A stretch of DNA of 43,477 nucleotides from Spirochaetaceae bacterium (GTDB taxonomy: Bacteria; Spirochaetota; Spirochaetia; DSM-27196; SKKC01), in NCBI GenBank assembly GCA_007128315.1, contig SKXQ01000141.1:1-43477 (forward strand), given 5' to 3'. Positions 1 through 43,477 of this stretch are shown here, piece after piece. The notes below the pieces were generated by a model. That model saw only the letters and a list, made by a program, of their open reading frames with translations, did no database searches and was not told the DNA's origin. Made by a program: the position numbers and the translations under genes. Numbering within the stretch: position 1 is the first letter of the stretch; each line of letters starts with the position of its first letter.

Positions 1-425
1 ATCGCAAGGCCTTCCTCCTGTAATGCTGCCTCCAGGGGAAGCCGGAGCGATGCGTGCGCGCGAAAACGGTCAAGCAGTTCTTCCAGCGAGAGTTCGTAGT
101 ACCGCAGGTCCCGCTCATCGGTCAGCGCGATGGATACAGGTGTGCGGTCATCGCCTTCGGGCTTCGTCAGAAGCACTGCTACGCGGGACCGCCAGAGTTT
201 GGCAATGAGGCTCAGACTCGTCCGCAAGACGTCGCCGCTGTCTCCCGGCACCTGAGCGACAAAACGCTCGACCGGTATGAGCGGCTGCCAGGCCGAGCAC
301 ATCCGGTGAAAAAGAGCCCGTTCATCGCTCGTAAAGGTGCCGAGCTGGCTCAGAAACTGATCTCTATCCCGAGAGCTGAAACTCACGTACTCCGGGGGAA
401 ATATGTCCATTGTCTCGTTGCTCAC
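1..425 (-). CDS. Hypothetical protein, 5' part of a gene cut by the window edge
   Basis: An open frame reads leftward from a GTG at 425 (or an ATG at 410) to the window edge without a stop, about 141 codons. The GTG is preceded by GGAG five bases upstream, and an in-frame TGA lies just before it, so the gene cannot start much earlier. The ATG at 410 has a poorer ribosome-binding site. The visible protein starts MDIFPPEYVSFSSRD from the ATG, is rich in charged residues and Leu, and shows no signal peptide or membrane segment. I do not recognise its family. It is divergent from the WD40 gene at 542. Codon use resembles the neighbours. The plus-strand frame over the same DNA looks like a shadow. 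Confidence 0.6.
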   Translation of the reverse strand, partial: MSNETMDIFPPEYVSFSSRDRDQFLSQLGTFTSDERALFHRMCSAWQPLIPVERFVAQVPGDSGDVLRTSLSLIAKLWRSRVAVLLTKPEGDDRTPVSIALTDERDLRYYELSLEELLDRFRAHASLRLPLEAALQEEGLA

Positions 426-493
426 AACTGCTCCAGTTCCAGTATCGGTCGCTTCGCTCCTTCAGATGATAACACGGATGTCATGCGAATTAC

Positions 494-522
494 TTGCCTT
501 CCCTCGACGCTGCGCGTATCCT
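494..522 (+). promoter_or_regulatory. Candidate sigma-70-type promoter of the WD40 gene
   Basis: TTGCCT at 494-499, a 17-base spacer, then TATCCT at 517-522. Transcription would start near 529, just ahead of the Shine-Dalgarno AAAGGTGG of the gene at 542, giving a very short leader. Match by eye only. Confidence 0.4.
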
Positions 523-541
523 TGAGAAAGGTGGCCTGCAT

Positions 542-1444
542 ATGAGAGAGAGTGGAATACTTTCACTGCCAAAAAACCCGTTCTACGCCTGTGCCGCCAG
601 TCCCGAAAACGAGTATATCGCTGCGGGCGGTAAGGACGCGAAGGTTTACCTCTTTAGCGTCGGGCAATGGCTTCCCCGTGGTGTGTTTGCTGCGCATACA
701 CGCAGAATCACCGGTATGGCTTTCAACGAAGCAGGAACCCGTCTCGTTACGGGCAGCGCCGACAAAACAGCCGTTATCTGGACTTTTCCGGAGATGGCAC
801 CCCTGTTTGTGCTTGAGGGACATCGCAAACCATTGTCCGATCTTGCGGTTTCGCCGGACGGCTATCTCCTGGCAACTACCGGGCACGACAGTCGTCTCAT
901 TCTCTGGAGTATGGAAACCGGCTGGGAACTCGCGCGCGCGCGAGGTGAGCAGCGTTCTGTTGTCAGCCTCGCGTTCTCTCCCGCCGGAGACTACGTGGTG
1001 ACGACCGGCTACGGAGGCGAACTCGTACTGCTTTCGGTGCCGACCCTCGAACCGTTCAGGGTGCTGCCGCATCACAGAGTTGCCGCGTATTCGCCGACGT
1101 TTTCACGGGATGGTGAGTTTCTGGTAACTGTAGGCTTTGACTCACGACTCATTGTAAGTGCAGTCGAGGACTGGACCGTGCTGTATGAGCGATCTCTCCC
1201 ACGAAGCGCAACGCATCCACTGTCGTATTCACCCGACGGCTCACTTCTGGCAGTCGGCGGCCATCGCAGCGTGCTCCTTTTTGACACCGATGACATGAAC
1301 CGTGTGGCAGAAATCCCGTTCCCCGCGCGAACGCTGTACGCGCTCGCGTTCTCCGCGGACGGGCGATATCTCATGATAGGCAGTGGCGACCGGCGGGTGC
1401 ACATCTGGGATATAGGCGAACTAAACGTATACAGCAATATCTGA
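542..1444 (+). CDS. WD40-repeat beta-propeller protein
   Basis: A 300-residue protein made almost wholly of WD40-like repeats. Successive blades end in strands such as KVYLFSV, TAVIWTF, RLILWSM, ELVLLSV, RLIVSAV, SVLLFDT and RVHIWDI, which is seven and enough to close one propeller. No signal peptide, transmembrane segment or extra catalytic domain is visible, so it is probably a cytoplasmic protein-protein scaffold. The start at 542 is preferred to an in-frame upstream start at 494 because AAAGGTGG lies 7-14 bases before it and the repeats begin right after. Its stop is followed after two bases by the ATG of a phosphoesterase, so the two are very likely cotranscribed and may act together. 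The specific partner cannot be told from sequence. Confidence 0.85.
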   Translation: MRESGILSLPKNPFYACAASPENEYIAAGGKDAKVYLFSVGQWLPRGVFAAHTRRITGMAFNEAGTRLVTGSADKTAVIWTFPEMAPLFVLEGHRKPLSDLAVSPDGYLLATTGHDSRLILWSMETGWELARARGEQRSVVSLAFSPAGDYVVTTGYGGELVLLSVPTLEPFRVLPHHRVAAYSPTFSRDGEFLVTVGFDSRLIVSAVEDWTVLYERSLPRSATHPLSYSPDGSLLAVGGHRSVLLFDTDDMNRVAEIPFPARTLYALAFSADGRYLMIGSGDRRVHIWDIGELNVYSNI

Positions 1445-1446
1445 CT

Positions 1447-2514
1447 ATGAATCGACACGCAGACTTCAGCTTTCGTAACCTTGATCCTATTTTCGCGTCC
1501 GCGCCGACACGCAGTCTGACACCCGAGAGTCGCATCATCATCTTCAGTGACCTCCATATGGGTAACGGCGGAAAGAACGATGACTTCAGGCAGAACGCAG
1601 GGGTGTTCTCGTCGGTGCTCGAACACTGGTATCTCCCTCGACGGCATCACCTCATTCTCAACGGCGACGTAGAGGAATTGTTGCGATTTTCGCTTCACTC
1701 GATACAGCGACAGTGGCATGAAGTGTTCTCTATCTTTGACCGTTATCGGGCTGAGGTCGGGATGGACCGCATCATCGGGAACCATGACTATCCCCTGGCC
1801 GACGTCACTGATCTGCCGTTCCCTTTACACGACGGGCTCCGTTACCGCATCGACGATGAAGATGTATTCATTTTCCACGGGCACCAGGTACATCCCCGCT
1901 ATGTTTCGCCGAAGAAGCAGCGCTGGATAAACTTCTTTCTCCGCTATTTCGCTAATCCGCTCGGAATCGGTAATGTCACGGTGAGTCACGACAGCAGGAA
2001 ACGTTTTAAAACCGAGCGACGGGTGTACCATTACGCAAGCGTGCGGAAAGTGCTTTCGGTTATCGGGCATACGCATCGGCCCCTGTTCGAGAGTCTCAGC
2101 AAGGCCGATACGATCAAGTTCCAGATCGAGTTGATGTGCCGACGCTATACCGAGTCGGATGGTCCTGTCCGTGAACGGCTGGCAGAGCAGATCGCAAGTC
2201 TTAAATCCGAGCTGGAAACCCTGCGCGGCGACCCGCATTTTGAAGAAAGTGACGAGAGCCTGTACAACGCTAACCTTGTTGTTCCGTGCATGTTCAACTC
2301 CGGTGGGGTGATCGGCGAACGAGGCATCACCGGTATCGAAATCGAAGGAAGGACGATCCGACTCGTATACTGGTTCGACGCAACACGAAGCCAGACCTAT
2401 CTCCGCTATCGGCGCTTCCACGCTGAACAGCTGAACGGAACCTCGTTCTATCGGGTTATCATTAAAGAGGACTCCCTGGACTACATCTTCGCCCGTATAC
2501 GGCTGCTTTCATGA
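1447..2514 (+). CDS. Calcineurin-like metallophosphoesterase
   Basis: The 355-residue protein has every metal-binding block of the metallophos superfamily in order: SDLH (Asp35, His37), NGDVEE (Asp74), GNHD (residues 111-114), FHGHQ (His144, His146) and GHTH near residue 205. It should be a two-metal hydrolase of phosphomono- or diesters. The order resembles UDP-2,3-diacylglucosamine hydrolase (LpxH)-like and related enzymes, but a charged helical insert of about 60 residues follows GHTH, and substrate specificity cannot be assigned. The last 80 residues return to beta-rich sequence (GITGIEIEGRTIRLVYWF). There is no signal peptide. The ATG starts two bases after the WD40 stop, so translation is probably coupled. 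Confidence 0.85.
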   Translation: MNRHADFSFRNLDPIFASAPTRSLTPESRIIIFSDLHMGNGGKNDDFRQNAGVFSSVLEHWYLPRRHHLILNGDVEELLRFSLHSIQRQWHEVFSIFDRYRAEVGMDRIIGNHDYPLADVTDLPFPLHDGLRYRIDDEDVFIFHGHQVHPRYVSPKKQRWINFFLRYFANPLGIGNVTVSHDSRKRFKTERRVYHYASVRKVLSVIGHTHRPLFESLSKADTIKFQIELMCRRYTESDGPVRERLAEQIASLKSELETLRGDPHFEESDESLYNANLVVPCMFNSGGVIGERGITGIEIEGRTIRLVYWFDATRSQTYLRYRRFHAEQLNGTSFYRVIIKEDSLDYIFARIRLLS

Positions 2515-2554
2515 ACCGCAGAGTAAAAATGGCTGCCTATTGTCGGCCGGATGC

Positions 2555-2584
2555 TTGCCGATTGGAAGGCACAGGCACTACTGT
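2555..2584 (+). promoter_or_regulatory. Candidate promoter immediately upstream of the start codon at 2591
   Basis: TTGCCG at 2555-2560, an 18-base spacer and TACTGT at 2579-2584. Only six bases separate the -10-like box from the ATG at 2591, so a transcript would start at or next to the start codon (leaderless). Weak motif match; see findings. Confidence 0.3.
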
Positions 2585-2590
2585 GTAGGT

Positions 2591-3241
2591 ATGACCACCG
2601 AAGAACGCATTGAACGAATCAAAAGCATGATACAGGACAGCAACTATGTCGCGGCATATACAGCCATCAAGGAGTCATCTCTCGAAAAGCTTGACCGAAC
2701 GGAGCTGACGGGGACGATGGTGGCCCGTATTGTCGATGAGCTCTCGCGTTGTACGAAGCGCGAAGACCGCGAACGCGCCGTGTATCTGCGGACGCTCCTT
2801 TCGTGGATATTTCGCGACGTACCGGGGCTCAGTACACTTTATCGCGAACAGCTCCGGCTTGCACACCGTTCCGAGGGAGACTTCGCCACGGGACTATACA
2901 GGAACTTTCGGACAATGAGTGACGTGGCCGGAGGTCGGAAGACCATCGCCGAAGGCCTTGAGGAAACCGCCGAAAACCTGCGGACCGGCTTCGAAGAAGC
3001 CGCAGATAATCTCAGAGCCGGCGACCCGTCGGAGTCCGTGAAGAGCTTCATGAATGCCGCTGAGAACACGATCAAGGATGGCCTTGAACAGTTCGGACGC
3101 TTTTTTGAGACGCTGAACCAGCAGACAGCCGGGCAGAGCGAGCGCGACGACGACGAACCGACTAACTCGGATACGAACGGCCCCGACGGCACAGCGACGG
3201 AAGATGAAGTTCAGGACGTCGAATTCGAAGAGAAAGAGTAG
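2591..3241 (+). CDS. Conserved-looking hypothetical protein with amphipathic repeat and acidic tail
   Basis: A 216-residue soluble protein of unknown function. Residues 1-110 are mostly helical and charged (starts MTTEERIERIKSMIQ). In the middle are two near-identical 11-residue units, GLEETAENLRT and GFEEAADNLRA, followed by a looser third, typical of an amphipathic helix. The last 40 residues are low-complexity and very acidic (for example DDDEPTNSDTN), ending VEFEEKE. No signal peptide or membrane segment is seen. The ATG at 2591 is chosen over an upstream in-frame start at 2540 because the extra 17 residues look non-coding. There is no spaced Shine-Dalgarno. Its last 31 bases overlap the 3' end of the MFS gene on the other strand. 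It follows the phosphoesterase by 76 bases. Confidence 0.7.
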   Translation: MTTEERIERIKSMIQDSNYVAAYTAIKESSLEKLDRTELTGTMVARIVDELSRCTKREDRERAVYLRTLLSWIFRDVPGLSTLYREQLRLAHRSEGDFATGLYRNFRTMSDVAGGRKTIAEGLEETAENLRTGFEEAADNLRAGDPSESVKSFMNAAENTIKDGLEQFGRFFETLNQQTAGQSERDDDEPTNSDTNGPDGTATEDEVQDVEFEEKE

Positions 3242-4350
3242 CGACTCATGGCTCGACGCGCGCTGAGTGTCAGCGCCAGAGCCGCCAGCAATACGGACAT
3301 GAAACCAGCCTGCACACCGGCGAGATCGTGCAGTCCGGCTATGAGCCAGTTGCCGACTGTTGCAAGGGTAATTGCTGCCACGAGTACGGGCCCCATGAGT
3401 CGTGTTGCCCTTTCGCCGTAGGTCTTCATGAGCTCGCCCATTACGGTCGGATACAGGATGCTGACGAATACGCCGGCGAGCGAGAAGAGGGCGGGGTAGT
3501 CGGGTACCAGAAACCCTGATACGAGGCAGACAAGTGCGCCGAATCCGAACCAGCCTATTGTCCGTATGTAGCCGAAGTGCTCGGCCACGTACGGGCAAAA
3601 AAGCCTCCCTGCTGTAAACAGACCGAAGAACAGCGAGAGGTACAGTCCCGCCTGAGCTTCGCTGTAGTGCCGGACAACGACGAGATAGTTCACCAGCCAG
3701 TTTCCTATGCCTATCTCCAGCAGAATACCGACACCGAGCAGGACTGCGAGCATTCGAACCTGTGGCTGCCGAAGCGCGACACGCAGGCGTTCGTCGCGCT
3801 GGTGGTGTTCGATGTGGCCACTAGTGCTGTCGGAGTTCCGATCCGGAAACGACACAAGGGCAAAGAGCGCAAGCAATGGCAGTGTCAGCGCGATGGGGGC
3901 CACGTAAGCGGCCCGCCAGCCGAACCCGGTCATGGTCATTCTGCCCGCGAACGCTCCGGCGATTGTCGAACCGACACCAAAAAACAGGTGCAGCAGGCTC
4001 ATGCCGACGGCTGGGCGCCGGATGAACAGGCGACTTCCGATGCCGTTCAGACCCATTTCCAGAAATCCGCCCCCGGTCTGCATCAGCAGCACAATCAGGC
4101 TGAACGACACGAAGCCGGCAATAAGCGCGCTTCCGAACTGAGCGAGCGCGACCAGTGCAAGACCTGTCAGGAGAACGGGTTTGAGCCCCCGGACGGCCGC
4201 GAGTCGACCTGAAGCGTATATGGTCACCATGAAGCCGACGGTGGCGATCGAAAAACTGAGTCCAAAGAGATTGTAGAGAACTCCGAACTCCGCCCGAATC
4301 GCGGGAAGCGTTGCCCCACGGACCGCATCGAAGGTACCGAAGAGGACCAT
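3211..4350 (-). CDS. MFS transporter, fucose-permease (FHS)-like; start uncertain
   Basis: At least 379 residues with about eleven to twelve hydrophobic segments, so an inner-membrane major facilitator. Landmarks include GRLAAVRG after the second membrane segment, the MFS loop 2-3 position, and LHLFFGVGST in the fifth, reminiscent of the fucose permease/FHS group that carries sugars and sugar acids. The only ordinary start codon in frame is the ATG at 4350, but this would cut off half of the first membrane segment: the frame continues upstream with NRRRRALLVPTAFAT, a normal-looking basic-then-hydrophobic N-terminus, back to a stop near 4485. The extended frame overlaps the gnd 3' end. Neighbouring gnd and the LarA-like epimerase suggest a sugar-acid substrate, which is inference only. 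Confidence 0.8.
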   Translation of the reverse strand: MVLFGTFDAVRGATLPAIRAEFGVLYNLFGLSFSIATVGFMVTIYASGRLAAVRGLKPVLLTGLALVALAQFGSALIAGFVSFSLIVLLMQTGGGFLEMGLNGIGSRLFIRRPAVGMSLLHLFFGVGSTIAGAFAGRMTMTGFGWRAAYVAPIALTLPLLALFALVSFPDRNSDSTSGHIEHHQRDERLRVALRQPQVRMLAVLLGVGILLEIGIGNWLVNYLVVVRHYSEAQAGLYLSLFFGLFTAGRLFCPYVAEHFGYIRTIGWFGFGALVCLVSGFLVPDYPALFSLAGVFVSILYPTVMGELMKTYGERATRLMGPVLVAAITLATVGNWLIAGLHDLAGVQAGFMSVLLAALALTLSARRAMSRYSFSSNSTS

Positions 4351-4394
4351 GGTGGCAAACGCTGTGGGAACGAGAAGTGCGCGGCGTCTGCGGT

Positions 4395-5861
4395 TTATGC
4401 GTTGTACGTTCCCGCTGATACCGCGCCTCCGCTGCCGGTCCAGTTCGTGTGGTAGTACTCTCCGCGCGGCTTGTCGGTCCGTTCATACGTGTGCGCACCG
4501 AAGTAGTCACGCTGTGCCTGCAGCATATTTGCAGGCAGGCGCTGTGTCCGGTAGCCGTCGAAGAAACTCAGCGCCGCACCGAGCGCCGGCACTGGTACCC
4601 CGGCACCGATTGCGCGCGTAACGGCACGTCGCCAGGCGGGGACCGAGTCCCTGGTAGCGGTCGCAAAGACCGGTGCCAGTAACAGGTTCTGCAGCTCGGG
4701 GTTCTTGTCATAGGCCTCAGTTATGTCGCCAAGGAAGGCACTGCGGATAATGCAACCACCGCGCCACATGCCGGCAACAGCACCGAAATCGATCGTCCAG
4801 TTGTTCTCCCTGGCCGCTTCCCGGATCAGCATGAATCCCTGTGCGTAACTCGTAATCTTGGCCGCGAAGACGGCAGCTTCGAGATCAGCGAGCATGGCGT
4901 CGCGGTCACCGCTGCCGAGGACGGCTGAACTGTTTTTCGGTTCGCCGAGAATCTCCGCAGCCTTCACCCGCTCCTCCTTGAGGGCACTGAGCGATCGTGC
5001 GAATACCGCTTCGGCTATCAATGTGACGGGAATGCCGAGATTCGCTGCGTCGACAACGGTCCACTTCCCTGTGCCTTTCTGGCCCGCCGCATCGAGGATG
5101 TTTTCCAGGAGTGGTGAGCCGTCCTCATCCACGGTCCGCAGGATGTCGGAGGTAATCTCAATGAGGTAGCTCTCGAGTCTGCCCTGATTCCACGCGCCGA
5201 AAACGTCGGCCATCTCGGTGTGGGACATGCCGAGCAGCTCGTGCATGATCTGATACGCCTCGGCGATCAGCTGCATGTCGCCGTACTCGATGGCGTTGTG
5301 AACCATTTTCACGTAGTGACCTGCTCCGCCGTCGCCTACCCAGTCACAGCAAGGAGTCCCGTCCGAAGCCCGGGCCGCGATTGCCTGGAAGATCGGCTTG
5401 ACAGCAGGCCACGCCTGCGACGCGCCGCCCGGCATGATGCTCGGACCTGTGCGAGCGCCTTCTTCACCGCCCGAGACCCCTGTTCCGATGAAGAGAAGCC
5501 CGTGCTTCTCAAGTTCTTTTACCCGTCGTTCGGTATCGGGATAGTGACTGTTACCACCGTCGATAACGATGTCCCCTTTATCCAGAAGCGGTATGAGCTG
5601 CTCAATGTAACTGTCGACCACCGGTCCGGCCTTGACCATGAGCATAACCCGTCGAGGACTCTCAAGCATTCCCACGAGGCCTTCGAGCGTTTCGGCTCCG
5701 ACCACTGATGTGCCCTTCGCGGGTCCTGCCAGAAAATCTTCCATTTTTGCAGTCGTTCGATTATGCACGGCGACCGTATATCCGTTGTCATTCATGTTCA
5801 GAACAAGATTCTGCCCCATGACGGCAAGGCCGATCAGTCCGATATCTGCTTTCCTATCCAT
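4395..5861 (-). CDS. gnd: 6-phosphogluconate dehydrogenase, decarboxylating
   Basis: Converts 6-phospho-D-gluconate plus NADP+ to ribulose 5-phosphate, CO2 and NADPH, the third step of the oxidative pentose phosphate pathway, in the cytoplasm. The 488-residue length fits the long, E. coli-type family. Visible are the Rossmann motif GLAVMG (residues 11-16), HNRT after the second strand (the Arg favours NADP over NAD), the family signature IDGGNSHYPDT, the catalytic Lys in GAGHYVKMVHNAIEYGDMQ and the C-terminal QRDYFGAHTYER. A GGATGG ribosome-binding site precedes the ATG at 5861. It lies 31 bases after the LarA-like gene and is almost certainly cotranscribed with it, linking gluconate metabolism to the uronate genes across the divergent promoter. 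Confidence 0.97.
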   Translation of the reverse strand: MDRKADIGLIGLAVMGQNLVLNMNDNGYTVAVHNRTTAKMEDFLAGPAKGTSVVGAETLEGLVGMLESPRRVMLMVKAGPVVDSYIEQLIPLLDKGDIVIDGGNSHYPDTERRVKELEKHGLLFIGTGVSGGEEGARTGPSIMPGGASQAWPAVKPIFQAIAARASDGTPCCDWVGDGGAGHYVKMVHNAIEYGDMQLIAEAYQIMHELLGMSHTEMADVFGAWNQGRLESYLIEITSDILRTVDEDGSPLLENILDAAGQKGTGKWTVVDAANLGIPVTLIAEAVFARSLSALKEERVKAAEILGEPKNSSAVLGSGDRDAMLADLEAAVFAAKITSYAQGFMLIREAARENNWTIDFGAVAGMWRGGCIIRSAFLGDITEAYDKNPELQNLLLAPVFATATRDSVPAWRRAVTRAIGAGVPVPALGAALSFFDGYRTQRLPANMLQAQRDYFGAHTYERTDKPRGEYYHTNWTGSGGAVSAGTYNA

Positions 5862-5892
5862 GCTAATCCATCCTTCTTCAAAGTATGCGGCA

Positions 5893-7173
5893 TCAGCCGC
5901 GGTCTGCTTCCCACAAACCCAATCCGGGCTGTGACACGTAAAAGATCTCTTCGCCGTCGACCTGATTCCAGCCGTCGGTCAGCTCCGGAATCCTGAACCG
6001 TTCTGCGAGGGCCTCAGGAGATGCGTATGAGTAGCCTACCGACTCAATCTCGTCCTTCGCAAGTCCGGCAGGGCCCCATGTGACCGAAAACCTTCCATCG
6101 CTTGAACCATGGATGAGATGCGCAGCCGCACTCAGCTGATTTCCGAGCTCATCCTTGCGTGCAACCGCTTCGAGTACGGCCTCGGTTCCGCAGTACCCGT
6201 ACTTTCTTATCAGCCTGTCGATTTCCGCATCCTCACCGAACACTGCTACCCCCGGTGCGTAAATGTACAGTGATCCTCCGCTTGCGATCGCCTTTCGCGT
6301 ACGGTAAATGGCTTTGTTTCCCACCCAGGTTGAATGGTATGTCTCCGGGTCGAGCGAAACGACAACCGTTTCCGGTGCCCGATCGAGTTTGACAACATTG
6401 TAGATCCGGGCAAGCCTGGATGCCTCGTAGAAGCAGTCGGTCCCGGTTCCGGCGAACAGCCCCGTAATGACCGGATGACCGTCGTTGCCGGGAGCTACGA
6501 CGGTCAGAACGTACACAATGTTCATGTCTCCGGTGAACTCGTTCGCGGCACGGTCCAGTACCCGGCGCACCGGTGTATCTGCGAGACCCATTATACGCTC
6601 CATCCCGTAGACCGCACCGAGATAGTGGCTCTTGTCGATGGCATCTGCGCCACCAGTTCCTACAAAGAGATTCTTCGCGTGGTTGGCCATGCCGATGACT
6701 TCATGCGGAACAACCTGCCCTATACTAAGGACAAGATCGTGTTCGCGCGCGGCGACCCGTTTCGAGACCTGAGCAGGCCACTCGAAGGACAGTTTTCCCT
6801 CACTCTGCTCCTCTATGAACGAGGGTTCTATCGTACCGAGCGTTACAACATCCCTGCGGAAGTCGTGAGGCCGGAAGAGCGATTCCGGAATATCAGGGTA
6901 CATGCGCCTGATCTCCCTGCTGCTCATCGGCACGTGGGTGCCGACGGCCGGAAGAACGTCGGTCAGCCGTTCGCCGAGATGGCGGTACACTTCGGCAAGC
7001 ACTTCGCCCGACCCGCTGTGAAGACGTGTAATATCGGGTGGCACCGCCATAACCCGGTCAAGTCCGTATCCGTCTGATTCGAGTTTCGAAAACAGCACTC
7101 CGAGATGCTCGGCTAAGTCCTGTGCCCCCAGGCCTCCGTTTTCCGGAGGAATATGAACCCGTAAATATGTCAT
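5893..7173 (-). CDS. LarA-superfamily nickel-pincer epimerase/racemase (candidate D-gluconate/D-mannonate 2-epimerase)
   Basis: A 426-residue member of the lactate racemase (LarA, DUF2088) superfamily. The residues that bind the nickel-pincer nucleotide and do proton/hydride transfer in LarA can be placed: DITR (Asp47, Arg50; LarA Asp72, Arg75), GTHVPM (His80; LarA His108), VPHEVIG (His157; His174), HAKN (Lys167; Lys184, the covalent cofactor site) and KSHYLG (His183; His200, a nickel ligand). The spacings 157-167-183 equal 174-184-200 in LarA. Such enzymes invert the carbon next to a carboxylate, and a gluconate 2-epimerase activity is reported in the superfamily. Beside gnd, uxaC, uxaE and a mannonate oxidoreductase, D-mannonate to D-gluconate is the likely reaction (inference). 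The ATG at 7173 has AGAGGT upstream; an in-frame ATG at 7215 is less likely. The cofactor genes larB, larC and larE are not in the window. Confidence 0.85.
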   Translation of the reverse strand: MTYLRVHIPPENGGLGAQDLAEHLGVLFSKLESDGYGLDRVMAVPPDITRLHSGSGEVLAEVYRHLGERLTDVLPAVGTHVPMSSREIRRMYPDIPESLFRPHDFRRDVVTLGTIEPSFIEEQSEGKLSFEWPAQVSKRVAAREHDLVLSIGQVVPHEVIGMANHAKNLFVGTGGADAIDKSHYLGAVYGMERIMGLADTPVRRVLDRAANEFTGDMNIVYVLTVVAPGNDGHPVITGLFAGTGTDCFYEASRLARIYNVVKLDRAPETVVVSLDPETYHSTWVGNKAIYRTRKAIASGGSLYIYAPGVAVFGEDAEIDRLIRKYGYCGTEAVLEAVARKDELGNQLSAAAHLIHGSSDGRFSVTWGPAGLAKDEIESVGYSYASPEALAERFRIPELTDGWNQVDGEEIFYVSQPGLGLWEADRG

Positions 7174-7205
7174 GTCATTTGACCTCTGTCTGCATTGTGG
7201 TAGTC

Positions 7206-7234
7206 TTGATAGCACCCTCGGTGTGCAGGGTCAA
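7206..7234 (-). promoter_or_regulatory. Promoter for the LarA-like/gnd operon
   Basis: On the minus strand TTGACC (7229-7234), a 17-base spacer and TATCAA (7206-7211). The predicted start near 7200 gives a leader of about 27 bases before the ATG at 7173. Good match to sigma-70 consensus, judged by eye. Confidence 0.55.
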
Positions 7235-7250
7235 GCGAAGAATTATCGGT

Positions 7251-7279
7251 TTGACAGCGACTCCGACTCGGAATAGGGT
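7251..7279 (+). promoter_or_regulatory. Promoter for the uronate (SDR-uxaC-uxaE) operon
   Basis: A perfect TTGACA (7251-7256), a 17-base spacer and TAGGGT (7274-7279), about 40 bases before the start at 7326. It sits back to back with the minus-strand promoter at 7206-7234, so one regulator bound between them could control both arms. No clear operator palindrome is visible. Confidence 0.55.
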
Positions 7280-7325
7280 CTGAACTGTCAATCATTCACG
7301 ATTACACAATAAAGGATGGACAGTA

Positions 7326-8147
7326 ATGTCATATGTTGAACAGATGTTTTCTCTGCCGAATACGTCCGCAGTGGTGACCGGTGGAGCCGGGGTCCTGCCC
7401 GGTGTCATGGCTCGAGCGCTGGTGAATGCCGGTGCGACGGTTACGCTCTGGGGTCGGGGCACGAGTCATCCCGTCGCCGATGCGGTTGAAGCCCTGAAAA
7501 AAGAAACCGGTATCAGCGACCGTATCTTCGGGGTGACCGTTGATACCTCCGACGAGGACGCCGTCAGCGCGGCTTTCGAAGAAACCTGCATTCATGCCCC
7601 TGTACCCAATCTCCTCGTAAATGGAGTCGGCGGAAACAAGGGAAAGGGCGACTTCACGGACATCGACGTCGAGCTGTTTCGTCAGATTGTCGACATGAAT
7701 CTCATCGGCGGTCTTGTTGTGCCGACCAAGATCTTCGCATCGAAGTGGCAACAGGAAAAGATGGCCGGCTCCATCATCAATCTTGCTTCTATGAGCAGCT
7801 ACCTGCCGTTGAGCGGCGTGTGGGCGTACAACGCCGCGAAGTCAGCGGTCATGAATCTCACGGTTGCCACTGCCCGCGCGTTCGCCGAACATCGCATTCG
7901 TGTAAACGGCATCGCTCCCGGGTTCTTCATCGGCCACCAGAACAGGGCCCTGCTGATCAAGAACGACGAAACAGGCGAGCTTACCGACCGTGGCCAGCAG
8001 GTCATAGACCGTACACCGTTTGGGCGTTTCGGGAATTTTACGGACATGGAAGGTGCAACGGTATTTCTCGCCTCCGAACAGGCTTCCGGTTTCATAACCG
8101 GGGTAACGATTCCGGTTGACGGCGGATATCTGACCCACAATATCTGA
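7326..8147 (+). CDS. SDR-family fructuronate reductase / D-mannonate oxidoreductase
   Basis: Probably reduces D-fructuronate to D-mannonate with NAD(P)H, the UxuB step, as in the short-chain dehydrogenase type known from Bacillus (YjmF) rather than the long-chain E. coli type. The 273 residues show the classical SDR pattern: TGGAGVLPG cofactor loop (18-26), VNGVGG in place of NNAG (98-103), Asn125, Ser155, and Tyr168-x3-Lys172 (YNAAK), with the C-terminal PVDGGY. The ribosome-binding site GGATGG lies before the ATG. It is first gene of the operon with uxaC 20 bases downstream, which is the main reason for the substrate call. 2-keto-3-deoxygluconate (KduD-like) or gluconate 5-dehydrogenase activity cannot be excluded by sequence alone. 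Confidence 0.8.
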   Translation: MSYVEQMFSLPNTSAVVTGGAGVLPGVMARALVNAGATVTLWGRGTSHPVADAVEALKKETGISDRIFGVTVDTSDEDAVSAAFEETCIHAPVPNLLVNGVGGNKGKGDFTDIDVELFRQIVDMNLIGGLVVPTKIFASKWQQEKMAGSIINLASMSSYLPLSGVWAYNAAKSAVMNLTVATARAFAEHRIRVNGIAPGFFIGHQNRALLIKNDETGELTDRGQQVIDRTPFGRFGNFTDMEGATVFLASEQASGFITGVTIPVDGGYLTHNI

Positions 8148-8167
8148 TTCGAAACAGGAGTATTATT

Positions 8168-9586
8168 ATGAGCGAGTTTCTTTCACGAGACTTCCTGCTT
8201 GAGACGGATATTGCGCGGAGACTGTATTTTGAGTACGCAGAGCCGCAACCAATTCTTGACTACCACTGCCATCTGTCCCCTGACGACATAGCGCAGGACC
8301 GGCAGTTCAGGACCATCACGGAAATCTGGCTTGCCGGTGATCACTACAAGTGGAGGGCAATGCGCTCCAATGGGGTCACCGAACGCCTGATAACCGGCAA
8401 CGCGACCGATCGTGAGAAGTTTCAGGCTTTCGCCGAGACGGTTCCGTACTGCATCGGCAATCCTCTGTATCAGTGGACACATCTGGAACTGAAGCGCCCG
8501 TTCGGAATCGACGATTTGCGTCTCGACGGAAAGACCGCCGAAACAGTCTGGGATCGCACGAATGAAAAGCTTGCCGAACCGGCGTTTTCGGTACGGGGTA
8601 TTCTGAAGCAGATGAACGTAAAGGTTGTCTGTACTACCGACGATCCGGCTGATGATCTTGCCGCCCATAAACGCATTGCAGCCGATGCGGATTGTCAGGT
8701 GCAGGTGTTTCCCGCGTTTCGACCCGACAAACTTTTTGTTACTCACGACGCGGCGGCATTCAACGCCTACATTGACCGACTCGGAGCGGCTGCGGGCTCT
8801 GAGATTGGAAGCCTTCAGGATCTCTACGATGGTATCGACAGCCGCATGAGCTACTTTCACGAGCTTGGCGGACGAATCGCAGACCACGGGCTCGCGGGGC
8901 CCGTCTACGCTGAGTTTACCGACAATGAGGCCAAACGACTTTTCGCCGCGCTCCGCGGCGGGAACGCGCTTGACGCTGAGTCGGGAGCAAAACTGCAGAC
9001 TGCAATCATGCTGGAACTGAATCGCGGTTATCACGATCGCGGATGGACGTCTCAGTATCATTTCGGGGCGATGCGGAACAACAACCGTCGCATGTTCGAA
9101 AAGCTTGGCCCGGATACCGGCTACGACTCGATGGATGACACGCCGATGGCACGCATACTCTCCGCCATGTTGAGCGCCATCGAAGCGCACAGCGGGCTTC
9201 CGAAAACGATTCTGTACACTAACAATCCGATCTTTAACGAAATGATGGCTACCATGACTGGCAATTTTCAGGACGGAGAAATCCCGGGAAAGATGCAGTT
9301 TGGTTCGGGATGGTGGTTTAACGACCAGAGAGACGGAATGGAGCGCCAGATGATCGCTCTGGCGAACATGGGCCTGCTTCGAAGATTTGTCGGAATGCTC
9401 ACCGACTCCCGGAGTTTTCTGAGTTTTCCGCGTCACGAGTATTTTCGAAGAATTCTCTGTAATTTGCTCGGAAAATGGGTACAATCAGGGGAGATTCCGG
9501 ATGATGTCGAACTGCTCGGCAGCATGGTCCGGGAGATCTGCTGGGAGAATGCTCGGGACTATTTCAAGCTTCCAATAAAGGGGTAG
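8168..9586 (+). CDS. uxaC: Uronate (glucuronate/galacturonate) isomerase
   Basis: Interconverts D-glucuronate with D-fructuronate and D-galacturonate with D-tagaturonate, the first step of hexuronate breakdown, in the cytoplasm. The 472-residue length and overall sequence fit UxaC, an amidohydrolase-superfamily enzyme. The HCH metal motif is at residues 33-35 (ILDYHCHLSPDD), followed by DHYKWRAMR and, later, TDNEAKRLF and FGSGWWFNDQRDGM, both typical of the family. AGGAG precedes the ATG by a normal distance. It lies between the mannonate oxidoreductase gene and uxaE, with gaps of 20 and 6 bases, in one operon. Confidence 0.96.
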   Translation: MSEFLSRDFLLETDIARRLYFEYAEPQPILDYHCHLSPDDIAQDRQFRTITEIWLAGDHYKWRAMRSNGVTERLITGNATDREKFQAFAETVPYCIGNPLYQWTHLELKRPFGIDDLRLDGKTAETVWDRTNEKLAEPAFSVRGILKQMNVKVVCTTDDPADDLAAHKRIAADADCQVQVFPAFRPDKLFVTHDAAAFNAYIDRLGAAAGSEIGSLQDLYDGIDSRMSYFHELGGRIADHGLAGPVYAEFTDNEAKRLFAALRGGNALDAESGAKLQTAIMLELNRGYHDRGWTSQYHFGAMRNNNRRMFEKLGPDTGYDSMDDTPMARILSAMLSAIEAHSGLPKTILYTNNPIFNEMMATMTGNFQDGEIPGKMQFGSGWWFNDQRDGMERQMIALANMGLLRRFVGMLTDSRSFLSFPRHEYFRRILCNLLGKWVQSGEIPDDVELLGSMVREICWENARDYFKLPIKG

Positions 9587-9592
9587 ATTAAC

Positions 9593-11143
9593 ATGCGAGA
9601 CATAATTCAGGTTGCCGTTCGAAACAAGCTGCTCGACCAGTCGCAGGAGGCACTCGACCAGGCCGCTACGGGTGCCCGTGAGCCTCTGTACACTGCGGGT
9701 AAGGCGGGAATCTATCGATCGTCCTGCCGGTTCCGCGACAGTGTTCTGTTTCTTGTGGGTCGCACTGAAACAGACAGAGTGATGCTTGCGCTGTCAAAGA
9801 CTCAGTTCCGCTCTGCCTTCCCGGGTAAACCTCAGCGCATGCAGGGTGTGTGGGCTCTGGAGATTCCCATGACGTTTCCAAACGCGAAAAAGCTCTGGGA
9901 AATGTTCCCGTTTACGCGGCCGGTGACAACGAAGTCATCGCTACCCGGTATCGGTTTCGGTGATCGGCTCGGCATTTCCACGGCTGCTCATATACGGGTC
10001 GCAAAACAGTACAAGCTCTTTCCGGTGTTTGCCCAGCAGAGTGTACGCGAGCTGTCCGCTCTTGGTCGAAACTACCAGCAGACGGTCGCGGACGCGGCGT
10101 TTGCGGTCTTTCAGGAAGGGTATCAGGATGGCTACGGTGCCGACGCCGATCACATGCGCTCCATGCGTGACGTGCGCGACTTCGCAAAGGCCGAACCGTC
10201 CATGATGACGCTTGATATCAGCGACTTCGTCCGTGGCGATATGGACTCGCTTGACAATCGCTCCCTGCAGGAAGCGTTCCGGAAGCTGCCTAAAAAGGAA
10301 CAGTCCCGGATCCGACGCTCGTACTCGGGCAAGTCCTTCAATCTTTCTGGTACGTCGATACGCTTCCGTCCGGGCGATGCAGAGCGCTGTGCAGTCATGT
10401 ATCACAGCGGAATAGAGTTTGCTGCGAAGGCTTCAGCCTATCTGCACAAGATCCGGGGCGAAGACTGTACCATCGAGTTTACCGTAGACGAAATCCCTGT
10501 CGAGACCAGACTCGTTGACCACTTCTTCATAGCCTCAGAGCTCGAGGCTCGCGAAATACCCTTCTACAGTCTTGCCTTCCGTTTTCCGGGCGCAATGCAG
10601 AAGGGAGTCGATTACAAGGGAGATCTCCGGGCGTTCCGAAGCACATTCGAAGGCTTTGCCGCTGTCGCCACCTCGGTGTCTCCCCACCGCGTCGGCATAC
10701 ATTCAGGGAGCGACAAGTTCTCGCTGTATCCCTGGATTGGTAAGCTCTCAGGAGGCTCCTATCATCTCAAGACTTCGGGTACGAGCTGGCTCGTCGCGAT
10801 CGAGACCATAGCCGATATCAGCCCTGATCTGTATCGCCGAATACACGAAAAAGCCATGGACGAGTTCCCGAAAGCGCTCGCCAGGTACGAAATCGATGCG
10901 GACATAAACGAGGTGCCGGCCCTGGAAAAGGTCCGTGACCGTCAGCTCAAGGACCTTCTGTCGAATCCGCACTGGCGACAGCTCATGCATATCTCGTACG
11001 GTGGTATTCTTTCCGATGAAGATCTCAGAAAGGATATCATGCAGGCGCTTCATAAAAACGAGGATGCGTACTTCGCCGCGATCGCAAAGCACTTTCGTGC
11101 TCACATTGACGGCCTCGGGGTTGAGACGCGAAAGGCTGGATGA
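9593..11143 (+). CDS. uxaE: Tagaturonate epimerase (UxaE family)
   Basis: A 516-residue protein recognised as UxaE, the tagaturonate-fructuronate epimerase described in Thermotoga maritima. It lets galacturonate (via tagaturonate) join the glucuronate branch at fructuronate, so that no altronate enzymes are needed. Features include GIGFGDRLGIST, DHMRSMRDVRDF and conserved His/Asp/Glu clusters such as GIHSGSDKFSLYP that probably bind the metal. The protein has no signal peptide. AAGGGG lies 9 bases before the ATG. The gap to uxaC is only 6 bases. Its TGA overlaps the ATG of folB (ATGA), so folB is translationally coupled although it has no metabolic tie to uronates. Confidence 0.88.
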   Translation: MRDIIQVAVRNKLLDQSQEALDQAATGAREPLYTAGKAGIYRSSCRFRDSVLFLVGRTETDRVMLALSKTQFRSAFPGKPQRMQGVWALEIPMTFPNAKKLWEMFPFTRPVTTKSSLPGIGFGDRLGISTAAHIRVAKQYKLFPVFAQQSVRELSALGRNYQQTVADAAFAVFQEGYQDGYGADADHMRSMRDVRDFAKAEPSMMTLDISDFVRGDMDSLDNRSLQEAFRKLPKKEQSRIRRSYSGKSFNLSGTSIRFRPGDAERCAVMYHSGIEFAAKASAYLHKIRGEDCTIEFTVDEIPVETRLVDHFFIASELEAREIPFYSLAFRFPGAMQKGVDYKGDLRAFRSTFEGFAAVATSVSPHRVGIHSGSDKFSLYPWIGKLSGGSYHLKTSGTSWLVAIETIADISPDLYRRIHEKAMDEFPKALARYEIDADINEVPALEKVRDRQLKDLLSNPHWRQLMHISYGGILSDEDLRKDIMQALHKNEDAYFAAIAKHFRAHIDGLGVETRKAG

Positions 11144-11544
11144 ATCATGTTCTTCCCGTATGCGTAGCGCTTGACGCGTTGCGCGTGAGGGCATGTGTGG
11201 GGCTGACCGAAGAGGAACGAAAACGTCCTCAGGACCTTCTATGCACTTGTACGGTGGTTCTGCCGGCGGATTACCGCCCGGACCGCGATACGATCGAAAG
11301 CACGGTCGACTATGGCGAGCTTGCGAGGCGGATCCGGGCCGTGGCGGCTGCGACCGAAGCGAAGCTTCTCGAGCGGCTCGCATGGGACCTCGGCACGGAT
11401 GTAATAGACGTGTTTCCGGCGGCTGCGACTGTTACCATCAGCCTGACCAAAACAGGCCGGGTATCCCGCTGCGACGGGGCACGGGTGGATGTGACAATCA
11501 GTCGCGACGGCCCAGGCCGTAGACCTCAGTCAGCAGATGACTGA
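11140..11544 (+). CDS. folB: Dihydroneopterin aldolase
   Basis: Cleaves 7,8-dihydroneopterin to 6-hydroxymethyl-7,8-dihydropterin and glycolaldehyde in folate synthesis. The 134 residues fit FolB: LRVRACVGLTEEER holds the active-site Glu region, TVDYGELARRI is the conserved substrate-binding block, LLERLAWDL follows, and the Lys in TISLTKTGRV corresponds to the catalytic Lys of the usual KP motif (the Pro is Thr here). The start overlaps the uxaE stop (ATGA). The 3' 47 bases overlap the end of the convergent uridylyltransferase gene, which explains the low-complexity tail GPGRRPQSADD. No other folate genes are in the window. Confidence 0.85.
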   Translation: MNHVLPVCVALDALRVRACVGLTEEERKRPQDLLCTCTVVLPADYRPDRDTIESTVDYGELARRIRAVAAATEAKLLERLAWDLGTDVIDVFPAAATVTISLTKTGRVSRCDGARVDVTISRDGPGRRPQSADD

Positions 11545-13012
11545 GACCGGCATTGAGCTTCTCCGCAGTCCCTTTCAGATCCTTCTCGGGGTTTTCATCT
11601 GTCGGAAAACCCGGTTCGTCGAGATGGACGCCATTGGTCATGAAGCTTTCACTCAGGAGTTTTGCGGCAAGGAATCGACGGTACTTGTCGACCGCGAAGA
11701 TTATGGGGTCGTCAATCATGCCGATAACTTCCCAGGTCACCTGTTCAGCCTGTGAATAGAGGCCTGCGTCCTTATCCTGGTCAGAAAGCCGCAACGGAAG
11801 GTCCGACTCAATGCGGTCGATATTCGCGTCGAGCCAGTCGAGGTCAAAGAGCCCTGTCGCACAATTGAAAAGGATAGACGTTCCCGACTTCTCGGTCTCC
11901 TCGACGTAGCTCCGGGAGACGGCCGGTCCGATATCCCCACAGGTCAGACCCTTGTTCATATCCTCAATCAGAATCCCGCCTTTTACGTCCACCGGTGTCC
12001 TGTAGGCGAACTCGAAGGCCGCAGGTCTGCCGGTCAATGCAAAAAACGCAACTGTCACGGGATCAACGGTAAATCCGAGATTATCAACGTTTCCGATGTA
12101 GGCAAAGCGGAATCCGTCAGAACGAAGACTCCGGTAAACGGATTTCAGGACCGAGAAGCTCTGGCCGTGACCTCCGGGGAGCGCGAGCGTGCGTCCGTGC
12201 TCTCCGTATGCGCGGTCGAATATGCTACGAGGCGAACCATGCCTGGAGTGCGTGTAGGCACTGATCATGGGCTGAACACCCGTCCTGACCGCGGTTATGT
12301 CGACACCAGTTTCTGCTATCAGGTCTTTCAGAAGCGGTGAGTTCCGGTACGCTTCGTATGCGCGCGACAGCTCGTCGTTGTTGTGAACGCTGCTCATCTG
12401 AAAGATCGGTGCGTGACCGGCAGGCAGTGCGGATCCGGTCGCATCCCGGCTCTCCGATAGAAGCAGCAGGAGATGTCGCATCTTGAGCTCGAGGTAGCTG
12501 GCCCCAGGCACTCCTGTGGAACTGAACAGGGCGGGGGTCAGCCCCTTCGCTTTGCCGCGGACAGCCTCTCCGATAGTGTTCAGCAATGGTTCGTACAAAC
12601 GGTATAGAGTCTCATTGAAATCCCGGTTCTTTGTGTGATCTGCGTAACTTGTGGCTGATCCACCGTTGAGAACACCATATGCGACGCGTGGAAGCAGATG
12701 CAGCCCGATCTCCCGAAGCTGATCGGCACCAAGGGTGACGGGGCCCGAAACGGGAATTTCAAAACGGAGCCGATCCGGTACGAGGCCGAGCTCGCCGAGG
12801 CGCCTGTGAAGCGCTCGGGCGTCGCCTGTCCATGTCGGTGCGGATACCGTATCGACGATACGGTCACCGTCAACTCCGGGGATGCCACGAGCCTCGCCAG
12901 TCTCGCCGGTGCTCACCTTCCCGCTGTTGATGCGATCCAGCAGCGAAAGGCTCAACGCAACGTCGATCTTCTTCTTTTCCATGTCCCTGTGCAGGGCGTC
13001 GCTGATCTTCAT
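11498..13012 (-). CDS. UDPGP-family UTP-sugar-1-phosphate uridylyltransferase
   Basis: A 504-residue nucleotidyltransferase of the eukaryotic-like UDPGP family, most likely forming UDP-glucose (or a UDP-amino sugar) from UTP and the sugar 1-phosphate. The nucleotide loop is VLNGGSATSYADHTKN (residues 114-129); compared with the canonical LxGGxGTxxG...PK it lacks the second Gly and the Pro-Lys. Later blocks GGHGQSFSVL and GNVDNLGFTVDP match the UTP- and sugar-binding regions. GGAGGT lies 8 bases before the ATG at 13012, inside the 3' end of the glucokinase gene, three bases downstream of which this gene starts, so the pair is an operon that could run glucose to glucose 6-phosphate and, with phosphoglucomutase from elsewhere, to UDP-glucose. 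Confidence 0.82.
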   Translation of the reverse strand: MKISDALHRDMEKKKIDVALSLSLLDRINSGKVSTGETGEARGIPGVDGDRIVDTVSAPTWTGDARALHRRLGELGLVPDRLRFEIPVSGPVTLGADQLREIGLHLLPRVAYGVLNGGSATSYADHTKNRDFNETLYRLYEPLLNTIGEAVRGKAKGLTPALFSSTGVPGASYLELKMRHLLLLLSESRDATGSALPAGHAPIFQMSSVHNNDELSRAYEAYRNSPLLKDLIAETGVDITAVRTGVQPMISAYTHSRHGSPRSIFDRAYGEHGRTLALPGGHGQSFSVLKSVYRSLRSDGFRFAYIGNVDNLGFTVDPVTVAFFALTGRPAAFEFAYRTPVDVKGGILIEDMNKGLTCGDIGPAVSRSYVEETEKSGTSILFNCATGLFDLDWLDANIDRIESDLPLRLSDQDKDAGLYSQAEQVTWEVIGMIDDPIIFAVDKYRRFLAAKLLSESFMTNGVHLDEPGFPTDENPEKDLKGTAEKLNAGLSHLLTEVYGLGRRD

Positions 13013-13015
13013 GTG

Positions 13016-14077
13016 TCAGACCTCCGTAGACAGGTACGCGGCGTGTGCCGCGCCGATGAGCGATACATCATAATTGCGAAGGGCGTAGACCGGAACGCGA
13101 CGGAGCGAACTCTTCATGCCTTCGTGTGGATGACTGAAGTACCCTTCAAGGAATCCACTGCTCATAATCGCCTCCAGATTACGCGTCGTGACGCCTCCGG
13201 CCAGGAAGAGCCCGGCGTACGGGAGAACCGTAAGCGCGAGCCCGGACACGAAGCGACCGTACATTTTCGCGAACAGCCGCATTGCCCGCGCGGCGTCGGG
13301 ACTGTCTGATGCATAGCGCGACACCAGTGCAGGATATTCTGCCGGATCCGCCGTACGAAGCTCCTGGGCAGGCTCGTCGCGGAAGCCACCATCCGCCAGG
13401 ATGAACGCCGCCGCGTGTTTCAGCCCCTGCCCGCTCACGTACAGTTCGGCGTCCGGACTTTCGCATATGGCCGATTCAACGAAACGCTGGAACTGTCGGG
13501 TCTCGGCGTCAAAGCCTGCGAGGTCCGTGTGTCCGCCTTCCGACGGTAAGACCGTCAACGAACCGGGCTGTGCCTCGCATACAATTGCGACACCAAGACC
13601 AGTCCCGGCAGCCGCTACTGCCTGAACGGCTGTCTCAACCCGTCTCGGTCGGGCGTCGGAACCGCGGGAGGCCGGTTCCCATACCGACGTGCATGCATCT
13701 GCGTCGGCCGGGTTGACGAGGGGGAGTGCGTACCCGATTGCGGTCAGATCGTTGATAATCCTGACCCCCGTGCCGAGGCGTTCCGAGAGTTCCCGTTCGT
13801 CGATGGACCAGCTCGTATTCGTGAGGTTGACTGTGCCGTCATGGACAGGACCGGCGGCACTCACGCATGCTCCCGAGATCGAACGGAAGTCGCTTTGCTG
13901 CAGCAGGGTCTTCCGGGCATCCGACATTGTTGAGGCAAAGTCCGTAATCGTCTGAGAATCATATCGGGTTCGGGCAACAACGTCGAAGGTGCGGTCGGTC
14001 TGCTCGACCAGTGCGAAGCTGCAGTTCGTTCCTCCGGCGTCACAGACGAGCCATGAGTGTGCGTGTGTAGTGGCCAT
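13016..14077 (-). CDS. glk: Glucokinase (Glk family)
   Basis: Phosphorylates glucose with ATP in the cytoplasm. The 353-residue protein has the ASKHA-fold motifs of the Glk (non-ROK) family: phosphate-1 loop CDAGGTNCSFAL (12-23), LTNTSWSID, RIINDLTAIGYAL with catalytic Asp110, GTGLGVAIV (159-166), the glucose-binding SEGGHTDLAGF (179-189) and LAGGVTTRN near the C-terminus. A role on other sugars of this locus is possible but not shown. The start has no Shine-Dalgarno, and a -10-like TACCAT lies seven bases before it, so the message may be leaderless. It shares a 92-base divergent region with the DHH-family gene at 14170. Confidence 0.88.
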   Translation of the reverse strand: MATTHAHSWLVCDAGGTNCSFALVEQTDRTFDVVARTRYDSQTITDFASTMSDARKTLLQQSDFRSISGACVSAAGPVHDGTVNLTNTSWSIDERELSERLGTGVRIINDLTAIGYALPLVNPADADACTSVWEPASRGSDARPRRVETAVQAVAAAGTGLGVAIVCEAQPGSLTVLPSEGGHTDLAGFDAETRQFQRFVESAICESPDAELYVSGQGLKHAAAFILADGGFRDEPAQELRTADPAEYPALVSRYASDSPDAARAMRLFAKMYGRFVSGLALTVLPYAGLFLAGGVTTRNLEAIMSSGFLEGYFSHPHEGMKSSLRRVPVYALRNYDVSLIGAAHAAYLSTEV

Positions 14078-14134
14078 ACCGACTATGGTACCGGCCTTAC
14101 ACTACGGTTCACAACCCTGCCCGGGCGGGTGCGC

Positions 14135-14163
14135 TTGCGCATCTCATACCCTTCGGTTAGGGT
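14135..14163 (+). promoter_or_regulatory. Candidate promoter and inverted repeat before the DHH-family gene
   Basis: TTGCGC (14135-14140), 17-base spacer, TAGGGT (14158-14163), ending only six bases before the GTG start at 14170. The -10 box forms one arm of the inverted repeat TACCCT-TCGGTT-AGGGTA, which might be an operator. Visual match only. Confidence 0.35.
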
Positions 14164-14169
14164 AGTTAT

Positions 14170-15156
14170 GTGACGGAAGACACCTCCGATACAGCATCTC
14201 CGGAGACGGCACGGCTCATTTCTGAAGCGAACTTCGATGGTCTCGTCTGTGCAGTCCTCCTGCGCAGACTCGGCCTTATCAGTGAAATCTGTTTTGTTCA
14301 CTCCCAGGATGTCACCGAGAACCTGATCAGTCTGACCTCCGTCGATGTACTCGTGGGGTTTCCCTTTCGCGATGATGTCGGTCTTGTGTTCAACCATGAG
14401 CTTGTTGCCGGACTTATGTCGGGCGATCAGGAGCGGCATGTGACCGATTCAACCGCGTCCAGCAACGCGTCCGTTATTTTTCAGTATTACAGGGAACAGT
14501 TCGACGATGCAGACGCCATTGCACCTATGGTTCGGGCGGCCGATCAGGCCGGGTCACGAACCTATACGATGGATGAAGTACTGAACCCGTCGGGCTGGAC
14601 ACTACTGACCTTCCTGCTCGATCCGCGATCGGGGCTCGGTCGCCATGGCGGCCTTCGAATTTCAAACAAGCGACTGATTCTTGATCTGGTTGATCATCTG
14701 AAGGAATCAGCCGATGTCGACGAGGTCCTTGCACTTCCTGACGTTCGCGAGCGCCTGGACATATACCGGAGTCACAAGAGTCGCTTTGAGGATCAGATTC
14801 GCCGATGCAGCACCATCGTCGGAAATGTCCTGTTTATCGACTGGTCCGAGGAACCGACTGTAGCGGCCGGAAACCGCTTCGTGAAGTACGCGCTTTACCC
14901 GCAGGTCAACACGAGTCTGCAGTTCTCCTGGGGGTTTGAACGTCAGACGGCCGTGTTCACGGCTGGAAAGAGCATTTTTAACCGGACCTGTTCGCTGAAT
15001 GTCGGAGCTTTGATGCTTCAGTACGGCGGCGGAGGCAGTGCTGATTCGGGGTCCTGCCAGGGCACTCCGGAGCGTGCCGGAGAAATCAGGCGTGAACTGA
15101 TCGAGCGGCTGCTGACCGAGCCTGTTCCTGTCACTGATCTGAAGCGTATATTATAG
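14170..15156 (+). CDS. DHH-family phosphoesterase-like protein with degenerate active site
   Basis: A 328-residue protein matching the 'exopolyphosphatase-like' DHH family along its length: NFDGLVCAVLLRRLGLI (21-37), VGFPFRDDVGLVFNHEL (62-78), LNPSGWTLLTFLLDPR, RCSTIVGNVLF, GKSIFNRTCSLN and a GGGG block near the C-terminus. In active members the second block carries Asp-His-His and the last GGGGHxxAG; here they read Asn75-His76-Glu77 and GGGGSADSGSC, so key metal ligands and the C-terminal His are lost. Asp23 remains. It is probably non-catalytic or altered in function (inference). The start is GTG with no clear ribosome-binding site. It precedes the outer-membrane-type gene by 14 bases. Confidence 0.75.
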   Translation: MTEDTSDTASPETARLISEANFDGLVCAVLLRRLGLISEICFVHSQDVTENLISLTSVDVLVGFPFRDDVGLVFNHELVAGLMSGDQERHVTDSTASSNASVIFQYYREQFDDADAIAPMVRAADQAGSRTYTMDEVLNPSGWTLLTFLLDPRSGLGRHGGLRISNKRLILDLVDHLKESADVDEVLALPDVRERLDIYRSHKSRFEDQIRRCSTIVGNVLFIDWSEEPTVAAGNRFVKYALYPQVNTSLQFSWGFERQTAVFTAGKSIFNRTCSLNVGALMLQYGGGGSADSGSCQGTPERAGEIRRELIERLLTEPVPVTDLKRIL

Positions 15157-15170
15157 AAGAGAGGAAAACG

Positions 15171-15677
15171 ATGAAACGACAGAATATGATATTGTATGCG
15201 CTTACCATTCTCTTTGTTCTGATGGCGCCGGCACTGGCTGCGCAGGTGTCATCCGATGACGTGGATTCGGTCAGCGTCGGCGTGATTGTCGGTGAACCGA
15301 CTGGCCTCAGTATCAAACTATGGCTTACCGACGTCTCGGCGATTGATATCGCCCTCGCGTGGTCCTTCACCGATAATGGAGCCTTCTACGCGAACGCGGA
15401 CTATCTGACGCATTTTTTCGACGTGTTCACGACAGCTCCGGATCGACTGCCTCTGTACGTTGGTGTCGGGGGATCGCTTCGCGTGCGGTCCCAGGCGCCC
15501 GGCGAGGGTGATCCCGATTCGCGACTCCGAGCGGCCGTACGCGTTCCTGTGGGGATCAGTTTTCTTCCCGTGGAACTGCCGCTTGATCTGTTTTTCGAGC
15601 TTGCCCCTCATCTTCGGATTTTCCCTGAGACCACCTTCGGGGTCGCGGGAGGGATAGGAGTCCGGTATCGTTTCTGA
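15171..15677 (+). CDS. Small secreted outer-membrane beta-barrel-like protein
   Basis: 168 residues. An N-terminal signal peptide (MKRQNM, then hydrophobic ILYALTILFVLMAPAL) has a likely cleavage after ALA-AQ near residue 23. The rest alternates polar and hydrophobic residues in short strands (SVGVIVGEPTGLSIKLWL, LPLYVGVGGSLRVRS, GGIGVRYRF) and ends in Phe, the usual C-terminal residue of outer-membrane barrels. No Cys follows the signal, so it is not a lipoprotein. Function is unknown; it resembles small spirochaetal outer-membrane proteins in style only. GAGAGGAAAACG precedes the ATG, and it is likely cotranscribed with the DHH-family gene. Confidence 0.75.
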   Translation: MKRQNMILYALTILFVLMAPALAAQVSSDDVDSVSVGVIVGEPTGLSIKLWLTDVSAIDIALAWSFTDNGAFYANADYLTHFFDVFTTAPDRLPLYVGVGGSLRVRSQAPGEGDPDSRLRAAVRVPVGISFLPVELPLDLFFELAPHLRIFPETTFGVAGGIGVRYRF

Positions 15678-15679
15678 CC

Positions 15680-16336
15680 TCAAGTTTTACGAAGAACCCA
15701 CAGAGGATCGTGCACAGAGACCAGTTCGAATCCGAAGGTTCTGCACACATGGGAAATACAGATCTCGCTGTAGAATGAGATGTGTGTTTCGTCGTACGTG
15801 TACCAGAACGTGAGAAAACGGTTCCAGTCGTCTGGATGCAGGCTGCTTCGTACCACAAGCACTCCGCCAGGCAGTACGACCGTTGAAAGTGTCATCCAGA
15901 AGTCCCGCGGATTTCTCGCGTGTTCTGCGACTTCGCAGCAGGTGACGACCGTATAGTTTGATTCCAGAGCAACGGGGGCGGGAAAAAAGACGGGATCGTA
16001 ATTGCTGACCGCATGTCCCCGCTGTGCGGCGAGCTGACCGAGTACAGGGGCGTATCCGCAGCCGTAATCGAGCATGTCAAACGGTGCGCGCCCGGCTGCG
16101 TTTTCGGCAGTGTCGAGAACGGTGCTCAGCATCTCCACATACCCCGTCTGCTCGAGACTGTTGTTATGCGACAGATAGCGGTCGCGCTCCGCCTCCGGAC
16201 TGATGTGGTCCGCTGTCGGCACGGATACCAGATCGCAGTTACTGCACCAGTGATAGTGCCTCTTCATGCGCTTCTGGTATCGGGATGCGCCCGTCCTGCT
16301 TCCGCAGAGCGGGCATGCTGTCGAAGTCTCGCCCAT
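15680..16336 (-). CDS. Zinc-ribbon class I SAM-dependent methyltransferase
   Basis: 218 residues from the ATG at 16336. An N-terminal four-cysteine zinc ribbon (CPLCG...CSNC) precedes a Rossmann-type methyltransferase domain: motif I DMLDYGCGYAPVLGQL, the acidic end of strand 2 in NYDPVFF, CCEVAEHARNP (motif II/III) and LPGGVLVVRSSLHP. This layout is the common methyltransf-23 type, often acting on small molecules or sugars; the substrate is unknown. The start at 16336 has GGGGTGG at a fair distance. An in-frame ATG at 16381 with GGAG close by would add 15 residues. It converges on the outer-membrane protein gene with a two-base gap and diverges from the aminopeptidase gene. Confidence 0.82.
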   Translation of the reverse strand: MGETSTACPLCGSRTGASRYQKRMKRHYHWCSNCDLVSVPTADHISPEAERDRYLSHNNSLEQTGYVEMLSTVLDTAENAAGRAPFDMLDYGCGYAPVLGQLAAQRGHAVSNYDPVFFPAPVALESNYTVVTCCEVAEHARNPRDFWMTLSTVVLPGGVLVVRSSLHPDDWNRFLTFWYTYDETHISFYSEICISHVCRTFGFELVSVHDPLWVLRKT

Positions 16337-16409
16337 CCTGGTTGCCCACCCCTTTCTCGGATAGTAGTATCTGGAGATCATATTCTCCAGCTACAAGGTG
16401 GAAAGGTCT

Positions 16410-17639
16410 ATGGATCACGAAACGAGAACTGAACGCTATATCGATTTGCTGCTCACCGCACTTGATCTCGAACCAGGAAACAAACTGGCAATACGTTCCG
16501 AGCCGGCTCATCGGGACTTCGTGCTCGCCGTGGTTCAGCGGGCGTATCAGGCGGGTGCGGCCTACGTGCACGTCATGGCAAACGATCCGAGAATACACAA
16601 AGCCAGGGTCGAGTACGCTACATCGGATTCGCTGTCCTACGTACCTGGTTTTCTTCGCGATGAGTACTTGAGCTTTACCGACGGTAGCTGGTGTCTGCTG
16701 TCCCTGGTAGGCCCTGAGTATCCGGACCTGCTTGAAAAGATCGACTCCGGCCGGAACGCCATCGTGGGTAAGGCCCAGGCAGAAACCCTCAAACCCTTCC
16801 GCGAAGCCTTGCAGAGCGACCGGTTCGCCTGGTGTGTCGCGGCGATTCCCACCGAAGGATGGGCCGGTAAAATATTCGGGAGCGGGTCGGGACCCGATGC
16901 GGTGGAACAGCTCTGGAACATCATGGTGCCGATACTTCGACTCGATTCCGCTGACCCCGGGTCGGCGTGGAAGGAGCACGCAGAGCTTCTGCAGGCCAGG
17001 GCCCGGCTGCTTACCGACCGTTCAATTCGGGAGTTGCACTTTCGCAGTGCTTCTACCGATCTGAAGGTATCGCTGCTCGAACAGAGCGTCTGGGTCGGTG
17101 GTGGAGCACGAAAACCTTCGGGGCGCCCGTTTCTGCCGAATGTACCGACTGAAGAAGTGTTTACGACTCCCCGCAAAAACGGTACGCGAGGACGCGCGGT
17201 CATTACCCGGCCTGTTATGGTCCTCGGCCGCATCGTAAGCGGTGCGTGGTTCGAGTTCGTCGACGGGCGGGTGGATGCCTTCGGCGCGGAGCAGGGCACC
17301 GACACGCTTGAGAAGTACTTTGAAATCGACCCGAACGCGCGGTATCTCGGTGAGATCGCCCTCGTTGACGCGAGCAGTCCCGTGTTCGAGTCGGGTACCA
17401 TCTTTTACAACATACTCTACGATGAAAACGCCGCGTGCCACATGGCACTCGGTTCAAGCTACCCGACCTGTGTGCGCGGTGGAGTCGACCTTTCGACAGA
17501 TGAGTATGAGAAGCTCGGAGCCAACCGGTCGACGCTGCACACCGATTTCATGATAGGCAGTACAGACCTCAGCGTCGACGCAAGGACCTATGAGGACGGC
17601 TCGTTTCAGGTCATGCGGGACGGCAGGTTCGTCATCTGA
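16410..17639 (+). CDS. M29-family metalloaminopeptidase
   Basis: Removes N-terminal amino acids from peptides in the cytoplasm. The 409 residues fit the M29 (AmpS/PepS/aminopeptidase T) family: LPNVPTEEVFTTP holds the first metal-binding Glu, then GEIALVDASSPV (Glu), LYDENAACHMALGSSYP (His) and LHTDFMIGS (His and Asp) complete the two-metal site. The ATG at 16410 has AAAGG right ahead; an in-frame GTG at 16398 is a weaker option. The photolyase ATG begins one base after its stop, so the two genes are cotranscribed, an unusual pairing with no obvious functional link. Confidence 0.92.
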   Translation: MDHETRTERYIDLLLTALDLEPGNKLAIRSEPAHRDFVLAVVQRAYQAGAAYVHVMANDPRIHKARVEYATSDSLSYVPGFLRDEYLSFTDGSWCLLSLVGPEYPDLLEKIDSGRNAIVGKAQAETLKPFREALQSDRFAWCVAAIPTEGWAGKIFGSGSGPDAVEQLWNIMVPILRLDSADPGSAWKEHAELLQARARLLTDRSIRELHFRSASTDLKVSLLEQSVWVGGGARKPSGRPFLPNVPTEEVFTTPRKNGTRGRAVITRPVMVLGRIVSGAWFEFVDGRVDAFGAEQGTDTLEKYFEIDPNARYLGEIALVDASSPVFESGTIFYNILYDENAACHMALGSSYPTCVRGGVDLSTDEYEKLGANRSTLHTDFMIGSTDLSVDARTYEDGSFQVMRDGRFVI

Positions 17640-17640
17640 T

Positions 17641-19098
17641 ATGTCTGTTCACCCCGATCGTCTGGTAGTTCACGCCCAGGGTGAGCCCCGCCGGAACGCA
17701 CGGTACGTCCTGTACTGGATGCAATCCGCCCAGCGTCCATGGGACAACGCCGCTCTTGATTATGCCGTCACGCGGGCGAACGAGCTTGATCTGCCGCTTC
17801 TCGTCGTCTTCGGACTCATGAGCGACTATCCGGAGGCGAATGTCCGTCATTATCGCTTCATGCTCGAAGGGCTCGCTCAGACGGCTCCACATCTGAAACG
17901 GAATGGCATGGGATTTCGTCTGCGAAGCGGAAGCCCTCCCGCAGTAGCTGCCGCCTACGCCGGTTACGCTGCGCTCGTGGTAACCGATGGCGCGTACCTC
18001 AATCATACCAGGGCGTGGCGCGAACAGCTCGCCCGGGATGCCGGCTGCCCTGTCGTAGAGGTCGATAGCGAGCTCGTCGTACCTGTGCGACGAGCGTCCG
18101 ACAAACGGGAGTTCGCCGCACGTACGATACGGCCGAAGCTGCACCGACAGGTTGACGAGTTTCTTCATGAACAGCCTCAGCCGACCGTAACTGTCGAGTG
18201 GAACGGACAGGCAGATCTGGAAGCAGACGCCAGCCTGGCCCGGTGTGATTCGAAGCCGAACGACGATGTTACCGAAGCCGACCTTTCTGACGTCAAGGCC
18301 CTCTGTACGCGTCTGCCGCTGGACACATCGGTACACGAGGTCAGCAGGCTCTACTCTGGAGGTCCGGAGCACGCCCGGTCCCGGTTTGAAGCATTCCTCG
18401 ACGACAGCTTCGTTCATTACAGTGACCATCGTAACCAGCCGCACACCGACGACTCGAGTGGCATGAGCATGCATCTTCAGTTTGGTCAGGTGTCACCGCT
18501 GCGACTGCTGCTGGAAGCGAAGAAGCATCTGGACAGTTACGGAGACGCTCTGAAGGAGCAGTATGAGGATTTCTTCGAAGAGCTTCTCGTACGACGCGAA
18601 CTTGCCTACAACTACTGCTTTTATGAGCCGAACTATGATTCCTACGACGCGTTGCCGGGCTGGGCAAAGCAGACCCTGTCAGCACACGCTCACGATGAAC
18701 GAAGACCCCTGTACAGTCTCGAAGAACTGCAGGCTTCGCAGACCGAAGACGAGTACTGGAACGCGGCAAACACAGAGATGCGGGAAACCGGGTACATGCA
18801 CAATTACATGCGCATGTACTGGGGCAAACAGATCATACTGTGGTCGCCGACACCCGAAGAGGCGTTCTCGCGGGTTCTGTACCTGAACAACACGTTTTTT
18901 CTTGATGGTCGTAATCCTGCCAGTTATGCCAACTGCGCGTGGATTTTCGGTCTGCACGATCGTCCCTGGACTGAGCGCGAGATATTCGGCACGGTGCGCA
19001 TCATGGTGCCGGCGGGCCTGAAGCGAAAGTGCAACATGACTGCCTACCTTGAAAAGGTCGACAGGCTGTCGCGTTTCATTCACGAGGCTCCCGCGTAA
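17641..19098 (+). CDS. Class II CPD photolyase
   Basis: Repairs cyclobutane pyrimidine dimers using blue light, FADH- and an antenna pigment. The 485 residues match class II deoxyribodipyrimidine photolyases: N-terminal alpha/beta domain (ARYVLYWMQSAQRPWDNAAL), the FAD-domain blocks GMSMHLQFGQVSPLRLL and FFEELLVRRELAYNYC, and the signature stretches TGYMHNYMRMYWGKQI and NPASYANCAWIFGLHDRPW. The ATG at 17641 is used rather than an upstream in-frame start inside the aminopeptidase gene, because family similarity begins after it. Its presence points to a light-exposed habitat. The gene ends 17 bases from the convergent peptidase gene with no visible terminator. Confidence 0.94.
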   Translation: MSVHPDRLVVHAQGEPRRNARYVLYWMQSAQRPWDNAALDYAVTRANELDLPLLVVFGLMSDYPEANVRHYRFMLEGLAQTAPHLKRNGMGFRLRSGSPPAVAAAYAGYAALVVTDGAYLNHTRAWREQLARDAGCPVVEVDSELVVPVRRASDKREFAARTIRPKLHRQVDEFLHEQPQPTVTVEWNGQADLEADASLARCDSKPNDDVTEADLSDVKALCTRLPLDTSVHEVSRLYSGGPEHARSRFEAFLDDSFVHYSDHRNQPHTDDSSGMSMHLQFGQVSPLRLLLEAKKHLDSYGDALKEQYEDFFEELLVRRELAYNYCFYEPNYDSYDALPGWAKQTLSAHAHDERRPLYSLEELQASQTEDEYWNAANTEMRETGYMHNYMRMYWGKQIILWSPTPEEAFSRVLYLNNTFFLDGRNPASYANCAWIFGLHDRPWTEREIFGTVRIMVPAGLKRKCNMTAYLEKVDRLSRFIHEAPA

Positions 19099-19115
19099 AT
19101 TGTGTACCCGGTCGA

Positions 19116-20459
19116 TCAGGCAAGGGCGCCCATAGGATCCCAGGGCGGGAGTACGACAGGGTCCTGCTCGGAGATGGCGCAGATTCCCGGATCAAGCAGG
19201 CGTCTGTGGACAGCGATCTCGTAGACGTGCTCACTGAACCATCCGTCGCTCATGAGCAGGTAGCCCTTGTCGCCGCCTTTATCGCCCCAGCTGTTTTCGA
19301 CTCTCCACCTGACCGGCTTTCCGTGCCCGTCGAGATCAACCCCGGTAAAGAGCATGGCGTGCGTCATCTTACCGTGGCCGTAGGTCATCCGAAGTGATTT
19401 CGTGAACTCTGCGTAGTCGCTCGCCCGGAGAGACTCATCAAAGATTTCAAGATCGAGAATACCAAGTTCCCTGTGTATCGCCTTTCCGACATCGCACCCG
19501 AACCAGACGGCTTGCCCGGAAACGATGCTGTCAATTGCCGCCTGTTTGAGTACATCAACATCAAGATTGATGTACGTGACGGGTCGACTGCCGTCCATGT
19601 TACCAAGATATTCGACGGTGTACGCCCTGCCGAGTGGTTTATCGGGAGATGGAGCGTTAATCAGGCACAGGAAATCGCTGAGGTCCTGCTTACAGTGCCG
19701 CTGAAAAAATTCCAGAGGAGTGATGGTACCGTCCCTGCGGAAATTTCCCTTCGCGTCGCGCCATTCCCACACAAAGGTACGCGGGGGTACGCCAAGGTGT
19801 GTAGCAAGGATGCGATAGACATCACCGACGGCCTCATCTCTGATCGCCTCTGTCCTTCCGGTCGGTTCTTTCATGCTGATACTTTCACGGAGCCGTGCAG
19901 CGGCGAGACGGAGTCGCTCGGCGAGCTGATCGTTCAGACTGCGCGTCCTTCCGGAATGCCAGGTTTCAGGCATGGCATCTTTCGGGACAATGCCGTACTT
20001 GTTCACCAGCGCGACAAACATATCCCATTGCCCTGCATCGGGCACGGGCTCGGCGAGGAGCCACGACACCAGGCGCCCGTCCGCGGGTTCGCCAGCCGTA
20101 TCGGCGATATTGGAGAGAAAGAAATTCGCCTTCTCTAGCTTGTCATAGAACATCAGAAAAGTCTGTGAGAGCTCGAACTGGTCAAGCCCCAGGCTGTCCC
20201 TCACTTCCAGACGCAGGAGATTGAGACCGGCAAAGAGCCAGCAGCGACCACTCTGTTTCTGATTCGTCGTGCCCGGTGTACGGATCAGGTGACTGAAGGT
20301 GTGATGACGCGTGTTCGCGATGCGTCGGTCGGTGGCCGCGGCCAGGTAACCTGCGTTCGTCACCGCGTTCATCGCGATTCTGTTCTCGGGACGCTCGAAA
20401 AACCGTGTTTCAAGCGCAACAATCCGCTCCATGCCGAGAGGCGTTCGTTCTGTCTGCAT
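19116..20459 (-). CDS. C1-family aminopeptidase C / bleomycin hydrolase
   Basis: A cytoplasmic papain-like cysteine aminopeptidase (PepC). The 447 residues fit the family. The catalytic residues are visible: Cys73 in NQKQSGRCWLFAGLN (the same number as in eukaryotic bleomycin hydrolases), His in GKMTHAMLFTG and Asn in RVENSWGDKG. No signal peptide is present. The ATG at 20459 has AGGAAGGGA at the right distance; an in-frame ATG at 20549 would add 30 unconvincing residues and would run back into the tRNA promoter. Homologues form hexameric barrels that also bind nucleic acid; whether this one does is unknown. Confidence 0.93.
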   Translation of the reverse strand: MQTERTPLGMERIVALETRFFERPENRIAMNAVTNAGYLAAATDRRIANTRHHTFSHLIRTPGTTNQKQSGRCWLFAGLNLLRLEVRDSLGLDQFELSQTFLMFYDKLEKANFFLSNIADTAGEPADGRLVSWLLAEPVPDAGQWDMFVALVNKYGIVPKDAMPETWHSGRTRSLNDQLAERLRLAAARLRESISMKEPTGRTEAIRDEAVGDVYRILATHLGVPPRTFVWEWRDAKGNFRRDGTITPLEFFQRHCKQDLSDFLCLINAPSPDKPLGRAYTVEYLGNMDGSRPVTYINLDVDVLKQAAIDSIVSGQAVWFGCDVGKAIHRELGILDLEIFDESLRASDYAEFTKSLRMTYGHGKMTHAMLFTGVDLDGHGKPVRWRVENSWGDKGGDKGYLLMSDGWFSEHVYEIAVHRRLLDPGICAISEQDPVVLPPWDPMGALA

Positions 20460-20537
20460 TCGCGTTATCCCTTCCTGTCGACCGAAAGTGTACCGACGGA
20501 CCGTGCCACGCTGTCTCTGTCGTGTCAACGCGGTGTC

Positions 20538-20567
20538 TTGACACAACACTCGTTCTGTTGCTATTTT
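20538..20567 (+). promoter_or_regulatory. Promoter of the tRNA-Thr gene
   Basis: Perfect TTGACA (20538-20543), 18-base spacer, TATTTT (20562-20567), 17 bases before the mature tRNA 5' end at 20585. Confidence 0.6.
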
Positions 20568-20584
20568 CCTCGGACACTTTGGAC

Positions 20585-20657
20585 GCCTCTATAGCTCAGT
20601 CGGTAGAGCACCACCATGGTAAGGTGGGGGTCATCGGTTCAAGTCCGATTGGAGGCT
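20585..20657 (+). tRNA. tRNA-Thr (anticodon GGT)
   Basis: A full cloverleaf of 73 bases: acceptor GCCTCTA pairs with TGGAGGC (one G-T pair), D arm GCTC...GAGC, anticodon stem CCACC/GGTGG with loop ATGGTAA (anticodon GGT), T arm ATCGG-TTCAAGT-CCGAT, discriminator T. The 3' CCA is not encoded. It reads ACC/ACT threonine codons. It lies upstream of tRNA-Trp and secE. Confidence 0.95.
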
Positions 20658-20661
20658 CGTG

Positions 20662-20690
20662 TTGACCCCATCGCATCTCGCCTATATAGT
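20662..20690 (+). promoter_or_regulatory. Promoter for tRNA-Trp-secE-nusG
   Basis: TTGACC (20662-20667), 17-base spacer, TATAGT (20685-20690), about 35 bases before the tRNA-Trp 5' end. A strong match that allows transcription independent of tRNA-Thr. Confidence 0.6.
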
Positions 20691-20725
20691 GGGTGTGACT
20701 TGCCGTTGGGGCAATTCTGTCGCGA

Positions 20726-20799
20726 AGGCCAGTAGCTCCAATTGGTAGAGCGTCGGTCTCCAAAACCGAATGTTGTAGGTTCGAATCCTACCTGGCCTG
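20726..20799 (+). tRNA. tRNA-Trp (anticodon CCA)
   Basis: A 74-base cloverleaf: acceptor AGGCCAG/CTGGCCT, D arm with AATTGGTAGAGC, anticodon stem TCGGT/ACCGA around CTCCAAA (anticodon CCA), T arm GTAGG-TTCGAAT-CCTAC, discriminator G. No encoded CCA end. It lies 23 bases before secE, the usual bacterial arrangement. Confidence 0.96.
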
Positions 20800-20822
20800 T
20801 TCCTATAGTAAGGGGATATAGA

Positions 20823-21002
20823 ATGAAAAGGATCGTCCAGTTTTTCAAGGACAGTTACGCAGAGCTGAAGAGGGTTGTGTGGCCTTCGAGGGAGCAGGTA
20901 ATCAGTTCTACACAGGTTGTGCTGGTGAGTCTCGTGCTGTTTGGTATCGCACTTGGTGCTCTCGATCTGATTTTCACACAGGCGATTCTTTTTCTTTTTT
21001 AG
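20823..21002 (+). CDS. secE: Preprotein translocase subunit SecE
   Basis: The small stabilising subunit of the SecYEG inner-membrane channel. Only 59 residues, the short single-span form: an amphipathic helix (VQFFKDSYAELKRVVWP) with the conserved W-P pair before SREQ, then one transmembrane helix (VVLVSLVLFGIALGAL). The ATG at 20823 has AAGGGG upstream. It sits directly after tRNA-Trp and before nusG. Confidence 0.95.
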   Translation: MKRIVQFFKDSYAELKRVVWPSREQVISSTQVVLVSLVLFGIALGALDLIFTQAILFLF

Positions 21003-21030
21003 TCTATTTCCATTGATGGAATAGATTTTT
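21003..21030 (+). terminator. Candidate attenuator between secE and nusG
   Basis: An A+T-rich inverted repeat TCTATT(T)CCAT / ATGGAATAGA with a one-base bulge at 21003-21025, followed by TTTTT at 21026-21030. The position directly after the secE stop suggests partial termination or transcript stabilisation. The stem is weak. Confidence 0.35.
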
Positions 21031-21067
21031 GACCGACTCACTCGTAGACGAGTACAGGCAGCGAATA

Positions 21068-21622
21068 ATGGCGAAAGCATGGTACGTTCTTCACACCTAT
21101 GCGGGGTATGAAAACAAGATCGAAAAAACACTGCACATTCTCAATGACGACGGTGAGCTTGGCGAAAGCCTTCACGACGTGAAAGTGCCTTCTGAAGAAG
21201 TCGTTGAAGTCAAAGACGGTAAAAGGAAAGTAAGCACCAAGAAGTTTCTCCCTGGTTATATTCTCCTGGAAATGGATCTTCCGGATCTTGGCTGGAAGAC
21301 CGTTTGTTCGCGGATAAAGAAAATACAGGGTGTTACCGGTTTTGTCGGGGCATCGGCAAGCGGGAAGCCGCAGCCCATTTCGCAGGAGGAAGCGCGGCGC
21401 ATCCTTCAGAAGAGCGGTGAAATCGAAGGCGACAAGAACCTCAAGCCGAAAGACAGTTTTATCGTAGGCGAAGGTGTACGAATTGTAGAAGGTCCGTTCG
21501 ATTCGTTTACGGGTACGGTTGAAGAAGTGAACCTTGAAAAAGGGAAGTTGCGCGTCATGGTCGGGATTTTTGGCCGTTCGACGCCGGTAGAAGTTGATTT
21601 TCTGCAAGTTGAAAAAGTATAG
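21068..21622 (+). CDS. nusG: Transcription elongation/antitermination factor NusG
   Basis: Binds RNA polymerase at the clamp helices, reduces pausing and couples to Rho or ribosomal S10. The 184 residues contain the NGN domain (AKAWYVLHTYAGYENKIEK to about residue 115) and the C-terminal KOW domain (GEGVRIVEGPFDSFTGTVEE and VGIFGRSTPVEVDF). The ATG at 21068 starts at the usual family N-terminus; an in-frame TTG at 21029 would overlap the attenuator hairpin T-tract. The ribosome-binding site is weak. Confidence 0.96.
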   Translation: MAKAWYVLHTYAGYENKIEKTLHILNDDGELGESLHDVKVPSEEVVEVKDGKRKVSTKKFLPGYILLEMDLPDLGWKTVCSRIKKIQGVTGFVGASASGKPQPISQEEARRILQKSGEIEGDKNLKPKDSFIVGEGVRIVEGPFDSFTGTVEEVNLEKGKLRVMVGIFGRSTPVEVDFLQVEKV

Positions 21623-21632
21623 GAAGTCGGAT

Positions 21633-21695
21633 GACCGGTCCTTGGACCGGTCTGAGCGTCTGGGAGCGTGCCGCCGGACATCTGGTGGTGCGCGC
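21633..21695 (+). promoter_or_regulatory. Paired hairpins in the rplK leader (candidate L1 autoregulation or processing site)
   Basis: Two inverted repeats lie between nusG and rplK. The first is the near-perfect palindrome GACCGGTCC-TT-GGACCGGTC at 21633-21652. The second (21666-21695) pairs GCGTGC and GCCGG with CTGGT and GCGCGC around an ACAT loop. Known L1 repressors bind the rplK leader in many bacteria; whether either stem mimics the 23S L1 site is not established. No T-tract follows. Confidence 0.4.
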
Positions 21696-21720
21696 ATGAA
21701 CCACGCAAAGGAGAAAGAAT

Positions 21721-22158
21721 ATGGCCAAAAAAAAGGTCAGTGCGCTTGTTAAGCTGCAGGTACCGGCCGGTAAAGCGACGCCGGCACCTCCGGTAGGGCC
21801 TGCACTTGGGCCTCACGGTGTGAGTGCTCCACAATTTGTGCAGCAGTTCAATGATGCAACCAAGAACCTTGAGCCGGGACTGGTTATTCCCGTTGTCATT
21901 ACGATTTATCAGGATCGGAGTTTTTCGTTTATAACGAAGACTCCCCCGGCAGCTGTACTGATTCGTCGGGCCGTCGGGCTGGATAAGGGGTCAGGGGAGC
22001 CGAACAAGAAGAAGGTTGGTACGCTTTCGCAGGAAAAGCTTCGCGAGATCGCTGAAACCAAGCTTCCCGATCTGAACGCGAACGATGTTGCCGCTGCAAT
22101 GAATATAGTCGCTGGTACTGCCAGGAGTATGGGTGTGAATGTGGAGGCGGCATCATGA
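21721..22158 (+). CDS. rplK: 50S ribosomal protein L11
   Basis: 145 residues. L11 forms the GTPase-associated centre with 23S rRNA, the site of thiostrepton binding and of RelA activation. The N-terminal domain has the Pro-rich [12 protein letters not shown] helix start and the C-terminal RNA-binding domain has [16 protein letters not shown] and [21 protein letters not shown] precedes the ATG. Its TGA overlaps the rplA start. Confidence 0.98.
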
Positions 22159-22850
22159 AGCGTGGAAAGCGATATCTGGAAGCCGTGAAATCGGTAGACA
22201 AGACAAAAGACTACGAAACCGCCGAAGCCGTCGATCTGGTTAAGAAGCTCGCAAAGGCCAGGTTTGACGAGACGATCGAGCTTTCAATGAACCTGAACCT
22301 CAAGAAGAGTTCTACCGTCCGCGACACGCTGGTTCTGCCTCACCAGTTCCGGGGAGACAAGAAGATTCTGGTTTTCGCCAAGGGTGAAAAAGCGGATGAA
22401 GCACGGGCGGCGGGTGCGACCCATGTGGGTGATTCTGATCTTATCGACAAAATCCGCGACGGGTGGATGGACTTCGACGTTGCGGTTGCAACGCCTGACA
22501 TGATGAAAGACGTTGGAAGGCTTGGGCCGATTCTTGGTCGCAGGGGACTCATGCCGAACCCGAAGACGCAGACGGTTACGTTTGACATCAAAGAAGCTAT
22601 CGGCGAACTGAACAAGGGTCGTGTAGAGTTCAGGAGCGACAAGACTGGCGTGATCCATCTCCCGGTCGGCAAGGTGAGCATGGATAGCGCTCAGATTCAC
22701 GAGAATATCGCGGCTGTGGTCAGCGAAGTGACGAAGCGTCGTCCTGCTGACACAAAGGGTGACTTCGTTCATTCCATAGCCATCAGTTCGACCATGGGGC
22801 CGGGTGTGAAGATCGCCTCTGGCCCGGATGTAGGAGCACGAAATGCCTGA
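22155..22850 (+). CDS. rplA: 50S ribosomal protein L1
   Basis: 231 residues. L1 forms the mobile stalk that guides deacylated tRNA from the E site, and commonly represses its own rplKA mRNA. Conserved blocks are [29 protein letters not shown] and [19 protein letters not shown]. The start overlaps the rplK stop by ATGA with GGAGG eight bases ahead, and its 3' end overlaps rplJ by eight bases, so rplK-rplA-rplJ are translationally coupled. Confidence 0.98.
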
Positions 22851-23385
22851 AGGATATACGACCAAGGTAAATGAGCAGAAGCAGGCTGCGGTACAGGCGG
22901 TAAAAGAGCGGTTCGCCGGGGTCAATGACTACGTTTTCACGAACTACCGTGGGTTGACTGTTGAGCAGATCACCGCTATCCGTCGCGCCCTGCATGAACA
23001 GGATGCGGATTTTCGTGTCATCAAGAACAGAACGGCGAAGATCGCGTTCAGTGAGCTCGAGTACCCGGACGTATCGGAGTTGCTCGTCGGACCGACTGCG
23101 GTCGCGCTTGCGCGTGGCGAGTCCGGCTCGGTTGTCAAGAAGCTCATCGATTTCGCGAAGGAAATGCCGGTTGAGCTCAAGGGTGGGCTCATTGGCGGGG
23201 CTGTGTTCTCTCTTGAACAGGTGGAGGCATACAGCAAGCTGCCGTCGAGAGACGAGCTGATCGCCAAGCTTATGAGCGCAATGAACGGCACCGCACAGAA
23301 TCTTGTGTTCGTGCTCAATGCAATTCCGCAGAAACTTGTCCGCACACTGCAGGCGGTAAAAGAGAAGAAAGAGTCCGAAGGCTGA
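22843..23385 (+). CDS. rplJ: 50S ribosomal protein L10
   Basis: 180 residues. L10 is the base of the L7/L12 stalk. The N-terminal rRNA-binding domain contains [20 protein letters not shown] and [12 protein letters not shown]; the C-terminal helix ([20 protein letters not shown] then [12 protein letters not shown]) anchors L7/L12 dimers. TAGGAG precedes the ATG inside the rplA 3' end. Confidence 0.97.
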
Positions 23386-23478
23386 TCTCACTGGTCTCGG
23401 AATAACACATCAAATCACCGGCGTTAGTCTTCACAGTGGGTTGTCTGCTATCGCCGGTACACATAAGGAGAAGGTAAT

Positions 23479-23871
23479 ATGGCAGCACCGACGAAAGAAG
23501 ACATTCTGGAAGCCATTGCAAACATGACCGTGCTCGAGGTAAGCGAGCTCGTGTCTGCTATGGAAGAGAAGTTTGGTGTAACAGCAGCGGCCCCTGTGGC
23601 AGTTGCGGCAGCGGGAGCTGGCGCAGCGGATGCAGGCGGCGCAGAGGCTGAGGAGCAGACTGAGTTCAACGTAATTCTCAAGGGCATTGCTGACGGACAG
23701 AAAATCCCCGTCATCAAGGAAGTCCGTGCAATTACGGGACTTGGTCTCAAGGAGGCGAAGGAGCTCGTTGAAGCCGGAGGAAAGGCGGTCAAGGAAGGAG
23801 TCGACAAGGCAGAGGCGGCATCGCTCAAGGAGAAGCTTGAGGCAGCCGGCGGCGTTGTTGAGGTCCAGTAA
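23479..23871 (+). CDS. rplL: 50S ribosomal protein L7/L12
   Basis: 130 residues. Multi-copy stalk protein that recruits translation factors. An N-terminal dimerisation helix ([20 protein letters not shown]) is followed by an Ala/Gly-rich hinge of about 25 residues and the compact C-terminal domain ([41 protein letters not shown]). AAGGAG precedes the ATG. A 93-base spacer from rplJ contains no obvious promoter. Confidence 0.98.
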
Positions 23872-23914
23872 ACCTCTTTTTGCGACAGCTATCAGCTTCG
23901 ATTTCTCACCGTAT

Positions 23915-23980
23915 CGTTACGGTTCCCCATCGCGCATTGACTCGTCAATGCGCGAGCCGGGGTTCCTGTGCGTTACGGTT
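23915..23980 (+). promoter_or_regulatory. Strong hairpin flanked by direct repeats between rplL and rpoB
   Basis: A perfect 11-bp stem, TCGCGCATTGA / TCAATGCGCGA, closes a CTCG loop (23930-23955). CCCC and GGGG just outside could extend it. Identical CGTTACGGTT direct repeats lie on both sides (23915-23924 and 23971-23980). The position matches the attenuator/RNase III processing region that separates ribosomal from RNA polymerase gene expression in E. coli. There is no immediate T-tract. Confidence 0.6.
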
Positions 23981-24023
23981 TCTCTTTCTTTTAACAGGTT
24001 ACTGAATCCCGGGAGGGTATTAT

Positions 24024-27000
24024 ATGTTTGATCGTCGAAACTCGATCACCCGTACACAGGTTGGAACTGCAAAAGACATAGTGATGGAGCTTCCTGATCT
24101 TGTCGATGTGCAACTGGCCAGTTATGAGCGATTTCTTCAGAGAAAACGGATGCTTGCTGGCGAACCGATAAACGAGCAGGGTCTGGAAGAAGTTTTTCAG
24201 GCGATTTTTCCGATCGAGAGCCAGGCCGGTGATATGCGGCTCGAATACGATCACTATACCCTCGACGAAGAGAATATCAAGCTCTCGGAACAGGAATGCA
24301 AGCTGAAAGGACATACCTACGCAGTCCCCATAAAAGCGCGCATCAATCTCATGTTCAATGAGACGGGTGAAATTCGTCAGAAAGACATTTACATGGGCGA
24401 CTTGCCACTCATGACCGATCGCGGGACCTTCATCGTCAATGGCGCTGAGCGTGTCGTGGTTAGTCAGATTCACAGGTCTCCTGGCGTTATTTTCAGTCAT
24501 GAAAAAGGTGTCTACAGCTCGCGAATCATTCCGTATCGCGGATCGTGGCTGGAGTTCGAGATCGATCAGAAAAAAGAACTGATCTACGCGAAAGTGGACA
24601 GGAAGAAGCGAATTCTGGGAACGCTTTTTCTGCGCGCGCTCGGGTTCGAAACCCGGGAGAAGATCATTGACCTGTTCTACCAGCGTGCAACACTTGGGGT
24701 CGGTGACAGTCAGGAGCACAAAGAGGCGCTCGTCGGTGAAGTCTTCGCTCGGGCTGTCTGGATCAAGGACGAGAACGGAAGCGACCGTAAGCTCTATCGC
24801 GCCGGCGATAAGATCCATCCGCACGACGTTGATGAGCTGATTCACAGCAGCATCGCTGAAGTTGAGGTTATCGACTTCTCGAGCAATGAAAGTCTTCACT
24901 CACAGATACTTCTGAACTGTTTTGAGCGTGAGGAGAGCAAATTCACCCGTGATGACGCCGGCCTTGACGAGCCGACGAAAGAGGATGCCCTGACCGCCGT
25001 GTACGCGGTGATCATGCCCGGCGAGCCTATTACACTGGAAAGCGCGGAGAAGGATTTTAACTCCATGTTCTTCACCGCACGCCGTTATGACCTCGGTCGC
25101 GTCGGGCGGTACAAGCTGAACAAGAAGTTCGATTATGCGAAGGGTCCTGAAGATCACGTGCTTACCCGGGATGACATCGCGAACACCATGCGTTTTCTGA
25201 TCAAGGTCTATATCGGCGAGTCAAACGTCGACGATATTGACCATCTCGGTAACAGGCGCGTGAGAAGCGTCGGTGAACTGCTCGCTAATTCGCTAAAAAC
25301 TGCGTTCAGTCGCATGGAGCGGATTGCAAAAGAGCGTATGAGTCTCAAAGAAACTGATACGATCAAGCCGCAGGACCTGATTTCAATAAAGCCCGTCGTG
25401 GCGGCCATCAAGGAATTCTTCGGGTCTTCGCAGCTGAGTCAGTTCATGGACCAGGTCAACCCCTTGAGTGAGTTGACGCACAAACGACGCCTCAATGCGC
25501 TTGGGCCTGGAGGTCTGAGTCGCGACCGGGCAGGTTTCGAGGTACGTGACGTACACTACACTCATTACGGCCGGATGTGTCCGATCGAGACGCCTGAAGG
25601 GCCGAATATCGGGCTTATCGTGAGTCTCGCGAATTATACGCGTGTAAACGATTATGGTTTCCTTGAGACGCCGTATCGGCGCGTAAAGGACGGGGTCGCG
25701 AGTCGTGAGATCGAGTATCTTTCCGCGATGGATGAGGAAAAGTACTTCATAGCTCAGGCGAATGCGCCGATTGACGACAAGGGTAAATTTCAGACGGAAA
25801 TGATCTCTGTTCGCCGGAACGGTGACTACACGACCAAACCGCCAGCCGATATCGACTACATGGATGTTTCGCCGAAACAGATCATTTCGGTGAGTGCGTC
25901 GCTCATACCCTTTCTTGAGCATGACGATGCGAACCGTGCCCTCATGGGCAGCAACATGCAGCGCCAGGCGGTTCCTCTGGTATTCCCTGAGCCGCCTCGA
26001 GTTGGAACCGGTATGGAGGCGAAGACTGCGTACGATTCCGGTGTTCTTCAGAAAGCCCGGCGGGCCGGGACCGTCGAGTACGTTTCCGCGACGAAAGTGG
26101 TCGTCAAGCCCGATGGTGCAAAGAACAAGGACGATCGCGACGTATACGAAATGATCAAGTACCAGCGGACGAATCAGGACACCTGCTACAATCAGAAACC
26201 GGTGGCCATGAAAGGGCAGAAGCTGAAAACGGGCGATATAGTCGCCGACGGTCCTGCCACGTTCAAAGGAGAGCTTGCACTCGGCCGGAATATTCTGATG
26301 GGCTTTGTCCCGTGGAACGGTTACAACTTTGAGGACGCGATCCTCATAAGCGAGCGGGTGGTCAAGCACGACGTCTTTACCAGCGTACATATTAAAGAGT
26401 TCACCATCGACGTCCGCGAAACAAAACTTGGCCCCGAGAAGCTTACCCGGGATATACCGAACACCAGTGAGAAGACGCTTGATCAGCTCGACGAAGACGG
26501 AATCGTTCGTGTTGGGGCAAAAGTCGGCAGCGGATATATCCTTGTCGGTAAGGTCACACCAAAAAGCGAGACGGAGACGACGCCGGAGTTCAAGCTGCTG
26601 AACTCCATTTTCGGCGAGAAAGCCAAAGAGGTCCGGGACACAAGTCTTCGGATCCCGCATGGTGTCGACGGAACAGTCATTGATGTGCAGCGCCTGCGTC
26701 GGAGCGATGGAGATGACCTGCCACCTGGCGTTGACGAAGTTGTCAAGGTTCTCGTGGCAACCAAGCGCAAGCTGCAGGAAGGCGACAAAATGGCCGGGCG
26801 GCACGGCAACAAGGGTGTTATTGCCCGTGTCCTCCCCGAGGAAGACATGCCGTATCTTGACGACGGAACGCCGCTCGATCTCTGTCTGAACCCTCTTGGC
26901 GTACCGAGCCGAATGAACCTCGGACAGATCCTGGAGACCGAACTTGGAATGGCAGCTCATGTGCTCGATGAATGGTACTCGACACCCGTGTTCGAGAGTG

Positions 27001-27527
27001 CCACAAACGAGCAGATCGCCGAAAAGCTGAAGGCAGCGGGTCTTGACAGTACCTCGAAAGTGACTCTGCACGATGGCGCCACAGGGGAACCGTTTGAGAA
27101 CCCTGTAATGGTAGGGATGATGTACCTGCTTAAACTGCATCATCTTGTCGACGACAAGATGCACGCACGTTCAACGGGACCATATTCGCTGGTAACGCAG
27201 CAGCCGCTCGGAGGTAAGGCGCAGTTCGGTGGACAGCGACTCGGCGAAATGGAGGTCTGGGCGCTGGAGGCATACGGTGCTGCCAATACATTGCAGGAGC
27301 TTCTGACGATAAAAAGTGACGATATGAACGGTCGCGCCAAGATTTACGAGAGTATCGTAAAAGGTGAGCCTTCTACAGCCGCCGGCGTACCGGAGAGTTT
27401 TAACGTATTGGTGCAGGAGCTGCGAGGTCTTGCGCTCGATATCTCGATATATGACGGTAAAGGCAAGCAGGTACCGCTGACCGAGCGGGACGAGGAGCTT
27501 ATTAATCGTCAGGGCACCAACTTCTAG
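24024..27527 (+). CDS. rpoB: DNA-directed RNA polymerase beta subunit
   Basis: 1167 residues, the compact beta without the large E. coli-type insertions. Motifs include [22 protein letters not shown] near residue 135, the rifampicin pocket [20 protein letters not shown] with the following [60 protein letters not shown] and [20 protein letters not shown]. Asn491 (codon 25494-25496) is at E. coli position 531, the residue tied to intrinsic rifampicin resistance in Treponema and Borrelia; Val replaces Asn518. GGGAGGG precedes the ATG. It is followed by rpoC after ten bases. Confidence 0.99.
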
Positions 27528-27537
27528 GAGACCGTGA

Positions 27538-30500
27538 ATGAGAGATATTCAGGATTTCGACAGCATAATGATACAACTCGCCTCGCCCGACCAGATTCGG
27601 GCGTGGAGTTATGGCGAGGTCAAGAAACCCGAAACAATTAACTACCGAACGTTGCGCCCGGAAAAAGACGGGCTGTTCTGTGAACGGATTTTTGGTACTA
27701 CCAAAGAGTGGGAGTGTTACTGCGGTAAGTTCAAGAGCATCCGGTATAAGGGTGTTATCTGCGACCGCTGCGGTGTTGAGGTCACGCATTTCAAGGTCAG
27801 ACGCGAGCGGATGGGGCATATCGAGTTAGCTTCGCCGGTCAGTCATATCTGGTACTACCGATCCGTTCCGAGTCGAATGGGCCTGCTTCTTGATCTGACC
27901 ATTGCAGCGCTGCGTTCGATTCTTTATTACGAGAAGTACATCGTAATCGATGCGGGCGACACAGATCTCAAACAGATGGATCTGCTCACTGAAGACGATT
28001 ACATGGAGGCGAAGGAGCGCTACGGAGACATTTTTTCGGCCGGCATTGGTGCAGAAGCGGTCCGGACACTCCTTGAGCAACTGGACCTTGATGCCTTATC
28101 GGCCGAGCTGCGCGCTAAAATGGTCGAAAAGGGCGCGAAGTCAGATAAGCGACTGCTCAAGCGCATTGAAATAGTGGAAAACTTCCGTGACAGCGAAAAC
28201 AGACCGGAGTGGATGATACTCGACGTGATCCCGGTTATCCCGCCGGAACTGCGTCCAATGGTTCAGCTCGACGGAGGGCGGTTCGCAACGAGTGACCTGA
28301 ACGACCTCTATCGTCGCGTAATCAACCGGAATAATCGTTTGAAGAGACTCATGGCTCTCAACGCTCCGGACATTATTATCCGCAATGAGAAGCGCATGCT
28401 TCAGGAAGCGGTGGATGCTCTGTTCGACAACTCGAAGAAGAAGCGGGTGGTCAAGGGAGCAAGTAATCGTCCGCTCAAGAGTCTTTCTGACATGCTCAAG
28501 GGTAAGCAGGGCCGTTTCCGGCAGAATCTCCTCGGGAAGCGAGTTGACTATTCCGGACGCTCGGTTATCGTAGTCGGTCCGGAGCTTGAGCTTCATCAGT
28601 GCGGACTCCCGACCAAGATGGCGCTGGAACTGTATAAGCCCTTCATTATGAAAAAGCTGGTGGAGAAAGACGTCGTCTACAACATAAAAAAGGCGAAGTC
28701 TCTCGTAGAGCAGGAAACGCCCGAGGTCTGGGCCGTTCTTGACGAAGTTGTCAGGGAACATCCGGTCCTTTTGAACCGTGCACCTACGCTCCATCGTCTG
28801 GGAATTCAGGCATTCGAACCGAAGCTCGTGGGCGGGAAGGCGATCAGGTTACATCCTCTCGTGTGTCATGCCTATAACGCAGACTTTGACGGCGACCTGA
28901 TGGCCGTGCACGTACCGCTGACCCAGGCGGCACAGATAGAGTGCTGGACCCTCATGCTTTCAAGCCGAAATCTCCTGAACCCTGCGAACGGAAAGCCGAT
29001 CGTGTTTCCGAGTCAGGACATGGTTCTTGGTATCAACTATCTGACACGGCAGCGACCCGGAGCCAGAGGTGAAGGAAAGCGCTATTCAAGTCAGGAAGAG
29101 GCAATCTATGCGCGCGAGTTCGGTGCGGTCGACTACCAGGCGCTGATCAAGGTGCCTGCGGACGGTGAGGTCATCGAGACTACCGTCGGGCGCATCCTGT
29201 TTAATGAGGCCTTGCCCGACGGTGTTCCGTTTGTGAACTATTCGCTTGGTGATAAAGAGCTCCGTCAGTTCATTGCAGAGGTCTATAAGGACCGGGGGCC
29301 GCACGCGACCGTTCTTCTTCTCGACGCGGTCAAGAATCTTGGATTCCGCTATGCGACTCTGTTCGGGGCTACGATTGGCCTTGGTGACATCATGATTCCC
29401 GAGCAGAAGCCTGCGATGATCGAAAAGGCGAACAACGAGGTTCTCGGAATACAGAATCAGTACATGCAGGGTCATATCACGACCGAAGAGCGTTACAATC
29501 GCGTCATTGAAGTCTGGAGCAAGACCAACGAAGAGCTGACCAACGTCATGATGCAGAAGCTGGAAACGGACCGGAACGGTTTTAATCCGGTGTACATGAT
29601 GGCGGATTCCGGTGCTCGCGGCAGCCGCAGTCAGATACGACAGCTCGCCGGCATGCGTGGTCTCATGGCCAAGCCGAGCGGTGAGATTATCGAGTTGCCC
29701 ATACGGTCGAACTTCAAGGAAGGGCTGTCGGTTATCGAGTTCTTTATCTCCACAAACGGTGCGCGGAAGGGGCTCGCTGATACCGCGTTGAAAACCGCTG
29801 ACGCCGGATACCTGACTCGTCGACTCGTGGATATTGCCCAGGACGTTGTCATTAACGAAGAAGACTGCGGAACAATCAACGGTCTCGACATCGGGGCTCT
29901 GAAAGACGGTGAGGAGGTCGTAGAGAGTCTGCCGGACCGAATCGCCGGGCGTTTCACGCTCGAACGCGTCAAGCATCCGATCACCGGGGATATTCTCGTC
30001 GACGTAAACGAAGAGGTCACCGACGAGATTGCGACTGCAATTGAAGATGCCGGCATCGAGCATGTACGCATCCGTACTGAGCTCACCTGCGAGTCCGCGC
30101 ACGGCGTCTGTCAGAAGTGTTATGGTCGAAACCTGACCGATAATCGAACGGTTACGATTGGCCAGGCGGTCGGAATCATCGCCGCTCAGTCAATTGGCCA
30201 GCCGGGAACGCAGTTGACCATGCGTACGTTCCACATTGGTGGAGCCGCCACCCGTGTGAGTGAAGAGAATCGTACCTATCTCAAGTATCCGGTGTACGTG
30301 ACCTCTATCAACGGCCACGTTGTTCAGCAGGCCTCGGGGCCGAGGCTGTTCACACGGAAAGGGTATATGCTCGTTAACCGCGTCCTGAACGAGATTGTCA
30401 TCGAAAAGTCCGACAAGATTCTCGCTGACGAAGGAGACAAGGTCGTCAAGGGGCAGGTCGTCGTAAAACGGGGCAAGGAGGAGATCGTCGCCGACGATAA

Positions 30501-31761
30501 CGCCTATGTTACCGTGAAAGGCAACAAACTGTACCTCATTGGAGCGGAGCAGCGGATTGAGATCCGAAACGGTGCCGAACTCGAGGTTGAGGAAGGACAG
30601 GTTGTACCCGCCGAAGCGTCGCTTGCAACCTTCGACCCCTTCAGTGAGCCGATCATCAGCGAGTACGAGGGTATTGTCCGTTTCGAGGACATTATTGACG
30701 GCACGACGATGAACGAAGAGGTGAATGACGACACCGGTAACGTCGAAAGAAAGATTACAGAACACTCGCTTGAGACCATGGAGCCCCGAATCGTAATCGA
30801 AGACGATGACGGGGAGATTCTTGATACCTATCGACTGCCCGGATCGAGCTATCTGCAGGTGCAGAATGGCGAAAAGATCAAGTCGGGTCGCACTATCGCG
30901 AAAATGCTCAAGGACAGTGTTCGTACAGCAGATATCACCGGAGGGTTGCCGCGTGTCGGAGAACTCTTCGAGGCGAGGCGCCCGAAGAACGCTGCCGTGC
31001 TTTCTCAGGTAAGCGGTACGGTTGCCCTGAAGGGCATTGTAAAAGGCAAGCGCATCATTCTCGTGCACGATATCTACGGCAAGGAGTTCAAGCACGCGGT
31101 ACCCATGGGTAAGCACCTGCTTGTACGCGAGAAAGACGAGGTGATGGCTGGAGAACCCCTGTGCGACGGTCGTACCGACCCGCATGACATCCTTCAGATC
31201 CTCGGCGAGAATGCGCTTCAGCGATACCTCATGAACGAGGTGCAGGAAGTGTACCGTCTGCAGGGTGTTGCGATTAATGACAAGCATATCGGCGTAATTA
31301 TCCGTCAGATGATGCGCAAGGTTGAGATCGTGCAGGTCGGAGATACCAACTTCATCTTTGGTCAGCAGATCGATAAGCCCCGTTTTCAGGACGAGAACCG
31401 GAAGGTTATGCGCGAAGGCGGTCAGCCTGCTGTCGCCCGACCGATCATGCTCGGAATTACGCGTGCATCACTGAATATCGAAAGCTTCATTAGTGCTGCA
31501 AGTTTCCAGGAAACGACACGTGTTCTCACGAATGCGGCTATCGCCGGTAAAAGCGACAATCTCCGCGGCCTGAAGGAGAACGTCATCATAGGTCACCTTA
31601 TACCTGCCGGTACCGGTATGCGGCAGTACAAGCGAATCAAGTTGTACGACGAAAACCGGGAAGATCTGGATGCCCGCATGCAGACGATACTCGAAACGAG
31701 AGCCCGCGAAGCGGAACTCGCCGAAAACGAGGCTCCGGCAGAGGCGGAAGTGTATCAGTAG
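27538..31761 (+). CDS. rpoC: DNA-directed RNA polymerase beta' subunit
   Basis: 1407 residues carrying the catalytic centre. Cys60, Cys62, Cys75 and Cys78 form the N-terminal zinc finger (CYCGKFKS...CDRC); the active-site Mg loop NADFDGD is at 447-453; the trigger-loop/bridge region includes [21 protein letters not shown] and [21 protein letters not shown]; the second zinc cluster uses EDCGT and [16 protein letters not shown]. The C-terminal portion ([31 protein letters not shown]) is complete, with an acidic tail. AGGAG precedes the ATG. A fresh promoter for rpsL lies just downstream. Confidence 0.99.
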
Positions 31762-31783
31762 AAGGGTTCCACCGGTCGGGTGG

Positions 31784-31812
31784 TTGACAATCAACAGAGC
31801 GTCTGATAGTTT
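31784..31812 (+). promoter_or_regulatory. Promoter for rpsL-rpsG
   Basis: Perfect TTGACA (31784-31789), 17-base spacer, TAGTTT (31807-31812), with a start expected near 31819, so the leader of rpsL would be about 100 bases. Confidence 0.6.
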
Positions 31813-31818
31813 TGCGCT

Positions 31819-31841
31819 CCACGACATGCGTTTTGTCGTGG
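31819..31841 (+). promoter_or_regulatory. Hairpin between rpoC and rpsL
   Basis: Perfect 8-bp stem CCACGACA / TGTCGTGG with a 7-base loop TGCGTTT, followed by TTT. It may end read-through from rpoC, but it begins exactly where transcription from the 31784-31812 promoter should start, so it would form a 5'-terminal stem on the rpsL mRNA. Confidence 0.5.
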
Positions 31842-31918
31842 TTTCCTGATAGCCCGAAAGGCGCTCTTATTACATCCGTACAGGCTATCGGTCTGTATGT
31901 GGAAAGGTTAAGGACAGT

Positions 31919-32293
31919 ATGCCGACAGTAAATCAGTTGATTCGAAATGGCCGAAAGAAATCTCACAAGAAGACGAATTCGCCTGCGCTTCAGACATGCC
32001 CGCAGAAACGTGGTGTGTGCACGCGGGTTATGACGGTAACGCCGAAAAAGCCGAACTCCGCGCTTCGTAAAGTAGCTCGTGTTCGTTTGAGTAACGGCAT
32101 TGAGGTTACTGCGTACATTCCGGGTATCGGGCATAATCTTCAGGAACACTCCGTTGTGCTTGTGCGAGGCGGTCGTGTGAAGGACCTTCCTGGTGTTCGG
32201 TATCACATCGTGCGCGGAGCGAAGGATACGCTCGGCGTCGAGGACCGAAGAAAAGCGCGTTCCAAGTACGGAACAAAGCGACCGAAGGCATAA
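31919..32293 (+). CDS. rpsL: 30S ribosomal protein S12
   Basis: 124 residues. Decoding-centre protein. The streptomycin-relevant [11 protein letters not shown] (Lys43/44) and [13 protein letters not shown] blocks are wild-type, as in sensitive bacteria, followed by [24 protein letters not shown] precedes the ATG. It pairs with rpsG 15 bases downstream. Confidence 0.98.
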
Positions 32294-32308
32294 GGAAGAG
32301 GTTACAGC

Positions 32309-32779
32309 ATGCCAAGAAGACAGATTGTAGGGCGGCGTGAACTTCGTCCTGATGCAAAGTACGGTAACATCACCCTGTCCCGTTTTATTTCCCGGCTCAT
32401 GGTGCATGGAAAAAAGTCTACCGCAACCCGTGTTGTGTATGAAGCAATGAGTTTTCTCAGCGGGAAGACTGATAAGACCGAACTCGAAGTGTTCCTGAAG
32501 GCGATCGACAACGTAAAGCCTGTCGCGGAAGTAAAGAGCAGGCGCGTCGGTGGTTCGACGTACCAGGTTCCTGTAGAAGTTCGCGAGAGCCGCCGGGAAG
32601 CGCTTTCGATGAGATGGCTCATCGCAGCCGCTCGTAATCGAAGCGGACGTTCAATGGGTCTGAAGCTCGGCGCAGAGCTTCTCGATGCATTCAATTCGAC
32701 TGGATCAGCGTTCAAGAAGAAAGAAGATACGCATCGCATGGCGGAGGCAAACAAAGCATTCGCCCATTATCGATGGTAA
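32309..32779 (+). CDS. rpsG: 30S ribosomal protein S7
   Basis: 156 residues. Nucleates the 30S head. Typical blocks: [57 protein letters not shown] and the C-terminal [31 protein letters not shown] lies upstream. In most bacteria fusA follows; here it does not. Confidence 0.98.
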
Positions 32780-33103
32780 GTACGGTATAGTTTCTGCGGC
32801 TCCGGACGGTGATTCGTTTTGCCGGTTCCTGGTGCTCGTTATTTATAAGAAGTTCGTACGTGTCCGCACAGTCGAAAGTGCGGAACAAACGGCGGATACG
32901 ACCAAACCGATCGTCAATAACCCGTACTTGACACGACGGGGAGATTGAATGAATCACGGCGTCGACATAAGGTCATGCTGTGAGTGGTAGGGTGGTTAGA
33001 CCGGTTAATGCCTTATTGGTAGCAACCGGTGAAGGAGCGTTGCTCTTTCAGATACGACGCGTTTTAAACCCGTATAGAAAGTACGGGTTGGTTTTGCGTA
33101 TCT
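32780..33103. other. Gene-free spacer upstream of the tuf promoter, rich in inverted repeats, where fusA would be expected
   Basis: No credible gene is seen on either strand, and there is no trace of an EF-G reading frame. Inverted repeats present are TCCGCAC/GTGCGGA (32863-32884), ACCGGTT/AACCGGT (33000-33030), GAAGGAGC/GCTCTTTC around GTT (33031-33049) and AGATACG/CGTATCT (33050-33103), the last enclosing the terminator-like stem at 33067-33089. A weak promoter-like pair TTGCCG-17-TTTATA lies at 32819-32847. The 3' half could fold as a compact structured RNA; no known RNA family was recognised. Confidence 0.45.
33067..33095 (+). terminator. Terminator-like hairpin upstream of the tuf promoter
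   Basis: AACCCGTA / TACGGGTT, a perfect 8-bp stem with a 7-base loop (33067-33089), then GGTTTT. It lies just before the tuf promoter and would end transcripts from rpsLG or from the spacer. Confidence 0.5.
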
Positions 33104-33104
33104 G

Positions 33105-33134
33105 TTGACATATCTTCTGGCTATCTGTTAGCCT
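33105..33134 (+). promoter_or_regulatory. Promoter of tuf
   Basis: Perfect TTGACA (33105-33110), 18-base spacer, TAGCCT (33129-33134). The leader to the tuf ATG at 33304 would be about 160 bases, long enough for post-transcriptional control, and no named riboswitch motif is recognised in it. Confidence 0.5.
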
Positions 33135-33303
33135 ACCCATCCTTTCAGTGTACTCGTCCGAGCATATACCTTCGTGGTACGTGTGCGTCCGAGGCGCTAC
33201 TAAGTACATGTGTGGATGCAGGGCAGCGCCGTGGCGTCATCCCTGATCTGGAAACACTATTTTATTCAGAACGTTTCAGACACTTCGAGAAGGAGGGAAC
33301 GTC

Positions 33304-34497
33304 ATGGCGAAAGCAAAGTTCGAGAGGAGTAAGCCTCATATTAACGTCGGTACCATAGGTCACGTTGACCATGGGAAGACGACGCTTACTGCAGCCATCA
33401 CCATGCTTAGCAGCAAGCTGAGTGGCGGTGGTAAGATTATGAAGTATGAGGACATCGACAACGCACCTGAAGAAAAGGCGCGGGGTATCACCATTAACAC
33501 CCGTCACGTCGAGTATGCGACGCAGAATCGTCACTACGCTCACGTTGACTGCCCGGGGCATGCCGACTACGTGAAGAACATGATCACCGGTGCTGCACAG
33601 ATGGACGGAGCTGTCCTCGTCGTCAGTGCAACCGACGGTCCGATGGCGCAGACCAAGGAGCACGTGCTTCTGGCTCGTCAGGTTGGAGTTCCCGCTCTGC
33701 TGGTCTTCATCAACAAAACCGATCAGGTTGACGATGAAGAGCTCGTAGACCTTGTCGAGGAGGAGATTCGTGATCTCCTGTCCAGTTATGATTTTCCTGG
33801 GGACGATGTTCCGGTGATTCGCGGGAGCGCCTTCGAAGCCATGGAAAACCCCGAGGACGACGCCAAGACCAAGTGCATCGGCGATCTGCTTGAGGCGATG
33901 GATACGTACTTTCCGCTTCCTGAACGAGCGGTGGATAAGGATTTCCTTATGCCTATCGAGGACGTGTTCTCCATTCAGGGTCGTGGTACGGTTGTAACCG
34001 GACGTGTTGAGCGCGGAATTGTCAAAGTGAACGACAAGGTGCAGATCATCGGCATCCGTGATACAACCGAGACCACCGTTACCGGTGTCGAAATGTTCAA
34101 TAAGCTTCTCGATCAGGGTGAGGCTGGCGACAACATTGGTGCCCTGCTTCGTGGAACTGAGAAGAATGCCGTTGAGCGAGGCCAGGTTCTTGCGAAGCCC
34201 GGAAGCATCACACCGCACAAGAAGTTCAAAGGTACGATCTATTGTCTGAGTAAAGAAGAGGGTGGGCGACACTCACCGTTCTTTACCGGGTATAGGCCGC
34301 AGTTTTACTTCCGCACGACGGATATCACCGGTACTGTTTCCCTTCCCGAGGGCAAGGAAATGGTAATGCCAGGCGATAATACCGAGATTGACGCTGAACT
34401 GATTCATCCGATCGCAATGGACAAGGGTCTGCGCTTCGCTATTCGCGAAGGCGGGCGGACTGTAGCCAGTGGTCAGGTGACCGAGATCGTCGAGTAG
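33304..34497 (+). CDS. tuf: Elongation factor Tu
   Basis: 397 residues. Delivers aminoacyl-tRNA to the ribosome. GTPase motifs: GHVDHGKT (19-26), [12 protein letters not shown] in switch I (Arg in place of the more usual Ala), [12 protein letters not shown], and NKTD for guanine recognition. Domains 2 and 3 are complete ([30 protein letters not shown]) and the protein ends in [19 protein letters not shown] precedes the ATG. It has its own promoter and a strong terminator, so it is a separate unit between the str and S10 clusters. Confidence 0.99.
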
Positions 34498-34508
34498 TCA
34501 GTATGTAA

Positions 34509-34604
34509 GGACACGGCCCCTCAGGACCCGGTTTTGAGGGGCTCCGTGCCTAAGGTGTCCGAACCTCGATCGGTCGCATGCACCGTACGTGCGGCCGTTT
34601 TTTT
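34509..34604 (+). terminator. Tandem terminator structure after tuf
   Basis: A large hairpin (34509-34560) pairs GGACAC and CCCCTCA with TGAGGGG and GTGTCC. It is followed by a second stem, CGGTCG...CAC / GTG-CGGCCG (34571-34597), running directly into seven T residues (34598-34604), a standard intrinsic terminator. It should isolate tuf from rpsJ. Confidence 0.75.
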
Positions 34605-34712
34605 GCAGGCTCGGAGGCCGTTGGGACGGTTTTCAGATAACTGTTTTTGATCGGGCAGGCATGGCACCGCCCGTCAGTATTTTCGTTCGTTGTATCGTCT
34701 GGTGGAGGAAAC

Positions 34713-35021
34713 ATGCCGCAGGCCAAGATAAGAGTACGCCTTCGTGGATTTGACATAGAGCTCATCGATCAGAGTGCACGCTCGATCGTGCAGACTGTAC
34801 AGAAGTCCGGATCGAAGGTTTCGGGACCGATTCCGCTTCCGACACGGATTAATAAATTTACTGTTCTGCGCAGTCCTCACGTAAACAAGAAGGCGCGTGA
34901 GCAGTTCGAGATGCGTACACATAAAAGACTGATCGACATTATTGAGCCGAGCAGTCAGGTCATGGATGCGCTGATGAAGCTTGAATTACCTGCGGGAGTA
35001 GATGTCGAAATCAAGCAATAG
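34713..35021 (+). CDS. rpsJ: 30S ribosomal protein S10 (NusE)
   Basis: 102 residues. Head protein that also joins NusB in antitermination and contacts NusG. Blocks: [55 protein letters not shown]. The ATG at 34713 follows GGAGGAAAC; upstream in-frame codons from 34647 look non-coding. First gene of the S10 cluster; no convincing promoter is visible in the 108 bases after the tuf terminator, only a CGGGC/GCCCG stem at 34652-34673. Confidence 0.98.
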
Positions 35022-35060
35022 GCGTTCTGCCTGTGTTTTCGATGCGAATAGGGGTCAACA

Positions 35061-35687
35061 ATGGTTGGTTTGATTGGAAAGAAACTTGGTATGACGCAGG
35101 TGTTTGACGATGCCGGCCTGGTTACACCGGTAACGGTAATAGAGATCCATCCGAATGTAGTACTTGGCGAAAGAACCGTCGATCGAGACGGTTACCAGGC
35201 TTTTGTAATCGCAGGCGGTGATGAGCTCTCCGAGAAACGCGTGCTGAAACCGGTCCGCGGACAGTTCGGCAAAGACACGGTACGAAAACACATCCGGGAG
35301 TTTCGTGGAGAACATGAAGGCCTGGAAGTCGGCTCCGAGCTCACGGTATCGATGTTTTCGGATACCGGTTACGTGGACGTTGTCGCGACATCAAAGGGGA
35401 AGGGATTCCAGGGCGTAATGAAGCGTCACAACTTTGGTGGTGGTCGCGCTACGCACGGATCGAAGTTTCACCGCGCTAACGGTTCAACTGGTATGGCGGC
35501 AACTCCATCCCGGGTACATAAAGGAACCAAAATGGCCGGGCGAATGGGTCATGAGCGATGCACAACGCAGAATTTACGCGTTGTGCGCATTGATGAAGAA
35601 AAACAGGTCGTTCTTGTGAAGGGCGCGGTGCCAGGGCCGAAAGGCAGTATGGTAATCGTGTCCCAGGCGAAGAAGCGAAACAGCTGA
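35061..35687 (+). CDS. rplC: 50S ribosomal protein L3
   Basis: 208 residues. Early assembly protein near the peptidyl transferase centre. The N-terminus [17 protein letters not shown] and the central loop ([36 protein letters not shown]) are conserved, including the Gln/His-flanked [13 protein letters not shown] stretch that reaches into 23S rRNA. GGGG precedes the ATG. Confidence 0.98.
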
Positions 35688-35697
35688 GGCGCGGGAT

Positions 35698-36342
35698 ATG
35701 AAGCACGCAGTATTGACGAACAGTGGTAAAGAAGCAAAGCAGGTAGACGTGTCAGACTTCGTCTTTGGTTGTGACGTTAGCGAAGGCTCGATTTATCATG
35801 CGATACGCAATGAACTTGCAAACCTCCGAACCGGTACCGCGAAAGTAAAAACGCGCGGTGAAGTGGCTGGCACGGGCAAGAAGCCGTGGAGACAGAAGGG
35901 AACAGGTCGGGCCCGCGCGGGAACGTTGCAGAGCCCGGTGCGAGTCGGCGGTGGTATCGCGTTTGGACCTCGCCCGAGAGATTACAGCTATCGTATGCCG
36001 AAGAAGATCAAGCGGCTGGCGATGCGCAGCGTGTTGAGTCGCAAGATGAAAGAGGGCTCACTCTTCTTCGTTGAAGATGTGCAGGTTCCGAGTGGAAAGA
36101 CCAGAGACATTGTTTCGGGACTGGGATCTAATGTCGACCTGCATAGAACGGTTCTTGTCGTGAAAGGTGACGATTCAATGGTTAAGCGAGCGGGCAGGAA
36201 TGTTGCCTGGCTTACCGTTCTCTCTCACGACAAGCTGCGCGTGAACGATCTCTTTTATGCACGCAAGATTCTGATCACGGAGTCGGCTGCAGAGGCACTT
36301 GGTGAACACTATAGCGGTGCACACACGGGAGGTGCGGCATGA
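35698..36342 (+). CDS. rplD: 50S ribosomal protein L4
   Basis: 214 residues. Lines the exit tunnel. The tunnel loop is recognisable (GEVAGTGKKPWRQKGTGRAR, GGGIAFGPRPRDYSYRMPKK). The C-terminal tail AGAHTGGAA-like region is short and Gly/Ala-rich. In enterobacteria L4 represses the S10 operon; nothing here shows that directly. Its TGA overlaps the rplW start. Confidence 0.97.
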   Translation: MKHAVLTNSGKEAKQVDVSDFVFGCDVSEGSIYHAIRNELANLRTGTAKVKTRGEVAGTGKKPWRQKGTGRARAGTLQSPVRVGGGIAFGPRPRDYSYRMPKKIKRLAMRSVLSRKMKEGSLFFVEDVQVPSGKTRDIVSGLGSNVDLHRTVLVVKGDDSMVKRAGRNVAWLTVLSHDKLRVNDLFYARKILITESAAEALGEHYSGAHTGGAA

Positions 36343-36623
36343 GAGCTGATGCAGTAATCATAGAACCGGTAATGAGTGAAAAGACGACTGTTCTGCGCGA
36401 GCAGGGCAAGTATGTCTTTCGGGTTGATTCCCGCGCGAATAAAGTACAGGTCATGCAGGCCGTACAGGAGCTGTTCGGTGTGAAAGCGGTTTCCTGCAAC
36501 ATCGTGACGGTGAAACGCAAGCCGAAACGGCAGCGTGTGGCAAAAGGGTATACATCGGCCTGGAAGAAGGCGATTGTAAGCCTCGGCAAGGGTGACACCA
36601 TCGGAATTTTCGAAGGTGTTTAG
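36339..36623 (+). CDS. rplW: 50S ribosomal protein L23
   Basis: 94 residues. Tunnel-exit protein that docks trigger factor and SRP. Blocks: IIEPVMSEKTTVLREQGKYV, DSRANKVQVMQAVQELFGVK, VSCNIVTVKRKPKRQR and AYVTL-like YTSAWKKAIVSLGKGD. The start overlaps rplD by ATGA. Confidence 0.97.
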   Translation: MRADAVIIEPVMSEKTTVLREQGKYVFRVDSRANKVQVMQAVQELFGVKAVSCNIVTVKRKPKRQRVAKGYTSAWKKAIVSLGKGDTIGIFEGV

Positions 36624-36647
36624 CACCAGTTTTCAAGGAGTCAGGCA

Positions 36648-37475
36648 GTGGCGTTAAAAAGCTATAAGCCGGTAACACCGGGGCAGCGATACAAAACGAC
36701 TGTGACACGCGATTCTCTTACGACCGATCGGCCGGAAAAAGGTCTGACGACAGGTTCGAAGCGAATCTCCGGTCGCGATTCAGCGGGAAGAATCAGCGTT
36801 CGACGCAGGGGCGGCGGCCACAAGCGCCGGTACCGCGCGATTGATTTCAAGCGGGATAAGTGGGATATACCGGGCACTGTTGCTTCGATTGAGTACGATC
36901 CGAATCGCAGCGCTTTTATTGCACTTGTCGTATACGCTGACGGCGAAAAGCGGTACATACTCGCACCAAAGAGTCTCGTCGTCGGTATGCCTGTGGTCAC
37001 TTCGGAACATGCACCGATTCGCCCGGGGAACTGTATGCCGCTGGAGAGCATGCCCCTAGGCACTGTCATACACAATATCGAGCTTCAGAAAGGGCACGGC
37101 GGACAGCTTGCTCGCAGCGCCGGAGCATCGGCTGTTATTGTTGCGAGTGACAAGGACTATGTCACGGTCAAGCTTCCTTCGGACGAGAGCAGGCTTGTAT
37201 TCAAGCGCTGCCTGGCGACGGTCGGTGTGGTCGGAAACGAAGACCACATGAACGTCACCATCGGTAAAGCCGGACGGTCGCGCTGGATGGGGCGACGACC
37301 GAAGGTGCTTGGTGTTTCCATGAATCCCGTTGACCATCCGCACGGCGGCGGTGAAGGTCACACGAACGGCGGGCGCCACCCGGTTTCGCCAACTGGTCAG
37401 CCGACGAAGGGATACAAGACGAGGAAGAAGAGGAAGACTTCGAGTCGGTTTATCGTGAAGAGACGGGGCAAGTAA
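36648..37475 (+). CDS. rplB: 50S ribosomal protein L2
   Basis: 275 residues. Needed for subunit joining and peptidyl transfer. The start codon is GTG with AAGGAG nine bases upstream. Typical blocks: [49 protein letters not shown] and the C-terminal [18 protein letters not shown], which holds the conserved His. The basic tail [19 protein letters not shown] is complete. Confidence 0.98.
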
Positions 37476-37487
37476 AGAGGTAGCATT

Positions 37488-37769
37488 GTGTCGAGATCAA
37501 TAAAGAAAGGTCCGTTCATTGAAAAGAGTTTGTATACTCGAGTACTTGCAGCGTCCAAAGCCGGTACCCGCAGCATGATAAAAACATACTCGAGGACTTC
37601 GACGATTATACCCGAGATGGTCGGAATGACTATATCGGTGTACAACGGCAAGACCTGGGTCCCTGTCTATGTAACGGAGAATCTGGTTGGACATAAGCTC
37701 GGAGAGTTTGCACCAACGCGTATCTTCCGGGGTCATGCAGGAAGCGACAGGAAGGCGGGGCGCCGGTAA
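37488..37769 (+). CDS. rpsS: 30S ribosomal protein S19
   Basis: 93 residues. 30S head protein near the A site. The start is GTG with GAGG upstream. Blocks: [56 protein letters not shown]. Confidence 0.97.
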
Positions 37770-37795
37770 TACGGGGCGCCGGTAAGGATTTATAC

Positions 37796-38158
37796 ATGGC
37801 TGTTACAAGCGGATATAGAGCAAAAGCAAAGTTTCTCATGGTTTCTCCAACGAAGGTTCGACGCGTTGCGGATAACGTCAGAAGAAAACCATATCCGGAA
37901 GCGATTGCAATACTGGAAAACCTTCCGCACAAAGGTGCGGGTTTGCTGAAGAAAGCAATACAATCTGCTGCTGCAAATGCGTTGTACCAGAACAAGAATC
38001 TGGACGAAGACATGTTGTACGTCAGGGAGTTGCTGGTAGACGAGGGGCCGCGGTTGAAGCGACTCTGGATCAGAGCTCGTGGACGGGCGGATATGCTGCA
38101 GAAGCGGATGACGCATATCACGGTTGTCGTTGACGAAATCGCGAATACGGGAGTTTAG
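37796..38158 (+). CDS. rplV: 50S ribosomal protein L22
   Basis: 120 residues. Its hairpin lines the exit tunnel ([20 protein letters not shown]-like [17 protein letters not shown]). [20 protein letters not shown] and [20 protein letters not shown] are conserved. The stop is followed after one base by the rpsC GTG. Confidence 0.97.
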
Positions 38159-38159
38159 T

Positions 38160-38873
38160 GTGGGACAAAAGGTAAATCCATTCGGTTTGCGTCTGGGCAT
38201 AAACAAGCAGTGGCGGTCTAAGTGGTATGTGGATCCACGTGAATACGCGGACACACTTCATGAGGATCTTCTGATTCGCAAGACCCTGGCTGAGCAACCT
38301 GAAACCCGAAACGCAGACATCGCCGAAATCGAGATAATACGGCATCCGCAGCGCGTAGGGATCGTCATTCACACGTCGCGACCCGGAGTTATTATTGGGA
38401 CAAAGGGCTCAAACATAGAGAAGATCGGTAATCAGCTTCAGAAGCTCGTCAGCAAGAAGATTCAGATCAAGATAAAGGAAATCAAGCGACCGGAAACAAG
38501 TGCTCAGCTGATCGCGATGAATGTTGCACGACAGCTGCGAACACGGTCGAGCTTTCGTCGGACTCTGAAGATGGCGGTCGGCGGGGCCATGAAGGCTGGT
38601 GTGCAGGGCGTACGCATTCGCATTGCCGGTCGACTCGGCGGTGCTGATATGAGTCGGGTTGAGACGCAGAAAGATGGCCGCGTACCACTTCACACACTCA
38701 GAGCAGATATCGATTATGGGTTCGCGGAGGCGCTCACGACCTTCGGAGTAATCGGTGTCAAGGTCTGGCTTTTTCATGGTGAAGTCCTACGCAAGGAACC
38801 GAAGGAAGATGCCGGTTTGCTGGTGAAGGGTGGCAGCCCGGGGCGGCGTCCGCGGCAAGAGGCGAGGAGTTAA
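38160..38873 (+). CDS. rpsC: 30S ribosomal protein S3
   Basis: 237 residues from a GTG at 38160 with GGGAG upstream, in which the protein begins with the standard [14 protein letters not shown]. The KH domain motif is [14 protein letters not shown]; the C-terminal domain has [20 protein letters not shown] and [22 protein letters not shown]3 lies at the mRNA entry channel and has helicase activity with S4 and S5. The tail is basic and unstructured. Confidence 0.98.
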
Positions 38874-38876
38874 GCT

Positions 38877-39302
38877 ATGCTTCAGCCAAAAAGAACGAAG
38901 TACAGAAAAAAACAGCGTCAGGTAAAGAAGACGCTCGGTGGTGTAGCCACACGCGGTAACCGAATCAGCTTTGGCGATTATGCCCTTGTTGCGCTTGAGT
39001 CGAAATGGATTACCAATCGACAGATAGAAGCCGCGCGTATTGCGATGACGCGTCATATCAAACGTGGCGGACGGGTTTGGATACGGATTTTTCCCGACAT
39101 TCCGTACACAAAAAAGCCCGCTGAAACGCGCATGGGTAAGGGTAAGGGAAGCCCCGAGTACTGGGTGGCGGCGGTCAAGCCTGGTACAGTGATGTTTGAG
39201 CTTGCTGGTGTCGATGTAAAGCTGGCTGAGAGTGCCATGCGCCTTGCTGCGAGCAAGCTTCCCATTAAATGCAGATTTGCTGTTCGCAGTGACTTGGAGT
39301 AG
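38877..39302 (+). CDS. rplP: 50S ribosomal protein L16
   Basis: 141 residues. Positions A-site tRNA near the peptidyl transferase centre. Blocks: [74 protein letters not shown]. It starts three bases after the rpsC stop. Confidence 0.98.
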
Positions 39303-39307
39303 TACGT

Positions 39308-39508
39308 ATGCGTGACTCATATAAGGATCTTACGTTCGAAGAACTGGTAACGAAGCGGGAAGAATTGCGACAACAGTTTCGACAGTTGCGCTTCGATATG
39401 GTCGTAGGACACGTGGATAACCCGCTGCAGAAGCGATTGTTTCGGCGGCGCATCGCACGGCTGAATACCTTGATATATAACCACCCAGATGTGGCCGGTG
39501 AGATGTAG
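39308..39508 (+). CDS. rpmC: 50S ribosomal protein L29
   Basis: 66 residues in a helical hairpin: [17 protein letters not shown] and [19 protein letters not shown] followed by [10 protein letters not shown]. Sits near the tunnel exit beside L23. Spaced five bases after rplP. Confidence 0.96.
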
Positions 39509-39520
39509 GGAGTGTGACAG

Positions 39521-39802
39521 ATGTCCGATACAGAAGTTCAGCTGAATGACAATGCAAAGCGGAAAAGAATACTGACCGGTGTTGTGTCCAGCGATAAGAT
39601 GGATAAAACCATCGTTGTCCTGGTGGCAAACCGCAAGTTGCATCGTCTTTACAAGAAGTACGTTAATACTAGTAAGAAGTTCAAGGCTCACGACGAAGAA
39701 AACAGTGCTCGAATCGGCGATCGGGTTCGGATCATTGAGTCGAAGCCATACAGCCGGGAGAAATGCTGGCGGCTGCTTGAGATCGTCGAGCGCGCGAGGT
39801 AA
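39521..39802 (+). CDS. rpsQ: 30S ribosomal protein S17
   Basis: 93 residues. OB-fold primary binder of 16S r[63 protein letters not shown]. About twelve polar residues extend the N-terminus ([13 protein letters not shown]). Confidence 0.97.
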
Positions 39803-39807
39803 TTATC

Positions 39808-40176
39808 ATGATTCAGATGCAGTCATACCTAAATGTCGCAGACAACAGCGGTGCGAAGCGCGTTCAGTGCATAAAGGTTCTCGGTGGCAGCAAAAGGAAG
39901 ACGGCGAGCATCGGCGACATTATTGTCGTGGCGGTGAAGGACGCGATTCCGAACGCACCGGTCAAGAAAGGAAGCGTAGAGCGCGCTGTTATTGTTCGCA
40001 CCAAACGGGCAGTACGCCGGGCTGATGGAACATACATACGATTCGATGAAAACGCGTGTGTGATTCTGGATGCGAATCAGAATCCACGAGGAAAGCGGAT
40101 TTTCGGTCCTGTCGCTCGTGAACTTCGCGAGGGCAGTTTTATGAAGATCGTAAGTCTAGCTCCCGAGGTTTTGTAG
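39808..40176 (+). CDS. rplN: 50S ribosomal protein L14
   Basis: 122 residues, the usual length. [54 protein letters not shown] and [20 protein letters not shown] are all characteristic. L14 contacts 16S rRNA in a bridge between subunits. Confidence 0.98.
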
Positions 40177-40186
40177 GAGGACGGGA

Positions 40187-40501
40187 ATGGCCAGTAAATA
40201 CAAATTAAAGCGCGACGACACCGTTCTCGTGATTACCGGTAAAGACAAAGGGAAGACGGGAAAGGTACTTCGCATAGACGCCGACAAAGGTCGTGTGCTC
40301 GTCGAGGGTATTAACTACGTGAAAAAAGCTGTTCGGCGGAAGCGTGAAAACGAGCAGGGCGGCATAATTGAGATCGAAGCGATGCTCGATATCTCGAATG
40401 TGATGCCCGTTTCCAAGGGGCAGCCTACTCGGATCGGCGTACGCATTGATAAGAACGGAAAGCGTGTTCGAGTTGCGCGGAAGACGGGAGAAGACTTGTG
40501 A
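40187..40501 (+). CDS. rplX: 50S ribosomal protein L24
   Basis: 104 residues. KOW domain [20 protein letters not shown] near the N-terminus, then [20 protein letters not shown] and [15 protein letters not shown]. Assembly initiator of the 50S. Its TGA shares one base with the rplE ATG (TGATG). Confidence 0.97.
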
Positions 40502-41058
40502 TGGCGACCGAAGTATACGTTCCCATGCTTAAACAGCAATACAACGAGAAGATCAAACCAGCTCTTATCGAAGAGTTCGGGTACAGCAGTTCGATGCAGG
40601 TGCCCTATGTCGAGAAGGTTGTTCTCAGCATGGGTGTCGGCGATGCGATAACAAACAAGAAGCTGCTTGACGCGGCTGTCAACGAGTTGACGCTCATTGC
40701 CGGGCAGAAGTCGGTAAAGACAAAAGCGAAGAAATCTATCTCTAACTTCAAATTGAGGGAAGGGATGGATATCGGTGCAAAAGTGACGCTCCGTGGGAAT
40801 CGGATGTACGAGTTTCTCGATCGTCTCCTGAACGTGGCGCTGCCACGGGTGAAAGACTTTCGCGGCGTTAATCCGAACGCGTTCGACGGTCACGGAAACT
40901 ATTCGCTTGGCGTCACCGAGCATATTATTTTTCCGGAAATCGATTATGACAAAATCGAACGAATTACGGGATTGAATATTGTGATCGGCACCACAGCAGA
41001 AACTGATGCGGAAGCGAGAAGTCTGCTAACGAAGTTCGGGATGCCATTTCGCAAGTAA
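40501..41058 (+). CDS. rplE: 50S ribosomal protein L5
   Basis: 185 residues. Binds 5S rRNA in the central protuberance. Blocks: [58 protein letters not shown] and [20 protein letters not shown]. The ATG at 40501 overlaps the rplX stop by one base; a GTG three bases earlier is also in frame. Confidence 0.98.
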
Positions 41059-41110
41059 TGGTATCGGAATTCGAGATATAACTGAGTAATACAGGGTAAA
41101 GAGGTCAGTC

Positions 41111-41296
41111 GTGGCAAGAAAAGCACTAATTGTGAAAGCGCAAAGAACGCCGAAGTTTTCGACGCGGTCAGTTAACAGGTGTCGCCGATGCGGACGGCCG
41201 CGGGGGTATATGAGAAAGTTCCAACTGTGCAGGATTTGCTTTCGCGAGCTTGCAAGTGAAGGCATGATTCCCGGCGTGACAAAGTCAAGCTGGTAG
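41111..41296 (+). CDS. rpsN: 30S ribosomal protein S14, type Z (zinc-binding)
   Basis: 61 residues, the short zinc-binding form: CRRC and, 12 residues on, CRIC make the four-Cys site, followed by [18 protein letters not shown]. The start codon is GTG with AAAGAGGTCA upstream. The Cys+ form implies that ribosome assembly uses zinc; a C- paralogue elsewhere is not excluded. The 52-base gap from rplE holds nothing notable. Confidence 0.97.
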
Positions 41297-41305
41297 GGGG
41301 TTGCT

Positions 41306-41704
41306 ATGAGTGTTTCAGATCCCGTAGCAGATATGCTCACGAAAGTGCGCAACGCAAGCATGGCGCGTTTTGATAAAGTCGATATAACGACATCGAAGCT
41401 GAAGCTCGAAGTCGTGAAGATTTTGAAGAATGAAGGCTATGTTAAGAATTTCAAGAAAGTCGTGATTGATGATTTTCCCTATATCAGGGTTTTCTTGAAG
41501 TATGACACAAAGCAGAATCCCATTATCCATGGGATACAGCGGATTTCCACGCCAGGACGCCGGGTATACAGCGGGTATAAGAAGATGCCGCGTATTTATA
41601 ATGGCTATGGTACGCTTATTGTTTCAACGAGTTCGGGCGTGACCACCGGCAGGAAAGCCTACGAACGACAGGTGGGCGGTGAGCTCATCTGCTCGGTCTG
41701 GTAG
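41306..41704 (+). CDS. rpsH: 30S ribosomal protein S8
   Basis: 132 residues. Primary 16S binder: [60 protein letters not shown] and [21 protein letters not shown] at the C-terminus. In enterobacteria S8 represses the spc operon by binding the rplE mRNA start; not testable here by eye. Confidence 0.98.
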
Positions 41705-41714
41705 AGAGGTAACT

Positions 41715-42254
41715 ATGTCACGCATTGGAAAGCTACCCGTCACCGTACCGGACGGCGTTAAAGTTACTGTTGAGAAAAGCAGTTTTGTTGTGCAGGGACC
41801 CAAAGGCACGCTCACGCAGGTATACGAGCCTCAGGTGAAGTTCGAGATGGAGGAAGGGATAATTCGGGTAACGCGTCTCAACGACTCCAAGCGAGCTCGA
41901 GCAATGCACGGCCTGTATCGTCAGCTTCTCCAGAACATGATTACTGGAGTGAGCCAGGGTTTTTCTATAGCGCTTGCAATCAACGGAGTCGGCTATCGAG
42001 CGGAAGCGGCCGGAAAAAGTGTTCGTTTTAACCTGGGTTACTCGAACCCGATCGAGTTCGTTGTACCGGAAGACGTTGACGTAGCCGTGGAAGGGCCGAA
42101 CAAGGTCGTCGTCTCCGGTATAGACAAGCAGAAGGTTGGAAAAATCGCGTCGGAGATCCGGGGGCTCAGACCTCCGGAGCCGTACAAGGGCAAGGGCGTA
42201 AAGTACGAGACCGAGACGATTCGACGGAAGGTCGGAAAGTCAGGGGTGAAGTAA
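41715..42254 (+). CDS. rplF: 50S ribosomal protein L6
   Basis: 179 residues. SRIGKLPVTVPDGVKVTVEK and VVQGPKGTLTQVYEPQVKFE at the N-terminus, GVGYRAEAAGKSVRFNLGYS centrally, and the C-terminal GLRPPEPYKGKGVKYETE motif. The ATG at 41715 has AGAGGT ahead. Sits near the factor-binding site. Confidence 0.98.
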   Translation: MSRIGKLPVTVPDGVKVTVEKSSFVVQGPKGTLTQVYEPQVKFEMEEGIIRVTRLNDSKRARAMHGLYRQLLQNMITGVSQGFSIALAINGVGYRAEAAGKSVRFNLGYSNPIEFVVPEDVDVAVEGPNKVVVSGIDKQKVGKIASEIRGLRPPEPYKGKGVKYETETIRRKVGKSGVK

Positions 42255-42255
42255 C

Positions 42256-42615
42256 ATGAAGCGACTGAAGATCAAGACAAAACAGAAACTGCGGCGGCGC
42301 GCGCGTGTGAGGGGCAAGATCTCCGGGACGGCAACCCGTCCTCGCGTTTCCGTGTTCAAGAGCAACAAGCATCTGTATGTGCAGGTTATCGATGATATTG
42401 CCGGGCACACGCTTACACAGGTCTCTACCATGAGCGGCGAGACGAAGGGGCTCAAGGTAACCGTTTCCGACGGTGAAAAGGTCGGAAAGAGTCTCGGAGA
42501 GAAGATGAAGGCTGCAGGTATCGCTGAGGTAGTGTACGACAGAAACGGAAACAGGTATCACGGCGTCGTCAAGGCGATTGCTGAAGGCGTTCGGTCGGTC
42601 GGAATAAAGGTATAA
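42256..42615 (+). CDS. rplR: 50S ribosomal protein L18
   Basis: 119 residues. 5S rRNA-binding protein: basic N-terminus KRLKIKTKQKLRRRARVRGK, then ATRPRVSVFKSNKHLYVQVI and the C-terminal YDRNGNRYHGVVKAIAEGVR. One base follows the rplF stop. Confidence 0.98.
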   Translation: MKRLKIKTKQKLRRRARVRGKISGTATRPRVSVFKSNKHLYVQVIDDIAGHTLTQVSTMSGETKGLKVTVSDGEKVGKSLGEKMKAAGIAEVVYDRNGNRYHGVVKAIAEGVRSVGIKV

Positions 42616-42618
42616 GAG

Positions 42619-43137
42619 ATGGCTTCAGATTACGGAAGAGATCGGGACAGAGACAGGGATCGTGACCTCAGCGAAAAGCTTATCAAGCTCAACCGCGTTG
42701 CCAAGGTCGTGAAGGGCGGACGACGTTTCTCGTTCTCGGCGCTTGTCGTCGTAGGTGACGGGGCTGGCAGCGTCGGCTATGGTTTTGGCAAGGCTAATGA
42801 TGTTTCTGAAGCTATACGTAAAGGTATGGATCGGGCAAAAAAGAGCATGGTTCGCGTACCGGTTAAAGGACACACCCTGCCACATACCGTCGAAGGTCGG
42901 TTTAAGAGTGCAAAGGTTCTCATGAAGCCGGCTGCTCCTGGTACCGGTATTATCGCCGGAGGGCCGGTGCGGGCAATCATGGAAGTCGGTGGAATTAACG
43001 ATGTACTCTGTAAGTCACTCGGCTCCGCGAATCCAGTCAATACCGTTAAGTCGGTTTTTGAGGGGTTTTCGCGTCTGATGGATGCTCGTGAGATTGCTCG
43101 AGGCCGTGGAAAATCCGTAAAAGAGATGTGGGGCTGA
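42619..43137 (+). CDS. rpsE: 30S ribosomal protein S5 with N-terminal Arg-Asp repeat
   Basis: 172 residues. Core blocks are normal: [60 protein letters not shown] and [18 protein letters not shown]. The N-terminus is unusual: residues 7-16 are five Arg-Asp dipeptides ([11 protein letters not shown]), written with varied codons. S5 lies at the mRNA entrance and affects accuracy. rpmD does not follow; rplO starts two bases after the stop. Confidence 0.97.
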
Positions 43138-43139
43138 GT

Positions 43140-43477
43140 ATGGCTGAAATTCGAAAGCCTTCGGGTGCAACGAAAGCGAAGAAGATTCGCGGCAAAGGTG
43201 TCGGAACTGGCATCGGAAAAACTGGTGGACGCGGAACCAAGGGACAAAACAGCCGTTCTGGCGGCGGTGTCCGACTTGGTTTTGAAGGCGGTCAGATGCC
43301 TCTGTATCGCCGAATTGCGCGTCGCGGGTTCAGTAACTACCGCTTCAAGGTCCGGTACACCGAGGTTTCTCTTTCCAACCTGAATAAGTTCTTTCAGGAC
43401 GGAGAAACGGTCAGTCTTGAAACACTTATTGAGCACGGCGTGGTTCGGAAGAGCACGAAAGCAGTCAAGATTCTCGG
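43140..43477 (+). CDS. rplO: 50S ribosomal protein L15, 3' end cut by window
   Basis: 112 codons are visible from the ATG at 43140 to the window edge with no stop. The Gly-rich N-terminal extension typical of L15 is clear (KIRGKGVGTGIGKTGGRGTK, GQNSRSGGGVRLGFEGGQMP), followed by LYRRIARRGFSNYRFK and the start of the globular domain (VSLETLIEHGVVRKSTK). L15 binds 23S rRNA late in assembly. secY would normally follow. Confidence 0.96.
   Translation, partial: MAEIRKPSGATKAKKIRGKGVGTGIGKTGGRGTKGQNSRSGGGVRLGFEGGQMPLYRRIARRGFSNYRFKVRYTEVSLSNLNKFFQDGETVSLETLIEHGVVRKSTKAVKIL

Follow-up and report, generated by a model that had tools for sequence, protein, structure and literature searches.

The gene at positions 5893 to 7173 of the window (the whole stretch of 43,477 nucleotides analyzed here) encodes a LarA homologue of group 18 with an intact nickel-pincer active site, and it resides in a genome in which none of the known enzymes for making the nickel-pincer nucleotide (NPN) was found. 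This orphan state, in which a strictly conserved nickel-pincer site persists without the known cofactor pathway, is the part that deserves attention. We propose, with a probability of roughly 0.6, that the protein is a D-mannonate/D-gluconate 2-epimerase that uses NPN obtained either by salvage or through an undescribed pathway. The features of the locus are compiled in Table 1.

Table 1. Features of the larAH locus, with positions in the window
Feature	Position	Strand	Remarks
MFS transporter	3211..4350	(-)	PF07690 81.6 bits; 44 bp downstream of gnd
gnd, decarboxylating NADP 6-phosphogluconate dehydrogenase	4395..5861	(-)	TIGR00873 732.8 bits; 31 bp downstream of larAH, same strand
LarA homologue ORF (larAH)	5893..7173	(-)	426 aa + stop; ATG at 7173; AGAGG 9 nt upstream of start
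Group-18 LarA homologue, predicted D-mannonate/D-gluconate 2-epimerase (GntE-like)	5893..7173	(-)	NF052594, Lar_N, 4NAR match, predicted fold
Divergent intergenic region, 152 bp, between larAH-gnd-MFS and uxaD-uxaC-uxaE	7174..7325		One 13-nt imperfect inverted repeat, 7284-7296 / 7312-7324
UxaD-like short-chain dehydrogenase (fructuronate reductase / mannonate oxidoreductase)	7326..8147	(+)	NF006132 226.6 bits, below cutoff 281; divergent from larAH
uxaC, uronate isomerase	8168..9586	(+)	PF02614 658 bits; NF002794 611.9 bits
uxaE, tagaturonate/fructuronate epimerase	9593..11143	(+)	PF16257 458.8 bits

The active site was examined by alignment to the structure 4NAR, using the residue numbering of LarA and GntE2 given in PMC7583248. 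Residues D47, R50, H80, H157, K167, H183, and K287 correspond to D72, R75, H108, H174, K184, H200, and K298 of LarA, respectively. The intervals of 10 and 16 residues between H157, K167, and H183 equal those between H174, K184, and H200 of LarA, the second one also recurring between K164 and H180 of GntE2, and D47-x-x-R50 aligns with D72/R75 of LarA and D38/R41 of GntE2. The initial annotation had reported this exact spacing and had matched Asp47-x-x-Arg50 and His80 to the other LarA active-site residues, both of which the alignment confirmed. It had further claimed that every nickel-pincer residue is kept; the six listed residues were correct, but the list omitted K287, the last catalytic residue. 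In 109 group-18 homologues whose LarC status is known, D47, H80, H157, H183, and K287 are invariant, whereas R50 and K167 vary once each. In view of this near-complete invariance, the conserved pattern cannot be ascribed to chance.

The protein matched NF052594 (NCBIfam NPN_18_hexonate, LarAH group 18, named "nickel-dependent putative hexonate epimerase") over its full length with 554.7 bits, the equivalog cutoff being 500 bits, and the LarA superfamily domain PF09861 (Lar_N) with 33.9 bits (cutoff 23.3). The sole solved relative retrieved by sequence search was 4NAR (E 6e-27), identified as GntE2, the D-gluconate 2-epimerase of Thermotoga maritima (PMC7583248). An AlphaFold2 model with a pLDDT of 92.9 likewise had 4NAR as its best PDB match (TM 0.81), and only LarA-family entries were recovered at E ≤ 0.001. 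Two of the checks proposed in the initial annotation, alignment with characterised LarA homologues and structure prediction, led to the LarA family with GntE2 as the closest relative, the lactate and malate racemases being more distant. The lactate racemase model NF033504 gave no match to the protein at E ≤ 0.001, and the malate racemase models NF052593 and NF052595 reached only 43.8 and 27.6 bits, compared with cutoffs of 500 and 462. Together with the pocket residues described below, these scores ruled out a placement among the lactate, malate, or hydroxyglutarate racemases. Group 18 is large: at least 582 stretches of the GTDB representative genomes match it, and the best 80 of these matches derive mainly from Acidobacteriota, Planctomycetota, Bacteroidota, and Spirochaetota. 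No activity of any group-18 enzyme was found in the LarA-homologue literature searched; an action on hexonates has been put forward as a hypothesis (PMC7583248). Overall, the protein belongs to a LarA group that was already known, and its proposed role in the pathway is well supported.

The residues that vary with the substrate among LarA homologues have been defined previously (PMC7583248). Groups 19 and 20, which contain the GntE enzymes, carry a signature of an E-V/S loop, a Trp in alpha11, and an Ala or Val in alpha14, and group 18 shares it. In our protein, this signature is represented by E158-V159, the two residues following the catalytic His, by the conserved W283, and by A349. The loop positions are occupied by FF in LarA, YK in Mar2, and ES in GntE2. 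S348-A349 lie where LarA has a Trp and Mar2 a Lys, with S348 corresponding to W358 of LarA and N348 of GntE2. N286, the residue in front of the catalytic Lys, does not vary within group 18, whereas GntE2 has a Gly there; the substrate may therefore differ slightly from that of GntE2. Since family model, substrate-pocket residues, predicted fold, and gene neighborhood all agree, the data support a sugar acid (hexonate) as the predicted substrate, and not lactate, malate, or hydroxyglutarate. This agrees with the initial annotation, which had deduced a sugar-acid substrate from the genetic setting. The idea is not new, given the gntE/uxa/gnd locus of T. maritima (PMC3750489) and the hexonate function already suspected for group 18 (PMC7583248).

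The gene neighborhood supports a predicted role as D-mannonate/D-gluconate 2-epimerase. For the UxaD-like protein, the best NCBIfam model was NF006132, D-mannonate oxidoreductase. The gnd-MFS order is kept in a relative (G001) with 93% identity; the transporter possibly serves sugar-acid uptake, and the divergent intergenic region may be regulatory. Across 138 group-18 loci, a gnd homologue occurred in 76 (within 600 bp in 56, and on the same strand in 69 of the 76), followed by members of the SDR (uxaD) family in 70, UxaC in 51, UxaE in 39, a HAD hydrolase in 35, and a PfkB kinase in 26. The HAD-family hydrolase, of about 297 aa and with a weak PF13419 match (cluster 5; L057:352-1242 and 34 other loci), adjoins larAH in 29 of the 35 loci having it, in LarC-positive and LarC-negative genomes, and is absent from the window. 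Positions 11498-13012 of the window encode a UDPGP-family nucleotidyltransferase with a weak Pfam match, followed by a glucokinase; the nucleotidyltransferase (cluster 16) is conserved near uxaE in several relatives.

No sugar-acid kinase was found in the window, the locus has no gntK, and none of the FGGY kinases examined scored as a canonical gluconokinase over the cutoff. The genome does encode a PfkB kinase on contig C131 (G000:C131; L235:6293-7417). Tannerella forsythia, Carboxylicivirga, and another Bacteroidetes genome have a kinase 25-50 bp upstream of their group-18 genes, and the C131 protein is 63-69% identical to these kinases. It is apparently orthologous to this Bacteroidota kinase and a candidate gluconate or mannonate kinase; a role as KDG kinase is also conceivable.

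We infer the substrate and the direction of the reaction as follows. During uronic-acid breakdown, the enzyme probably converts mannonate to gluconate. It would invert C2 of D-mannonate by the proton-coupled hydride-transfer mechanism of LarA, with H80 and H157 as acid/base; the nickel-pincer nucleotide, bound by K167, R50, and H183, would take up the hydride transiently. UxaC, UxaE, and UxaD would deliver the mannonate, and a kinase, probably the C131 PfkB, would make 6-phosphogluconate for the adjacent Gnd. The epimerase would thereby link uronic acids to the oxidative pentose-phosphate route, leading from uronate via fructuronate, mannonate, gluconate, and 6-phosphogluconate to ribulose 5-phosphate, with the kinase acting before or after the epimerase. 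If the C131 PfkB is a mannonate kinase, 6-phosphomannonate would be the substrate of the epimerase. A substrate pair of 6-phosphomannonate and 6-phosphogluconate, or another hexonate, in place of free D-mannonate and D-gluconate appears unlikely, yet it is the most serious of the alternatives considered here. It would fit the PfkB kinases flanking many group-18 genes, the deviation of N286 from GntE2, and the mannonate kinase and subsequent 6-phosphomannonate 2-epimerase activities measured in extracts of L. suebicus, whose genes are unassigned (PMC6978723). However, groups 19 and 20, which share the EV/S, W, and A/V signature with our protein, use unphosphorylated D-mannonate (PMC7583248).

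LarB, LarC, and LarE are the known enzymes of NPN biosynthesis. Profile searches of the genome, a 3.3-Mb draft that is 90.6% complete, detected no LarC. The matches to the LarE model turned out to be GMP synthase and NAD synthetase, and that to the LarB model was PurE, so that divergent versions of both proteins were dismissed. The same searches found LarB, LarC, and LarE of T. maritima. The set for making NPN, which one would expect of the system and not of the protein family, is missing in this genome. Contig C6 (L123:1871-3172) encodes a second LarA homologue, whose loop reads PHFF and whose residues resemble those of LarA; the lactate racemase model is the closest to it (408.6 bits, cutoff 460). 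The genome thus contains two LarA-type genes without an NPN pathway.

Among 148 relatives of the same class, LarC was detected in 35, LarE in 34, and LarB in 33, in nearly identical sets of genomes. LarC was absent from 53 of the 72 genomes of the class with a full-length group-18 gene, including our own, and 17 of these 53 are at least 95% complete. Outside the class, LarC was present in 35 of 50 group-18 genomes. Of the 15 lacking it, those from Bacteroidota, Ignavibacteria, and Spirochaetota were also devoid of LarE, whereas a LarE-like gene, or a fragment of one, is retained in those from planctomycetes. In Phycisphaerae and related planctomycetes with a group-18 LarAH (L216-L222), a TIGR00268 LarE-like gene occurs without a PF01969 LarC; either LarC has been replaced, or the LarE-like protein has another role. 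An alternative LarC linked to LarE was sought in the Phycisphaerae genomes and not found. In one genome (G050), larC-larE-larB directly follow a group-18 paralogue that is apparently frameshifted close to its start (L081, G050:C1:717431-721727), indicating that group-18 genes accompany NPN biosynthesis in at least some cases. In Edaphobacter, LarC is located about 5 kb from the group-18 gene.

The absence of the pathway had no visible effect on the enzyme. In 60 sequences from LarC-lacking genomes, D47, H80, H157, K167, H183, and K287 show no variation and R50 deviates in a single sequence, and the 49 sequences from LarC-containing genomes gave the same picture. Sister pairs with differing LarC status are 73-85% identical, and no alignment column of the 109 homologues separates the two sets, which ruled out a sequence shift marking the loss of NPN use. 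The dN/dS values between group-18 genes of LarC-lacking genomes were 0.03-0.15. On the enzyme tree, a quick tree with some long branches, LarC status changes about 20 times, at least 11 of them on well-supported branches. A replacement pathway encoded beside the group-18 gene was also ruled out, as gnd, SDR, UxaC, UxaE, HAD, and PfkB genes accompany it in LarC-containing and LarC-lacking genomes alike; a DeoR regulator, which is not a biosynthetic enzyme, occurs near group-18 genes mostly in LarC-lacking genomes.

Could the missing LarB, LarC, and LarE be an artefact of draft genomes or insensitive models? Most of the genomes are indeed drafts, our own among them. However, LarC is missing from 17 of the 30 group-18 genomes that are at least 95% complete, for which the chance is 5e-15 if 5% of the genes are missing. 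One LarC-lacking genome (G071) consists of a single 4.0-Mb contig, and its group-18 protein shares 85% identity with a counterpart from a LarC-containing genome. Neither LarC nor LarE was found in the isolate Tannerella forsythia OH1426, and intact LarC genes of relatives were detected at E values of about 1e-130 to 1e-150. We therefore regard an artefact as very improbable. Still less credence is due to the view that the protein is a degenerate or relic homologue. The missing NPN biosynthesis would fit a relic, but the ORF is full-length, none of the seven catalytic and ligand residues has been lost, its dN/dS relative to the same-genus orthologue is 0.08, and the gene order is conserved. The initial annotation was thus very probably right in rejecting a degenerate homologue. 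Its expectation of a working nickel-pincer enzyme is supported in part: the LarA-type active site is intact, but the annotation had overlooked that LarB, LarC, and LarE are missing from the genome.

A further alternative is that the group-18 enzymes of these genomes employ another hydride-carrying or metal cofactor at the same residues, or that their mechanism needs no cofactor. This would account for the inseparable sequences of the two sets and for the lack of association between LarC and the group-18 gene within the class, where LarC occurred in 19 of 72 genomes with the gene and in 16 of 77 without it (Fisher p 0.45). It would not explain, however, why the NPN-binding residues K167, H183, and, with one exception, R50 are invariant in the absence of LarB, LarC, and LarE. 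The group-18 genes in or near lar operons of some genomes, the high share of LarC-containing group-18 genomes outside the class, and the NPN requirement of the related GntE2 (PMC7583248) also argue against it, and we consider it improbable, if less so than an artefact.

From the sequence data, it is plausible that the protein functions with a nickel pincer in this cell. As the genome lacks LarB, LarC, and LarE, the NPN must come from elsewhere, and we infer the identity and the source of the cofactor accordingly: most likely, NPN or a late precursor would be taken up from neighboring cells, or else NPN would be made by a route not yet described. NPN-binding residues kept under purifying selection, combined with a patchy loss of the whole pathway, are what one sees with a salvaged cofactor, although an undescribed pathway would give an identical picture. 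NPN added to the apoprotein in vitro activates LarA homologues (PMC7583248), which makes the uptake of ready-made NPN chemically plausible. Our analysis identified no NPN transporter or salvage gene.

The absence of the pathway implies that the cofactor is exchanged between microbes or that a second biosynthetic route exists. As a tentative extension, NPN or a late precursor may be shared among microbes much like a vitamin: many anaerobes, most of the spirochaete-like class among them, might retain NPN-dependent enzymes after repeated losses of the biosynthesis and acquire the cofactor from their community. Cobalamin provides a precedent for such uptake. The reverse case, genomes with larBCE and no larA, is described in PMC11796402. 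The literature searched, to which the 2014 survey (Nat Commun, ncomms4615) did not belong, yielded no description of a LarA homologue without larBCE. In addition, the analysis provides a specific, testable substrate for a large uncharacterized group of LarA homologues.

Compared with known systems, the protein shares the fold, the NPN site, and the catalytic residues with the lactate racemase LarA (5HUQ) and the malate racemase Mar2 (6D6Z, 7S91), but has only 16-17% identity to them and different substrate-pocket residues. With LarAH group 18 (NF052594), it has in common the full-length match above the cutoff, the E-V loop, and the catalytic residues; the function of that group is a hypothesis (PMC7583248), and the genome of the present member lacks LarB, LarC, and LarE. 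GntE2 of T. maritima (LarAH20, 4NAR) has the same seven active-site residues with the same spacing, is the best fold match, and has the same pathway neighbors gnd, uxaE, and uxaD (PMC3750489). It differs by an identity of 24% in the structural alignment, its assignment to a separate LarAH group, and a Gly in place of N286. The pectin/galacturonate locus of T. maritima comprises gnd, uxaE, uxaD, gntE, and gntK (PMC3750489), and that organism possesses LarB, LarC, and LarE, in contrast to our genome. Relative to this hexuronate-to-pentose-phosphate locus, gnd, uxaD, uxaC, and uxaE are present here, whereas gntK is not, the PfkB candidate being encoded elsewhere in the genome. L. suebicus likewise joins the uronate isomerase steps to 6-phosphogluconate, the kinase there preceding the epimerase (PMC6978723).
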